Origin: Candidatus Eisenbacteria bacterium
Lineage (GTDB): Bacteria > Eisenbacteria > RBG-16-71-46 > SZUA-252
DNA: 59,559 bases
Reading direction: 5' to 3'
Assembly (NCBI GenBank): GCA_005893305.1
Contig: VBOZ01000035.1
Location: forward strand, 1 to 59,559
Position 1 is the stretch's first letter, and each line of letters opens with the position of its first letter. Under the pieces are notes generated by a model. It did not search any database. It was not told the DNA's origin and was given only the letters and a program-made list of their open reading frames with translations. Position numbers and translations under genes: made by a program. Below are positions 1 to 59,559 of the stretch, piece by piece.

Positions 1-8100: not shown

Positions 8101-9886
8101 CGGAGGCTTCGCTCTCGGCGATCTAAACGGCGACGGCAAACCCGATCTGGCGGCGGCCGTGTCGAGCCCAGACGAAATCGAGATTTTGATTGGCGACGGA
8201 TCCGGCGGCTTTGTTCCCGGTGCCGCGATCGCGGCGAGTCCGCACTTTTCCGTCGGCAGCCCGATCCTCGCCGACTTGAATCGTGACGGCGTGCTCGATC
8301 TCTCTTTCTTCGATGCGAGTCCATTTACCTTTGAGGGCGGGAACTTGATGAGGGTCGCGAAGGGGCGGGGGGATGGGACTTTCGATCCTTCCACGGCCTA
8401 CGCGGTCCCGGCCTTCCCGGGCGGATTGATCTCTCTCGACGCCAATGGGGACGGTCGAGCCGATCTCGTATTCCCGCACGAGGCAGTCGCCGTGTGCCTC
8501 TTCCTGGGTCTCGGGAACGGCGAGTTCGCCCCGAAGCTCGACTTCGGGGCCGGGACCCGGGTCACGGGGATCACGCCGATCGATCTAAACGGCGACGGCC
8601 GGGTCGATTTGGGCTTGACCAGCTATGGCGACAATCAATTGGTCGTTCTCCTCAACCGGGGGACCTTCACCCCGGTGGATCAAGCGCCGGTCGTGGCCGC
8701 GCCCGCGGCGGTCGCCTCGCGCGCCGGCTCGCGCGTTCAATTAACCGTGACCGCGGCCGATCCCGACGGCGATTCGATCGATGCGCTGACGGCGGACCTA
8801 TCGGGTCTTCCCGCCGGCAGTGATGTGTCGTTCGCGGTGAACGCGGACCACACGTCGGGAGCGTTCGCTTGGGCCACCCTGCCGGCCGACGTGGGTACCT
8901 TCGCCGTCCATTTCACGGCCGCGAACGCGCGATCCGGCTCCGCCACGACGCGGATCGAGGTCGGACCGCCCAACCGGCCGCCCACCGCGGATGCGGGAGG
9001 CCCTTACGCGGGCAGCGCCGGGATTCCGGTCCACTTCGACGGTCGCGGCTCGTCCGATCCGGATGGTGACGCGCTCACGATGATGTGGCAGTTCGGGGAC
9101 GGCGCGTCCGGCGTCGGCGTGGAGCCCGCCCACACGTACGCGGCCGAGGGCACGTTCCAGGTCATCCTCGAAGCGAGCGACGGCTACGCGTCCGCGACGG
9201 ACGGGGCCACCGCGACGATCTCGGGCGTGCTGCCGGCGCGGGCGTTCACTTCCCCCGAGAACAAGGTCATCAGATTGGCGTCGGCGCGGCCCGCCACATA
9301 CCTTCAGCTGGAGCCGGTCGACGGCTCGTTCCAGATCGAGAACGTCGATCTGGCGTCGGTGGTTCTGCGCTCTCAGGGCACCAGGTCGGTCGATGAGATA
9401 CACGCGGCCTCAGGCAAGAACGCCCCCGCGCGCGACCGAGACCGAAACGGCGTGCTCGAGTTGTCGCTCACCTTCGCGCGCGACGACCTCCGGCTCCTCT
9501 TCGGGTCCGTCACGGGACGCGCGACGTTGCCGGTGACGCTGGAGGGTTCGGTCGAAACGGGCGCTCGGTTCCGCGCCGACCTCCAGATCGAGGTGCAGGG
9601 CGCGTCGCACTTCCCATCCGTCACCGTGGCGCCGAATCCAATGAACCCGGCGGCCGTCCTCACGGTCCAGACCTCGCGCCGCGGCCGTCTCAGGGCGGCG
9701 CTATTCGACGCGGGGGGACGAATGGTCCGGCTTTTGACCGACCTCACCGACGTGCCCACGGGATTCCACGAGGTGCGATTCGACGGACGCGCGCTGGGAG
9801 GCGCGGCGCTGGCTTCGGGGATCTACTTCTATCGCGTGGATTCCGCGGACGGTACCGCGGAAGGGCGAATCGTGATGATTCGCTAG
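5111..9886 (+). CDS. 1591-aa secreted FG-GAP/VCBS repeat protein with Ig-like, PKD and FlgD-like domains
   Basis: Signal peptide at residues 1-23 (MRLPVFAALFFFT...). Residues 24-195 begin with a dockerin-like calcium loop (DSNGDGVLTAADV). Residues 200-490 hold three cadherin/Ig-like repeats (PPTLVQPVDMTVAEG, PTMTPLGDLTLREGE and a third). Residues about 510-1195 carry 14 FG-GAP/VCBS repeats of the form GD.NGDG.PDL....LLGNGDGTF, which fold as a calcium-binding beta-propeller. A further Ig-like domain and a PKD domain (residues about 1295-1380, WQFGDG) follow, and the end is a FlgD-like/T9SS-like C-terminal domain (VAPNPMNP ... LASGIYFYRV). It is likely exported to the surface or medium for adhesion or polymer binding. 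The 3' end overlaps the convergent peroxidase gene by 4 bases. Confidence 0.85.
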   Translation: MRLPVFAALFFFTILVFPACGIAQYMFLDSNGDGVLTAADVVNPTGPTTVDVWLRTNTNRNGSAASCASQDGDLTINGYEFVLRASNGTVAWSGFVNRLPGVTVSTGEISSPAEYHNEYGLGPTLPPGTYLLATLTVTVATRTPSISIEPATLTGASLTSFGSSCSGYDQDYSLKLGSDWLDADGIPYGGVANRPPTLVQPVDMTVAEGTVREQELIGTDPDGDPVTFALVSGPSYVSVMTVDPDSGNARGSLRVAPGYRDAGTATVQIEASDGLQSSRKAMTVVVTDVNAAPTMTPLGDLTLREGEVVERPLSASDPEDDPVTFSLAAGPRYVSVVSYGGITPAGLVRAAPGFADAGSSTATISASDGFLIDQKSFHLTVTDPYPVHNEILCRPGAMLVPVGTVVEQTLHAVSPDGQPITFLKMSGPDFLTVATTSSNPAAATGKVIVAPGATDVGAFTAVVAATDGIATAPQSFKVAVGDARALPNPGSPPYDASSFTSEVGRTPQSLAAADLDGDGDLDLITANLSQTLTILRGNGDGTFDRRDDFPVGESPYSATAADFNGDGHPDIVMVDSTLDVVSVIDGIGGCLFGHRRDYQVGVRPAHVKVGDWNADGRLDLAVTDEGGGTISILMGAGDGTFGPRTAYSIGLDPCYSDAGDLNGDGYPDLVTANEQSNTLTVLLGNGDGTFRGRVDYGAGSNPRALKIGDFNGDGRPDIVAANFWGNSISVLLGNGDGTFRDQNIFPTGVCPWSIAIGDLNADGHLDVVTADVCESSVSVLFGDGSGSFANRFSYPSGRHSRFVVLGDANGDGRLDIFVSCETGNDVVTMVNDGRGNFFAGVSYGVDAGTADAVAGDWNGDGRKDLALVNGVTRTVSVFLSLGDGTLAPGQDIALTSEADRLVTGDWNQDGKADLAAAFVEGPDAFAAYFGRGDGTFALGAAYPGATGYGEFRSGDVNADGRTDLILSSSQSSTLSVMLGETGGAFLAGSLVAMAGVAGGFALGDLNGDGKPDLAAAVSSPDEIEILIGDGSGGFVPGAAIAASPHFSVGSPILADLNRDGVLDLSFFDASPFTFEGGNLMRVAKGRGDGTFDPSTAYAVPAFPGGLISLDANGDGRADLVFPHEAVAVCLFLGLGNGEFAPKLDFGAGTRVTGITPIDLNGDGRVDLGLTSYGDNQLVVLLNRGTFTPVDQAPVVAAPAAVASRAGSRVQLTVTAADPDGDSIDALTADLSGLPAGSDVSFAVNADHTSGAFAWATLPADVGTFAVHFTAANARSGSATTRIEVGPPNRPPTADAGGPYAGSAGIPVHFDGRGSSDPDGDALTMMWQFGDGASGVGVEPAHTYAAEGTFQVILEASDGYASATDGATATISGVLPARAFTSPENKVIRLASARPATYLQLEPVDGSFQIENVDLASVVLRSQGTRSVDEIHAASGKNAPARDRDRNGVLELSLTFARDDLRLLFGSVTGRATLPVTLEGSVETGARFRADLQIEVQGASHFPSVTVAPNPMNPAAVLTVQTSRRGRLRAALFDAGGRMVRLLTDLTDVPTGFHEVRFDGRALGGAALASGIYFYRVDSADGTAEGRIVMIR

Positions 9887-11007
9887 TAGCGCCCGCCGAC
9901 CTGGAGCCCGCTCGGGACGCGGGCCGGCGGCTCCACGGTCGCGGAATCATCGGAGAGCGCTTCGAGGAAGCGGACCAGCGCGCGCTCCTCCGCCACGGTC
10001 AGGTGGAGCGGGCGAACTTCGGGCGCCTGATTTGGGACATCGAGGCCAAGCCCCTTGCCGCCGCCCTGATTGTAGAAGCGGACGACCTGATCCAGCGTCT
10101 GGAATACACCGTTGTGCATGTACGGCGCGGAGCGGGCGATGTTCCGGAGCGACGGTGCCTTGAAGGCGTGGCGGTCGGCCTTGTCCCTCGTCACCGCGTA
10201 GCGGCCCGGATCGGGATCGAGCGCCCGTCCCTGCGGATCCGCCGGGACACCGATGACGGTGAACTCCTGGGCCGCGAACGCGCCCGGCACGACGCTGGTC
10301 GTGAGCGGGAGGAAGTGGCAGCGCGAGCACTGCGCCTTGCCGGCGAAGAGATCGAAGCCCCGCCGCGCCTCCACGGGCACCGATTCCTCCGCGATCTGAC
10401 CCTTCCACCAGCGGTCCGCGGTCGACCCGGAAGATCGAAGCGTCCGCTCGAACGCGGCGATGGCGTGCTTCACGTCGGCGTACCGGGGCGACCGCTCGCC
10501 ATAGACCTCGCGGAAGAGCGCGCGATAGGCCGCGATGGAATCGAGCCGCGCTTCGATCTCCCGTCCCTTGAGCCCGCCCAGCTCCCGCTTCGCGTGAATC
10601 GGGCCGTCGATCTGATCCTCGAGGCTGACCGCGCGCCCGTCCCAGAAAAACGCGAGCTGGTCGGAGACGTTCGTCAGGCCGGGAGCGTTCCGCGGCAGGT
10701 CGCTCCGATCGATCGCCAGGGCGTGTGGGCGCCCATCGGAGAGTCCGCGCGCGGGTATATGACAGCTCGCGCACGCGCGTTCCTTGTTCGCGGAGAGGAT
10801 CGGATCGAAGAAGAGGAGGCGTCCGAGGGCCACTTCGCTCGAGTCCGGGCGCGCTGCCCGACGCGCGTCGGGAGCGAGAGCGCCTCCGCGGGCCCGTTCG
10901 ACAGCGGCGCGGAACGCGTGCCGGACGAGTCCGGGGCGGCTTCCCAAGAGAAGCGCGATCAGCGCGAGGAAAATATAAAGGGGAAGCCATGCGGCGATAC
11001 GGCGCAA
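9883..11007 (-). CDS. Di-heme cytochrome c peroxidase (CcpA/MauG family)
   Basis: 374 residues with an N-terminal membrane anchor or signal (MRRIAAWLPLYIFLALIALLL). There are two c-type heme sites, C79-A-S-C-H (ACASCHIP) and a second CSRCH at about residue 227. The typical family segments LGRLLFFDPILS, RNAPGLTNV, FFWDGRA and FKAPSLRNIARSAPYMHNG are all present. The family reduces H2O2 or oxidises substrates in the periplasm. The TTG start lies 1 base after the stop of the FTR1 gene, so the two are certainly co-transcribed. In EfeUOB iron systems a different, b-type heme peroxidase (EfeB) fills this slot; this enzyme may play that part here (inference). Confidence 0.88.
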   Translation of the reverse strand: MRRIAAWLPLYIFLALIALLLGSRPGLVRHAFRAAVERARGGALAPDARRAARPDSSEVALGRLLFFDPILSANKERACASCHIPARGLSDGRPHALAIDRSDLPRNAPGLTNVSDQLAFFWDGRAVSLEDQIDGPIHAKRELGGLKGREIEARLDSIAAYRALFREVYGERSPRYADVKHAIAAFERTLRSSGSTADRWWKGQIAEESVPVEARRGFDLFAGKAQCSRCHFLPLTTSVVPGAFAAQEFTVIGVPADPQGRALDPDPGRYAVTRDKADRHAFKAPSLRNIARSAPYMHNGVFQTLDQVVRFYNQGGGKGLGLDVPNQAPEVRPLHLTVAEERALVRFLEALSDDSATVEPPARVPSGLQVGGRY

Positions 11008-11008
11008 T

Positions 11009-12616
11009 CTAACGACCTTTGTGGCGCGCGACGAGCGAGGCGTCCCTCTCGATTCGCGCGAGCGTTTCGTCCAGCGCGCGGCGAAGCCGCTGGCGGTCGA
11101 CCGAATCCCAGACCCGGTCGGGTCCGGTCAGCGGAGGCTGGGTATGAAGGCGGTCGGGAGCCACGCGTGTCTCCTCCCGGTGCTCGCCGAAGCGCGGCCC
11201 CCGCGCCGCTTCCGCGAACGCGGGCGCGAGCACCGCGCGAACCGGCTCGGTATAGCGTCCGTTGCCGCCAAGATCGCCGTCCATCGCATCGAGCGTCGCG
11301 CGCCATTCCGAGATCGAGGTCTGGGACGCGCCGCATTCCTGCCCGTCGATTCTCCCTCGAAGCACCCAAGCGTGCTTGGTCCAGGCGTCGCGCAGCACGG
11401 CCGGATCGAGCGTCATCGCGTCGATCTTGCCCGCCGCGACGCGGCCGCGCGTGAGGAGATCACCGAGGTCCGCCACGAGGGTCGCGCGCCGTGCCGGGTT
11501 GCTACCCCACGGCGCGCGCTCCAAGAAGAGCTTCGCCTCCGCTCCATGAAATCCGGCCCCCTCGCCGGGCTCTCCGTTCAGCTCCTCGGTGAACTCGCCG
11601 TCGACGCGAGCGAGAAGAGGCTCGATCTGGACGAAGCGGCCGCGCGCCTCGACCCACGCGATCCGGGCCCCCGCGACGTCGCCCCGTTCAGACCTCTGTC
11701 GTAGCGTTTCCAGGGCCGTTACCATGGCTCGCGCCCGTGTCTCAGCCGCCCGCTCGACGCCGAGAGCCGCGTCCCGATCGGATGGGGCGAGACGGGCGTG
11801 CTCCCATGCGCGCGCTCCGGCCCCAAGCGACATGGGAATGAGGGCGAGGAGGATCGCGATCCCCGCGCCCCGCGCGTAGTGAATCGGTGGGCCGCCCGCG
11901 AATGCGAGATAGAGGAAGGGCCCGGCGCAGAGGAGCACTTGCAGAAAGAGTCCGCCTTGAATCCACGTGAGGTGGAAGAGATCGAGTGGCCGCGGCACCG
12001 AGAGAACGCCGGCCTCCGAGAACTCGTGAAGCCCGGAGAGGAAGAGCGAGATGACGAGCGCGAAGAGGAGAATCTCGGTGGTGCGCATGAACGCCCGGAT
12101 ATTCAGCTTCCGAAAGCCCAGATAGACGGAGACGCCGAGCGCGGCCGCCAGCGCGAGGCCCACCCCGGCTCCGAGCCAGCTCCCGTCGCTCCGGGGTCCC
12201 GTGCCGTTCGCGAGGAAGACCGCGGTCTCCAGGCCCTCCCGGATGACGGAGACGAACGCGAAGGAGCCTATCCCGAGGGCCGTCGTCCACGATACGTGGT
12301 CGACCGCGGCCGAATCGCGGAGCTGCTTGAGCTGGGCGCGGTAGTCGACGGCGTTCATGTGGAGCTGGATCGCGAGCGATGCGATGAAGCCCGCGCCGAT
12401 CCACGCGAGGCTGCCCCCGAAGAGCGGCCCCAGCTCACCCAGATCATGGAGGAACACTCCGGCGATGATGCTCAGGCCCAAGGCGAGCGCGAAGCCGGTC
12501 CACGCTGCGGCTCGATAGGCTACGTGACGCGCTGCCTTCAGAGAGGAGAAGAGGAGCGCCAGGATCAGCGAGGTCTCGCCGCCCTCGCGAAGCGTGATCA
12601 CCATTTCCTGAACCAA
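11009..12616 (-). CDS. FTR1/EfeU iron permease fused to an imelysin/EfeO-like domain
   Basis: 535 residues. Residues 1-270 form a seven-helix FTR1 permease with both REGxE iron motifs: R10-E-G-G-E14 and R126-E-G-L-E130. Residues 290-530 are soluble and helical and carry G355-F-H-G-A-E360, the GxHxxE motif of M75/imelysin and EfeO proteins. EfeU and EfeO are separate proteins in the classical system; here they are one chain. The TTG start at 12616 is chosen because it gives the usual 9 residues before the first REG and has GGGAG 8 bases upstream; ATG at 12604 is the alternative. A Fur-like palindrome lies 39 bases upstream. The product probably imports iron through the inner membrane together with the adjoining peroxidase. 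Confidence 0.88.
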   Translation of the reverse strand: MVQEMVITLREGGETSLILALLFSSLKAARHVAYRAAAWTGFALALGLSIIAGVFLHDLGELGPLFGGSLAWIGAGFIASLAIQLHMNAVDYRAQLKQLRDSAAVDHVSWTTALGIGSFAFVSVIREGLETAVFLANGTGPRSDGSWLGAGVGLALAAALGVSVYLGFRKLNIRAFMRTTEILLFALVISLFLSGLHEFSEAGVLSVPRPLDLFHLTWIQGGLFLQVLLCAGPFLYLAFAGGPPIHYARGAGIAILLALIPMSLGAGARAWEHARLAPSDRDAALGVERAAETRARAMVTALETLRQRSERGDVAGARIAWVEARGRFVQIEPLLARVDGEFTEELNGEPGEGAGFHGAEAKLFLERAPWGSNPARRATLVADLGDLLTRGRVAAGKIDAMTLDPAVLRDAWTKHAWVLRGRIDGQECGASQTSISEWRATLDAMDGDLGGNGRYTEPVRAVLAPAFAEAARGPRFGEHREETRVAPDRLHTQPPLTGPDRVWDSVDRQRLRRALDETLARIERDASLVARHKGR

Positions 12617-12654
12617 CGCGCTCTCTCCCTTAGGTTACGCCGGGGCTAAACAAT

Positions 12655-12669
12655 TGAGACTAAGTCTCA
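12655..12669. promoter_or_regulatory. Fur-box-like palindrome TGAGACT-A-AGTCTCA
   Basis: A perfect 7-1-7 inverted repeat. Fur boxes follow the 7-1-7 form TGATAAT-N-ATTATCA and the common variant TGAGAAT-N-ATTCTCA, so spacing and outer bases agree. It sits 39 bases before the FTR1 start codon, in the divergent gap, where a bound repressor would block the promoter. Confidence 0.6.
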
Positions 12670-12807
12670 TATGCAAGATGTCGGTCTTGCGGCCGAGAAG
12701 CTATCACGATGGGCCTTGCGGTACCAACCAGGTTCTTGTCCCGCCAAATTACCGCTTGATATCCCGAATGCTCCCGGCCATTCTACCGCTTCGCAAGGAC
12801 TTATTAT

Positions 12808-12822
12808 TGAGATCGTGTCTCA
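12808..12822. promoter_or_regulatory. Second Fur-box-like site TGAGATC-G-TGTCTCA
   Basis: It has the same outer arms (TGAGA...TCTCA) and the same 15-base length as the site at 12655, but the inner two bases of each arm do not pair. It lies 83 bases before the porin ATG at 12905, on the other side of the divergent gap. Two copies of this motif and none noticed elsewhere suggest one iron-responsive regulator for both transcripts. Confidence 0.5.
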
Positions 12823-12904
12823 TTGGTGAGATGCCATTTTGCTGACCTTCGTGCCCAATCTTGCCCTACCAAGTCCAAGAGCACAAAAGGAGTTCAGCCG
12901 AGGG

Positions 12905-14011
12905 ATGAGACGGACGATCGTCGGTTTCTGCCTGCTGCTGAGCTTGGTTGCCCAGCCCTGTTCGGCCGAGGAGTCGCGGAGCGAGCGGATCAGCTTCGGC
13001 GGCTACGGCGACATCCACTACAACAACCCAGCGATAGGCACGATGAAGCAGTCGGCCGTGAGCGAGGCCGACGTTCACCGGCTGGTCCTGGGTTGGGGCT
13101 ACGAGTTCACGCCCCAGATCCGCATCGACGTGGAGGTCGACTACGAGCACGCGGCGAAGGGAATCGAGCTGGAGCTGGCCTACCTGGACTACGACCTCAA
13201 TCCCAACCTCACATTCCGCGCCGGCAGCGTTCTCATGCCGGTCGGGCCGCTGAACGAGTTCCACGAGCCGCCCCTCTACTACAGCGTGGAGCGGCCGTAC
13301 GTGGAAAAGTACATCGTGCCGACCACTTGGCAGGAGATCGGCATGGGGCTGGTCGGGCGCTCCAAGAACGGGGCGCTCGCCTACCGCGGGTACGTCGTCA
13401 CTGGGCTCGATGCGATGGGGTTCACCGGGCTCGAGGGCCTCGACGGCGGGATCTCGCACGGTTCGGAGGGAAAGGCTGAGGATCTCGCCGGCGTCGCGCG
13501 CGTCGAGTACGCCGCGGTTTCCGGGCTTTCGCTTGGCGTCTCGGGCTACTACGGCGGCGCGGACCAGGGAGACTCGACATTGAAGAAAGTGCTCGTCGCC
13601 ATCGGCAGCGCCGACGCCCGCTACCGGGGCCACGGCTGGGATGTCCGCGGTGCCGCCTACGGGGTCACGGTGGACGGGGCAGGCCGCGTCTTCTCGGCGA
13701 CCGGGCAAGGGATCGGCAAAACGATGATCGGCTGGTATGGGGAGATCGCCTATGACCTCCTCGGCCGGGACGCCCGGGAGGGCGGCAGCCGGTCGCTCAT
13801 GGTCTTTGGCCGATTTGAGGATTTTGACACCATGAACGAGGTCCCGAGCGGGCTCGTGAGCGATCCGTCCGCGGCCCGACGGGTCATCACGGCCGGCCTC
13901 TCTTACCTTCCGATCGAGAAGGTCGCCCTCAAGGGGGACTTCGAGCACTGGAAGGACGACACCGACACTCAGCTGAACCGGTTCAATCTCGGTTTGGCGT
14001 TCCGATTCTGA
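12905..14011 (+). CDS. Porin-like outer-membrane protein of the iron locus
   Basis: About 368 residues. Signal peptide MRRTIVGFCLLLSLVAQPCSA, then EESRSERISFGGYGDIHYNN. That N-terminal strand and the following VDVEVDYEH...LELAYLDYDLN pattern are typical of phosphate-selective porin O/P-like barrels, and the chain ends in ...FNLGLAFRF with terminal Phe. The ATG at 12905 is preferred over 12839 because it starts the signal peptide and has GAGG just upstream. It is divergent from the FTR1 operon with two Fur-like sites between, so it may admit an iron form or chelate through the outer membrane. Substrate is unproven. Confidence 0.75.
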   Translation: MRRTIVGFCLLLSLVAQPCSAEESRSERISFGGYGDIHYNNPAIGTMKQSAVSEADVHRLVLGWGYEFTPQIRIDVEVDYEHAAKGIELELAYLDYDLNPNLTFRAGSVLMPVGPLNEFHEPPLYYSVERPYVEKYIVPTTWQEIGMGLVGRSKNGALAYRGYVVTGLDAMGFTGLEGLDGGISHGSEGKAEDLAGVARVEYAAVSGLSLGVSGYYGGADQGDSTLKKVLVAIGSADARYRGHGWDVRGAAYGVTVDGAGRVFSATGQGIGKTMIGWYGEIAYDLLGRDAREGGSRSLMVFGRFEDFDTMNEVPSGLVSDPSAARRVITAGLSYLPIEKVALKGDFEHWKDDTDTQLNRFNLGLAFRF

Positions 14012-14024
14012 CGAGGGGGATTCG

Positions 14025-14570
14025 ATGAAGATGGTGGTTGCCGCGTTGATCCTGATTGCGTCGTCGCCGGCCATGGCGGCTCCTTCCAGCGCCGGCAGAC
14101 CCACCGTCGCCGCGGCACCGGACAAGGCCGACCCGCCCTTCGCGCGGGTCTATCTTGCCGTTCGCGGCTGCATGTCGTGCTCGCATTGCCGCACCGCCAT
14201 TCGCCAGATGGTCCGCTCGAACGCCGGCGGAGGCGAGGCCCGCCTCGGCGAGGATCAGGTCGAGGTTCGCTACGCAACGCCGCGCGCCGTCCCGCTCCGC
14301 GACGTGATCCGTTCGCTCGCCGAGAGCCGCCTCCACGACCTGAGCCTCGTGGATGTTCTCTTTGAAGCGCGCGGGACGATCGGGCTCGCCGAAGACGGAA
14401 CGGCGACGTTCGCGCTCGCGGAGACCGGGCAGTCCTTTCCGCTCGTGATCGATCGCGCCATTGCCCGCCCGGCCGGCGGGATGCCGGTCCGACTCACTGC
14501 GGTCGTCGACGGCTGGCGCAAGAAGGGCACGCTCTCCCTCTCGGCCCGGGAAATCCGCCCCGCCGGCTAG
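14025..14570 (+). CDS. Periplasmic protein with an HMA-like metal-binding motif
   Basis: 181 residues with signal peptide MKMVVAALILIASSPAMA. At residues 45-60 the sequence LAVRGCMSCSHCRTAIRQMV matches the GMxCxxC loop and following helix of heavy-metal-associated domains. The HMA-like fold seems to continue to about residue 115 (VEVRYATPRAVPLRDVIRSL). The C-terminal half (residues 115-181) is beta-rich with no match I recognise. It starts 13 bases after the porin stop, so it shares the putative iron-controlled transcript. It may bind Cu+ or another soft metal in the periplasm. Confidence 0.65.
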   Translation: MKMVVAALILIASSPAMAAPSSAGRPTVAAAPDKADPPFARVYLAVRGCMSCSHCRTAIRQMVRSNAGGGEARLGEDQVEVRYATPRAVPLRDVIRSLAESRLHDLSLVDVLFEARGTIGLAEDGTATFALAETGQSFPLVIDRAIARPAGGMPVRLTAVVDGWRKKGTLSLSAREIRPAG

Positions 14571-14636
14571 TCGGTTGCTTTTCCCGCGTCCCGTAGCCGC
14601 CCGCGGTCTCACGGCGCGGCGCCCGGCGTTTCTTCA

Positions 14637-14665
14637 TTGACAAACTTCCGGCTGGCCAGAACAAT
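14637..14665 (+). promoter_or_regulatory. Sigma-70-type promoter for fabL
   Basis: A perfect -35 TTGACA (14637-14642) is followed after exactly 17 bases by AACAAT (14660-14665), four of six matches to the -10 consensus. It ends 33 bases before the fabL ATG. Confidence 0.55.
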
Positions 14666-14698
14666 CTGCGCCCAATCAAGGACTTACACGGAGGGCTG

Positions 14699-15448
14699 AT
14701 GGCCGAGCTGAAGGGAAAAACGGCGCTCGTCACGGGCGGGACCCGGGGGATCGGCAAGGCGGTCGCGCTCGCGCTCGCGGACATGGGCGCCGACATCGCG
14801 ATCAATTTTTTCCGGAGTCGCGACGCCGCCAAGGCAGCGGTGGCCGAGATCGAGAAGAAGGGCGTCAAAGGGATCGCTCTCCGCGCGAACATGGGGAACC
14901 CGGAGCAGATTCCCGCGATGTTTCAGGAGATCAAGAGCACCTTCGGCAAGCTCGACATCCTCGTATCGAACGCCGCCCTCGGCCACTTCGGCAACGTCCT
15001 CGACGTGAACGACAAGATGTGGGACGTCGCCATGACCACCAACGCGAAGGCGCTCCTGTACTGCTCGCAGGAAGCCACCAAGCTGATGCCGGGCGGGGGG
15101 AAGATCGTCGCCCTGACGTCGCTCGGATCCCACCGCTACATCCCCGGCTATGCCGCGATCGGCGTTTCCAAGGCGGCCATCGAGACCCTCGTGCGCTACC
15201 TGGCTTACGAGCTGGCGTCGAAGGGGATCAACGTGAACGGGGTTTCGGGCGGATTCATCGACACCGATTCGCTGAAGATCTTCCCGTCGTACGACGAGAT
15301 CATCAAGGAATCGACGCGGCGCACGCCGTTCGCCCGCGTCGGCACGCCCGAAGAGATCGCCAACGTCGTCGCGTTCCTCTGCACCGGCCGCGCCTCGTGG
15401 GTGACCGGGCAGATCATCATCGTCGACGGCGGATACACCCTGGGGTAA
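14699..15448 (+). CDS. fabL: Enoyl-[acyl-carrier-protein] reductase FabL
   Basis: A 249-residue short-chain dehydrogenase. Cofactor motif TGGTRGIGKA at residues 12-21; active site Y-A-A-I-G-V-S-K, i.e. the Tyr-x6-Lys spacing that marks FabI/FabL-type enoyl reductases rather than the Tyr-x3-Lys of ordinary SDRs. Segments such as NAKALLYCSQEATKLM, SLGS.RY and VNGVSGGFIDTDSLK.FP follow the Bacillus FabL pattern closely. It carries out the last reduction of fatty-acid elongation, normally with NADPH. It stands alone with its own promoter, and the following gene is convergent. Confidence 0.85.
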   Translation: MAELKGKTALVTGGTRGIGKAVALALADMGADIAINFFRSRDAAKAAVAEIEKKGVKGIALRANMGNPEQIPAMFQEIKSTFGKLDILVSNAALGHFGNVLDVNDKMWDVAMTTNAKALLYCSQEATKLMPGGGKIVALTSLGSHRYIPGYAAIGVSKAAIETLVRYLAYELASKGINVNGVSGGFIDTDSLKIFPSYDEIIKESTRRTPFARVGTPEEIANVVAFLCTGRASWVTGQIIIVDGGYTLG

Positions 15449-15469
15449 GCGCCCACCCGGGCGCCGCCG

Positions 15470-15859
15470 CTAGATTCGCTCGAGCTTCGGGACCGTCCGC
15501 TCGTTCGACACGTTCCCCGTGTTGAGGGTCGACTTCGGCTCGAAGAGGAGCACGTGGACTTCCTCCTCGGCGACGGGGAGGTGCTCCACGCCTCGGGGGA
15601 TGATGACGAACTCGCCGGGGCGCACCAAGAGATCCCGATCCCGGAGCCGCATCCGGAGCAACCCCTTCACCACGAAGAAGAGCTCGTCTTCCGCCTCGTG
15701 GTGGTGCCACACGAACTCGCCATGGAATTTCACGAGCTTGACGTACGATTCGTTCAGCTCGCCCACGATCTTCGGCTGCCAGTGCTCCTGAAATCGCCCC
15801 AGCTTCTCGGAGATGCTGACGACGTTGACTCCGGGCTTCGCTCCGATCTCGGACTTCAC
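15470..15859 (-). CDS. Cupin-domain protein
   Basis: 129 residues forming a single small cupin. The first motif is G-E-F-V-W-H-H-H-x4-D-E-L-F-F-V-V-K-G, with the usual His-His...Glu metal ligands, and the second is PGEFVIIPRGVEHLPVA with the His ligand. Metal-binding single cupins act as isomerases, dioxygenases or binding proteins; which one is not visible. The GTG start at 15859 overlaps the upstream stop as GTGA and has AAGGAGG before it, so it is the last gene of a four-gene minus-strand operon. Confidence 0.8.
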   Translation of the reverse strand: MKSEIGAKPGVNVVSISEKLGRFQEHWQPKIVGELNESYVKLVKFHGEFVWHHHEAEDELFFVVKGLLRMRLRDRDLLVRPGEFVIIPRGVEHLPVAEEEVHVLLFEPKSTLNTGNVSNERTVPKLERI

Positions 15860-16362
15860 TCTTCCTCCTTGTTCTCCATCCTACGCGACCGTATCACCTG
15901 GCGCGGCGCCCACCAACCCACGAGCCGCGGGCTCCCGAGGAATGCCGCGAGCTTCGAATCGAAGAGCAGGAACGCGATGATGCTGAGGTTCACGATCGAT
16001 GCGACGACCACCGTCCGGATCAGCGGCACGTCTCCGCCGAACTCCGGCGGACGCGCAACGAGGTAGCCGAGCATCGTGAGCTCGCTCAGGATCGCGACAG
16101 CAACGCCCCAAGGGCGCGCCGAGCGCTTGCCCAGCCACAGCGCCACCATCACGTAGAACGATCCGGCCGCGAGCAGGGCCGAATAGATCACGCTCTGCAA
16201 CGCCAGATGGAGTCCGTAGCCGTCGAGAGTCCCCTTCTCGGTCATGCCCCAGATGTAGTACCCCGATCCCACGACCCCGCGAAGAAACTCATCCGCGCCC
16301 TTGATCGCCCAGAGCGCGGTCAGCGCGTAAACCTGCCACGGGCGCCGGATCGTTCGAGTCAT
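15856..16362 (-). CDS. Four-helix integral membrane protein, unknown function
   Basis: 168 residues beginning MTRTIRRPWQVYAL, with four predicted membrane helices (TALWAIKGADEF, LALQSVIYSALLAAGSFYVMVALWL, AVAILSELTMLGYLV, TVVVASIVNLSIIAFLLF). The ATG at 16362 overlaps the stop of the XRE regulator (ATGA), so I take it as the true start although the frame is open further upstream. I recognise no family. Its tight coupling to the HTH gene suggests that it is under the same control. Confidence 0.65.
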   Translation of the reverse strand: MTRTIRRPWQVYALTALWAIKGADEFLRGVVGSGYYIWGMTEKGTLDGYGLHLALQSVIYSALLAAGSFYVMVALWLGKRSARPWGVAVAILSELTMLGYLVARPPEFGGDVPLIRTVVVASIVNLSIIAFLLFDSKLAAFLGSPRLVGWWAPRQVIRSRRMENKEEE

Positions 16363-16571
16363 TGTGGCTCCAGGCGAAAGATCTCCTCGACCGGAACGCC
16401 AAGCGCCCGCGAGAGCTTGAGCGCGAGCACGGTCGACGGGACGAAGCGCTCTCTTTCGATCGTATTGATGGTCTTGCGGCTGACCCCGATGCGCTCGGCG
16501 AGCTCCTCCTGGGTGATGCCGAGCCGGGCCCGGTGCAGTCGAAGCGTATTCGTCAGGCGCTCGTTCTGCAC
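16359..16571 (-). CDS. XRE/Cro-type HTH transcriptional regulator, 70 aa
   Basis: A single helix-turn-helix domain (LRLHRARLGITQEELAERIG, VSRKTINTIERERFVPS) ending VPVEEIFRLEPQ. This is the small YozG/YvaO-like Cro family that is commonly coded next to a membrane protein of DUF2178/DUF3796 type, exactly the arrangement here: a membrane protein stops 3 bases upstream and another starts inside this stop codon. It probably represses its own operon through the palindrome upstream of 17015. Confidence 0.85.
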   Translation of the reverse strand: MQNERLTNTLRLHRARLGITQEELAERIGVSRKTINTIERERFVPSTVLALKLSRALGVPVEEIFRLEPQ

Positions 16572-16574
16572 GGC

Positions 16575-17015
16575 CTATTCGCGATCGTAGATGAGGAGGG
16601 CGATCATGGCGGAGCACACGGCGACGATCAGGAAGCACTGCGCAGCGATCCGGCCCGGCAGCGAGAATGCGAGCGACCAGAGGAGCAGCAACCCCGCCGT
16701 CACCAGCAGGGCGAAGTACCCCGCGGCGAAGGCTCGCGTCCGCGCCTGTTGGTACCGTTCGTCGTTGAGGGTTTGCGCGAGGGCAGGATCACGCTTCAGC
16801 GCCTTGAGGAAGCTCGTGTTTTTGAATGTCTGGACAACCCAGATCCCGGCGCCCGCGACACCGAGTAGGCGCAGCACGACCCTCGCCGGATGCGCCAGCC
16901 CCGGGGCGGCATAGAGGATCAGGTTGGAGATCTGCCAGAGCCCAAACCCCACGAGCGCTTGGACGAGCAGCCGCCTGCGGGCGCTCCCCATCAATTCAGG
17001 ATTTTTCGCGTTCAT
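16575..17015 (-). CDS. Membrane protein paired with the XRE regulator
   Basis: 146 residues with four hydrophobic helices (LVQALVGFGLWQISNLILY, VVLRLLGVAGAGIWVVQ, FAAGYFALLVTAGLLLLWSLAF, FLIVAVCSAMIALLIY). A charged cytoplasmic-looking loop KALKRDPALAQTLNDERYQQARTRA lies between helices 2 and 3, a segment also typical of the DUF2178-like membrane partners of small XRE regulators. First gene of the operon. Confidence 0.65.
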   Translation of the reverse strand: MNAKNPELMGSARRRLLVQALVGFGLWQISNLILYAAPGLAHPARVVLRLLGVAGAGIWVVQTFKNTSFLKALKRDPALAQTLNDERYQQARTRAFAAGYFALLVTAGLLLLWSLAFSLPGRIAAQCFLIVAVCSAMIALLIYDRE

Positions 17016-17053
17016 TTTCCGCTCCTCTGCGCCTTAAGTGTCCAACTGAGAAT

Positions 17054-17090
17054 GTTACCTACACTTCCCATTTTGTAACCCTAAGGTTAC
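17054..17090 (-). promoter_or_regulatory. Operator-like inverted repeat before the membrane protein/XRE operon
   Basis: GTAACC-CTAA-GGTTAC (17075-17090) is a 6-4-6 inverted repeat, and a third half-site GTTACC lies at 17054-17059. Read on the minus strand the palindrome falls between TTGCGT and CAAAAT, which are 17 bases apart and could be a weak -35/-10 pair. A dimeric XRE repressor binding there would shut the operon. Confidence 0.45.
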
Positions 17091-17168
17091 TAACGCAAGC
17101 AAAATGTGGCGGCGGAATCCTATTGGGGGGCAACTACTTGCGGGGTCGCCCGGGGTCTACCGTCGCTG

Positions 17169-17648
17169 CTAGACCGGCGCCGCCACGCTGATGACCGGCT
17201 CGTGCCGGACCGGGAAGTTGACCGAGTTGGCGATGAAGCACGTTTCGTGCGCCTTTACATGGAGCGCCGCCGCCTTGTCGGCGTCCGACCCTGCGGCGAT
17301 CGTGACGCGCGGTTTCAACAACACGTCGGTGAAATGAAATCCCCGCTCGAAGCGCGACATCGTCCCCAGCGCCTCGTCCTCGTAGCCGATCACGTTGACG
17401 CCGCCCCGCGCGCAGAGGGCCACGTAGCTAAGGAAGTGGCAGATGGAAAGCGAGGCGACAAGCAGGTCCTCGGGATTCGGAAGCGAGGGGTCGCCCCGGA
17501 ACTCGGCCGCGGCGGATGCCCGGATCGATGGCTTCCCAGGAATATCGACGCGGCACTCGCGCGAGTAGGCCTCGTAGCTTGTTGTTCCACCCTTGGTCGC
17601 CCCGGTCCAGACCAGGCGGCAAGCGAAATGATGCTCGTTCGGACTCAC
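17169..17648 (-). CDS. OsmC-family peroxiredoxin-like protein
   Basis: 159 residues with the OsmC layout: NPEDLLVASLSICHFLSYV carries the first conserved Cys after the PE.LL..S...C pattern, and HETCFIANSVNFPV carries the second. The pair forms the peroxidatic/resolving thiols that reduce organic hydroperoxides. It lies 24 bases after the MFS gene on the same strand, so the two are probably co-transcribed. Confidence 0.85.
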   Translation of the reverse strand: MSPNEHHFACRLVWTGATKGGTTSYEAYSRECRVDIPGKPSIRASAAAEFRGDPSLPNPEDLLVASLSICHFLSYVALCARGGVNVIGYEDEALGTMSRFERGFHFTDVLLKPRVTIAAGSDADKAAALHVKAHETCFIANSVNFPVRHEPVISVAAPV

Positions 17649-17672
17649 ATTCGTCTCCTTTCCAAAAGCGGG

Positions 17673-19001
17673 TCAGGCCATCGCGGCCCGCGTGCCCGCT
17701 GCCTCCACGTTGCGATCGGTGGCCGTGTCGATGCGGCGCCTCACGTCCAGGAACCCGGCCGCCGCCAGGAACGCGATCCCCGTGATCGTACCCCACAACA
17801 CCATCGGCCTCCCCCGCGTCAGGTCGAGGAGCACCCCGCCTACGAGAGGGCCCATCGACCATCCGAACGAGTTGAACAGCCCGAAGATTCCCATGTAGCG
17901 CCCCCGGGTCGCCTCGCCTGAGAAGTTGGCCACGAGGTTGAGCGATGGCGGCGTGGCGACGATCTCGCCCAGCGTCGTCACGAACATCGCCGCGGAGAGG
18001 AACGCCAGGCCGCCTCCGAGCCCCATCATCCCGTATCCGATTCCGTAGAGCACGGCGCCGAGCGCCAGTGCCGACGTCAAGCGCATAGAGGCGGTGAGCC
18101 GCACCGCCGGGAACTGGAGGAAGACCACCATCAGACCGTTGAGCGCGTAGAGGAAGCCGAGATCCACCTTGGAGAGTCCGGCCCATTCCACCGCATAGAC
18201 GGAGAGGGTCGAGATGAGCTGCGACGTCACTGTGAAGAGGACGAGCGAGACGAGGCAATAGCGGAGGAACACCTTGTCGCGCAGCGTCTCGACGACGTCC
18301 TGGAACCGGTATTTCCCCAGGGTCGTGGGAGGGCCCACCTCCGGGACCGGCGCGGAGACGGGGGTGGCCTCGCTCGTGCGGGCGCGATGCCGCGGCGACG
18401 TCTCCTCTACCTTCAGGGCCATTACGACGGCGCCGGCGAGAAGCACGCACGCCGCGATGAGAAAAAGGGAAGAATAGGAAAGGGCCGCGAGAAACCCTCC
18501 CAGGGCCGGCCCCAACGCCCAGCCGAGGTTTCCGCCGATCCGGAGCACACCGTAGTACTCGGCGCGGCGATGCCCATCGGCGATGTCCGCGATCATGGCG
18601 CCGGAGGGCGGCTCGAACATGCGGCCCGCGAACGCGCTCACCGAGGTAAGGAGCGCGAATACGACGAAAGGGGCCCGCGCGATCACGGCAAGTCCAAAGC
18701 CGAAGAAGGCCACGACCCGGATGAGCTGCGAGGAGACGAGCACGAATTTGCGGCCGCGGCGGTCGCTCAGCTCTCCGCCGACGATTTGGCCGACCGCGCC
18801 GGCCAACGCCGCGATGAAGAACACGCCCCCGACCGCGCTCATCGGCACGCCGCGCGTGCCGTGGAGGTAGAGGCTCAGGAAAGGGATGACGATCGAGAAG
18901 CCGACCGAGGCGAGGATCCGGCCGAGGAAGAGGTGAAGCAGCCGCCGGTCCCGCTGGAAGAGCGCCCGCCGAGGGAAAATAGTGTCGATCCACCGAAACA
19001 T
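17673..19001 (-). CDS. MFS transporter (multidrug-efflux type)
   Basis: About 442 residues and twelve membrane helices. The loop between helices 2 and 3 has GGELSDRRGRKFVLVSSQ, the MFS signature G....DR.GR+. A long polar loop rich in Thr/Ser/Pro (residues about 195-225) separates the two six-helix halves. The overall pattern (FLSLYLHGTRGVPMSAVG near the start) is that of YdeE/MdtG-like efflux proteins. The ATG at 19001 was chosen over a GTG at 19016 because it gives the normal short cytoplasmic start. Substrate unknown. Confidence 0.85.
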   Translation of the reverse strand: MFRWIDTIFPRRALFQRDRRLLHLFLGRILASVGFSIVIPFLSLYLHGTRGVPMSAVGGVFFIAALAGAVGQIVGGELSDRRGRKFVLVSSQLIRVVAFFGFGLAVIARAPFVVFALLTSVSAFAGRMFEPPSGAMIADIADGHRRAEYYGVLRIGGNLGWALGPALGGFLAALSYSSLFLIAACVLLAGAVVMALKVEETSPRHRARTSEATPVSAPVPEVGPPTTLGKYRFQDVVETLRDKVFLRYCLVSLVLFTVTSQLISTLSVYAVEWAGLSKVDLGFLYALNGLMVVFLQFPAVRLTASMRLTSALALGAVLYGIGYGMMGLGGGLAFLSAAMFVTTLGEIVATPPSLNLVANFSGEATRGRYMGIFGLFNSFGWSMGPLVGGVLLDLTRGRPMVLWGTITGIAFLAAAGFLDVRRRIDTATDRNVEAAGTRAAMA

Positions 19002-19119
19002 GGCCAAGCGTAGCACAACGCGCTAAGGTACCGCCGTACGCCGGATTGACCGGCCCCGCCGCGCGCTACGGTGCTTCGTGCGCGGGGCATTGCGCGGGCT
19101 TCATGGAGGGGGTGGATCC

Positions 19120-19416
19120 ATGCTCGGTGAGTTCAAGGCGTTCCTGAAACAGCACAACGTCGTCGGGTTGGCGGTTGCGGTCGTGATCGGCGGCGCCGTC
19201 GGCAAGCTGGTGACCGCGCTCGTCGCCGACCTCATCATGCCGATCATCGGCGCGCTCACGCCGCAGGGAAACTGGCGCGAAGCGGTCATCCAAGTCGGAA
19301 ACATCAAGTTCGCGGTCGGCGACTTCATCGGGGCATTCATCGACTTCGTCATCATCGCGGCCGTCATCTTCATAATCGTGAAGACCTTCTTGAAGGAAAA
19401 GCCCGAGAAGAGGTAA
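19120..19416 (+). CDS. mscL: Large-conductance mechanosensitive channel MscL
   Basis: 98 residues: MLGEFKAFLKQHNVVGLAVAVVIGGAVGKLVTALVADLIMP matches the first helix and pore segment of MscL, and the second helix is FIDFVIIAAVIFIIVKT followed by a short charged tail (KEKPEKR). The loop between the helices is shorter than in E. coli. A GGAGGG Shine-Dalgarno 9 bases upstream fixes the start at 19120 rather than 19078. It opens under membrane tension to release solutes during osmotic downshock. Confidence 0.92.
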   Translation: MLGEFKAFLKQHNVVGLAVAVVIGGAVGKLVTALVADLIMPIIGALTPQGNWREAVIQVGNIKFAVGDFIGAFIDFVIIAAVIFIIVKTFLKEKPEKR

Positions 19417-19426
19417 CCGCGCCGGG

Positions 19427-19473
19427 AGGCCCCACGCCCGCAGAGGCCCCACGCCCAGGAGGGGCCAACGCCC
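19427..19473. repeat. Three short direct repeats, 17-base period
   Basis: AGGCCCCACGCCC occurs at 19427 and 19444, and a variant GGGGCCAACGCCC at 19461. The gap between mscL and the CoA-transferase gene consists mostly of these units. No terminator T-run follows. Confidence 0.5.
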
Positions 19474-19500
19474 GCGGGGCGCGCTATACTTCCCGCCTCC

Positions 19501-20502
19501 ATGACACCGGAACCCGTCGTCCGCATGGACGACCTCTACCCCTGGCGGCCGCCGTCGCGGTCGGATGCGCTCCCGCACTACCCGGCGCGCGACAAGGTGA
19601 TGCCGCTCGCGGACGCGATCCGGCGCCACGTCTCAGGCGGCGCGACCGTCGCGCTCGGCACCTGTCTCGAGCAGATGATCCCGTTCGCGGCGGCGCACGA
19701 GATGATCCGGCAGCGGATCGGCGATCTCACCCTCGTGGGACCGGTCTCGGACATCGCCTTCGATCAGCTGATCGGCGCCGGGCTCGCGCAGCGGGTCGCC
19801 GCGGCTTGGGTAGGCAACGTCATGATGGGCTCGGCCTACTGCTTCCGGCGGGCCGCCGAGCAGGGGAAGCCGCGCGCGCTCGAGGTCGTCGAGTTCTCCA
19901 ACTTCACGCTGGCCCAGTCGCTCCACGCCGCGGCGATCGGGGCGCCGTTTCTCCCGACGCGCTCAGCGCTGGGCTCGGAATTGGTCGGGCGGAACCCCTG
20001 GCTTGCCCCGATCGAGAACCCGCTCGGGGGCGGGCCGATCCTCGCCGTGAAGCCGCTTCAGCCCGACGTGACGATCGTCCACGTCCAGCGCGCGGATCCA
20101 CACGGGAACTCTGTGATGTGGGGGAGCCTCGGCATCACGGCGGACGCAGCCCGAGCCTCGCGCGCCGTGATCGTGACCGCCGAGGAGATCGTGACCCCGG
20201 AGCAGATCCGGCGCGACCCCAACCGGGTCGTCGTACCCGGCCTGGTCGTGGCGGCTGTCTGCGAGGCGCGGTGGGGCGCGCACCCGTCGCCGGTCCAGGG
20301 CTATTACCGCCGCGACCATGAAGCGTATGCCGACTACCATCGCCGCACGAAGACCGAGGATGGCTACGCCTCGTGGCGCGCGGAGTGGGTGGATGGCGTT
20401 AAGGATCTCGGCGGCTATTTAGCGCACCTCGGGAACGAGCGCGTCGCGTCGCTCATCCCGATGGAGCACCACTTCGCCGAGCCGGTCGACTATGGCTACT
20501 AG
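19501..20502 (+). CDS. CoA-transferase, alpha (A) subunit, glutaconate-type family I
   Basis: 333 residues. Opening VMPLADAIRRHVSGGATVALGTCLEQMIPFAAAHEMIRQ and later VGPVSDIAFDQLIGAGLAQRVAAAWVGN are the typical start and Rossmann-like core of the A subunit of glutaconate/IpdA-type CoA transferases, and VTIVHVQRADPHGNSVMWG matches the conserved ADP.GN segment. The catalytic Glu lies in the B subunit in this family, and the matching B gene is at 24215-25018 on the opposite strand. The enzyme moves CoA between acids, or in IpdAB-like members opens a ring. Confidence 0.82.
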   Translation: MTPEPVVRMDDLYPWRPPSRSDALPHYPARDKVMPLADAIRRHVSGGATVALGTCLEQMIPFAAAHEMIRQRIGDLTLVGPVSDIAFDQLIGAGLAQRVAAAWVGNVMMGSAYCFRRAAEQGKPRALEVVEFSNFTLAQSLHAAAIGAPFLPTRSALGSELVGRNPWLAPIENPLGGGPILAVKPLQPDVTIVHVQRADPHGNSVMWGSLGITADAARASRAVIVTAEEIVTPEQIRRDPNRVVVPGLVVAAVCEARWGAHPSPVQGYYRRDHEAYADYHRRTKTEDGYASWRAEWVDGVKDLGGYLAHLGNERVASLIPMEHHFAEPVDYGY

Positions 20503-22018
20503 GGCGTCGGGGGCTGTCGATGCGGGGCTCGTCGAGGCCGCAGAGGATTCAACCTTCCGCGTCGCGCCGGTCGTTGTGCCGTGCGTGCGCGCTATCCCGT
20601 CCGGCTGGAATCCTCTGCGAGCGCTCGCCGCGGTGGAGGATCTCCCGGACACGCTCTTCCTCGAGAGCGGCGGGGCGGTCGGCGTGGGCAGCGAGTGGAC
20701 GATCCTGGCGTTCGATCCCGTCTGGAGATTGGAGCTTCGCGATGGCGCGCTGCGGCGCGTGGAGGGCTCGCGGGTCGAGACGCTCGAGGGGGATCCTTTG
20801 GTCGCGCTGGCCCAGGCGTGGCCCGAAGCGGCGACGCTCGAGCCGCGGCCGCCCGTCCCCTTCACCTCGGGGCTCGCCGGATACCTCGCCTACGAGCTGA
20901 AAGATTGGATCGAGCGCTATCCCCGGAACGCGGCGCGCGAGATCGATCTCCCCGATCTTTCCCTCGGTTTCTACGACGTCGTCTGGGCCTGGAATCGCGG
21001 AACCGGGGAGGCGTGGTGCGTCTCCACGGGACTTCCCGAGAGGGATGCCGGCATTGGTGAAACGCGGGCTCGGGAGCGGCTTCTCAACCAGTGGGGGATA
21101 TTGGAGCCTGCCCAGTCAAGCGCCGCGACGCGCAGTCAATCCGCCGCGCCGCGCAGCGCCTCCGCGCCGATCGCGCGCCTCCACCAACCAGGCGTCACCT
21201 CCAATTTCACCCGCGACGCCTATCTTCGGATGGTCGAGCGCGCGCTCGAGCACATCGCGGCCGGGGATATCTATCAGGTGAATCTGGCTCAGCGATTCCT
21301 CGTGGAGCCCGCGCCACCGCTGCCCGAGCTCTATCGGTCGCTCCGCGAGGTGTCGCCCGCGCCGTTCCTTGCGTACCTCTCCCTCACTGACGGTGGGATC
21401 GCCAGCTCTTCTCCAGAGAGATTCTTCCGTATCGAGGGCGATCGGATCGAAACTTGGCCGATCAAGGGCACGCGGCCCCGGGGCGCGACTCCCACAGAGG
21501 ACCAGGAGCTCCAGGCCGCCCTTCGGGTGAGCCCAAAGGACCGAGCCGAGAACGTGATGATCGTCGACCTCGAGCGAAACGACCTCGGCCGGATCTGCGA
21601 AATCGGCTCGATCCGGGTTCCAGCGCTCTTCGAGATCTCGAGCCACTCGAACGTTCACCACCTTGTCTCACGCGTGGAGGGTCGCGTCAGGCCCGGGGTC
21701 ACGCCGGTCGATCTCATCCGAGCGCTCTTCCCGGGCGGCTCCATCACCGGAGCCCCCAAGATCCGCGCCGTCGAGATCATCGATGACCTGGAGCCGGTGC
21801 AGCGAGGCGTCTACACCGGCGCCATCGGCTACTGGGATGTCTCGGGCGACTGCGACTGGAACATCGCCATTCGGACCATCGTCGCGGCCGGCGGAGCGGC
21901 CACGTTCCACGCCGGCGGCGGCATCGTGGCCGACTCGACCCCCGAGGCCGAGTACGAGGAGACTCTCGTCAAAGCGCGCGGGATGATGCGGGCGCTAGGA
22001 GTAACCTGGAAGGGATAG
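20492..22018 (+). CDS. pabB: Aminodeoxychorismate synthase component I (PabB)
   Basis: 508 residues of the chorismate-binding family. The C-terminal half (residues 240-505) has the catalytic core: GDIYQVNLAQRF, PIKGTRPRG (the Lys of PIKGT is diagnostic for PabB over TrpE), RAENVMIVDLERNDLGRICE and SITGAPKIRAVEII. It converts chorismate with ammonia to 4-amino-4-deoxychorismate for folate synthesis. A PabA glutaminase and a PabC lyase are not in the window. The start ATG lies inside the end of the CoA-transferase gene (11-base overlap). The N-terminal 35 residues show no family match, so the true start could be slightly later. Confidence 0.88.
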   Translation: MATRASGAVDAGLVEAAEDSTFRVAPVVVPCVRAIPSGWNPLRALAAVEDLPDTLFLESGGAVGVGSEWTILAFDPVWRLELRDGALRRVEGSRVETLEGDPLVALAQAWPEAATLEPRPPVPFTSGLAGYLAYELKDWIERYPRNAAREIDLPDLSLGFYDVVWAWNRGTGEAWCVSTGLPERDAGIGETRARERLLNQWGILEPAQSSAATRSQSAAPRSASAPIARLHQPGVTSNFTRDAYLRMVERALEHIAAGDIYQVNLAQRFLVEPAPPLPELYRSLREVSPAPFLAYLSLTDGGIASSSPERFFRIEGDRIETWPIKGTRPRGATPTEDQELQAALRVSPKDRAENVMIVDLERNDLGRICEIGSIRVPALFEISSHSNVHHLVSRVEGRVRPGVTPVDLIRALFPGGSITGAPKIRAVEIIDDLEPVQRGVYTGAIGYWDVSGDCDWNIAIRTIVAAGGAATFHAGGGIVADSTPEAEYEETLVKARGMMRALGVTWKG

Positions 22019-22084
22019 CCGCCTCGATCAGGGCTGGCCCACTCGACAAAGCCACGCGGGGCCGCGCCCATGTATCCTCGGACC

Positions 22085-23089
22085 ATGAAGGCCATGATCC
22101 TCGATCGCCCCGCCCCGATCTCATCCTCGCCCCTCGCCCTCCTCGAGACCGCCGAACCCCAGCCTGGTTCCGGTGAAGTTCGGGTCCGCGTCCGCGCCTG
22201 CGGGATCTGCCGGACCGACCTCCACGTGATCGAGGGAGATCTCCCCGCCAAACGCCTTCCGCTCATTCCCGGCCACCAGGTTGTCGGGATCGTCGACCGT
22301 GCCGGTCCAGGGGCGAAGCGATTTCGCGTCGGCGATCGGATCGGGATCGCGTGGCTGCGCCACGCTTGCGGGAAGTGCGCCTACTGCTCGGCTGGCAAGG
22401 AAAATCTCTGCGAGTCGTCGCTCTATACGGGCTACCACGCGAACGGCGGTTATGCCGAGTACGCCGTCGTACCCGAGGCGTTCGCGTACGCGATTCCGCC
22501 GGTATTCGCCGACGCGGAGGCGACGCCGCTCCTCTGCTCGGGAATCATCGGCTATCGGGCGCTCATGCGGGCGGAGGTCCCGCGAGGGGGGACGCTGGGA
22601 GTTTGGGGCTTCGGTTCGAGCGCTCACATTACGATCCAGATCGCGCTTGCGCGAGGTTGCCGCGTCTACGTCGCGACCCGGGGTGAGAAGCACCAAGCGC
22701 TGGCGCGCGAGATGGGTGCGACCTGGGTGGGCGGAGCGGCTGATCCCCTCCCGGTCAAGGTGGACGGCGGGATCCTCTTCGCCCCGGCGGGGGAGCTCGT
22801 GCCGGTGGCGCTACGATCGATCGAGAAGGGCGGCGCCCTTGCGGTCGCCGGGATCTGGCTCAGTCCGATCCCGGCGCTTGACTACGAGCGGGAGCTCTTC
22901 TACGAGCGGAATTTGCGGAGCGTGACGGCCAACACGCGCGCGGACGGAGAGGCGCTCCTCAAGGAAGCGGCCGCGATTTCACTCCGTCCGCGCGTCACGC
23001 CGTTCCCCCTGGCGGAAGCGAACCAGGGGCTGGACCAGCTCAAGCGTGACCAACTCAACGGAACCGGCGTGTTGGTCGTCGAATGTTGA
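22085..23089 (+). CDS. Zinc-dependent alcohol dehydrogenase (MDR family)
   Basis: About 334 residues. The catalytic zinc site is C-G-I-C-R-T-D-L-H with GHQVVG, and the structural zinc site has four cysteines in HACGKCAYCSAGKENLCESS. The nucleotide fold carries LGVWGFGSSAHITIQIA in place of the usual GxGxxG. The pattern IAWLRHACGKC resembles the AdhA-like class of NAD-dependent, propanol-preferring dehydrogenases. The second ATG at 22085 (MKAMILDRP) is the usual MDR start and is preferred over 22070. It stands alone between pabB and a convergent lipoprotein gene. Confidence 0.85.
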   Translation: MKAMILDRPAPISSSPLALLETAEPQPGSGEVRVRVRACGICRTDLHVIEGDLPAKRLPLIPGHQVVGIVDRAGPGAKRFRVGDRIGIAWLRHACGKCAYCSAGKENLCESSLYTGYHANGGYAEYAVVPEAFAYAIPPVFADAEATPLLCSGIIGYRALMRAEVPRGGTLGVWGFGSSAHITIQIALARGCRVYVATRGEKHQALAREMGATWVGGAADPLPVKVDGGILFAPAGELVPVALRSIEKGGALAVAGIWLSPIPALDYERELFYERNLRSVTANTRADGEALLKEAAAISLRPRVTPFPLAEANQGLDQLKRDQLNGTGVLVVEC

Positions 23090-23096
23090 TCCTGTC

Positions 23097-23636
23097 CTAT
23101 TTCCCGAAGTCGATGACCAGCGCCAGCACTCCGTTGTCCACGGTGAACGTGTAGGTGCCGGTGTCCGCGATCGCGTAGATCGTGAACTGGCCGTCGCCCT
23201 TGATCTCGTTGAGGAGAAGGGCCTTTCCGGCCGAGCTGAACAGCTTGGCCGATTCGTCCCAACCGACCTGCTTCGAGGCGCCGGCCGCGAGGTTGAACGG
23301 CCCCCAGAGCTTGGTTCCGCCGGCTGTCACCTGACCGGGCGTGAGGTAGGCCGTCGGGCCGGCGGTCATCCAGACTTCGACGCCGATGGCCGTGGCGCCG
23401 TTGTTCGTGACCTTCCCCAGGACGGCGACGTCGGACAACCCCTTTAGGTCATCCTTGTGGTCCTGATAATCGCTCTTGGTCGTGAGGTCGACATCTTCCC
23501 TCGTGACCACCGTATCCGTCGACGTGGTGAAATTTTCGAGGTTGAAATCGATCAGGAACTGTCCCGAGACCAGGACGCAGCCCGGGGCGGCGACCGCCAA
23601 GAGCAGCGCTGGGACGATCCAACGCAAGTTCTTCAT
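23097..23636 (-). CDS. Lipoprotein of unknown function
   Basis: 179 residues. MKNLRWIVPALLLAVAAPGC ends in a lipobox-like APGC, so the mature protein is probably lipid-anchored at C20. The body is Thr/Val-rich and beta-like (LEIDFNLENFTTSTDT region, AVLGKVTNNGATAIGVEVWMTAG, TFTVDNGVLALVIDFGK). Not recognised. It follows the outer-membrane protein gene at 23648 by 11 bases and is likely expressed with it. Confidence 0.65.
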   Translation of the reverse strand: MKNLRWIVPALLLAVAAPGCVLVSGQFLIDFNLENFTTSTDTVVTREDVDLTTKSDYQDHKDDLKGLSDVAVLGKVTNNGATAIGVEVWMTAGPTAYLTPGQVTAGGTKLWGPFNLAAGASKQVGWDESAKLFSSAGKALLLNEIKGDGQFTIYAIADTGTYTFTVDNGVLALVIDFGK

Positions 23637-23647
23637 GGCGCTCCTCC

Positions 23648-24199
23648 TCACTTGCCGCTCATCAGGTTGTAGTTGATCCCGATCGTCGCGCTCGCGAACT
23701 TCCGGGACGTGTCGCCGGTCACGATCATGTCGAGCCCGCCGCGCATCTGAACCGACATCTTGGGACCCGCGGGAACGCCGATGCCGAGCCCGAAGTTGTA
23801 ACCGGTCTCCTTGATGTCGTCGCTGCCGGTCCGCGTCATCTTGTAGGAGCCGATGCCGGCGTACGGGTAGAACTTCAACCCGCCTCCGCCGACCGAGCCG
23901 AGGATCGCGGTCGCTCCGAACGCCTTCATGTCGAATCCGGTGCGCGTGTAGGAGAGGCCTCCGAACTTCTCGGTCACGTCGCCCAGGTTGGACGTGGCGT
24001 AGTACGGCTCGACAGTGATCAGCGGAATCAGATTGACCGGCGCCCGGACGCCGAACACGGATCCGTTTCCGGTGTCCTGCTGGATGAGGGCGATGTTGTA
24101 GCCGCCGTAAGGACCGATGCCGACCCCGGGTCCCGCGGCCTGGGCCGCCCCGGCGCCCACCGCGAGTGCGAGGAGTGCGAGTGCAAGTGCGCGCTTCAT
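23648..24199 (-). CDS. Small outer-membrane beta-barrel protein
   Basis: 183 residues. Signal peptide MKRALALALLALAVGAGAAQA. The mature part has about eight amphipathic strands alternating with Gly-rich turns (GIGPYGGYNIALIQQD, ITVEPYYATSN, GGGLKFYPYAGIGSYKM, ETGYNFGLGIGVPAG, ASATIGINYNLMSGK), an OmpA/OprF-like eight-stranded design often annotated as outer-membrane beta-barrel protein. Same strand as and next to the lipoprotein gene. Confidence 0.7.
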   Translation of the reverse strand: MKRALALALLALAVGAGAAQAAGPGVGIGPYGGYNIALIQQDTGNGSVFGVRAPVNLIPLITVEPYYATSNLGDVTEKFGGLSYTRTGFDMKAFGATAILGSVGGGGLKFYPYAGIGSYKMTRTGSDDIKETGYNFGLGIGVPAGPKMSVQMRGGLDMIVTGDTSRKFASATIGINYNLMSGK

Positions 24200-24214
24200 G
24201 TGTTCCCCCTTTCG

Positions 24215-25018
24215 TCAGTTGCTGCGAGGACGCGCGACTATATCTGAATCCCCCGAGCCCGTCCAGAAACCGTCAGGGTCGAGGCGCCGGAGCGCGCCGA
24301 TCTCCTCCTCTGAGAACGGCTTGGTCATCCCGACGGGCTGCGCGATCCGCGGGGCCCATCCCATCCGGACGAGCAGGTGATCCACGCTCACCCCCTCGAA
24401 GAGCTCCGCCAGGTAGGCCTCTGCGATCTTGTGGTCGAAGCGGAAGACGGCGTGCGTCGTGATGATCGCGCTCGGCCCTCCCGGAGGAAGGCCGACGCGC
24501 TCGCGAAACCCCGGGCCGTCGCCCCGCCCGGGGGAGGTCCGGAAGTGGACCGCCTCGACGAGGCGCCGTTTCTCCTGGGGGACCAGCACCACCGTGCGGC
24601 GCGCCAGCGCCATGATGTCCGCGGCGCCGCCGCTCCCCGGGAGCCGCACCGGCCTCCCGGCGTCGTCCACCACTTCGGTGGAGTTCAGATTCCCGAACCG
24701 GTCCACTTCCGCCGCGCCGAGGAGCCCGAGATCGACGCGGCCCGCCTGCATCATGCCCATCACGTCGAGCGTCGATGTCGCGCTGGTCGCGCCGAGGATG
24801 TTCGGGGGATCGCCCATCGTGAAGAGGAGCTCGCGGGCCGCTTCCTCGCGGATCAGGCCGTTCTCGTAGAGGGCGACGGCGCCTGGGGCGTGGGTCGCCT
24901 TCGCGACCAGATAAGCGAGAAGGGGGAGACGCGTTCCGACGAACACGGTCTCCCCCTCCTGAATTTCACGGGCCGCCCGGAGCACCATCCGCTCGCGCGG
25001 GGCGAGGGTGGGCGTCAC
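24215..25018 (-). CDS. CoA-transferase, beta (B) subunit, glutaconate-type family I
   Basis: About 267 residues. EIQEGETVFVGTRLPLLAYLVAK is the usual start of the B subunit, and GAVALYENGLI carries the ENG motif whose Glu forms the acyl-enzyme link in family I. LPGSGGAADIMALARRTVVLVPQEKRRLVEAV follows the family pattern. A GTG at 25018, 13 bases after the enoyl-CoA hydratase stop, is the best start because the frame upstream is low-complexity Ser/Arg. It is the last gene of the acyl-CoA operon; its likely partner, the A subunit, is at 19501-20502. Confidence 0.8.
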   Translation of the reverse strand: MTPTLAPRERMVLRAAREIQEGETVFVGTRLPLLAYLVAKATHAPGAVALYENGLIREEAARELLFTMGDPPNILGATSATSTLDVMGMMQAGRVDLGLLGAAEVDRFGNLNSTEVVDDAGRPVRLPGSGGAADIMALARRTVVLVPQEKRRLVEAVHFRTSPGRGDGPGFRERVGLPPGGPSAIITTHAVFRFDHKIAEAYLAELFEGVSVDHLLVRMGWAPRIAQPVGMTKPFSEEEIGALRRLDPDGFWTGSGDSDIVARPRSN

Positions 25019-25031
25019 GCGCGCCCCGTTC

Positions 25032-25844
25032 CTACTTGCCGCTGAACTTCGCGGGGCGCTTCTCCACGTAGGCGGTGAGTCCCTCCTTGGCGTCCTCGCT
25101 CGTGAAGAGCTGCTGCTGGAGCTCACGCTCGATCGCCAGGGACTCGCTGAACGAAACTTCGAGGCCGGATTGGACGGCGCGCTTGATGCGGCCCACGGCC
25201 TTCGAGGCCTTGGCGGGCGGGAGGAACTGCCGCGCGTACTCCATCACCTTCGCGTCGAAGCTCTCCGCCTCGAAGATGTGGTTCACGAGGCCCATCGCGT
25301 GTGCGTCCTCGAACGCGAACGTCGCGCCGGTCGCCATGAGCTCGATCGAACGGGCCTTGCCGATCAAGCGCGCGAGGCGCTGCGTGCCGCCGGTGCCGGG
25401 GAGCACGCCGAGCGTGACCTCGGGGAGGCCGATCTTTCCCGCGTTCTTCTTGGCGAGCCGGATATCCGCAGCCATCGCGATCTCCAAGCCGCCGCCCACG
25501 CAGTGACCGTTGAGGGCCGCGATCACCAGCTTCGGCGTCTGCTCCAGGCGATTCAACGTCTCGTTCGCGTGGAGGCAGAAGAAGTACTTGAAGACCGGGT
25601 CCACGGTCTGGAGCATCTTGATGTTCGCGCCAGCGCAGAAGAACTTGTCTCCCGCGCCGCGCAGCAGGATGACGTGCACCTTCTCGTCGAAACGCGCCTT
25701 CAAGATCGCCTCGTCCAATGCGCGCATCATCTCGTAGGTGTACGTGTTGGCCGGCGGATCGTTCAGCTCGAGGACGGCGATGCCGCTCTCGACTCGGTAA
25801 CGGCAGAGGTCGCTCGACGGTGGCGACATGGTCTCGGGGGTCAC
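25032..25844 (-). CDS. Enoyl-CoA hydratase/isomerase (crotonase family) 1
   Basis: 270 residues. Oxyanion-hole and active-site regions are KFFCAGANIKML and ALNGHCVGGGLEIAMAADIRLA, with LPEVTLGVLPGTGGTQRL carrying the Glu and Gly residues typical of hydratases. The GTG at 25844 is selected because AAGGAGG lies 8 bases before it; ATG at 25874 or 25829 is possible. Third of the five operon genes in the acyl-CoA route after the dehydrogenase, aldehyde dehydrogenase and second hydratase. Confidence 0.88.
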   Translation of the reverse strand: MTPETMSPPSSDLCRYRVESGIAVLELNDPPANTYTYEMMRALDEAILKARFDEKVHVILLRGAGDKFFCAGANIKMLQTVDPVFKYFFCLHANETLNRLEQTPKLVIAALNGHCVGGGLEIAMAADIRLAKKNAGKIGLPEVTLGVLPGTGGTQRLARLIGKARSIELMATGATFAFEDAHAMGLVNHIFEAESFDAKVMEYARQFLPPAKASKAVGRIKRAVQSGLEVSFSESLAIERELQQQLFTSEDAKEGLTAYVEKRPAKFSGK

Positions 25845-25887
25845 GGGTGGTACCTCCTTGCGTGTCGGGGTCATATCGGTCGTAGGG

Positions 25888-26676
25888 TCAACGCCCCTCG
25901 AATCGGGGCTCGCGCTTGGCGAGAAAGGCGGCGAATCCCTCGCGGGCATCCGAGGTGTTCCAGCATGTCTCCTGGGCCTCGATCTCCCGCGCGAGAGCTT
26001 GCTCGAGAGTATACCCGAGCGATCTACGGACGGAGCGCTTGATTTCGCCGATCGCGACCGCGGGTCCCCGCGCGAGGCGCTCGGCGAAGGCCAGCGTCTC
26101 GCGCATCAGCATGTCGGCCGGAAGCACCCGGCTCACGATCCCCAGGCGGTGCGCCTCCGAGGCTTCGATCAAGTCTCCGGTCCACATGGCCTCGAGCGCG
26201 CGGGAGGTCCCGATCATGCGCGGGAGCGCATGAAGCGCGCCCCAATCCGGGTGGAGGCCGATCCGGACGAAGCTCTGACCGAATTTGGCGTTCTCCGAGG
26301 CCCAGCGCACATCGCAGGCGAGCGCGAGGCTCATCCCGCCGCCCGCGGCCGCGCCGTTCACTGCGGCGATCACCGGCTTGTCGATCGCCTGGAGGGCGAG
26401 CGCGATCTCGCGTCCCGAGTCGACGAGCGCGCGAAAGTCCTCGAAGCGCCCGCCTTTCGACATGACCTCCTGCATGAACGTGATGTCGCCCCCGGCAGAG
26501 AAGGCCCGGCCCGCGCCCGTGATGACGATCGCGTGCACCCCCGAGAGGCCCGCCGCGCCCTCGACCGCGCCGCGCAGCTCGCGGCTCATCTCGACCGTGA
26601 GCGCGTTCAGGGAATCGGGGCGTTGGAGGGTGATGAGAGCGGTGGGGCCCTTCCGCTCGACGAGGATCTCCGACAA
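25888..26676 (-). CDS. Enoyl-CoA hydratase/isomerase (crotonase family) 2, PaaG-like
   Basis: 262 residues: RPDSLNALTVEMSREL, GRAFSAGGDITFMQEV and AVNGAAAGGGMSLALACDVRWA give the CoA-binding and oxyanion regions. FVRIGLHPDWGALHALPRMIG has Asp where classical hydratases carry the second catalytic Glu, which is common in PaaG-like isomerases. It starts 5 bases after the aldehyde dehydrogenase stop. Exact substrate not visible. Confidence 0.85.
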   Translation of the reverse strand: MSEILVERKGPTALITLQRPDSLNALTVEMSRELRGAVEGAAGLSGVHAIVITGAGRAFSAGGDITFMQEVMSKGGRFEDFRALVDSGREIALALQAIDKPVIAAVNGAAAGGGMSLALACDVRWASENAKFGQSFVRIGLHPDWGALHALPRMIGTSRALEAMWTGDLIEASEAHRLGIVSRVLPADMLMRETLAFAERLARGPAVAIGEIKRSVRRSLGYTLEQALAREIEAQETCWNTSDAREGFAAFLAKREPRFEGR

Positions 26677-26681
26677 GGCTT

Positions 26682-28160
26682 CTAGCTCAAGTCGACCCAG
26701 ACGCTCTTGGTCTGGGTGTAGAAGTCGAGCCCGGCCATCCCCGACTCGCGGCCGAAGCCGGAGGCTTTGTAGCCGCCGTACGGCGAGGCGGCGTCGTAGA
26801 GATTGAAGGTGTTGATCCAGACGGTCCCCGCGTGGAGGGCGCGCGCGGCGCGGTGGGCCTTCTTGATGTCGCGGGTCCAGACGGCCGCGGCGAGCCCGTA
26901 GGCGGAGTCGTTCGCCTGCGCGATCGCCGAATCGAAATCGTCGAACTCGATCACGGAGAGGACCGGCCCGAAGATCTCCTCGCGGGCGATCGTCATCGAA
27001 TTACGGACGCCGTCGAAGATCGTCGGCTTCCAGAAATAACCCCGACCGTCGCCGATCTTGGCCGGCTCCCCGCCCAGCACGAGCTTCGCCCCTTCCTTCT
27101 TTCCGATCTCGACGTAACGTCCGATCTTGTCGATCTGGGTCTGGGACACCTGGGCCCCGAGCCGCGTCTTCGGATCCAGCGGGTCGCCCTGCACGAGCTT
27201 CTGGGAGCGCTCGACGACCTTCTCGAGGAGGGCTTGGTGTACGTCCTTCGCGACGAAGAGGCGCGAGCCGGCGGTGCAGACCTCGCCCTTGTTGTAGAAG
27301 ATCGCGCTCATCGCGCCGCGACCGGCGGCCTCGAGGTCGGCGTCGTCGAACACGATGTTGGGCGACTTTCCGCCCAGCTCGAGGGAGACCTTCTTCAGCG
27401 TCTTCGCAGCGTTCTGCATGATGAGCTGGCCGGTGGTGGTCTCGCCGGTAAAGGCGATCCCCGCGACACCGGTATGCGCGACGAGGGCGGCGCCCGCGGT
27501 GGGGCCGAACCCGGGAACGACGTTCAGGACCCCGGGCGGAAGACCGGCTTCGAGCGCGAGCTCTCCCAGACGCAACGCTGTCAGCGGCGTCTCCTCGGCG
27601 GGCTTCAAGACGACGCAGTTGCCGGCGGCGAGCGCGGGCGCCACCTTCCGCGACGCGATCAGGAGCGGGAAATTCCAAGGGACGATGAGCCCCACGACGC
27701 CGAGCGGCTCGCGGAGGGTGTAGTTGAAGAAGGGGCCGCTCACCGGGATCGTGCTCCCCTCGAGCTTCGTGGCGGCGCCCGCGTTGTAGTAGAACACGTC
27801 GGCCGCGAGCGGGACGTCGATCTTGGTTGACTCGGTAATCGGCTTCCCGGTATCGAGCGTCTCGAGGCGGCCGACCTGCTCGACGTGCCTCATCAGGAGG
27901 TCGCCGAGGCGCCAGAGAATCTTCCCGCGATCGGCCGCGGACATCTTCCCCCACGGCCCGGCGAGCGCCTGCTTCGCGGCCTGAACCGCGAGGTCGATGT
28001 CGGCGGCGTCACCCTCGGCGATCTCGGCGATCGGCTCCGCCGTCGCCGGATTCAGCGTGCGGAAGCGCTTTCCCGAGACCGCCTCCCGCCACTCGGCGCC
28101 GATCAGGAGCTTGCCGCCGGACGCAAGCAGCGGGGCCGGCATCGTGTCGCTTGGATTCAA
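26682..28160 (-). CDS. NAD(P)-dependent aldehyde dehydrogenase
   Basis: 492 residues, full length for the family. Cofactor region IVPWNFPLLIA and FTGETTTGQLI; catalytic Glu in LELGGKSPNIV and nucleophile Cys in YNKGEVCTAGSRLFV; C-terminal YGLAAAVWTRD and GGYKASGFGRE as usual. The closest look is to phenylacetaldehyde/betaine-aldehyde dehydrogenases. The TTG start at 28160 has GGAGG 5 bases upstream; an ATG six codons on is the alternative. It feeds acids into the surrounding CoA pathway (inference). Confidence 0.9.
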   Translation of the reverse strand: MNPSDTMPAPLLASGGKLLIGAEWREAVSGKRFRTLNPATAEPIAEIAEGDAADIDLAVQAAKQALAGPWGKMSAADRGKILWRLGDLLMRHVEQVGRLETLDTGKPITESTKIDVPLAADVFYYNAGAATKLEGSTIPVSGPFFNYTLREPLGVVGLIVPWNFPLLIASRKVAPALAAGNCVVLKPAEETPLTALRLGELALEAGLPPGVLNVVPGFGPTAGAALVAHTGVAGIAFTGETTTGQLIMQNAAKTLKKVSLELGGKSPNIVFDDADLEAAGRGAMSAIFYNKGEVCTAGSRLFVAKDVHQALLEKVVERSQKLVQGDPLDPKTRLGAQVSQTQIDKIGRYVEIGKKEGAKLVLGGEPAKIGDGRGYFWKPTIFDGVRNSMTIAREEIFGPVLSVIEFDDFDSAIAQANDSAYGLAAAVWTRDIKKAHRAARALHAGTVWINTFNLYDAASPYGGYKASGFGRESGMAGLDFYTQTKSVWVDLS

Positions 28161-28173
28161 GAGATCCTCCGGG

Positions 28174-29034
28174 TCACTCCGGGTAGTCGTAGACGCCGCG
28201 GCCGACCTTGCGGCCCAGGCGCCCAGCCTTCACGTATTGCACGAGGAGCGGGGAAGGGCGGAACTTTTCGCCCAGGGTCCGCTGCAAATATTCCAGGATG
28301 CTGAGCCGCGTGTCCAGCCCGACGAGGTCGACCATCTCGAAGGGACCCATCGGGTGGTTGAGCCCGAGCTTAAGGGCTTTGTCGATGTCGCGGGCCGAAG
28401 CGACCCCCGACTCCAGCATCGCGAAGGCCTCGTTTCCGATCAGGGCGTTGATCCGTGACGTGACGAAGCCGGGGGACTCTCGCACGAGCACCGTTTCCTT
28501 CTTCATGGCGCGGGAGACCTCCTCCGCGATCGCCACCGTTTCATCGGTCGTCTCCAATCCCCGCACGAGCTCGATCAATCGCATGCGGTGGACCGGATTG
28601 AAGAAGTGCATGCCGAGGAATCGAGCGGGCCGGCCGCTCGTGGCCGCGAGCTCGGTGATGCTGAGCGACGACGTGTTCGTCGCGAGGACCGCGTCGGGCC
28701 CCAGATGCCGCGCGAGCTTCGCGTAGATGTCGGCCTTGAGCGCTACCGATTCCGGCGCCGCTTCCACGACGAGGTCGGATCCCTTCGCCGCGTCCGGCGT
28801 CTTGGCCCACGCGAGCCGCGCCGTCGCCGCTGAGGCCGCGGCCGCATCGATCTCGCCCTTCTCCTGCGCGCGCGCCAGGATCTTCGCGACCTCTTCCCGG
28901 GCCGACTGGGTCGCATTCTCGTCCGGCTCGATCACCCGCGTCTCGTATCCCGATCGTGCGGAGGCGAGGGCGATTCCGCGCCCCATGATCCCCGCGCCAA
29001 TGACCGTCACCACCGAGACCTGCGATCTTGCCAT
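28174..29034 (-). CDS. 3-hydroxyacyl-CoA (3-hydroxybutyryl-CoA) dehydrogenase
   Basis: 286 residues. NAD-binding motif VIGAGIMGRGIALASARSGYE near the N-terminus, ATNTSSLSITELA, then the signature FLGMHFFNPVHRMRLIELVRG containing the catalytic His-Glu pair, and LNHPMGPFEMVDLVGLD in the C-terminal helical domain. It oxidises (S)-3-hydroxyacyl-CoA. First gene of the minus-strand acyl-CoA operon (28174-24215), which has hydratases and a CoA transferase but no thiolase in the window. Confidence 0.92.
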   Translation of the reverse strand: MARSQVSVVTVIGAGIMGRGIALASARSGYETRVIEPDENATQSAREEVAKILARAQEKGEIDAAAASAATARLAWAKTPDAAKGSDLVVEAAPESVALKADIYAKLARHLGPDAVLATNTSSLSITELAATSGRPARFLGMHFFNPVHRMRLIELVRGLETTDETVAIAEEVSRAMKKETVLVRESPGFVTSRINALIGNEAFAMLESGVASARDIDKALKLGLNHPMGPFEMVDLVGLDTRLSILEYLQRTLGEKFRPSPLLVQYVKAGRLGRKVGRGVYDYPE

Positions 29035-29096
29035 TCCGCTGCCCTCCGCGTCTTGACCGGGGCAGGCCCTCGCGCCCCAGAATCCCCTAGGGTATC

Positions 29097-29495
29097 ATGT
29101 CCCGAATGGCACTAACGCTGGCTCGCTGCATCTTGGCTGCGCTCCTGATCGCGGCCCATGTCCCCCTCCAGGCGCCCCGGGCAACGGCCCAGGGCCACGG
29201 CGGGCCGATGGCCTGCTGCGCTCCCAAGTCCTGCTGTATGGCGGGTCACGTCTGCACGATGGGCGGTGGGTGCTGGGGCGCCGACGCGACCCGGAGCGGG
29301 TCCGGACCCTGGATGATCGCGGGCGGCTGCCAAGACCAAACGGCGCAGGTCACGCCGGTTCAGCTCGATCCCACGGTGACGGCCCAGGTCATTGGCCTGG
29401 CGCCCGCTTCCTTCACGCGTCGCGCGTTTCCGGGTTTTGATGCGCGCGGCATCTCCCTCGTAGCCCGGCCTCTGGTTCCTCCTCCTCGCGCCTAG
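29097..29495 (+). CDS. Small secreted Cys-rich protein
   Basis: 132 residues. Signal peptide about residues 1-31 (LARCILAALLIAAHVPL...ATA), then QGHGGPMACCAPKSCCMAGHVCTMGGGCWGAD: seven Cys, two His and three Met within about 30 residues, a plausible soft-metal site. The C-terminal part is plain. A second ATG at 29106 is possible. Not a family I can name. It lies 71 bases before an outer-membrane protein gene on the same strand, so the two may work together in metal handling. Confidence 0.6.
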   Translation: MSRMALTLARCILAALLIAAHVPLQAPRATAQGHGGPMACCAPKSCCMAGHVCTMGGGCWGADATRSGSGPWMIAGGCQDQTAQVTPVQLDPTVTAQVIGLAPASFTRRAFPGFDARGISLVARPLVPPPRA

Positions 29496-29565
29496 CGCGG
29501 CCTCCGCTTCGTTTCAAACTCGGAACACCGGCACCACGTTCATCACTCCAAGGAGGAATCACGCC

Positions 29566-30534
29566 ATGTATCGGCGCCTGATGTTGCTTTGTGCCGCCGC
29601 GCTCGCGTTCGCGCTCCCCGCGGCCGCGCTCGCGAGCTGCGGCGCGGAGAATTGCCCGCTCGACCACGCGAGTAGGTGGTCGGAGGCGCCATTCTCATTT
29701 GACGTCTCGTATCAGTACATCGATCAGAACCAGCCTCGTGTCGGGAACGACGATGCTTCCGTGGGAGCGCTCCCTCGCCATCACGACGAGATCCGCACCT
29801 TGAACCGCGCCACGACCGGGCGGGCGTCGTACCGCTTCGCCGGCGCCTGGTCGGTTTCGGCGGCGCTCCCGTACATCGAGCGATTTCACGCGCACATCCA
29901 CAACCACCTGGGCGCCCCCGAGTACGAGCGCTGGGAGTACAACGGGATCGGCGATCTGGAGGTCGACGGGCTGCGCGCGTTTGGAGGCGGCGAAGGCCGG
30001 AGCCGCTACTTCGCCACGGCCGGCGTCAAGATGCCGACCGGCGTCACGGACGTCCGGAACGAGGCGGGGGATCAGCCGGAGCCGGCGGCGAGGCCGGGTT
30101 CCGGCTCATGGGATTTCCTCGTCGGTGCCGGGTCCGAGTGGCGCGTGGGCGGGACGCGGGCCGACGACTCGGGGAGTATCCCGCTTCGGCTGAGCGTCAC
30201 GGGCCGGTTGAACGGCCGCGGAACCGAGGAATACCGCATCGGCTCCCAGGTGCAGGCCCACCTGGCGAGCGAGCTTCCGATCGGGCGGACCGTCGCGGTG
30301 CTCGGGCAGGCCAACTTCCGCGTTAAAGGGAAGGACGATGTGGGCGCGAGCGGTTTGGAGGAGGAGGACACCGGGGGCTCGTGGCTCTATCTATCTCCGG
30401 GGCTCCGCGTCTCGACAGGCTCGCGCGCGTCGATCTATGGGCTCGTGCAGATTCCGGTCTATCAGCGCGTGAACGGAATCCAGCTCGTCTCCGATGCGAA
30501 TCTGTACCTGGGAGTGACCGGAGGGATTTTCTAG
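29566..30534 (+). CDS. Outer-membrane barrel protein, MetA/phenol-pathway transporter-like
   Basis: 322 residues. Signal peptide MYRRLMLLCAAALAFALPAAALA, mature start SCGAENCPLDHASRW with two Cys. The barrel strands are visible (FDVSYQYID, GRASYRFAGAWSVSAALPYIERFH, YNGIGDLEVDGLRAFG, SRYFATAGVKMPTGV, LSVTGRLNG), and the chain ends LYLGVTGGIF with terminal Phe. This resembles the transporter family annotated MetA-pathway of phenol degradation. A purine-rich AAGGAGG Shine-Dalgarno precedes the ATG. Confidence 0.7.
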   Translation: MYRRLMLLCAAALAFALPAAALASCGAENCPLDHASRWSEAPFSFDVSYQYIDQNQPRVGNDDASVGALPRHHDEIRTLNRATTGRASYRFAGAWSVSAALPYIERFHAHIHNHLGAPEYERWEYNGIGDLEVDGLRAFGGGEGRSRYFATAGVKMPTGVTDVRNEAGDQPEPAARPGSGSWDFLVGAGSEWRVGGTRADDSGSIPLRLSVTGRLNGRGTEEYRIGSQVQAHLASELPIGRTVAVLGQANFRVKGKDDVGASGLEEEDTGGSWLYLSPGLRVSTGSRASIYGLVQIPVYQRVNGIQLVSDANLYLGVTGGIF

Positions 30535-30611
30535 CTCTTCGCGGTGCGGCGCCGGCGCTCGCATCTTGGGCGCCGGCGTCCGAGCGACACGCGCGAAAAC
30601 GGGCCGGCCCT

Positions 30612-31178
30612 CTACGCCTTCGGCAGCGTGACGCCCTTCTGCCCCTGGTACTTTCCGCCCCGATCCTTGTAAGAAATTTTGCAGACCTCATCGGATTCGA
30701 AGAAGATCATTTGCGCGGCGCCCTCGTTTGCATAGATCTTCGCGGGCAGCGGCGTCGTATTGGAGAACTCCAAGGTCACGTGACCTTCCCACTCCGGCTC
30801 CAAGGGCGTTACGTTCAATATGATCCCACAACGCGCGTAAGTGCTTTTGCCCAAACAAATTACGAGCACGCTTCTTGGAATGCGGAAGTATTCGACCGTG
30901 CGCGCGAGGGCGAAGGAGTTCGGCGGGATGATGCACACGTCGGCGTGGACATCGACGAAGCTCTTCTCGTCGAACTTCTTGGGATCGACGACAGTCGAGT
31001 TGATGTTGGTGAAGACCTTGAACTCGCCGGCGCATCGCACGTCGTAGCCGTAGCTCGAGGTGCCGTAGGAGACGATCCGTTTATCGTCCGCGCCCCGGAC
31101 CTGAGTGGGCTCGAACGGCTCGATCATTCTCTTCTCGGCGGCCATCCGGCAGATCCAGTTGTCGGACTTGATACTCAT
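30612..31178 (-). CDS. dcd: dCTP deaminase
   Basis: 188 residues from [24 protein letters not shown], the normal N-terminus of Dcd; the ATG at 31178 is used rather than the upstream extension. Active-site and trimer segments [75 protein letters not shown] are essentially full length. It converts dCTP to dUTP for thymidylate synthesis. It is convergent with 29566-30534 and divergent from miaB. Confidence 0.95.
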
Positions 31179-31246
31179 GATGGCGGCGATAGTAGCAGAT
31201 CGAACCCCTTCCGCGCTCCGAGGCCCGGCCAGTATAATCACCCGCC

Positions 31247-32577
<1,331 letters not shown>

Positions 32578-32581
<4 letters not shown>

Positions 32582-35500
32582 AGACCGGCGTTGTTTTCTT
32601 CGCCGCGCTCGGTCTTGCGGTAGCCCTCCCGGCGCAGGCCGCGGTGGTGACCGCGCCCGGACTCCATTACACGATCGACGTTCGGCTCGACACCGGGCGT
32701 AACCGGCTCGACGGCTGGACCACGATCCGGTATCGAAGCGGCGCCGACAGCGCCCTCCCCGCGATTCATTTCCACGCCTATCCCAACGCGTTCTCGGGCC
32801 CGCGGACGATCTACGCGCGGGAGGGGGAACGCCAGGCGGAGAAATACGACATCCGCTTCGCGCGACCTTCCGAGCGCGGCTGGATGACGATCGACTCGGT
32901 CACCGCCGACGGCGCTCCGGCGCGGATCGTCATGAACGAGACGCTCGCGCGCGTCGATCTCCCTCATCCGCTCGCTCCCGGCGACTCCGTCGCGCTCCGG
33001 CTCCACTTCACGGTTCAGATCCCCAAGCAATTCGACCGCTTCGGCCACACCGGAAACGCGTACTCGATCGCCCAGTGGTACCCCAAGGTCGTGGTCTACG
33101 ACGACCTGGGGTGGCACCTGGACCCGTTCCACTTCATGTCGGAGTTCTACGGCGAGTACGCGACGTACGACGTCACGGTCACGCTGCCGGATCGCCTCTG
33201 GGTCGGCGCCACCGGTGTTCCTTGCGGAGCCGAGGGCGGCGACAACGAAATCCCGCGATTCCCGGCCGAAACGCCTCGCGACAGCGTCACGGTGTCGATG
33301 GGGGTAGTGCTCGCGGATTCGTTGGCAGGCCGGTGGCCCGCGGGGACGCTGGACGTGGAAACAGATCTCGAGCTGCCGCACGGCTCGCCGCCGGTCACGA
33401 TCGCGGTGCCGCGCCAAGGACACGCGACGCTCCGGGTTCCGCGGGGCTCGCCGGTCCACTACTCGTATCATTGGAAAGACGCGAAGGGGGTCGCTCTCGA
33501 GGAAGCCGACGCGGCGGGGAGACCGGGGCCCCTTCGACTGATCCTCGCGGCCCGCGACCTCGCGGTCCAAGACACGCTTCGCGCGCTCGCGGCGAAAGCC
33601 GGACCGCGCGACACGATCCTCCCTTCGCTCAAGACGCTCCGGTTCCGGGCGGAGCGCGTTCACGACTTTGCCTGGGTCGCGTGTCCCGACTACGTGGGGA
33701 GCGACACGACGTGGGCCGGCATCGAGGTCAGCGCGCTCGTGTTCCGGGAGGACGCCGCGAAGTGGCGCGAGATCAAGGCCCAGACGGTCGACGCGCTGCG
33801 GCACCACACGAGAGTCGTGGGGCCCTACGTGTGGCCCCGATTCACCGCGACGGAGGCCTTCTGCGGCGGGGGCGCGATGGAGTACCCGATGCTGGTCATG
33901 GACGAGCCGGCCATGAACTCGGGGCTCGTCCGCAGTCTGGACGACACGAACGCGCACGAGGTGGGGCACGAATGGTTCTACGGCATGCTCGGCAGTGACG
34001 AGCGCGCTCACCCGTGGATGGACGAGGGTTTCACGCAGTACATCGAGCACGACTACACCGATGCCAAGTATCCCCACGGTCTGTTCCGTCATGTCGATCG
34101 GTTCCCGTGGGTGGGCCGGATCTCGGCCTTGGATTTGGACGAGCAGTCCTACCTCGCGCGTGCTTGGGCCAGGGACGAGCGGCCCATCGCGACGCCCGCG
34201 GACGGACATCCCGGCTATCCCACGTACGGAGTGGCCGCTTATTCCAAGCCGGCGAGCATGCTCCACACGCTACGCGGGATGGTCGGCGATTCGCTCTTCA
34301 CGGAGTTCCTCCACCTCTACTATCGACGCAATCTTCTGCGCCATCCGCGGCCGCCGGACGTCATCCGCGCCGCCGACGGCGCGACGGGGCAGGACCTGGC
34401 GCCGTTTTTCCGCTCGTGGGTCGAGACGATCGATCGCCCGAGCTTCGCGCTTGGCGCGATCCGCCGGGAGCGGGCGGGAGCGGACTATCGAACTTCGGTC
34501 GTCGTGGTCCGGAAGGAGGCGATGGTTCTGCCGGTGACCGTAGAGGCAACGTTCGCCGACGGAACGCGGCAGGAGCGCCGCATCCTGGCGCGGGACCGTA
34601 GGACGCCGGCGGTTTTTGAGAGCCGGTCGCCGCTCCGAAGCGCGCGGCTCGATCCGCGCCACGAGATCATCGAGATGGACCGGCTCGACAACGGCAGCGG
34701 CACGCTCCCGCCGATGCGATTTCATTTCCTCACGGGGTTCCCGTCCGCGGAAGCAATCGGGGTCTCGTATGGGCCCACGATCTGGCACGGGGACGAGGAG
34801 GGGCTTCGCTTGGGCGGCTGGATGGACGGGCGCTATCTGCCTTCAGGGGACTTCCCATGCGGAATCTATGGTTTCGATGGCGGGCTCTCGTACGGCGCGC
34901 GAGACGGCTCGGTCGCCTACCGTGCCGGCCTTTGGGGACGAGCCGGCGTCCTGGGAGCACGGAGCCGTCTTCGGACGCTCATCGCCCGCGATGAGGGGCT
35001 CTTCCGGGCGGGTCTGCACGCGGAGAACACCGCGATGGCGCCGGCGCGGCGCCACCCGTACCGGTCGTGGAAGCTGTCGGCCGAGTACCGCGATCGAAGC
35101 GAGTTGAGGGCCGTGGACCCACAATACTGGTCGAGTGGAAAAACGTGGAACGGGGGGCTGGCGCTCGGCCTCGAGACGATCGGACCGCGGCACAGCGAAA
35201 GTGTTCAGATCGAGTATCGACGCGGAATTTCAGTGGGCGCCGATCAGCATCACCCTCTGTCGACCTGGAACTACAACTGGCTTCGGCTGACCGCGAACCA
35301 GAACCTGAGCCCGCTCCCCGGTGGGCTCAAGGCGTCGTGGAGGATCGCGGCCGGCACCGCCTTCAACCAAGCGCCAAGCGAGCTTCAGTTCGACATCGCC
35401 GAGGAGAGCCGGCTCGACGCGCTCGATCGCTTCTACGCCAACGATCGAGGCCCGCTCCGCGAGTCCGACCACTTCCTCGTTCCGGGAGGCGGTGGGGCGC

Positions 35501-35788
35501 GCGGCTACTCGGGCCGGGCAATCCTAGGGAAGCGCCTCCTCGCCGCCACCCTCGAGATCGAGCACGCGGAGTACCCCGTGTACCTGTTCAGCGACGCAGG
35601 CCGGGTGGAAGGTCCCATCGCTTCGCCCGCTGGTCGGGCGCACTCTGGCCGACGCCGGCGTGGGCGTCCGATACGGGCCGATCGACGTGGCGTTTCCTGT
35701 CTGGGTCGGCAGCCCCGCATCCGAGGAGAGTTCCTGGCATGTCCGGTGGCGATTCTCGGTCGGGACGGTCCATCTCCCCACGCCGTAG
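32578..35788 (+). CDS. M1 metallopeptidase fused to a C-terminal Omp85-like beta-barrel (one-base frameshift near the end)
   Basis: About 1070 residues. A likely CTG start at 32578 overlaps the miaB stop (CTGA) and has GGAGG 10 bases before it; it gives a clear signal peptide, (M)KTGVVFFAALGLAVALPAQA. The M1 domain covers about residues 25-560 with H-E-V-G-H-E-W-F (residue about 460) and the distal Glu in MDEGFTQ. From about residue 700 to the end the chain is a barrel, with VPGGGGARGYSGRAILG resembling the Omp85 RGY/RGF loop. At 35603-35605 one extra G breaks the frame: skipping it turns DAGR into WKVPSLRPLVGRTLADAG and runs on to a stop at 35788. The product would be a peptidase anchored on the outer membrane. 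Confidence 0.78.
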
Positions 35789-35880
35789 CCATTCGCGGAT
35801 CGATGTGATACCCCTAGATGCCGGTCGGGTTAGGGTTGCCGGTCCGGGCTACGTCGAGCTCTCGGATGGAGCTGGCATCG

Positions 35881-36336
35881 ATGAGATGGATCTTCTCCAC
35901 CACGGGCACATTCTGGCAGGTCCCGCTCCGGCTTTGCCTCGCGTACGTTTTCTGGATGCACGGTGCGCAGAAGGTCCTCGGGATGTACCACGGTCCGGGT
36001 CTCCATGGATTCGTCGGGTACCTCGCTGGGTCCGGCGTGCCCGCCTCCCTTGCCTACCTCGCGGCCTTTTCGGAGTTCCTCGGGGCATTTGGGATGCTGT
36101 TCGGCTTCCTCACGCGGATCGCGGCGCTCGGCCTCATGGCCAACATGGCCTACGCAACCGTTGCCGTCCACGCGAAGTGGGGCTTCTTCATGAATTGGGG
36201 CGGCGACCCGACGCGGGGGCACGGATACGAATACCCAATGACCCTGTTCTGCATGGCGCTGGCGCTTTTCATCGGCGGCGGCGGCAACCTTTCCATCGAT
36301 CGGATGATCGCACCCAAAGAGAAGCGCCCAGGTTGA
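35881..36336 (+). CDS. DoxX-family membrane protein
   Basis: 151 residues from MRWIFSTTGTFWQVPL. Four membrane helices; the segment LRLCLAYVFWMHGAQKVLG is the DoxX signature (R...G..F...G..K), followed by SLAYLAAFSEFLGAFGMLFGF and the RIAALGLMANMAYA helix. The ATG at 35881 has GGAG 9 bases before it; 35866 or 35818 are alternatives. DoxX proteins are membrane partners of redox and thiosulfate/sulfide or oxidative-stress systems. It lies 63 bases before the selenoprotein gene, which may be meaningful. Confidence 0.82.
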   Translation: MRWIFSTTGTFWQVPLRLCLAYVFWMHGAQKVLGMYHGPGLHGFVGYLAGSGVPASLAYLAAFSEFLGAFGMLFGFLTRIAALGLMANMAYATVAVHAKWGFFMNWGGDPTRGHGYEYPMTLFCMALALFIGGGGNLSIDRMIAPKEKRPG

Positions 36337-36399
36337 CAGGTCGCGGGGACGGGCGGAGAATCGATTCGTCCCCACCACCCATTCCCCACGAGGTGCCCC

Positions 36400-36621
36400 A
36401 TGAAAGTCGAGATCCGCTATTGCGAGATGTGAGACTACAAGCCGAGGGCTGCCAGTTTGGCGGCCGAGCTGAAGCAGAACTTCGGAGCTGAGTCGACGCT
36501 CGTTCCCGGAGGCGGAGGAGTCTTCGACGTCTCCGTCGACGGCAAGATCATCTTCTCCAAGAAGTCGGTGGGACGGTTCCCCGAGCCCGGGGAGATCGTC
36601 GGGATGCTTCAGAAGAAATAG
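36400..36621 (+). CDS. SelW-like selenoprotein (Rdx family) with in-frame UGA for selenocysteine
   Basis: ATG at 36400 with GAGGTG before it. The frame reads MKVEIRYCEM-U-DYKPRAASL and ends at TAG 36619, 73 residues, with UGA at 36430-36432 as residue 11. Three features support recoding. C8-x-x-U11 is the Rdx redox motif; the strand before it (VEIRYC) and the following DYKPRA match SelW (VVYCGAU.YKP); and the downstream part, about 62 codons, keeps the family pattern (LVPGGGGVFDVSVDGKIIFSKK..GRFP). If the UGA were a stop, only 10 residues would remain. Rdx proteins are thioredoxin-like thiol/selenol redox enzymes. The gene sits 9 bases before an M16 peptidase. No SelA/SelB/SelC/SelD genes are in the window. 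Confidence 0.9.
36447..36465 (+). promoter_or_regulatory. SECIS-like stem-loop downstream of the Sec UGA
   Basis: GGCTGCCA (36447-36454) pairs with TGGCGGCC (36458-36465) in eight base pairs, one of them G-U, around the loop GTT. The stem starts 14 bases after the UGA and the loop lies about 22 bases after it, within the range reported for bacterial SECIS elements, and the loop begins with G as these elements usually do. Confidence 0.6.
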
Positions 36622-36630
36622 GGGGGTACC

Positions 36631-39369
36631 ATGAGGTCGCTGATCCGTCTGCTCACGCCCTTAGCGCTTGCGGGCGCGATCGGCGCACTCCTGCTCGCCT
36701 CCCCCGCCGTCGCCGGCCCCCGTCCGCTCGCGCCGAGCGCCGGCCCCGCCAGCGCCACCGCCGCGGCGATCTCCACTCCGGCCGCGCCGGTCCACGAGGA
36801 AATCCTGCCCAATGGGCTCCAGGTCCTCCTGGTCGAGGATCACTCGAAGCCGCTGGTCGGAGTCTGCATCTTCGTGAAGGGGGGAAGTCGCACGGAGCCT
36901 CCCAGCCTCTCCGGCCTCAGCCACTACTACGAGCATCTGATTTTCCGGGGCGGCTCCACGAAGCAGGCGGAGCTGGAATTCCGCCGGGAGATGCAGCGGA
37001 TCGGGGAGGAGAGCGGCGGCTACACGACGAACGACTACACCTGCTACGGGTTCACGTCGCCGATCCAGAACCTCGATGAAGCCCTCTGGCGGTCGGTCGA
37101 CGCGTGGATGGGTCTCAAGTTGACCCAGCCCAAGGTCGCGAAAGAGCGGCAGGTCGTGATGGAGGAATACAACCAGGGCGAGGACCGCCCCGACTACAAG
37201 GTCTACTACCAGATCGAGCGGCTCATGTTCCGCGACCATCCGTACAAGCGGGACACGATCGGGCTTAAAGAGGTCATCGAGCACGCTTCGCTCCAGACGT
37301 TCCGCACCTTCTACGAGGAGCGATACGTCCCGAACCAGATGATCCTCGCCGCGGTGGGCGATTTCAAAACCGCCGAGATGAGCGAGAAGCTGCGCCGCGC
37401 CTTCGCGCCATACAAGCGGGGCCAGGATGACTTCGAGCTGGGACTGACCGAAGGGCCGCAGCGCGAGTTCCGCATGGGTGTCGAATCGATGAAGACGCCG
37501 AATACCTGGACCCACCTCGGCTTCCACGTTCCGCCCTACTCCGATCCGGACGCGCCCGCGCTGACCGTTCTCGCCGCCGTCCTCGGGCAGGGAACCTCGT
37601 CGCGGCTCTATCGCGCGCTCAAGGACAAGGTGAACCTGGTCTCGAGCGTCAGCGCGGACTTCGAGGTGCGCCGCGATCCTGGGATGTTCCTGGTCACCGC
37701 CGAGATGCCACCCGAGTCGGAATCGCGCGTGTTCGGGATCGTGCGGGACGAGCTGCACCGCATCGCGACCGAGCCGGTCGGGGCGGCGGAGCTTTCGCGG
37801 GTGAAGTCATCGCTCCTCCACGACTACGCGTTCGACGCCCAGACCGTCTTCGACCGCGCGGAGCGGCTCTGCCTCTTCGGCGTGATGTCGGATGTCTCGC
37901 TCGAAGCGCTCTGGCCGAAGCTTTTGGATAGCGTCACGGCGGAGGATCTCCAGCGGGTCGCCGCACGCTACCTTGCCGCCGATCTCGCTTCCTACTCGGT
38001 CGTGAGGCCGGAAGGCACGACCGGCCCGAAGCCGGAGGAGATCGAGGCGATGCTCCCGCCGTGGCGGACCGGATGGCCGGCCGTGGCCGCGTCCCAAGGT
38101 CCGAGCGTAGGGCCCGTCCGCCGCGAGGTGCTCTCGAACGGCCTCACGCTCATTCTCAAGGAGGATCACGCGACGCCGGTCGTCGCCGTGTCGACCGTCG
38201 CGCGCGGCGGCCAGTGGATCGAGCCGGAGGGACTCGGTGGCGTCTCCAACATGGCGGCCACGCTCTTGAGCCGCGGCGCGGGCTCGATGTCGGCGCAGGA
38301 CATCTCCAGTCGGGCCGACGCCCTCGGCATGCGCCTCACGACCAGCGGCGCGGCCGACTACGCGGTGATCGCGTGGCAGGCGCCCGCCTCCAATTTCGAG
38401 AAGGCGTGGGAGATCTATCGGGACGTCACGATCCACCCGACCTTCCCCGCTTCCGAGGTCGTAAAGGTCCGCGAGGACTTGACCCGTCAGGTGAAGAGCC
38501 TCGGCGACCGGCCGTTCGAGCTCACGAACCTCGAGTTCGCGAAGGTGCTCTACAAGCATTCACCTTACCGGCGCCTCGTGATCGGGGAGGAAGCTTCGCT
38601 CGCGAAAATCCAGACGCCGGACCTCCGGAAGGCGTATGAAACCATGTTCTGCGGCTCCAACATGGTCGTGGCGATCGTCGGCGATTTCGACGCGGACCGA
38701 GCGCTGGAGCTGGCCCGCGGCTCCTTCTCGACGCTGCGGCGCGGCGCCGCGGTCTCGGTGGGCGACGTGCGGGACGAGCCGGCCCAAGAGAAGCGGCCGA
38801 GCTTGATCGACAAGGAGCAGGAGCAGGTGACCTACAACACAGGCTGGCTCGCGTGCTCCGTGCGCGACCCCGACTACGTGCCCCTCCGCCTCGCGACGGC
38901 GCTGATCGGCGACAAGGTGTTCTTCAAGTACGTCTACGAGAAGGGCGTCGCCTACCGCTCCTGGTTCTACATGGCCGATCGGATGGGGCAATCCTCCGCC
39001 CAGAACGAAATGGGCGTCACGCCCGCTAATTTCGCGATGGCTTCGACGGGGGTGCTTCGGGACATCGACGAGACGTTCCGGGCGGGGCTCCCCGAGGCAG
39101 AGCTGAAGCGCTCCGCGGACAAGCTGCTCTCCCGCTGGTATCTCGGGGCGCAGCGATCGGATCAGGTCGCCGCGCGGCTCTGCTACTTCGAGAGCGCGGG
39201 CCTCGGATATCAATACGCGGACCGCTACCCGGATCTGGTGCGGAAGACGACCTCGCGCGAGGTGCTGGACGTCGCGAGGAAGTATTTCAAGCCCGGCTCG
39301 TGGACGCGCGTCGCGGTCGGGAAGGAGCCGGCAAAGGCGGCCGGGTCCTCCTCGGCGCCCTCGCGCTAG
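36631..39369 (+). CDS. M16-family zinc peptidase, two-domain (pitrilysin-like), secreted
   Basis: 912 residues with signal peptide MRSLIRLLTPLALAGAIGALLLASPAVAG. The first half has the inverted zinc motif H98-Y-Y-E-H102 (LSGLSHYYEHLIFRGG) and the downstream ligand region TTNDYTCYGF. The second half begins EVLSNGLTLILKEDHATPVVAV and lacks HxxEH (GLGGVSNMAATLLSRGAG), so it is the usual inactive partner. The full double-domain arrangement suggests a single-chain clam-shell protease of the periplasm that degrades peptides. It directly follows the selenoprotein gene. Confidence 0.92.
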   Translation: MRSLIRLLTPLALAGAIGALLLASPAVAGPRPLAPSAGPASATAAAISTPAAPVHEEILPNGLQVLLVEDHSKPLVGVCIFVKGGSRTEPPSLSGLSHYYEHLIFRGGSTKQAELEFRREMQRIGEESGGYTTNDYTCYGFTSPIQNLDEALWRSVDAWMGLKLTQPKVAKERQVVMEEYNQGEDRPDYKVYYQIERLMFRDHPYKRDTIGLKEVIEHASLQTFRTFYEERYVPNQMILAAVGDFKTAEMSEKLRRAFAPYKRGQDDFELGLTEGPQREFRMGVESMKTPNTWTHLGFHVPPYSDPDAPALTVLAAVLGQGTSSRLYRALKDKVNLVSSVSADFEVRRDPGMFLVTAEMPPESESRVFGIVRDELHRIATEPVGAAELSRVKSSLLHDYAFDAQTVFDRAERLCLFGVMSDVSLEALWPKLLDSVTAEDLQRVAARYLAADLASYSVVRPEGTTGPKPEEIEAMLPPWRTGWPAVAASQGPSVGPVRREVLSNGLTLILKEDHATPVVAVSTVARGGQWIEPEGLGGVSNMAATLLSRGAGSMSAQDISSRADALGMRLTTSGAADYAVIAWQAPASNFEKAWEIYRDVTIHPTFPASEVVKVREDLTRQVKSLGDRPFELTNLEFAKVLYKHSPYRRLVIGEEASLAKIQTPDLRKAYETMFCGSNMVVAIVGDFDADRALELARGSFSTLRRGAAVSVGDVRDEPAQEKRPSLIDKEQEQVTYNTGWLACSVRDPDYVPLRLATALIGDKVFFKYVYEKGVAYRSWFYMADRMGQSSAQNEMGVTPANFAMASTGVLRDIDETFRAGLPEAELKRSADKLLSRWYLGAQRSDQVAARLCYFESAGLGYQYADRYPDLVRKTTSREVLDVARKYFKPGSWTRVAVGKEPAKAAGSSSAPSR

Positions 39370-39698
39370 GTCTTAGACTTCACCGCCGCGGTCGCGAGAC
39401 CGCAGCCGACCCCCACGACCGCTCCGAGGGGAAGCGTCATCGCCCAGGAATGGCTGGGGAGTCCGGCTAGCGCGCCGAGGGCGAGTCCGATCAGGCCCGA
39501 CAAGAGGCCGCCGCGCCAGAGCGGCGTGTTCCCGCGCGTCACGTAGGCGGCGAGAACGCCGTTGATGATCCCCTGCGAGGCGCGGCCGAGGATCGTCGTG
39601 AAGACGTCCATCGCCTTGGGATCACCCCAGGCGCTCCAGACGCCGTGTAGCGCCCCCAGAACGATGCCGGCAAGAACCCCCGCCGTGACCTTGCTCAT
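39366..39698 (-). CDS. Small glycine-rich membrane protein, unknown
   Basis: 110 residues from MSKVTAGVLAGIVLGALHGVW. Three glycine-zipper-like helices (GVLAGIVLGALHGVWSAWG, GLLSGLIGLALGALAGLP, LPLGAVVGVGCGLATAAV). The start at 39698 is used, not the far upstream ATG, whose extension shows no coding features. It overlaps the end of the M16 gene by 4 bases, convergently. I do not recognise the family. Confidence 0.6.
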   Translation of the reverse strand: MSKVTAGVLAGIVLGALHGVWSAWGDPKAMDVFTTILGRASQGIINGVLAAYVTRGNTPLWRGGLLSGLIGLALGALAGLPSHSWAMTLPLGAVVGVGCGLATAAVKSKT

Positions 39699-39823
39699 CG
39701 GGCCGCAATATAACCGCGCTTCGCCGGGCCGGAAAGCCCGAAAATCCCGTCCAGATCGCCCTCCCCGGAGCCGATAACTTCCTCGGATTCGTGTCGCTAC
39801 GCCGGACCGGGAGATCGCGCACC

Positions 39824-41542
39824 ATGACCGTGCCGCCCATTCGAGGGTATTCGCCTTCCGCCGCAATCCCCATGGTGGGCGAGGCATTCTTGGAGTTCTT
39901 CGACCGCGCGCCGATCGGGCTCTTCCTCCTCGACAGCGATCGAAGGATCATTCGCGCGAACGAAGCGTTGGCCGAGCTCACCGGGATCGCCGCGTCGATC
40001 CTTCCCGATTCGTCTCTCCGACGTTTGCTCTCGCCCGAGGCCCCGCTGGATCTCGAGGATCGAATCTTCGAAGAGCTGAGCCGCTCCAACCAGTGGGACG
40101 GCGAGCTGGAGATGCGGACCTCGATCGGCGACACGAGCCCGATGAAGGTCTCGATCACCCCGGTCGGCTCGGACGGCAAAGGGCCGGTCCGCTACGTGGC
40201 GACGGTGATCGAGCTGGGCGAGCAGCGCTGGATCGAGGCCGAGTCGAGCCGCCGCGCGGCGGAGCTGGCAGCCTTCGCCTCGATCGCCGTCGCCGCCGGC
40301 AGCAGCGTCGACCCGAACGAAATGCTCAACACGGTGGCGCGCTCGATCGTCGACCGACTCGAGGTCGATGCTTGCTGGATCCACCGCTACGAGGCGGCCC
40401 ACTCGCACATTTCGCTCGCCGGGGAGGCCAGCTATCTGAGTGGATCGTTGCGGCTCTCGCCCACCATGATTCCCGACGCGGTCAATCCGGCCGTCCTGCG
40501 CACGATCGAGACGCGGGAGCAGACCACCGAATCGGAGCTTCTCGACCGAAGCATCGCGACGATCGTGCACGCGCCGCTTCTCGCGCTGGACGAAATCGTG
40601 GGGGTCATCTCGATCCTGAGCGTGGAGGGAGAGAAGCTGAGCGCGCGGAACTCCGATCTCCTCCGCGCCGTGAGCTACCAGGTGGGCACTGCGATCCAGA
40701 ACGTCCGCCTCCTCGAGTCGATCCAGGACCAGCAGGAGGAGCTCCAGGCCAAGAACGCGCAGCTCGAGCTCTACGTCGAAGAGCTGATGAACGCCGATCG
40801 CTTGAAGAACGAGTTCCTGGCGAACACGTCGCACGAGCTTCGGACCCCGCTCAACTCCATCATCGGCTTCCTGAATCTCGTGCTGGACGGTCTCTGCGAG
40901 AGCGAGGAGGAACAGAAGGAGTTGTTGGGACATGCCCTCCGGAGCGGGCGCCATCTCCTCGATCTGATCAACGACGTGCTCGACCTCTCGCGCATCGAGG
41001 CCGGGCGTCTTCAGCTCGAGCTGCGCGAGGTCGATCTCGCGTTCGTCCTCGCCGAGGTGCAGAGCACGCTGGCGGTCCAGGCCCTGGAGAAGCACCTCCA
41101 GCTCGCCATCGCCCCGCCGCCGCACGGCCTCAAGGTTTCCGCGGACGAGTCCCGCCTTCGCCAGGTGCTCATGAACATCGTCGGGAACGCCATCAAGTTC
41201 ACGCAGCGCGGCGAAGTCCGGGTCAGCGTCGACGCCCCGGATGGATCGCCGTTCGTCGAGATCCGCGTGAAGGATACCGGGATCGGAGTCCCGGCCGACA
41301 GGCGGGAGCGCCTCTTCCGGAAGTTCTCGCAGGCTGACGCGTCGACGACGCGGAAATTCGGTGGCTCAGGGCTCGGCCTGGTCATCGTGAAGGAGCTGCT
41401 CGAGATGATGGGTGGGGGGGTGCGTCTGGACAGCGGGGGCGACGGGCTGGGCACCCTCGTCACGATCACCATCGTCCGCGCCGTCGGCCAATCGCCTGTA
41501 TTTGGCGCCGACGCCCCGGGCGGTCCCGCTAGGTCTTCGTAA
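39824..41542 (+). CDS. PAS-GAF sensor histidine kinase (orphan)
   Basis: 572 residues from MTVPPIRGYSPS. PAS domain about residues 20-120 (FDRAPIGLFLLDSDRRIIRANEALAELTG); GAF domain about 155-300 (VARSIVDRLEVDACWIHRYE ... VIQNVRL region); then a short coiled-coil. The HisKA box ANTSHELRTPLNSIIGF (H about residue 337) and HATPase with N-box IVGNAIKFTQRGEV, G1 VKDTGIGVPADRRERLF and G2 GGSGLGLVIVKELLEMMGG are intact. No receiver domain, membrane helix or neighbouring response regulator. The 3' end overlaps the convergent thiN gene by 14 bases. Confidence 0.9.
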   Translation: MTVPPIRGYSPSAAIPMVGEAFLEFFDRAPIGLFLLDSDRRIIRANEALAELTGIAASILPDSSLRRLLSPEAPLDLEDRIFEELSRSNQWDGELEMRTSIGDTSPMKVSITPVGSDGKGPVRYVATVIELGEQRWIEAESSRRAAELAAFASIAVAAGSSVDPNEMLNTVARSIVDRLEVDACWIHRYEAAHSHISLAGEASYLSGSLRLSPTMIPDAVNPAVLRTIETREQTTESELLDRSIATIVHAPLLALDEIVGVISILSVEGEKLSARNSDLLRAVSYQVGTAIQNVRLLESIQDQQEELQAKNAQLELYVEELMNADRLKNEFLANTSHELRTPLNSIIGFLNLVLDGLCESEEEQKELLGHALRSGRHLLDLINDVLDLSRIEAGRLQLELREVDLAFVLAEVQSTLAVQALEKHLQLAIAPPPHGLKVSADESRLRQVLMNIVGNAIKFTQRGEVRVSVDAPDGSPFVEIRVKDTGIGVPADRRERLFRKFSQADASTTRKFGGSGLGLVIVKELLEMMGGGVRLDSGGDGLGTLVTITIVRAVGQSPVFGADAPGGPARSS

Positions 41543-42161
41543 GCTCGATCACCAGAAGGTCGCCGCGCGCGATCCGGATCGATGCGGGATTCCTCTCCAC
41601 GACGTTCGAGATCGAATCCTGGATTCCCATCTCGAGCCGCGAATCGCGCAGTCTGTATCGCAGATTATCCGTCGTGACCCCTTCCGCAGGCTCTCCCACC
41701 GCGAAAAACGAAACGACCGCTCCCGGTTTGCCTTCGATCGCGGCGGTCCCGCGTGCTAGCCAGGCTCGGCCGCTGTCGTCCTCCAAGATGAGCCGCGCCC
41801 GGTCGTGGTGACGGCGAAGGAGCGAGACGTGGCCGAGGACGTGGTCCAGGCGGCCCGCGCTCGCGCCCAGCAATGTGACGACGTCGAACGTGCCTTGCTT
41901 GAAGACCCACTCCACAGCCTTCTCGGTATCCGTGCGCTCCGTGTCGGCGTCGCGGATGATCGGGAGGTCGATGAAGTGAGCCAGGGTTTCGGTCGTCGCC
42001 GAGTCGAGATCTCCGATGATCGCGTGGGGCGTCAGGCCGAAGTCGCGCGCGACGTTCGCGCCTCCGTCGGCGCAAACAAAGAGGGACGATCGAGCCAGTG
42101 CGCGGGTGAGAGTCTCTCGGCTCGGCGGGAATCCGTTCGCGAGGATCACGGCGTTGGACAT
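41529..42161 (-). CDS. thiN: Thiamine pyrophosphokinase
   Basis: 210 residues from MSNAVILANGFPPSRETL. It carries FVCADGGANVARDFGL, AIIGDLDSAT, RTDTEKAVEWVFKQG and LLGASAGRLDHVLGHVSLL, the nucleotide and thiamine-binding segments of ThiN/TPK. It transfers pyrophosphate from ATP to thiamine to make TPP. The ATG at 42161 starts the conserved ILANG strand; the longer frame upstream is not supported. It is divergent from the TPP-riboswitch-controlled TonB receptor, completing a thiamine salvage locus. Two short hairpins of unknown use (GCAGGC..GCCTGC, GCGAG..CTCGC) lie just before its start. Confidence 0.9.
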   Translation of the reverse strand: MSNAVILANGFPPSRETLTRALARSSLFVCADGGANVARDFGLTPHAIIGDLDSATTETLAHFIDLPIIRDADTERTDTEKAVEWVFKQGTFDVVTLLGASAGRLDHVLGHVSLLRRHHDRARLILEDDSGRAWLARGTAAIEGKPGAVVSFFAVGEPAEGVTTDNLRYRLRDSRLEMGIQDSISNVVERNPASIRIARGDLLVIELTKT

Positions 42162-42232
42162 ATCGCGAGCGTAACACTCGCGCAGGCAGGACGCCTGCTT
42201 TGTGATCGTCCAGCCGTGACGGAACCACCCCC

Positions 42233-42238
42233 TTGACA
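42233..42238 (+). promoter_or_regulatory. Candidate -35 (TTGACA) for the riboswitch transcript
   Basis: A perfect TTGACA lies 31 bases before the riboswitch P1 stem, where a promoter would be expected. The matching -10 near 42255-42261 is poor (CAACCT). Confidence 0.4.
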
Positions 42239-42269
42239 ACTTCGCCGCTCCGCCTCAACCTCCCGGTAA

Positions 42270-42351
42270 CCGTTAGGGGTGGCCGGAAAAACACCGGCCT
42301 GAGATCACACCCTATAAACCTGATCTGGGTCATGCCAGCGTAGGGAAACGG
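42270..42351 (+). promoter_or_regulatory. TPP riboswitch (THI element)
   Basis: Contains the conserved parts in order: AGGGGTGGCC, CTGAGATCACACCC, ACCTGATCTGGGTCATGCCAGCG and TAGGGAAA. P1 is closed by CCGTT (42270-42274) with AACGG (42347-42351). It binds thiamine pyrophosphate. It precedes a TonB receptor and a transporter gene, so high TPP should switch off thiamine uptake. Confidence 0.95.
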
Positions 42352-42372
42352 GGACAGACGAAGACCTTCCGC

Positions 42373-42412
42373 CTGGCCGCGTTCCCTCCGGAGCGCGGCC
42401 GGATCGTTTTTC
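42373..42412 (+). terminator. Intrinsic terminator acting as riboswitch expression platform
   Basis: GGCCGCG (42375-42381) pairs with CGCGGCC (42394-42400), extended by two pairs at the base, and is followed by GGATCGTTTTT. In addition ACCTTCC (42364-42370) is complementary to GGAAGGT (42418-42424), which overlaps the Shine-Dalgarno of the receptor, so the region may control translation as well. Confidence 0.7.
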
Positions 42413-42427
42413 GGGAAGGAAGGTGTC

Positions 42428-45021
42428 GTGGTGATGCGGCTTCGGCGGCGTGGTGGCACCGGATTCGTCTTGATGGTGTTGTTGGTATTGGTTGGGGGCG
42501 GTGTGTGTACGTCGGCTGTGGGAATAGCTCAGGAACCCCCGGCCCAGCCTTCCGGGCACGGTGCTACCGCAGGCCTCCGCGGCACCGTGCTGGATGCCGC
42601 TACTGGCCGCCCCATTCCCAACGCGCGCGTCACCATCCTGGGTCCTTCACCTATTGAAATGGTTACGGGTCAGGACGGCCGCTTCGAGGCCCCGATCCTG
42701 AATTCCGGTGCTTACGATGTCGAGGCCTCCCGCATCGGGTACGCTGCGCAGCACAGATTAGTCATTATTTCGGCGACGGACCCTACGTCAGGGACAGTGG
42801 AGTTCATACTCGAGCCCCGGGCACTCCCAAGCCCCGTCGTCGAGGTGACGACCACGCGCGCGGAGGAGCGTGCCTCTGCGGTCGCGTTCTCCGAGCTGGA
42901 TCGCCCGAAGATCCAGGAGAAGTACTGGGCGCAGGATGTTCCGATGCTCCTCTCGGAGCTGCCCGGTGTCTACGCCTACTCCGACGCGGGGAACGGGGTC
43001 GGCTACTCCTACGTGAAGATCCGCGGCTTCCCGCAGCGCCGCGTCGCGGTCACGATCAACGGCATTCCGCTCAACGACCCCGAGTCGCACGAGGTCTACT
43101 GGGTCGACCATCCCGACCTGGTCGCGAGCGCGCAATCGCTTCAAGTCCAACGCGGCGTGGGGAGCGCGCTCTACGGCGCGAGCGCCGTGGGGGGATCGAT
43201 CAACCTCGAGACCCTCGCCGGGCCCGGAGAACGCTCGGTCTCGCTCGAGACCGGCGCCGGGAGCTTTGGCACCCAGCGCTTCGCGCTTCAGTATCGGTCG
43301 GGTCTGGTCGGTGATTCCTACGCGCTTACCGGACGCTACTCCCGGATCTGGAGCGACGGATACCGAGAGCAGTCATGGTCGGACCTCTGGTCCTATTTCT
43401 TCTCCGCCGCGCGATTCGACTCGTGGCTCACCACTCGTCTGAACGTGTATGGCGGTCCGGAGCGCCTTCACCTCGCGTACTACGCGGTCGACCGGTCGTA
43501 TCTGGACGGCAGGGTCACGGGCGATGCCGAGAAGGATCGCCGGTTCAATCCGCTTTCATGGCGGAACGAGACCGACAATTTCTTCGAGCCGCATTACGAG
43601 CTGATCCAGGACGTGAAGCTGAGCGAGAAGGCATCGCTCAGCTCTTCCGCGTTCTACTTTCCGGGGAAGGGGTACTACGACGACCTCCCCTACGGCCCGC
43701 AGACGTTCGCTTCGCGGCATCTGCCCGACTTCACGGTCGCCTCAAACACCCAGTACCCGTCCGCGTACTACGCCGACACGAGCGGCGCAGGGCCTTACAC
43801 GGTCGTGGCCGCGGACATGACACAGCGACTCTGGGTGAAAAACAAGCACTACGGCTGGATTCCTCGGGCAAAGCTCCAGCATTCGCACGGTGCGTTGACC
43901 GTGGGCGGAGAGTGGCGCGAGCATGAGGGAAGGCACTGGGGCGAGCTGACCTGGGCGGCGGCCCTGCCGCCGGGTGTGGATCCTAACTCCGTCTTCTACG
44001 ACTACACCGGCCGGGTCAACGTGATCTCGGGCTTTGCCCAAGAGGAATTTGAGCTGCGCCACGACCTCCAGGCGACCGGGAGCCTACAGTGGCGGCGAAC
44101 GCGCTACGCGATCGGCAAGGATCGCTACAACGGCTACGACTTCAATCTCCACTACTCGTTCGTGAGCCCCCGCGTAGGGCTCAACTGGAACGCGACCGAC
44201 CGGTGGAACGCGTTCGGCAGCTTCGCGCAAACCCAAGTGGAGCCGATCCTGGGAGAGATCTATCGCGCCGACGATCCGACCAGCGTGCCGCTCTTCCGCG
44301 TCCTCGATCCCGCGATTCACGTCTACGAGGACCCGCTGGTCGATCCCGAGAAGCAGGCGTCGGATACCGCCGCGGCGACGACTACCTCAAGCTGACCGGG
44401 TTCTGGCTCGACTTCAGAAATGAGATCGTCCCGAGCGGCCAGATCGGCGCCCTGGGCGTGCCGATCACCGGGAACGCCGCGCGGTCCTCGCACAAGGGGA
44501 TCGAGTTCGAGGGTGGGAGTCGGCACCGGAGCGGCCTGGAGCTTTCAGGCAACCTCACCCTGAGCCGGAATCGATTCAAAGATTACCGCGAGTACGTCGA
44601 TTCGGTGACGGTGAACGATTTCGGAGGGAACGCGATCGCGGGATTCCCGGATCGTCTCGCGAACCTGAACGTCGGCTATCGCCGCGGCGGCGCGCTCACC
44701 ACCGTGGGGGTGGTCGATGTGGGGCGCCAGTACCTCGACAACACGGAGGATTATCGAAAGGACCCCAGCCTTAGGTCGGCGCCCGGATACCAGCACAAAT
44801 TCGTCGAGGCGCACACGCTGTTGAACGCCACGCTGTCGCTCGATCTCGCCCGCCTCACAAGGACCCGCCCGCTCGGCGCGGAGGCGTTGGCTCTCGAGGT
44901 CCACGCTCAGAATCTGACCGACCTCAAGTATGAGACGGCCGGATACGTCTACGCCGACGTGCCCTACTTCTACCCGGCGTCGGGCCGAAGCGTCTTCGTG
45001 AGCCTGAGGGCGGAATTTTGA
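42428..45021 (+). CDS. TonB-dependent outer-membrane receptor, thiamine-linked (frameshift near 44365)
   Basis: A GTG start at 42428 with GGAAGGAAGG upstream. Signal peptide to about residue 40, a CarboxypepD-regulatory-like domain at 45-125 (GTVLDAATGRPIPNARVTI), a plug at 145-260 (MLLSELPGVYAYSDAG, VKIRGFPQRRVAVTINGIPLNDP, VQRGVGSALYGASAVGGSINLET) and a long barrel. After EDPLVDPEK (about 44355) the frame is lost and barrel homology resumes in another frame at GVGYRRGDDYLKLTGFWLDF, ending LRAEF at 45021. A few residues seem missing at the junction. Under the TPP riboswitch it should import thiamine, its phosphates or precursors. Whether the break is real or a read error is unresolved. Confidence 0.85.
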
Positions 45022-45052
45022 TCCGACGCCGCGTGGACGGCCCGCCCCGGCC

Positions 45053-46441
45053 GTGAAATCCGCGCTCCAGCCGGTCGATCTCGCTCTCGTCGGGGCCTAT
45101 TTCGTCTTCCTGCTCTTGGTCGGGCTCCGATTCTTCGGCGTCGCCCGGCGCGACGCCACCGAATACCTCCTCATGGGGCGCAAGCTCGCGCTCCCCTCGT
45201 TCGTGGCGACGCTCGTCACGACATGGTACGGCGGCATTCTCGGGGTCGGCGAGTTCAGTTATCGCTTCGGGATCTCCAACTGGCTGGTCTTCGGAGTTCC
45301 GTACCTGATCGCGAAGCGCGCGCGTCGTAGCCGCCTCTACACGGTTCCCGACCAGCTCGCGGCCGCGTACGGCAGGCCCGCGGGTCTCCTCGGGGCGGTC
45401 GTCATCCAGATCCTCTCGAGCCCCGCTCCCTACGTCCTCATGCTGGGCGTCCTGCTCCAGACGATGTTCGGGGGGCCGCTCTGGGTGGCGATCCTCGTGG
45501 GCACGGTCGTATCAACCGGCTACTCGCTCCGCGGCGGCCTCCGCTCCGTGGTGCGGGCCGACAACGTGCAGTTCATTCTCATGTACCTGGGCTTCCTGAT
45601 CGCGCTGCCGCTCCTCGCCCTACGATACGGCGGGCTCGACTTTCTCCGCGCCCACCTTCCCGCGACGCACTTCGTCTGGCATGGCGGGAACGCGCCGCAG
45701 TACGTCTTTGTGTGGTACTTGATCGCGCTCCAGACCCTCGTCGAGCCGACCTTCTATCAGCGCGCCTTTGCCGCCGTCGACGAGCGCGTGGCCCAGCGAG
45801 GGGTCCTGATCTCGATCGGCTTCTGGATGATCTTCGACTTCCTGACGACATTCACCGGCCTCTACGCCCGGGCCCTCATGCCGCAGCTCGCGGATCCGGT
45901 TCGTGCCTACCCGGCCCTCGCGGTCGAGTTCCTCCCACCTGTTCTCCGGGGCCTTTTCTACCTCGGTCTCCTCGCGACCGTGATGTCGACCGTGGACGGC
46001 TACACGTTCATCGGAGGCGTGAATTTCGGACGCGATCTCATCTGGCGCTGGCGCCAGGAAGCAGACGAGTCGCGCGTGAATCGATATGTCCAAGTCGGAT
46101 TCCTGATCACCGCGATCCTGGCGCTCGCGCTCGCGCTCTTCTTCCGCTCCGCCGTCGATCTGTGGCACGACGTGGGGTCCGTCGGCGTCCCCGCCCTGCT
46201 GGTTCCGCTGCTCTCTTCCTACAGTGATCGATGGCGGATGTCGCCGCGAGCGGCGGTCATCGCGATCGTTGCGGGTGGGGGAGTCTCGCTTGCGTGGTTG
46301 TTGTGGAGAAATTTCGGGGGAGCATCGGCGTACCCGCTCGGGCTCGAGCCGATCTATCCCGGCCTCGCCGTAAGCGCCCTCATTTGGGCCCTAAGAATTC
46401 GACCCGCAACAGGGAACCTTCCGGCCAAACCGGTGATCTAA
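45053..46441 (+). CDS. Sodium:solute symporter (SSS family), putative thiamine transporter
   Basis: 462 residues, GTG start, about 12-13 membrane helices. SSS features: RDATEYLLMGRKLALPSFVATLVTTWYGG near the start (the helix carrying the unwound Na+ site), GYSLRGGLRSVVRADNVQFILMYLGF and LLATVMSTVDGYTFIGGVNFGRDL. It lies 31 bases after the TonB receptor and in the same riboswitch-controlled transcript. SSS members are reported as thiamine-related transporters (ThiV) in other thiamine regulons, so uptake of thiamine or a precursor across the inner membrane is a sound inference; the exact substrate is not visible. Confidence 0.85.
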   Translation: MKSALQPVDLALVGAYFVFLLLVGLRFFGVARRDATEYLLMGRKLALPSFVATLVTTWYGGILGVGEFSYRFGISNWLVFGVPYLIAKRARRSRLYTVPDQLAAAYGRPAGLLGAVVIQILSSPAPYVLMLGVLLQTMFGGPLWVAILVGTVVSTGYSLRGGLRSVVRADNVQFILMYLGFLIALPLLALRYGGLDFLRAHLPATHFVWHGGNAPQYVFVWYLIALQTLVEPTFYQRAFAAVDERVAQRGVLISIGFWMIFDFLTTFTGLYARALMPQLADPVRAYPALAVEFLPPVLRGLFYLGLLATVMSTVDGYTFIGGVNFGRDLIWRWRQEADESRVNRYVQVGFLITAILALALALFFRSAVDLWHDVGSVGVPALLVPLLSSYSDRWRMSPRAAVIAIVAGGGVSLAWLLWRNFGGASAYPLGLEPIYPGLAVSALIWALRIRPATGNLPAKPVI

Positions 46442-46446
46442 ATATA

Positions 46447-46567
46447 TGAGAGGGGTGGGTAACCGCCTATGATTCCTACAGTTGACCCGGGTTGCCTCCT
46501 AGCCGGGCAGCAGGTGGGGTCTGACTCTCAGGAACCGATCAATCCGAGGACCCGCAAGAGCCTCGGA
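46447..46567 (+). ncRNA. Structured RNA region, unknown (3' UTR or small RNA)
   Basis: Six bases after the symporter stop begins a set of helices: TGAGAG (46447) with CTCTCA (46525); inside it a hairpin GGTGG-GTAA-CCGCC (46454-46467) with a GNRA loop, and CCCGG/CCGGG (46486-46507). After it comes TCCGAGG/CCTCGGA (46543-46567) and then an intrinsic terminator. I match it to no known riboswitch, 6S, SRP or tmRNA. No clear promoter of its own is visible, so processing from the symporter mRNA is possible. Confidence 0.45.
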
Positions 46568-46574
46568 GTCCAAG

Positions 46575-46606
46575 CCCCGCCGGCGGAGCCCGGCGGGGAT
46601 TTTTTT
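46575..46606 (+). terminator. Intrinsic terminator of the thiamine operon
   Basis: CCCCGCCGG (46575-46583) and CCGGCGGGG (46590-46598) form a perfect nine-base-pair stem with a six-base loop, followed by A and seven T. Confidence 0.9.
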
Positions 46607-46666
46607 GCCCTCGAACGTAATCCAGTTCGAACCCGGATCGGAGGCGCGGCCGATTCTCTGGGCCGC

Positions 46667-48853
46667 TCAAACGCCGAGCACACGCCTCGAATAGTCGTTC
46701 GAGAACACGCCGCCGGGATCGAACCGATTCTTTGCCGCGAGGAAATCCTCGATGTTGGACGTCGGGTAGGCGCTCCGGATGGCATCGCATTCGGCGAAGA
46801 ACTGCTTTCCCCAGTGGGGCCGCGCCGAAAGCGCGCGGATCGACTCGCCCTCGACGGCGCGCAGGAAGGGGTCTGACGAGCGTGCGCGCGGATCTGCGTG
46901 GATGTCGACGAACACGACGTCACGGTCGAAGTTCGGGCCGAGCAGGACGCTCTGTGCGGCACCGACGACGCGGCACGCGTAGTACGGACGCGCCGGGATG
47001 AGACCCGACATCCGCGGAAGGCTCTCCTCGTAGAGCTGCGCGAACTCCGGGTACCGATCTCGCGGTATCGCGAGCTCCATGTTCAGCCATCCGTTACGGT
47101 CGAAGGCGCGGCGCCCGATCTGTCCGAGGATTTCGTGCCTCTGGCGCTGTATCACGCCATCACGGACGAACAGCGACGTCGAGAACGGTACAACGACGGA
47201 GAGCTCGTGATGGCTGATCGAGAGAGCTCGCCCCAGCAGCCTCCTGACCGCGGGCATCCTGAGCCAGGGCAGGCCGAGCCACTCGAGACCGCTAGCCCGT
47301 GCGCCCATGTAACGGACCGGCCCGGTGGTGACGCGTTCGCCCGTGGTCCGATCGATCGTGAGGTACAGCATGGCCGCGTCGTCAAACGGATGCGGCCAGT
47401 ACCGCAGGTACTCGTGAGAACTCGCCAGCTCGCTTAGGCGAGCTATGAGCTCCTGCCGCGGCATGCTCGCGACGCGGTACACGCACGGGACGGAGCGGTC
47501 GACGGCGAGGGTGACCTCAACGACGACGCCGAGCGTGCCGAGCCCGAGACGGAGTGCACGCAGGTCGTGCTCTGCGGAGACACGGACGAGCTGACCATCC
47601 GCACGCACCATCGTCACCGCCGTGACGAGCTCCGACATGAGCCCGCCGTCGCGGCCGTAGCCGTGGGTGCCCGTCGCAAGCGCGCCCGCGAGCGTCTGCC
47701 GTCCGTGGTTACCGCAATACCGGAGTGCGTAGCCGCGCTCATCGAGGTAGGCGCAGATCTCGTCGAGCGTGATCCCGGCCTCGCAGGTGATCGTGCTGCG
47801 ATCCGGATCGAGCTCGAGGACCCGGTTCATCTTCGCGATCGAGATCATCGATGTACGCGAGAAGAAAATGTCATTGTACGAGTGCCGTTGCCCGACTATA
47901 CGCACGTTGATCCCGTCGTCGGCGGCCTTGCGTACGAGCGCAGCAAGCTCTTCGACGTTCGCCGGCTGCCCAACCGCCGGCCCGAACGCGCGCCAGGTGC
48001 GCGCGTGGTTGGTGATCATCGCGCATGGCGCCGCGTCGGGGAGGACGGGCCGCAGGGCGGCGACCGACTCGCGCCACAGCGCCTCGGCGTGCGCCTCGTC
48101 GCGGCACCGGCCGCCCGGCGTCGCCGCGCGGCCGCGATCCCAGTACACGGACGTCGCCTCCGGCATTTCGATCACACGGATGATCTCGAGTGCCGCTTCC
48201 TCGGGTGTACGAACTCGCGACCACGCCCTCTCGATCCACGCGGAGGTCCTACCCTTGTGGCGGTGGATCTCCGTGTCAATGTAACCGGGTGAGATGATCT
48301 GGACGCGAAGGTCCGGATGAAGCTCCTGAAGCCGCAGGAAGAAGGTGATCGCGGCTTCCTTGGACTTAGCGTAGCGTTGGGAGAATCCGAGGAGCGGCCC
48401 GGCAGGGATCGCGGCGAGGCGGTGGGCCTCGCTCGCGACGTACACGATCTGCTTGAGCGCCGACGATCGACACCGGTCCAGGAGCAGGTGCGTCAAGAGG
48501 AAGTTCGATAAGTAGTTCACCTGCCAGTGCAGCTCGTGACCGTCACGGGTGATCACCCTCCTCCACGGGATGTGAACGCCCGCGTTGAGGACGAGCACGT
48601 CGATCGACCTACCCGAGGCGAGGATTCCAGCCGCGAACTCGCTGACCGACGCATGCGAAGCGAGATCGAGCGGGCGATGCAGCAGATCGCCGTCGACCTT
48701 GCGGCGCGAGCCAACGAGGACCGTGGTGCCGCGAGTCGCGAGCTCCGTCGACAGAGCGCGACCGATGCCGCTGCTCCCTCCGGTGAGAACGGCGAATCGC
48801 CCCTGTAGCGTGGTCCCCGCCTGCGCCTCCGCTTGAGGCACGACTCCCGTCAT
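46667..48853 (-). CDS. Fusion of a short-chain dehydrogenase with an FAD-dependent aldonolactone oxidase (ALO-like)
   Basis: 728 residues from the ATG at 48853 (GGGGAGG just upstream; the frame is also open to 48904). Residues 20-270 are an SDR: VLTGGSSGIGRALS, VLNAGVHIPW, VYVASEAHRL and YAKSK (Tyr-x3-Lys). Residues about 290-728 are a VAO/PCMH flavoprotein of the L-gulono/D-arabinono-lactone oxidase class: RIVGQRHSYNDIF, GITLDEICAYLDERGY, TLAGALATGTHGYGRD (FAD site) and, near the end, RPHWGKQFF, the conserved ALO motif. The linker is in frame with no internal stop. I know of no standard enzyme with this order. The two halves may act in succession on a sugar or polyol. Confidence 0.85.
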   Translation of the reverse strand: MTGVVPQAEAQAGTTLQGRFAVLTGGSSGIGRALSTELATRGTTVLVGSRRKVDGDLLHRPLDLASHASVSEFAAGILASGRSIDVLVLNAGVHIPWRRVITRDGHELHWQVNYLSNFLLTHLLLDRCRSSALKQIVYVASEAHRLAAIPAGPLLGFSQRYAKSKEAAITFFLRLQELHPDLRVQIISPGYIDTEIHRHKGRTSAWIERAWSRVRTPEEAALEIIRVIEMPEATSVYWDRGRAATPGGRCRDEAHAEALWRESVAALRPVLPDAAPCAMITNHARTWRAFGPAVGQPANVEELAALVRKAADDGINVRIVGQRHSYNDIFFSRTSMISIAKMNRVLELDPDRSTITCEAGITLDEICAYLDERGYALRYCGNHGRQTLAGALATGTHGYGRDGGLMSELVTAVTMVRADGQLVRVSAEHDLRALRLGLGTLGVVVEVTLAVDRSVPCVYRVASMPRQELIARLSELASSHEYLRYWPHPFDDAAMLYLTIDRTTGERVTTGPVRYMGARASGLEWLGLPWLRMPAVRRLLGRALSISHHELSVVVPFSTSLFVRDGVIQRQRHEILGQIGRRAFDRNGWLNMELAIPRDRYPEFAQLYEESLPRMSGLIPARPYYACRVVGAAQSVLLGPNFDRDVVFVDIHADPRARSSDPFLRAVEGESIRALSARPHWGKQFFAECDAIRSAYPTSNIEDFLAAKNRFDPGGVFSNDYSRRVLGV

Positions 48854-49009
48854 TCCCCTCCCCACGAATGCTCGATGGCCCTCATCATCAGTCTGCCGCT
48901 CCAAGAGGCATCGTCAGTGCGAATGCTCCTGGAGACAAGGAGTAAATCGCGTCTTCTGGGCACGCGTTTTCTGCGACTCTGATTGAAGCGAGGAGAGGTG
49001 CCGCGAGTA

Positions 49010-49840
49010 CTAGCTAATGGAGGACGGGGGAACTTCCGAGGTTGATGTTCCCGCCACTTTCCGATCCCGCCCATCCCAGCGCACGAGATTCACCTCCGCA
49101 TTCATCGCCGGCCCCGCCGCAGCCTCCCGCTCCAACCGCCCCGAACAGCTGTACACCTGCACCGTCACCGGCGAGGGACGTCCGCGCGTGACGTTGATGC
49201 CCACCTCGCGGCTCGCGAAGGCCCCCGTTGGGGAGAACACCCTCGGAGCAAATGGGCGCCCGGCCAGGGTCCCGTTACCTGTGATAACGCTCGACTCGGC
49301 GAAAAGCGCATACCGCCCGGCAGCGTGATCGGGAGAGCCACACTCCCGATCGTCTCGCCCAAGCGCTGCCAGCCCGAGCGGTTGAGTTATAGACCGCCAG
49401 GTGCGCAGAGGCTCTTCCCTGGAGAGCCTTTGGCCGATCATAGTCCCAACATTGCACCGGGGCGCAAGGAGCCACCATCGCGTGGCCGCCGTTGATGAGC
49501 GCTCACCCAAAGAATACGCCGACCCGTAAAGCGCCCACGATACGAGCTTGGTCGGCAGCTCCTGCATCGTAAAGACCACGGTGGTGGTGTCTCTTGCGTT
49601 CACCTGCATGTTGGTCTTCTCGGCCCAGCGGAATCCAACACACCTGACACGCAGCGTGTAGACACCGGGCGGAACGAACGAGGTCGTGAAGTATCCCGTC
49701 GAGTCAGTGCGCGCTGCCCTCTGGCTATTCAAGACCAGCACGTTCGCTCCTTGAATCCCGATCCCTCTCTCATCCACAACCTTTCCGGCGCCGGTGCCTG
49801 AACGATCACCAAGAGGAGACGCATGAGCGGGGTTCAGCAA
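49010..49840 (-). pseudogene. Decayed secreted protein: CarboxypepD-regulatory domain plus FlgD-like end
   Basis: The first part carries a CarboxypepD-regulatory-like repeat (GKVVDERGIGIQGANVLVLNSQ, YFTTSFVPPGVYTLRVR). Its signal-peptide residues (LVFLTCLLNPAHA) extend upstream of the TTG without any ATG or GTG, after an in-frame TGA. Further on, homology wanders between frames: LAVYNSTARAG in one, GETIGSVALPITLPG in another, then GRYALFAESSVITGNGTLAGRPFAPRVFSPTG and TVQVYSCSGRLERE...VRWDGRDR in the listed frame. The FlgD-like domain lacks its usual SGIYF.R ending. I read it as a pseudogene. Its N-terminal domain is a paralogue of that in 50394-51287. Confidence 0.6.
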
Positions 49841-50349
49841 ACAGGTGAGGAAGACCAGGTGGATGAACCCCGACCTCGCTTCCGGCCCGCGGTTCGGCAG
49901 TCAAACAGGTTGACGAGGGAATAGAGGTCGATTGCGTCTAGATACGGACGCAGCGCGGGCCGGCTGATGACCGGGCACCTCATGCAGAAGGTCCAGCCGG
50001 AGGTGTTCGTATCGCGCTCGATCTCGGCGGGTATGTCAAGACACGAGAGGAAAATCCGGTGGGTCTCCGTCCCCGCTTTGATGTCGCGATTCAAGAACCG
50101 CTCGAGCGCCTGGTGGCCAGGGCAGGTCGAATCGACTTCGAAGAGCCCGGGCCCGAACCGATAGTCCACCGTCCAAACGCCATTGCCGAACGGCCCCAGA
50201 AGGTCGCCGCGAAAGAGCTCGCGGTTAAGTAAGCGAAGGGGCTCCTGATCCTCCTTCATGACCCCCTGGGTCGCGACGAAATTGGAGTCTGCCCGACTGC
50301 TCACGACCCCGCGTCTACGGATAGCGTCCGGCTTACCTTCCCAGTTCAT
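49834..50349 (-). CDS. Hypothetical protein
   Basis: 171 residues from MNWEGKPDAIRRRG. It has no signal peptide and no motif I recognise; the body looks protein-like (GVWTVDYRFGPGLFEVDSTCPGHQALERFLNRD, TFCMRCPVISRPALRPYLDAIDLYSLV), with CPGH and CMRC as the only metal-like pairs. The last about 20 residues are Arg/Ser-rich and may be read through from a lost stop. It lies 44 bases after 50394-51287 and probably shares its transcript. Confidence 0.45.
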   Translation of the reverse strand: MNWEGKPDAIRRRGVVSSRADSNFVATQGVMKEDQEPLRLLNRELFRGDLLGPFGNGVWTVDYRFGPGLFEVDSTCPGHQALERFLNRDIKAGTETHRIFLSCLDIPAEIERDTNTSGWTFCMRCPVISRPALRPYLDAIDLYSLVNLFDCRTAGRKRGRGSSTWSSSPVC

Positions 50350-50393
50350 GACTTCGCGAATATGGGCCGACGCCTCTCCGGGCCAAAAGATCG

Positions 50394-51287
50394 CTAGTCG
50401 AGGTCACCACGCTCGAGCGCTATCTCCTCGTCGGCTACGTCGTCGAACAGCCGGATGTGAAGCGTGTCGGGTTCTGGCCGTGGCGGCACCCAAGTCGAGT
50501 CCCGCACCAGCCTATACGAGAGTTCCCCGAGGGTATCCGCCCGGTAGCTATTAACGTTGAGCTGCATTTGTGAGCACTCGAACAATGGATGGATCCTTCT
50601 ATGCGATGGGTAGCCCACCCGGAGCGCCGGCATGGGCTTCACGATGTCCCGTTCGGACGTCACCTTCATCCGATCGAGGCGCCTTACACTCTTCAGGGAC
50701 CCGGAGGTAATCCGTGCCGCAATCAGGATCGCGTTGTGCACGGCTGTCACTTCCGCAGTGGCGACCTCCCTGCCGTTGTCGTGAAATCGCAGGCCGGCCC
50801 CGGAACCGAGCCACAGGGAATCGTGGGAAGCTAGGTAGACGCGATCGCCTTGGGCCCAAATGACGCGCGCGTTGAGAGCGCCTGCGCTGCCTGGCCCGGC
50901 CCTGACGGGGTCGCCCCAATTCTTGAGCGGACGCGCCCGCGTCGGGTACTTCGGACTCATCGAAAAGTTCACCTTCGTCGTGCCATAGGCCTTCACACGC
51001 ACATTGGGCCGTTCTATTGACTGGTAGCCAATGGCATGGACCCTCATCGTGTACGTCCCCTCAGGAACTCTGGGAAAAGTGAATTGGCCAGTCGAATCGC
51101 TTAGCGCACCCAGCTGGGCGCCCAGGATCAGAACATTTGCCCACAGGATTCCGACCCCGTCCTTGTCGGAAACTCTGCCAGAAACCGTTGCGGCATCAAT
51201 CGCTGCCCTCACGTCTTGCGCGAGTAGGAGGAATAGGCAAGCGAGGATCACGCGGATTCTGGCGGATCGACCTGGCGGTGGTTTCAT
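50394..51287 (-). CDS. Secreted protein with CarboxypepD-regulatory-like domain
   Basis: 297 residues. Signal peptide MKPPPGRSARIRVILACLFLLLAQDVRA. Residues 33-110 form a transthyretin-like CarboxypepD-regulatory fold: VSGRVSDKDGVGILWANVLILG, SDSTGQFTFPRVPEGTYTMRVHAIGYQSIER. The remaining about 185 residues have no recognised domain; IWAQGDRVYLASHDSLWLGSGAGLRF suggests beta structure. Paralogous in its N-terminus to the decayed gene at 49010. Function unknown, presumably a cell-surface or periplasmic protein. Confidence 0.6.
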   Translation of the reverse strand: MKPPPGRSARIRVILACLFLLLAQDVRAAIDAATVSGRVSDKDGVGILWANVLILGAQLGALSDSTGQFTFPRVPEGTYTMRVHAIGYQSIERPNVRVKAYGTTKVNFSMSPKYPTRARPLKNWGDPVRAGPGSAGALNARVIWAQGDRVYLASHDSLWLGSGAGLRFHDNGREVATAEVTAVHNAILIAARITSGSLKSVRRLDRMKVTSERDIVKPMPALRVGYPSHRRIHPLFECSQMQLNVNSYRADTLGELSYRLVRDSTWVPPRPEPDTLHIRLFDDVADEEIALERGDLD

Positions 51288-51389
51288 GGCTACAGGGGGG
51301 GACTTTCAGGATCTCGTACCGACTCGGAGCAGGACACTCACATCCTACCACTACGCGAGGGTGCAGGGTGAGGCGGGGCGCCAGCACGC

Positions 51390-53789
51390 CTACCAATCAA
51401 CATCCTCCACATCGCACAGCACCGATTCCAGATCGTTGAACACGATCCGCTTTGGCTCCATCGCTAAGGGCGGAAGGTCGAACTCCGAGTGGCGGCCCTT
51501 CACGAAGACGCGCACCCTCGCGAACTTGTCACCGCCGAAGTCGATGAAGAGCGGCACGAACATTTGGAAGTCGTCCGGCACGTTCTCCTGGTCCACACGG
51601 CAGCTGACCTTGAATTTCCCGTCGGCCCCCGGAGCCGCGTGCCACGCGAACCGGTAATGCGGCACCCCGGTGCCGTAGACCCACTCGCGGAAGAACCACG
51701 ACATGTTGCGGCCTGCCTGCTTCTCGACGACGCGCTGGAAGTCGGCGGTGGTGGCGTCCTTCTCCGCATACGAGCTGTAGAACTCCCGCATCACATTTCC
51801 AAAGCCGCCGTCCCTCGTCGTGTCGAGATCCAGGAACAGGTTCCGCAGCATGTGGAGCACCCACGCGCCCTTGTCGTAGACGATGATCCGGTAGTCCTCG
51901 GCCGTCGTGCTCGTTCTCGTGCGGGGCCCTAGCCAGATCGGCCCGGCCTCCTGGCCACCTCCGAGCAGAAACTTTCGATTCTTTAGGATGCGCTCGCGGG
52001 ATTGCCTTAACGCATCGAGGTAGCGCTTGCTGTCGGTCGACGCGGCCTGGAGGTAGCGGAGCGCAGAGAACTCGGCGAATGCCTCGCTCAGCCACCGGTC
52101 GTGGTATGTCGCCGGAACAACGCCCAGGGCGCCCCACCATTGGTGCGCGACCTCGTGCGCGCGCAGCATCTCGTCGGAGCCCTCGGACTGGGTGTTGTAG
52201 AACGTGCTCCAGTCCAGGTGGATGAGGCCGGGATAGGCCACGCCAAGGAAGGAATGCTCGAAGGGATTCTCGGCGACGTAGAAGCGCTGGAGCCGGGTCG
52301 GGCCGTAGAGGGCTTGAAAGAACGCGAAACTGTTCGCGACGTCCGCCCCGACCTGCTTCTCCATATCCCTGCCCGGCGCGAGACCCTGCCCCATCAAAGA
52401 CTCGCCCGCCGATTCACGTACGAGGCGGTGCGCCGATTCGGCCATGAGGATCGTGACCGGAGGAATCTTCTCCGCCTGGATCGTGTGCTCCTTGTAGATC
52501 CCGATCATGAACGAACATTGGGAAATCGGCGTCGCCACCTTCCATGCGGTCCGAATCGTGTTGCCCTTCCGTTCGGGTGCGGCGGGCTCGCCCACCGACG
52601 CCAGGGTGTACGACTCCGGGTACTCGAACTCCAGATCGTACGTCGACCGCAGGCCCGGGACGACGCGCGGATACCAGTAGGAGCCGGGATCGAACCGGAC
52701 CCAATCGTCCTCGCGCTGAACGACGACGCCGTGATACCGGACGCGGAGGGTTCGCTCCTCGCCCCGCGCGAGGGGGTGATCGCACGCCACCCAAAGGATG
52801 AGCGCATCCGGCCCCTTGAAGTAGTCGGCCGCCTGACCGCTCTCCCACTGCACGGCGTCGACATCGAGATCTTGGTCGAGGGCCAGGGCGAGCCAGTTCT
52901 GCCCGTCCTCGAGCGACCGGAAGCGGACCTCGGTCTCGGCGGTCAGCCGAAGACCGCCGTCGAATCGAGATCGGACCTGATAGTGCTCGGCATCGTAGCT
53001 CGCGGTGTAGTCGCACCCCGGAATCGCACCGCTCTCGCGATCGGCCTCGAGCGGAAACTGGCAGATGATCTCGCGATTTCGGACCCGATTCTGGAAGGCC
53101 ATCGCCTTCACCGGTCGCCAGAGCTGAACCTGCTCGGTCTGGAACGGGTCGACCTCGAAGATCACGTTGTCCCCGCTTCCGGTCTGCTCGATATACGCGA
53201 AAAACAGCTCGTTCGAGGACCCTTCGAGGCAGGTCTTGCCGACGGAATAGTTGATATCCATCGACTTTCGGTCGAGGAGCAGATCGAGGGTCTTGCGCAT
53301 GACGGCGGCCGCCTTCTTGTCGACCGCTCCCGGGACGTACTTCGCTTGGGATGCCAGCTCGACCAGCGTGGTATCCGCGAACAAGATGGCGAGCGCTTCG
53401 AAGTTCACGACCAAGGACTCGGTCTTGTAATAGCGCTTGAGCTGATCGCGTTCGATCTCGGTGGGAGGACGGAACGAGAACCTGCCCTGGCCCGTGAAGA
53501 CGGCGCCCCAAACGCGACCTTCGACCGGGCGGAAGAGAGCCATCTGGCCGTCGATGAACTCGAAAGTGGCCAGGTCGCGTTTCAGGGTCAAACCATGGAC
53601 GGCGGCGACCCGCGTTGGATCGGGCGCGATGTCGGCGAGCTGCGCGAAGGACTTCTCGTATTGGGTCGCGGCGAAGGCGGTGTGGGGAGGCGCGGAGAGG
53701 CCCGGGAGGAGGAGGAGGCAGAGTCCGGCGGCAGCCGCGGCGAAGGGACGCCGGGCGCGGCCCGGAGCGGCTTCACCCTGGCGATTCAT
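51390..53789 (-). CDS. Secreted M1-family aminopeptidase
   Basis: 799 residues. Signal peptide ending SAPPHTAFA. The zinc site is H-E-V-A-H-Q-W-W-G (about residue 543) with the distal Glu in WLSEAFAEFSA and the catalytic-tyrosine region YDKGAWVLHML. The N-terminal 330 residues are beta-rich as in other M1 enzymes with an extended front end, and no barrel follows, unlike the relative at 32578. It probably trims peptides in the periplasm. It stands alone; the next upstream gene on the strand starts 278 bases away. Confidence 0.88.
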   Translation of the reverse strand: MNRQGEAAPGRARRPFAAAAAGLCLLLLPGLSAPPHTAFAATQYEKSFAQLADIAPDPTRVAAVHGLTLKRDLATFEFIDGQMALFRPVEGRVWGAVFTGQGRFSFRPPTEIERDQLKRYYKTESLVVNFEALAILFADTTLVELASQAKYVPGAVDKKAAAVMRKTLDLLLDRKSMDINYSVGKTCLEGSSNELFFAYIEQTGSGDNVIFEVDPFQTEQVQLWRPVKAMAFQNRVRNREIICQFPLEADRESGAIPGCDYTASYDAEHYQVRSRFDGGLRLTAETEVRFRSLEDGQNWLALALDQDLDVDAVQWESGQAADYFKGPDALILWVACDHPLARGEERTLRVRYHGVVVQREDDWVRFDPGSYWYPRVVPGLRSTYDLEFEYPESYTLASVGEPAAPERKGNTIRTAWKVATPISQCSFMIGIYKEHTIQAEKIPPVTILMAESAHRLVRESAGESLMGQGLAPGRDMEKQVGADVANSFAFFQALYGPTRLQRFYVAENPFEHSFLGVAYPGLIHLDWSTFYNTQSEGSDEMLRAHEVAHQWWGALGVVPATYHDRWLSEAFAEFSALRYLQAASTDSKRYLDALRQSRERILKNRKFLLGGGQEAGPIWLGPRTRTSTTAEDYRIIVYDKGAWVLHMLRNLFLDLDTTRDGGFGNVMREFYSSYAEKDATTADFQRVVEKQAGRNMSWFFREWVYGTGVPHYRFAWHAAPGADGKFKVSCRVDQENVPDDFQMFVPLFIDFGGDKFARVRVFVKGRHSEFDLPPLAMEPKRIVFNDLESVLCDVEDVDW

Positions 53790-54066
53790 CGGTATCCTCC
53801 GGAGCCTGCGGCCGGCAAGGGTGCCGCCTACTGGAGGGGGTCTCTATTGAGAATGATCCGCGAGCGGCCAATAGGCAACGCAATCTTGGATGTGGGGCCT
53901 TTGTGGTGGCCCAGCCAGTGTCCGCCGACCTCCCAACCGGCCGCCTCTTAGGATCGTCCGAAGGTGTCTCTCACAGGGTGGGACATCTGGGGTCTCCCGA
54001 GGCAGGCCCGGTGGCGCCACTTCGCTCGCTTGCGCGTCATCGCAAGCCGAGTCGCAATCGCAGCTA

Positions 54067-54222
54067 TCATGGCCGCCGCAGTATCAGGCGCGCTGTGAGG
54101 CCATGTGCAACTCCAAAGAGAAGCAGCATCCAATACAGCGCAAGATGGTAGACGTTGTGGACCCATAGCAACGCCATCGCATAGACGCACGCTAAACACG
54201 TCAACAACAAGATGCGTCGCAT
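54067..54222 (-). CDS. 51-aa double-helix membrane protein
   Basis: From MRRILLLTCLACVYAMALLWV, two hydrophobic helices separated by HNVYHLALYWMLLLFG and ending AHGLTARLILRRP. The ATG at 54222 follows the lipoprotein stop by 22 bases. Short and without relatives that I can name, but the helix pattern and coupling support it. Confidence 0.45.
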   Translation of the reverse strand: MRRILLLTCLACVYAMALLWVHNVYHLALYWMLLLFGVAHGLTARLILRRP

Positions 54223-54244
54223 CAGAGGACTGAGCTCCAGAAGT

Positions 54245-54865
54245 TCACGGCGCACGCGAAGGTTGTGCCTCCAACACCAGCCGCGAAGCAGCCTCCGTAT
54301 GCGGCGGTGGAAGCGAGGCACGTGATCGCTGTCGCGCCCACACCACCGACGTAACATCCTCCCATTCTCGGAAGGCAATCCGGAATCGCTTCTGCGGTGA
54401 AAGCCCGCCCGGTCGCCAGGGTGCCGGTGCGAAGTCAGCGGGGCGAAGAACTTCCCTTACCCCGTTCAACGCAGGATCCCAAACGTAGATGCTACCGTCC
54501 ATGCCGAAATCTGGATCCGGGCGGATCTTAACCGCCCCCGTGACGACAGTCACAGCCGAGCGAGTCTGCGTCAGCACGCCCTTCTCTTTGAGGATGGCAT
54601 TCCAATAGGGCACATCCAAGGCCTTATCGGTTCCATCGGTGCGAGCGATTGCCTGGTCAGCGGGGCATCTCTCGAAGCCCTGGGCTGTAAGCCACTGGTC
54701 GATAGCCTTGCCTTCAGGCGTCGCCAAGGCAAGTCGGATCTCACGCTCCGTCGCCGTCTCATCAAGCACGACCGGTGTCTCGGTCGGCGTGAGAGGCTCA
54801 ACAGGCGACTTCGAACAGGCAGGGAGAAAACTGACCAGGATCAAGCACAACAGTAACCGCAGCAT
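54245..54865 (-). CDS. Lipoprotein, unknown
   Basis: 206 residues. MLRLLLCLILVSFLPAC gives a clear lipobox (LPAC), so the protein is probably lipid-anchored at C17. The mature part, TPTETPVVLDETATEREIRLALATPEGKAIDQWL, is followed by a beta-like section (AVTVVTGAVKIRPDPDFGMDGSIYVWDPALNGVREVL). Not recognised. Followed by the 51-aa membrane protein. Confidence 0.55.
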   Translation of the reverse strand: MLRLLLCLILVSFLPACSKSPVEPLTPTETPVVLDETATEREIRLALATPEGKAIDQWLTAQGFERCPADQAIARTDGTDKALDVPYWNAILKEKGVLTQTRSAVTVVTGAVKIRPDPDFGMDGSIYVWDPALNGVREVLRPADFAPAPWRPGGLSPQKRFRIAFREWEDVTSVVWARQRSRASLPPPHTEAASRLVLEAQPSRAP

Positions 54866-55287
54866 CCGCCACCTCCTTCAAGGATGAGCAACGAATCCGC
54901 AGCAGCACCTTGGTTGGCTGTAGGCGCGATCCTGCGATGATGCTGTGCCGCGTTCCCGCACTCAACAATTCTTTGCGGTAGGGAGGGATCAGCTAGAGAA
55001 AGAGACACAGCACGGGGCGTGCCGGCTCGCGAGGTTTCGAGCAAGGTGGCTGATAGAATTCCGAGGCACTTAGCACAACTCATCGCGTCGAACGTCCGAC
55101 GCTGTCGAACTCCGAGGCTGACGCGGGTGAACTCGCAACAACGCGAAGGCCCCATCATCTCTTGCCACCTGGGCCTCTATCTCCCGATAGATTGGTTAGG
55201 CTGCCGGCATGCGCGGGAAGGTACCGCCACGCGCCCGGGCAAATGTCAACGCGACCGGGGCGCCCGCCTCGGCTATCCTGGCTGGGC
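54866..55287. other. Non-coding gap, no supported gene
   Basis: 422 bases between divergent genes. Open frames here lack Shine-Dalgarno, signal peptide or recognisable domain. No tRNA or hairpin-plus-T-run terminator was noticed. Promoters for the lipoprotein (minus) and membrane glycosyltransferase-like gene (plus) must lie here, but I could not pick them. Confidence 0.4.
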
Positions 55288-56820
55288 ATGGATCGCAAAT
55301 CCCTACCGCTCCGAGACGCCGTCGCGTGGGCTTTACTCGCCGCTGTCCTCGCGACGGCGTTCGCACTCGCGACCTACCCCAACGTGCCCCCCGCGAGCGA
55401 CGTTTGGGATTACTCACAGGAGGCGAGGCAGCTCGCGCGCGGGGAAGGGTTCACCTCCCTCTACACCTATCCCACGCACCTGGGGCACGACTCAGCCCCC
55501 TTTCCGGTGCGGTGGCGAATGCCACTCTACGCGGCCTTCGGCGCGATACTCCTAAAGCTCAGCGTCCCGCTCCCTGCGGGGTATTTCACGATCGGCATTG
55601 TTTCGCACGCGCTCCTCGTCGGGCTCCTCTTCCTCCTCACGACACATCTCCATTCCGCGCGGGCGGGAGCGATCGCCGCCGCGGCCGCGATCGCGTCGCC
55701 GCTCCTCCTTGATCCATACAGCGCGGCGCTCTCGCAGCTCCCCGCGACGGCGCTCGCGCTTGGGGTATGGCTTCTACTCTTACGAGGAGGCGGGACTCTC
55801 TCGGCGTGCGGTGCGGCGATTCTCGCCGCGGCCGCCTGGTACCTGAGAGGCGAGTCCCTCGTAATGGTCCCTGTGTGGATCTGGGCGGCGTCCTCCGGTG
55901 GTCGCCCTCGCCGGGGCGCCGCATTCGCGCTCTTCTACGCAGCGCTCTGTATTCCCTGGATCATCACGCTCCGGGCGAGCGTGGGCGCGGCGGCGCCGAT
56001 CCAAGGGAACCCGATGCTCCTCTATACCGCGCAGTATCCTGGCTACTCCTCCGCGCGCACATACGGGGAGGCGCTACCGGGGATGCTCGCGTACGCGATT
56101 CATCACCCGGCCGCGCTCCTCTGGAGATTCGCCAAGGACGCGGTGGGATATTGCGTCGATCTTCTCTGGGGATTGGGACCAATCGCGGTGGGGTTGGGGA
56201 TCGCGGGACTCTTGCTTCGCGAGGCGAATGCCCGATGGCGCTCGCTCGCCCCGGCGCTTCCGCTCCTTCTCGCCGCGGCGATCCAGATCGCGGCCTTCTC
56301 GCTCCTCGAGCGGAGCCCTCGGTTTCTCGTCCCCGCGGTGCCGCTTCTCTGTGCGGCGCTCGGCATCGCAGCGGCGCCGTCGCTCGACCGATTCTGCGGT
56401 CGGAGGATGGTCGTCGCGATCTTCGCTCTGCTCCTCCTGGAGCGGGCCGCGACGCTGGCGTTTGCAACGCGGGAGGCGGCGCGGCGCTTTCCACCGCTTC
56501 CGCCAGCACTCGCCGCGGAGCTGGCGGGACACATCCAAGGCCAACCCCGCTCCGCGCTCCTCTGGACCGACGTTCCGGACTGGATCGCGTGGCATCTCGA
56601 TCGGCCGGCCCTGCTACTCCCGCTGCGGCGCCAATCAGACCGAGTGGCGGCCGATCACCCCACCGCGGGAATCTTCCTCTCGCCCAACGCCGGCGCGCGG
56701 AACTTGGCCGACGGGGAAGTCGAGTGGGCTCGGCGGATCGAGCGCGGGGAGCCAATCCCGAAATTCGTCGGACCGGATCTCCTCACCGGCGGCGCGCGGC
56801 TCTACCTGCCCGCCCGCTAG
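55288..56820 (+). CDS. Polytopic membrane protein, GT-C glycosyltransferase-like
   Basis: 510 residues from MDRKSLPLRDAVAWALL (ATG at 55288; the upstream open frame is Arg/Pro-rich without features). About ten hydrophobic helices follow, with a first large loop SDVWDYSQEARQLARGEGFTSLYTYP after helix 1, the position where GT-C/ArnT-PMT-like transferases carry their acidic catalytic residue (Asp/Glu), and a C-terminal soluble part. I cannot fix the donor or acceptor. Envelope glycan or glycolipid modification is the likely field. Confidence 0.6.
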   Translation: MDRKSLPLRDAVAWALLAAVLATAFALATYPNVPPASDVWDYSQEARQLARGEGFTSLYTYPTHLGHDSAPFPVRWRMPLYAAFGAILLKLSVPLPAGYFTIGIVSHALLVGLLFLLTTHLHSARAGAIAAAAAIASPLLLDPYSAALSQLPATALALGVWLLLLRGGGTLSACGAAILAAAAWYLRGESLVMVPVWIWAASSGGRPRRGAAFALFYAALCIPWIITLRASVGAAAPIQGNPMLLYTAQYPGYSSARTYGEALPGMLAYAIHHPAALLWRFAKDAVGYCVDLLWGLGPIAVGLGIAGLLLREANARWRSLAPALPLLLAAAIQIAAFSLLERSPRFLVPAVPLLCAALGIAAAPSLDRFCGRRMVVAIFALLLLERAATLAFATREAARRFPPLPPALAAELAGHIQGQPRSALLWTDVPDWIAWHLDRPALLLPLRRQSDRVAADHPTAGIFLSPNAGARNLADGEVEWARRIERGEPIPKFVGPDLLTGGARLYLPAR

Positions 56821-56945
56821 GGGCGCCAGAGAGCCAGTGGACCGGAGAGCGGGATCATGCGCGCATTACCAACCTCCTTCATCTCCGACGGGGAGACTCA
56901 GGAAGCCAGCACAACCCACACTCTCCGACCACATAGCCCCACCGG

Positions 56946-57335
56946 CTACTTCTTGTTGAGGGACGCAGCCTTCGTGTGCGCCATCTTTCCGGTCGTGATC
57001 ATCATGGAGAGCTTCTTGAACTCTTCCTTCGTCACGATGTTCTTCTCGACCAGCTGGCTCTTGGACTTGAACGGACGGGCCGCAATGACCTTGTCGGCGG
57101 TCTCGTCGGTCAGGCCCGGGAGGGTCATCAACTCCTCCTTCGTCGCCGTGTTGAGGTTGATCTTCGGCGCGGCGTGCGCCTTGGTCGCGTGGTGCTTCTC
57201 GTGCGCCGCCGGTGCAGCCGCCGGCGGCGTCGTGGCTGGCGGGGTCGTGGACTGAGGCGTCTGCTGCGCGAGCGCCGCAAACGGGACGACCAGACCGAAC
57301 GCCAGTACCCAAAGAACGTGCTTCGAGCGAATCAT
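56946..57335 (-). CDS. Secreted helix-hairpin-helix protein, ComEA-like
   Basis: 129 residues. Signal peptide MIRSKHVLWVLAFGLVVPFAALA; a Pro/Thr/Ala/His-rich linker to about residue 55; then INLNTATKEELMTLPGLTDETADKVIAARPFKSKSQLVEKNIVTKEEFKKL, two HhH units with the LPG(L) hairpin of ComEA. It should bind DNA outside the inner membrane and so may serve DNA uptake. An AGGAGAACC Shine-Dalgarno precedes the ATG, which overlaps the stop of the upstream frame as ATGA. Confidence 0.82.
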   Translation of the reverse strand: MIRSKHVLWVLAFGLVVPFAALAQQTPQSTTPPATTPPAAAPAAHEKHHATKAHAAPKINLNTATKEELMTLPGLTDETADKVIAARPFKSKSQLVEKNIVTKEEFKKLSMMITTGKMAHTKAASLNKK

Positions 57336-57961
57336 ACTGGTTCTCCTAGCGAGGGCGAATGGAGGCGCGCCGCCGTGCCCTCATGGCGAACGGCGCGAGG
57401 GGGGCCATAGAGCCCTTCCGGTGGAAACGAGTTGGACTGGAAACGACTTGGGAGTTGTGGAACGGGAGTTTGAAGAAGGAGGACGACCTGTGTCTCTGTA
57501 ACGGGGCAGGGAGCGCAGCGACGTTCCGGGTGGCAGACCCGAGACGCAAAATGCTGTGGACCCGCGCGCGGGGGACCGCGCCCTGAGATCACATGGTCGT
57601 CCATATAGCTGTGCCCTATGGACTGCGAGGCGCCGATGCGCCACGCGATCATCTGCGGATGATTATCTTGAATGGATTCCAGCGCGGCGACCTGGCCCCC
57701 GAACTTGGTCCGAATCGGGGACTGATGCGAGATCGGCCGCGGGTTGGTGCGGGCGGGGGGACGGGGCGCGGGTCGGCTCGAGGGGTCAGGGATTGACTGG
57801 GACGCCCACCTCAAGTGCGTGCGCGGGTGCCTGGACGCAGGGTGGGACGTGCGCGGCGATCCGTGGTGGCGGGCACCGGCGGCGGCCGCCGGGGGAGCGC
57901 TTCCGAGGATGGCGAGGACTCCAATCGCCACCCCGAACGCGAAGACCCGCAATGACTTCAT
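57332..57961 (-). CDS. Possible secreted protein, low-complexity, uncertain
   Basis: A 209-codon frame starting MKSLRVFAFGVAIGVLAILGSAPPAAAAGARHHG, a convincing signal peptide. The mature part is rich in Arg, Pro, Ser and His without a recognisable domain and may be out of frame beyond residue about 50. The stop overlaps the ComEA-like start (ATGA). Either a real secreted gene or the decayed remnant of one. Confidence 0.35.
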   Translation of the reverse strand: MKSLRVFAFGVAIGVLAILGSAPPAAAAGARHHGSPRTSHPASRHPRTHLRWASQSIPDPSSRPAPRPPARTNPRPISHQSPIRTKFGGQVAALESIQDNHPQMIAWRIGASQSIGHSYMDDHVISGRGPPRAGPQHFASRVCHPERRCAPCPVTETQVVLLLQTPVPQLPSRFQSNSFPPEGLYGPPRAVRHEGTAARLHSPSLGEPV

Positions 57962-58149
57962 CCCAACCCTCCTGGTCGCTCGGGAGGCCGACCCGGCCCC
58001 CCCTATAGCGCGTTCCCACATACCCCCAGGGCCCGGGGTGGTTCCGCCGACCGCATCCCGTGCGGTTACTACCCCTATAGCACTATGGGGCTCGCGGGGG
58101 AAGCGACTTTGCAAGATGGCGGCAGGGCGTCAGGCACCTACCCGGGGGG
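57962..58149. other. Non-coding gap with repeated GCTATAGGGG
   Basis: On the minus strand GCTATAGGGG occurs twice, 67-68 bases apart (around 58002 and 58070), with a hairpin ACCGCA-CGGGA-TGCGGT (58050-58067) between. It lies between the sigma-54 activator gene and the secreted frame at 57961. Function unknown; the positions would fit a leader. Confidence 0.3.
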
Positions 58150-59559
58150 CTATTCGTTGACCAGGTATTCTTCGGGGCGGATGCGGAGCGACTGGATTTT
58201 GTAGATGAGCGTGGTGCGCTTCATGTTGCCCAGGCTCCGTGCTGCCTCGGCCTTGTTGCCTTGGTGGGCGCGGAGCGCCCGGAGGATGACGTCGCGTTCA
58301 GCGGTGACTTCCGCTCGACGCTCCCGATCCCGGAGGAGGCTCCCGGCGGACTTGGCGCGTTGCCTCGGGAGGAAGGCGTCACGACTCACGATGGAACCGC
58401 TCTGAGCGAGCGCCACCACACGCGCAATCTCGTGCTTCAATTCCCTCACGTTGCCGGGCCACGAGTAGGCGCAAAGCATCGCCTCCACGTCATCCGCCAA
58501 CGTCAGCGACTTCTTCGATGTTGCGATCGCCTGGGCCCAGAAGTACCGGAAGAGCGCCCGGACGTCCTCCTCCCTGTCTTGCAGTTGAGGGAGCGTTACC
58601 GAGACGCCATTCAGTCGATAGTAGAGGTCGCGGCGAAAGACACCGCGCTCGACAAGGTCTTCGAGGCTGGCGTTCGTCGCCGCGACAATGCGAACGTCGA
58701 TTGTTCTGATGTCATCGCGGCCCAACGGTCTGAGCTCACCCGTCTCGAGCACGCGGAGGAGCGTCGACTGCGCCGCGGGCGACAGCTCGCCAATTTCATC
58801 AAGAAAAAGTGTTCCAAGATGCGCGGACGCGATAAGCCCCTCCCGGGACGATACCGCTCCCGTGAACGCGCCCCGTTCGTGACCGAAGAATTCGCTGTCG
58901 ATCAGATTTGGACTCACGGCGCCGCAGTTGATGGGAATGAAGGGTCCTCTGCGTCGATCGCTCATCAAGTGCAGTGCCTTCGCAAGGAGCTCCTTCCCAA
59001 CTCCGCTCTGCCCCGTAATCAGCACCGGGATCCGGCTCGGAGCGACGCCTTGAATGATTGCGACCGCCTCGCTCACGTCGGGGCTGCACGTGATGATTCC
59101 GAAGCGAAGAGCTCCCCGGTCCAGTTTGTCGAGACCAGCGAGGGCCGCAATACCGGGCTCGTCCGCCTGCGGGTCGGGCTGCGTCTCGAAGCCCAGTAGC
59201 TTTTCGAGGAGCTTGACCTGATAAGGAAGGCCGAGACGTTCAAAGATCGCTCGTGCCTCCCAGAGTTGGCGGCGGCCGAGCGCTTTCTCGTCAGGGGTAT
59301 TTCCTTGGAGGCGGGCCTCGCCAAGCCATTGAGTCGCGCGCGCAAGCTCGTATGGAATCTCATAGGACCTGGCGAGCTCGATCCCCTCCAGCGAAAGGCG
59401 GATCGCCTTCCTCGGATTACCCGCTGCCCAGTTGGCCATCGCGAGCACGCGATGCGTCGCGCACTCCTCGTAGCGATCCCCGGTGTCGCGAGCCACGCGC
59501 AGGCCCCGCTCGCAGGAGAGGATGGCAGCGTTGGGGTCGCCGAGATTGACGAGGGTTTC
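58150..59559 (-). CDS. TPR-containing sigma-54-dependent activator (5' end missing)
   Basis: The frame stays open to the window edge, so the N-terminus is missing; 469 residues are visible. The first about 110 are TPR-like helices (LVNLGDPNAAILSCERGLRVA, RVLAMANWAAGNPRKAIRLSLEGIELA). The AAA+ domain follows: Walker A ITGQSGVGKELLAKA, the sigma-54 contact loop GAFTGA, Walker B GTLFLDEIGEL, and R-finger region RDLYYRLNGVSVTLPQL. A Fis-type HTH ends the chain (LRAHQGNKAEAARSLGNMKRTTLIYKI). It opens sigma-54 promoters in reply to whatever the TPR part senses. Confidence 0.9.
   Translation of the reverse strand, partial: ETLVNLGDPNAAILSCERGLRVARDTGDRYEECATHRVLAMANWAAGNPRKAIRLSLEGIELARSYEIPYELARATQWLGEARLQGNTPDEKALGRRQLWEARAIFERLGLPYQVKLLEKLLGFETQPDPQADEPGIAALAGLDKLDRGALRFGIITCSPDVSEAVAIIQGVAPSRIPVLITGQSGVGKELLAKALHLMSDRRRGPFIPINCGAVSPNLIDSEFFGHERGAFTGAVSSREGLIASAHLGTLFLDEIGELSPAAQSTLLRVLETGELRPLGRDDIRTIDVRIVAATNASLEDLVERGVFRRDLYYRLNGVSVTLPQLQDREEDVRALFRYFWAQAIATSKKSLTLADDVEAMLCAYSWPGNVRELKHEIARVVALAQSGSIVSRDAFLPRQRAKSAGSLLRDRERRAEVTAERDVILRALRAHQGNKAEAARSLGNMKRTTLIYKIQSLRIRPEEYLVNE

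Follow-up and report, generated by a model that had tools for sequence, protein, structure and literature searches.

The window, that is, the whole 59,559-nucleotide stretch analysed here, carries on its forward (+) strand a short SelW/Rdx selenoprotein reading frame at positions 36400-36621, located between a gene for a DoxX-family membrane protein (35818-36336, +; PF07681, E=7e-19) and one for an M16 (insulinase/pitrilysin) peptidase (36631-39369, +; PF05193 and PF00675), the latter starting 9 nt past the selW stop. Read directly from the sequence, the frame begins with ATG at 36400, reaches an in-frame UGA at 36430-36432 (+) after this ATG and nine further codons, continues for 62 more sense codons and closes with a TAG ending at 36621, 222 bases in all. 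With the UGA at residue 11 read as selenocysteine (Sec, U), the translation has 73 residues, MKVEIRYCEMUDYKPRAASLAAELKQNFGAESTLVPGGGGVFDVSVDGKIIFSKKSVGRFPEPGEIVGMLQKK, and contains a CxxU redox motif, Cys8-Glu-Met-Sec11 (36421-36432, +), seen both in the translation and in the alignment of homologues. Upstream of the ATG there is a Shine-Dalgarno-like purine run, ACGAGGT (36388-36394, +), at the position where most selW orthologues have GGAGG, and a consensus scan picks out a possible sigma-70-type promoter, TTGACA-17-GAGAAT (36333-36361, +), about 39 nt 5' of the start codon, with 10 of 12 consensus matches (0.2 expected in shuffles). Callers working with table 11 see only fragments here, and the preliminary description was right that they miss the gene at the UGA.

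The assignment to the SelW-like Rdx proteins, proposed originally from the reading frame, is borne out by all three curated models. Pfam Rdx (PF10262) covers residues 2-68 at 75.2 bits (cut-off 22.6, E=4.6e-21), the NCBIfam model NF041051, 'SelT/SelW/SelH family (seleno)protein', matches at 101.8 bits (cut-off 88) and TIGR02174, the profile that had been suggested for the check, at 62.5 bits (cut-off 34.2). The CxxC or CxxU motif expected near the N-terminus of SelW-like/Rdx proteins is represented by C8-E-M-U11, at the very place claimed for it. Among solved relatives, 2FA8 (Atu0228), 3DEX (SAV_2001) and mammalian SelW (2NPB) match the window protein with E=3e-12, 6.4e-11 and 0.006, respectively, and belong to the same family by sequence. 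The first two are Cys forms (CTQC) with CxxC where the window SelW has CxxU, and their Cys is aligned with Sec11, so the Cys-containing homologues called for at residue 11 do exist. In the mammalian SelW gene the SECIS is located in the 3' UTR, unlike in window selW. From these relatives, the window SelW probably adopts a thioredoxin-like fold.

What do homologues carry at residue 11? We scanned GTDB for SelW homologues, taking one genome per species; the query for the homologue scans had Cys at residue 11, which put Cys forms at no disadvantage. Each of the 58 homologous loci that GTDB yielded has UGA at the aligned codon within the frame Y-C-x-x-U; their labels include Acidobacteria, Gemmatimonadales, Myxococcales, Binataceae, Poribacteria, Planctomycetia, Anaerolineae and proteobacterial MAGs, among others. 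Within the window's own phylum selW is found in 31 of 47 genomes, each of the 31 with one TGA, and Cys at position 11 was seen in none of the 58 GTDB loci or these 31 carriers. UGA occupies the codon in 87 of 87 aligned homologues, across many phyla. The in-frame UGA thus lines up with the position of Sec or Cys in related proteins, as is required of a bacterial selenoprotein. Zhang et al. (2006, PMC1794560) found Cys homologues of SelW-like proteins to be scarce or absent among organisms that use Sec, and the lack of Cys forms near the window SelW agrees with this. A search among relatives found selA over the cut-off in 28 of 32 selW carriers; one of the other four has selA in two pieces and three are genomes 65-80% complete.

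The genome to which the window belongs (39 contigs, 2.75 Mb, 95.8% complete) encodes the machinery that is asked of a bacterial selenoprotein, namely SelA, SelB, SelD and tRNA-Sec. Scores are 567.6 bits for selA (cut-off 267.9), 356.8 for selB (cut-off 242.25), 382.2 for selD (cut-off 125) and 68.6 for tRNA-Sec (selC; cut-off 47), the last with anticodon TCA, and so the absence of sel genes, which had been named as grounds for rejection, can be dismissed. The tRNA-Sec gene and selD share a strand and lie about 120 bases apart (G000:C8:164175-165314), while selA (C17) and selB (C3) are found on contigs other than that of the selD/tRNA-Sec pair (C8).

Purifying selection persists past the UGA. 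Compared with six orthologues from the same taxonomic family over 61 codons, the region shows dN of 0.14-0.23 and dS of 0.66-1.53, and most differences are at third positions; the loss of coding signal past the UGA, earlier named as grounds for rejection, is not seen. The ten codons 5' of the UGA give dN/dS values too noisy for use.

Just 3' of the UGA the sequence folds into a putative bSECIS apical hairpin (36447-36465, +), with an 8-bp stem, GGCUGCCA/UGGCGGCC, and a GUU loop that starts 22 nt past the UGA. The MFE of the first 40 nt past the UGA is -17.0 kcal/mol, and for the wider fold of 55 nt z is -3.5 relative to dinucleotide-shuffled sequences. The published bSECIS model asks for a loop of 3-9 nt with a stem of 4-16 bp, a G among the first two bases of the loop, a spacing of 16-37 and MFE <= -7.5 (PMC13188914), and the window hairpin agrees with it on all four points. 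These constraints alone are weak, as a lenient version of them is passed by 194 of 600 random window segments (32%) and is thus non-discriminating, and 12 of 87 homologues fail the constraints by minimum-energy fold. We have therefore examined the hairpin by position-specific covariation, and the weight rests on its position and covariation. An Rfam scan of 36000-37000 gave chance matches only, under gathering scores.

Across 77 distinct sequences and eight pairs, standard pairs occupy 89% of hairpin cells, compared to 21-47% when the register is slid by 1-3 nt. The third-position pair joining Ala18 and Leu20 is C-G in 69 of 77 sequences and G-C in the other eight, with zero exceptions. For each of three third-position pairs the observed pairing was reached in 0 of 5000 codon shuffles among the same amino-acid pairs, though kinship among the 77 sequences, which inflates covariation counts, is kept in by these shuffles rather than removed; the G-C form of the Ala18-Leu20 pair, however, is spread over loci with the labels Myxococcales/Polyangiaceae, Deltaproteobacteria and Planctomycetia. 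Codon 19 is AGT in 65 sequences, GGT in 10 and AGG in 2, so that every Ser there is AGT, a rare codon here: it encodes only 2 of 69 serines in one large neighbouring gene and 1 of 52 in the other. The loop itself is GTC, GTT or GGT in 77 of 77. Bases dispensable for the protein are thus conserved, which indicates nucleotide-level selection for recoding; a SECIS predicts such constraint, and a pseudogene or a plain alternative code does not. We also note that a near-invariant AGU Ser codon with a G-U-pyrimidine loop exactly 22 nt past the UGA recurs in many phyla among the 77 sequences. A SelW-class SECIS so sharply defined could become a covariance model to find unannotated selW genes.

Could the UGA have arisen in some other way, or be decoded in another way? 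A Cys codon, TGC or TGT, needs one base change to become TGA, and the gene could then be dead or simply misread. However, all homologues, drawn from many phyla and assemblies, have the identical TGA, purifying selection continues beyond it and a covarying hairpin follows it. Conservation of the TGA in independent genomes already refutes a pseudogene or a sequencing error, and we give this reading hardly any credence. About as improbable is a different decoding of the UGA, whether through ordinary suppression or with Trp or Gly inserted as under codes 4 or 25. Recoded genetic codes do occur in some uncultured bacteria, but here the genome has a complete Sec machinery, table 11 reads the neighbouring genes correctly, several SelW homologues use TGA as their terminal stop, and the solved non-Sec relatives have Cys at the position of residue 11. 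The fragments returned by table 11 callers would also fit two separate genes, a 10-codon peptide 5' of the UGA and a downstream ORF. This is the least probable of the three, since one Rdx domain spans both sides in one frame, with profiles matching end to end, and both halves stay together in all homologues; the single domain and joint conservation already contradict it.

The locus is thus almost certainly an intact SelW-like (Rdx) selenoprotein gene in which, from the sequence evidence, Sec is inserted at the UGA by the bacterial machinery. SelA, SelD, SelB and the tRNA-Sec with anticodon UCA would place selenocysteine at 36430-36432, directed by the mRNA hairpin immediately 3' of the UGA, whose GUU loop would be presented to SelB. 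From what is established for the Rdx family, we take Cys8 and Sec11 as the redox centre and the product as a small oxidoreductase of the thioredoxin-like kind. In the predicted 73-residue product of thioredoxin-like fold Cys8 and Sec11 would form a selenenylsulfide redox pair, and the protein probably acts as a small thiol/selenol oxidoreductase. We infer Sec insertion from homology, the conserved UGA, the covarying hairpin and the machinery, together with the demonstration for Campylobacter jejuni SelW, where Ribo-seq and mass spectrometry/proteomics established full-length translation by UGA read-through (PMC11955535).

The position between DoxX and M16 genes had also been pointed out, and correctly so as to coordinates, but it carries little weight. 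Genes for an M1-like peptidase, SelW, M16 and a sensor kinase stay together in the taxonomic family (six relatives examined), with M16 beside selW in all six and DoxX in three. Outside the family the neighbours of selW vary by lineage and are unrelated genes. The DoxX/M16 neighbourhood is family-level synteny only, and we dropped it as a clue to function, since M16 is kept only within the family and DoxX in part of it. The DoxX neighbour at 35818-36336 also matches HvfX, an NCBIfam model connected with copper-binding RiPP maturation, at 62.8 bits, under its cut-off of 80. In Binataceae-like and related MAGs (loci L019, L027, L028, L030, L033-L035, L037-L039, L041 and L065) a protein of about 190 residues is encoded directly upstream of selW, differing from the fixed neighbourhood in the window's family; judged by eye, it resembles pyruvoyl-dependent arginine decarboxylase, which is its candidate identity.

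The same genome contains a divergent Rdx-like CxxU gene (G000:C16:48748-48990, minus strand; L107:1249-1491, minus strand). Its product, starting MVRVSIRFCAYUISRFHAARVAAKIRRELG..., shares 28% identity with the window SelW over 53 residues. Pfam Rdx gives it 18.1 bits, where 22.6 are needed, and NF041051 gives it 30.3, where 88 are needed; being under the curated cut-offs, it is missed by these models. In every orthologue found, from three other genera of the class (L119, L120 and L121; 51%, 51% and 38% identity), the corresponding codon is UGA. A SECIS-like hairpin, CGCCGCC-CGUGU-GGCGGCG, is located about 21 nt past the UGA, and the orthologues have a similarly spaced hairpin of 6-7 bp, whose five-base loop opens with CG; these loops (CGUGU, CGGGY) differ from that of selW. 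On balance we favour the view that the genome encodes two CxxU Rdx-type selenoproteins, and that the divergent one may be a separate, uncatalogued Rdx-like subfamily. It is a less ordinary lead than the window SelW.

The window SelW is an ordinary, well-supported addition to an already described, widespread bacterial family. Bacterial SelW-like selenoproteins have been known since a 2005 survey of the Sargasso Sea (PMC1088965) and were the most abundant marine selenoprotein family in GOS, with 427 Sec and 56 Cys forms (PMC2398784). The window protein resembles them (PF10262, TIGR02174, NF041051) in family, length, N-terminal CxxU, UGA codon and downstream hairpin, with no substantive difference beyond being a new sequence. 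Both are often omitted by gene callers, and selW genes have been overlooked in the annotation of Epsilonproteobacteria (PMC4607533). Campylobacter jejuni SelW (CJnc60) is similar in having about 80 residues and a UGA read by tRNA-Sec and in having been missed in annotation, and the window SelW is over the cut-off of the 'SelTWH_Campy' model NF041051; the two differ in host lineage and gene neighbours. Knowledge of the Rdx/SelW family itself is unchanged. What appeared to be a truncated fragment is a complete gene dropped by automated annotation, and window selW could be made into a reporter of how SelB recognises the SECIS. The gene adds a lineage with SelW exclusively in the Sec form, as far as sampled, and offers a clean case of a coding sequence and a recoding signal selected in the same bases, as seen in the AGU codon and the third-position covariation.
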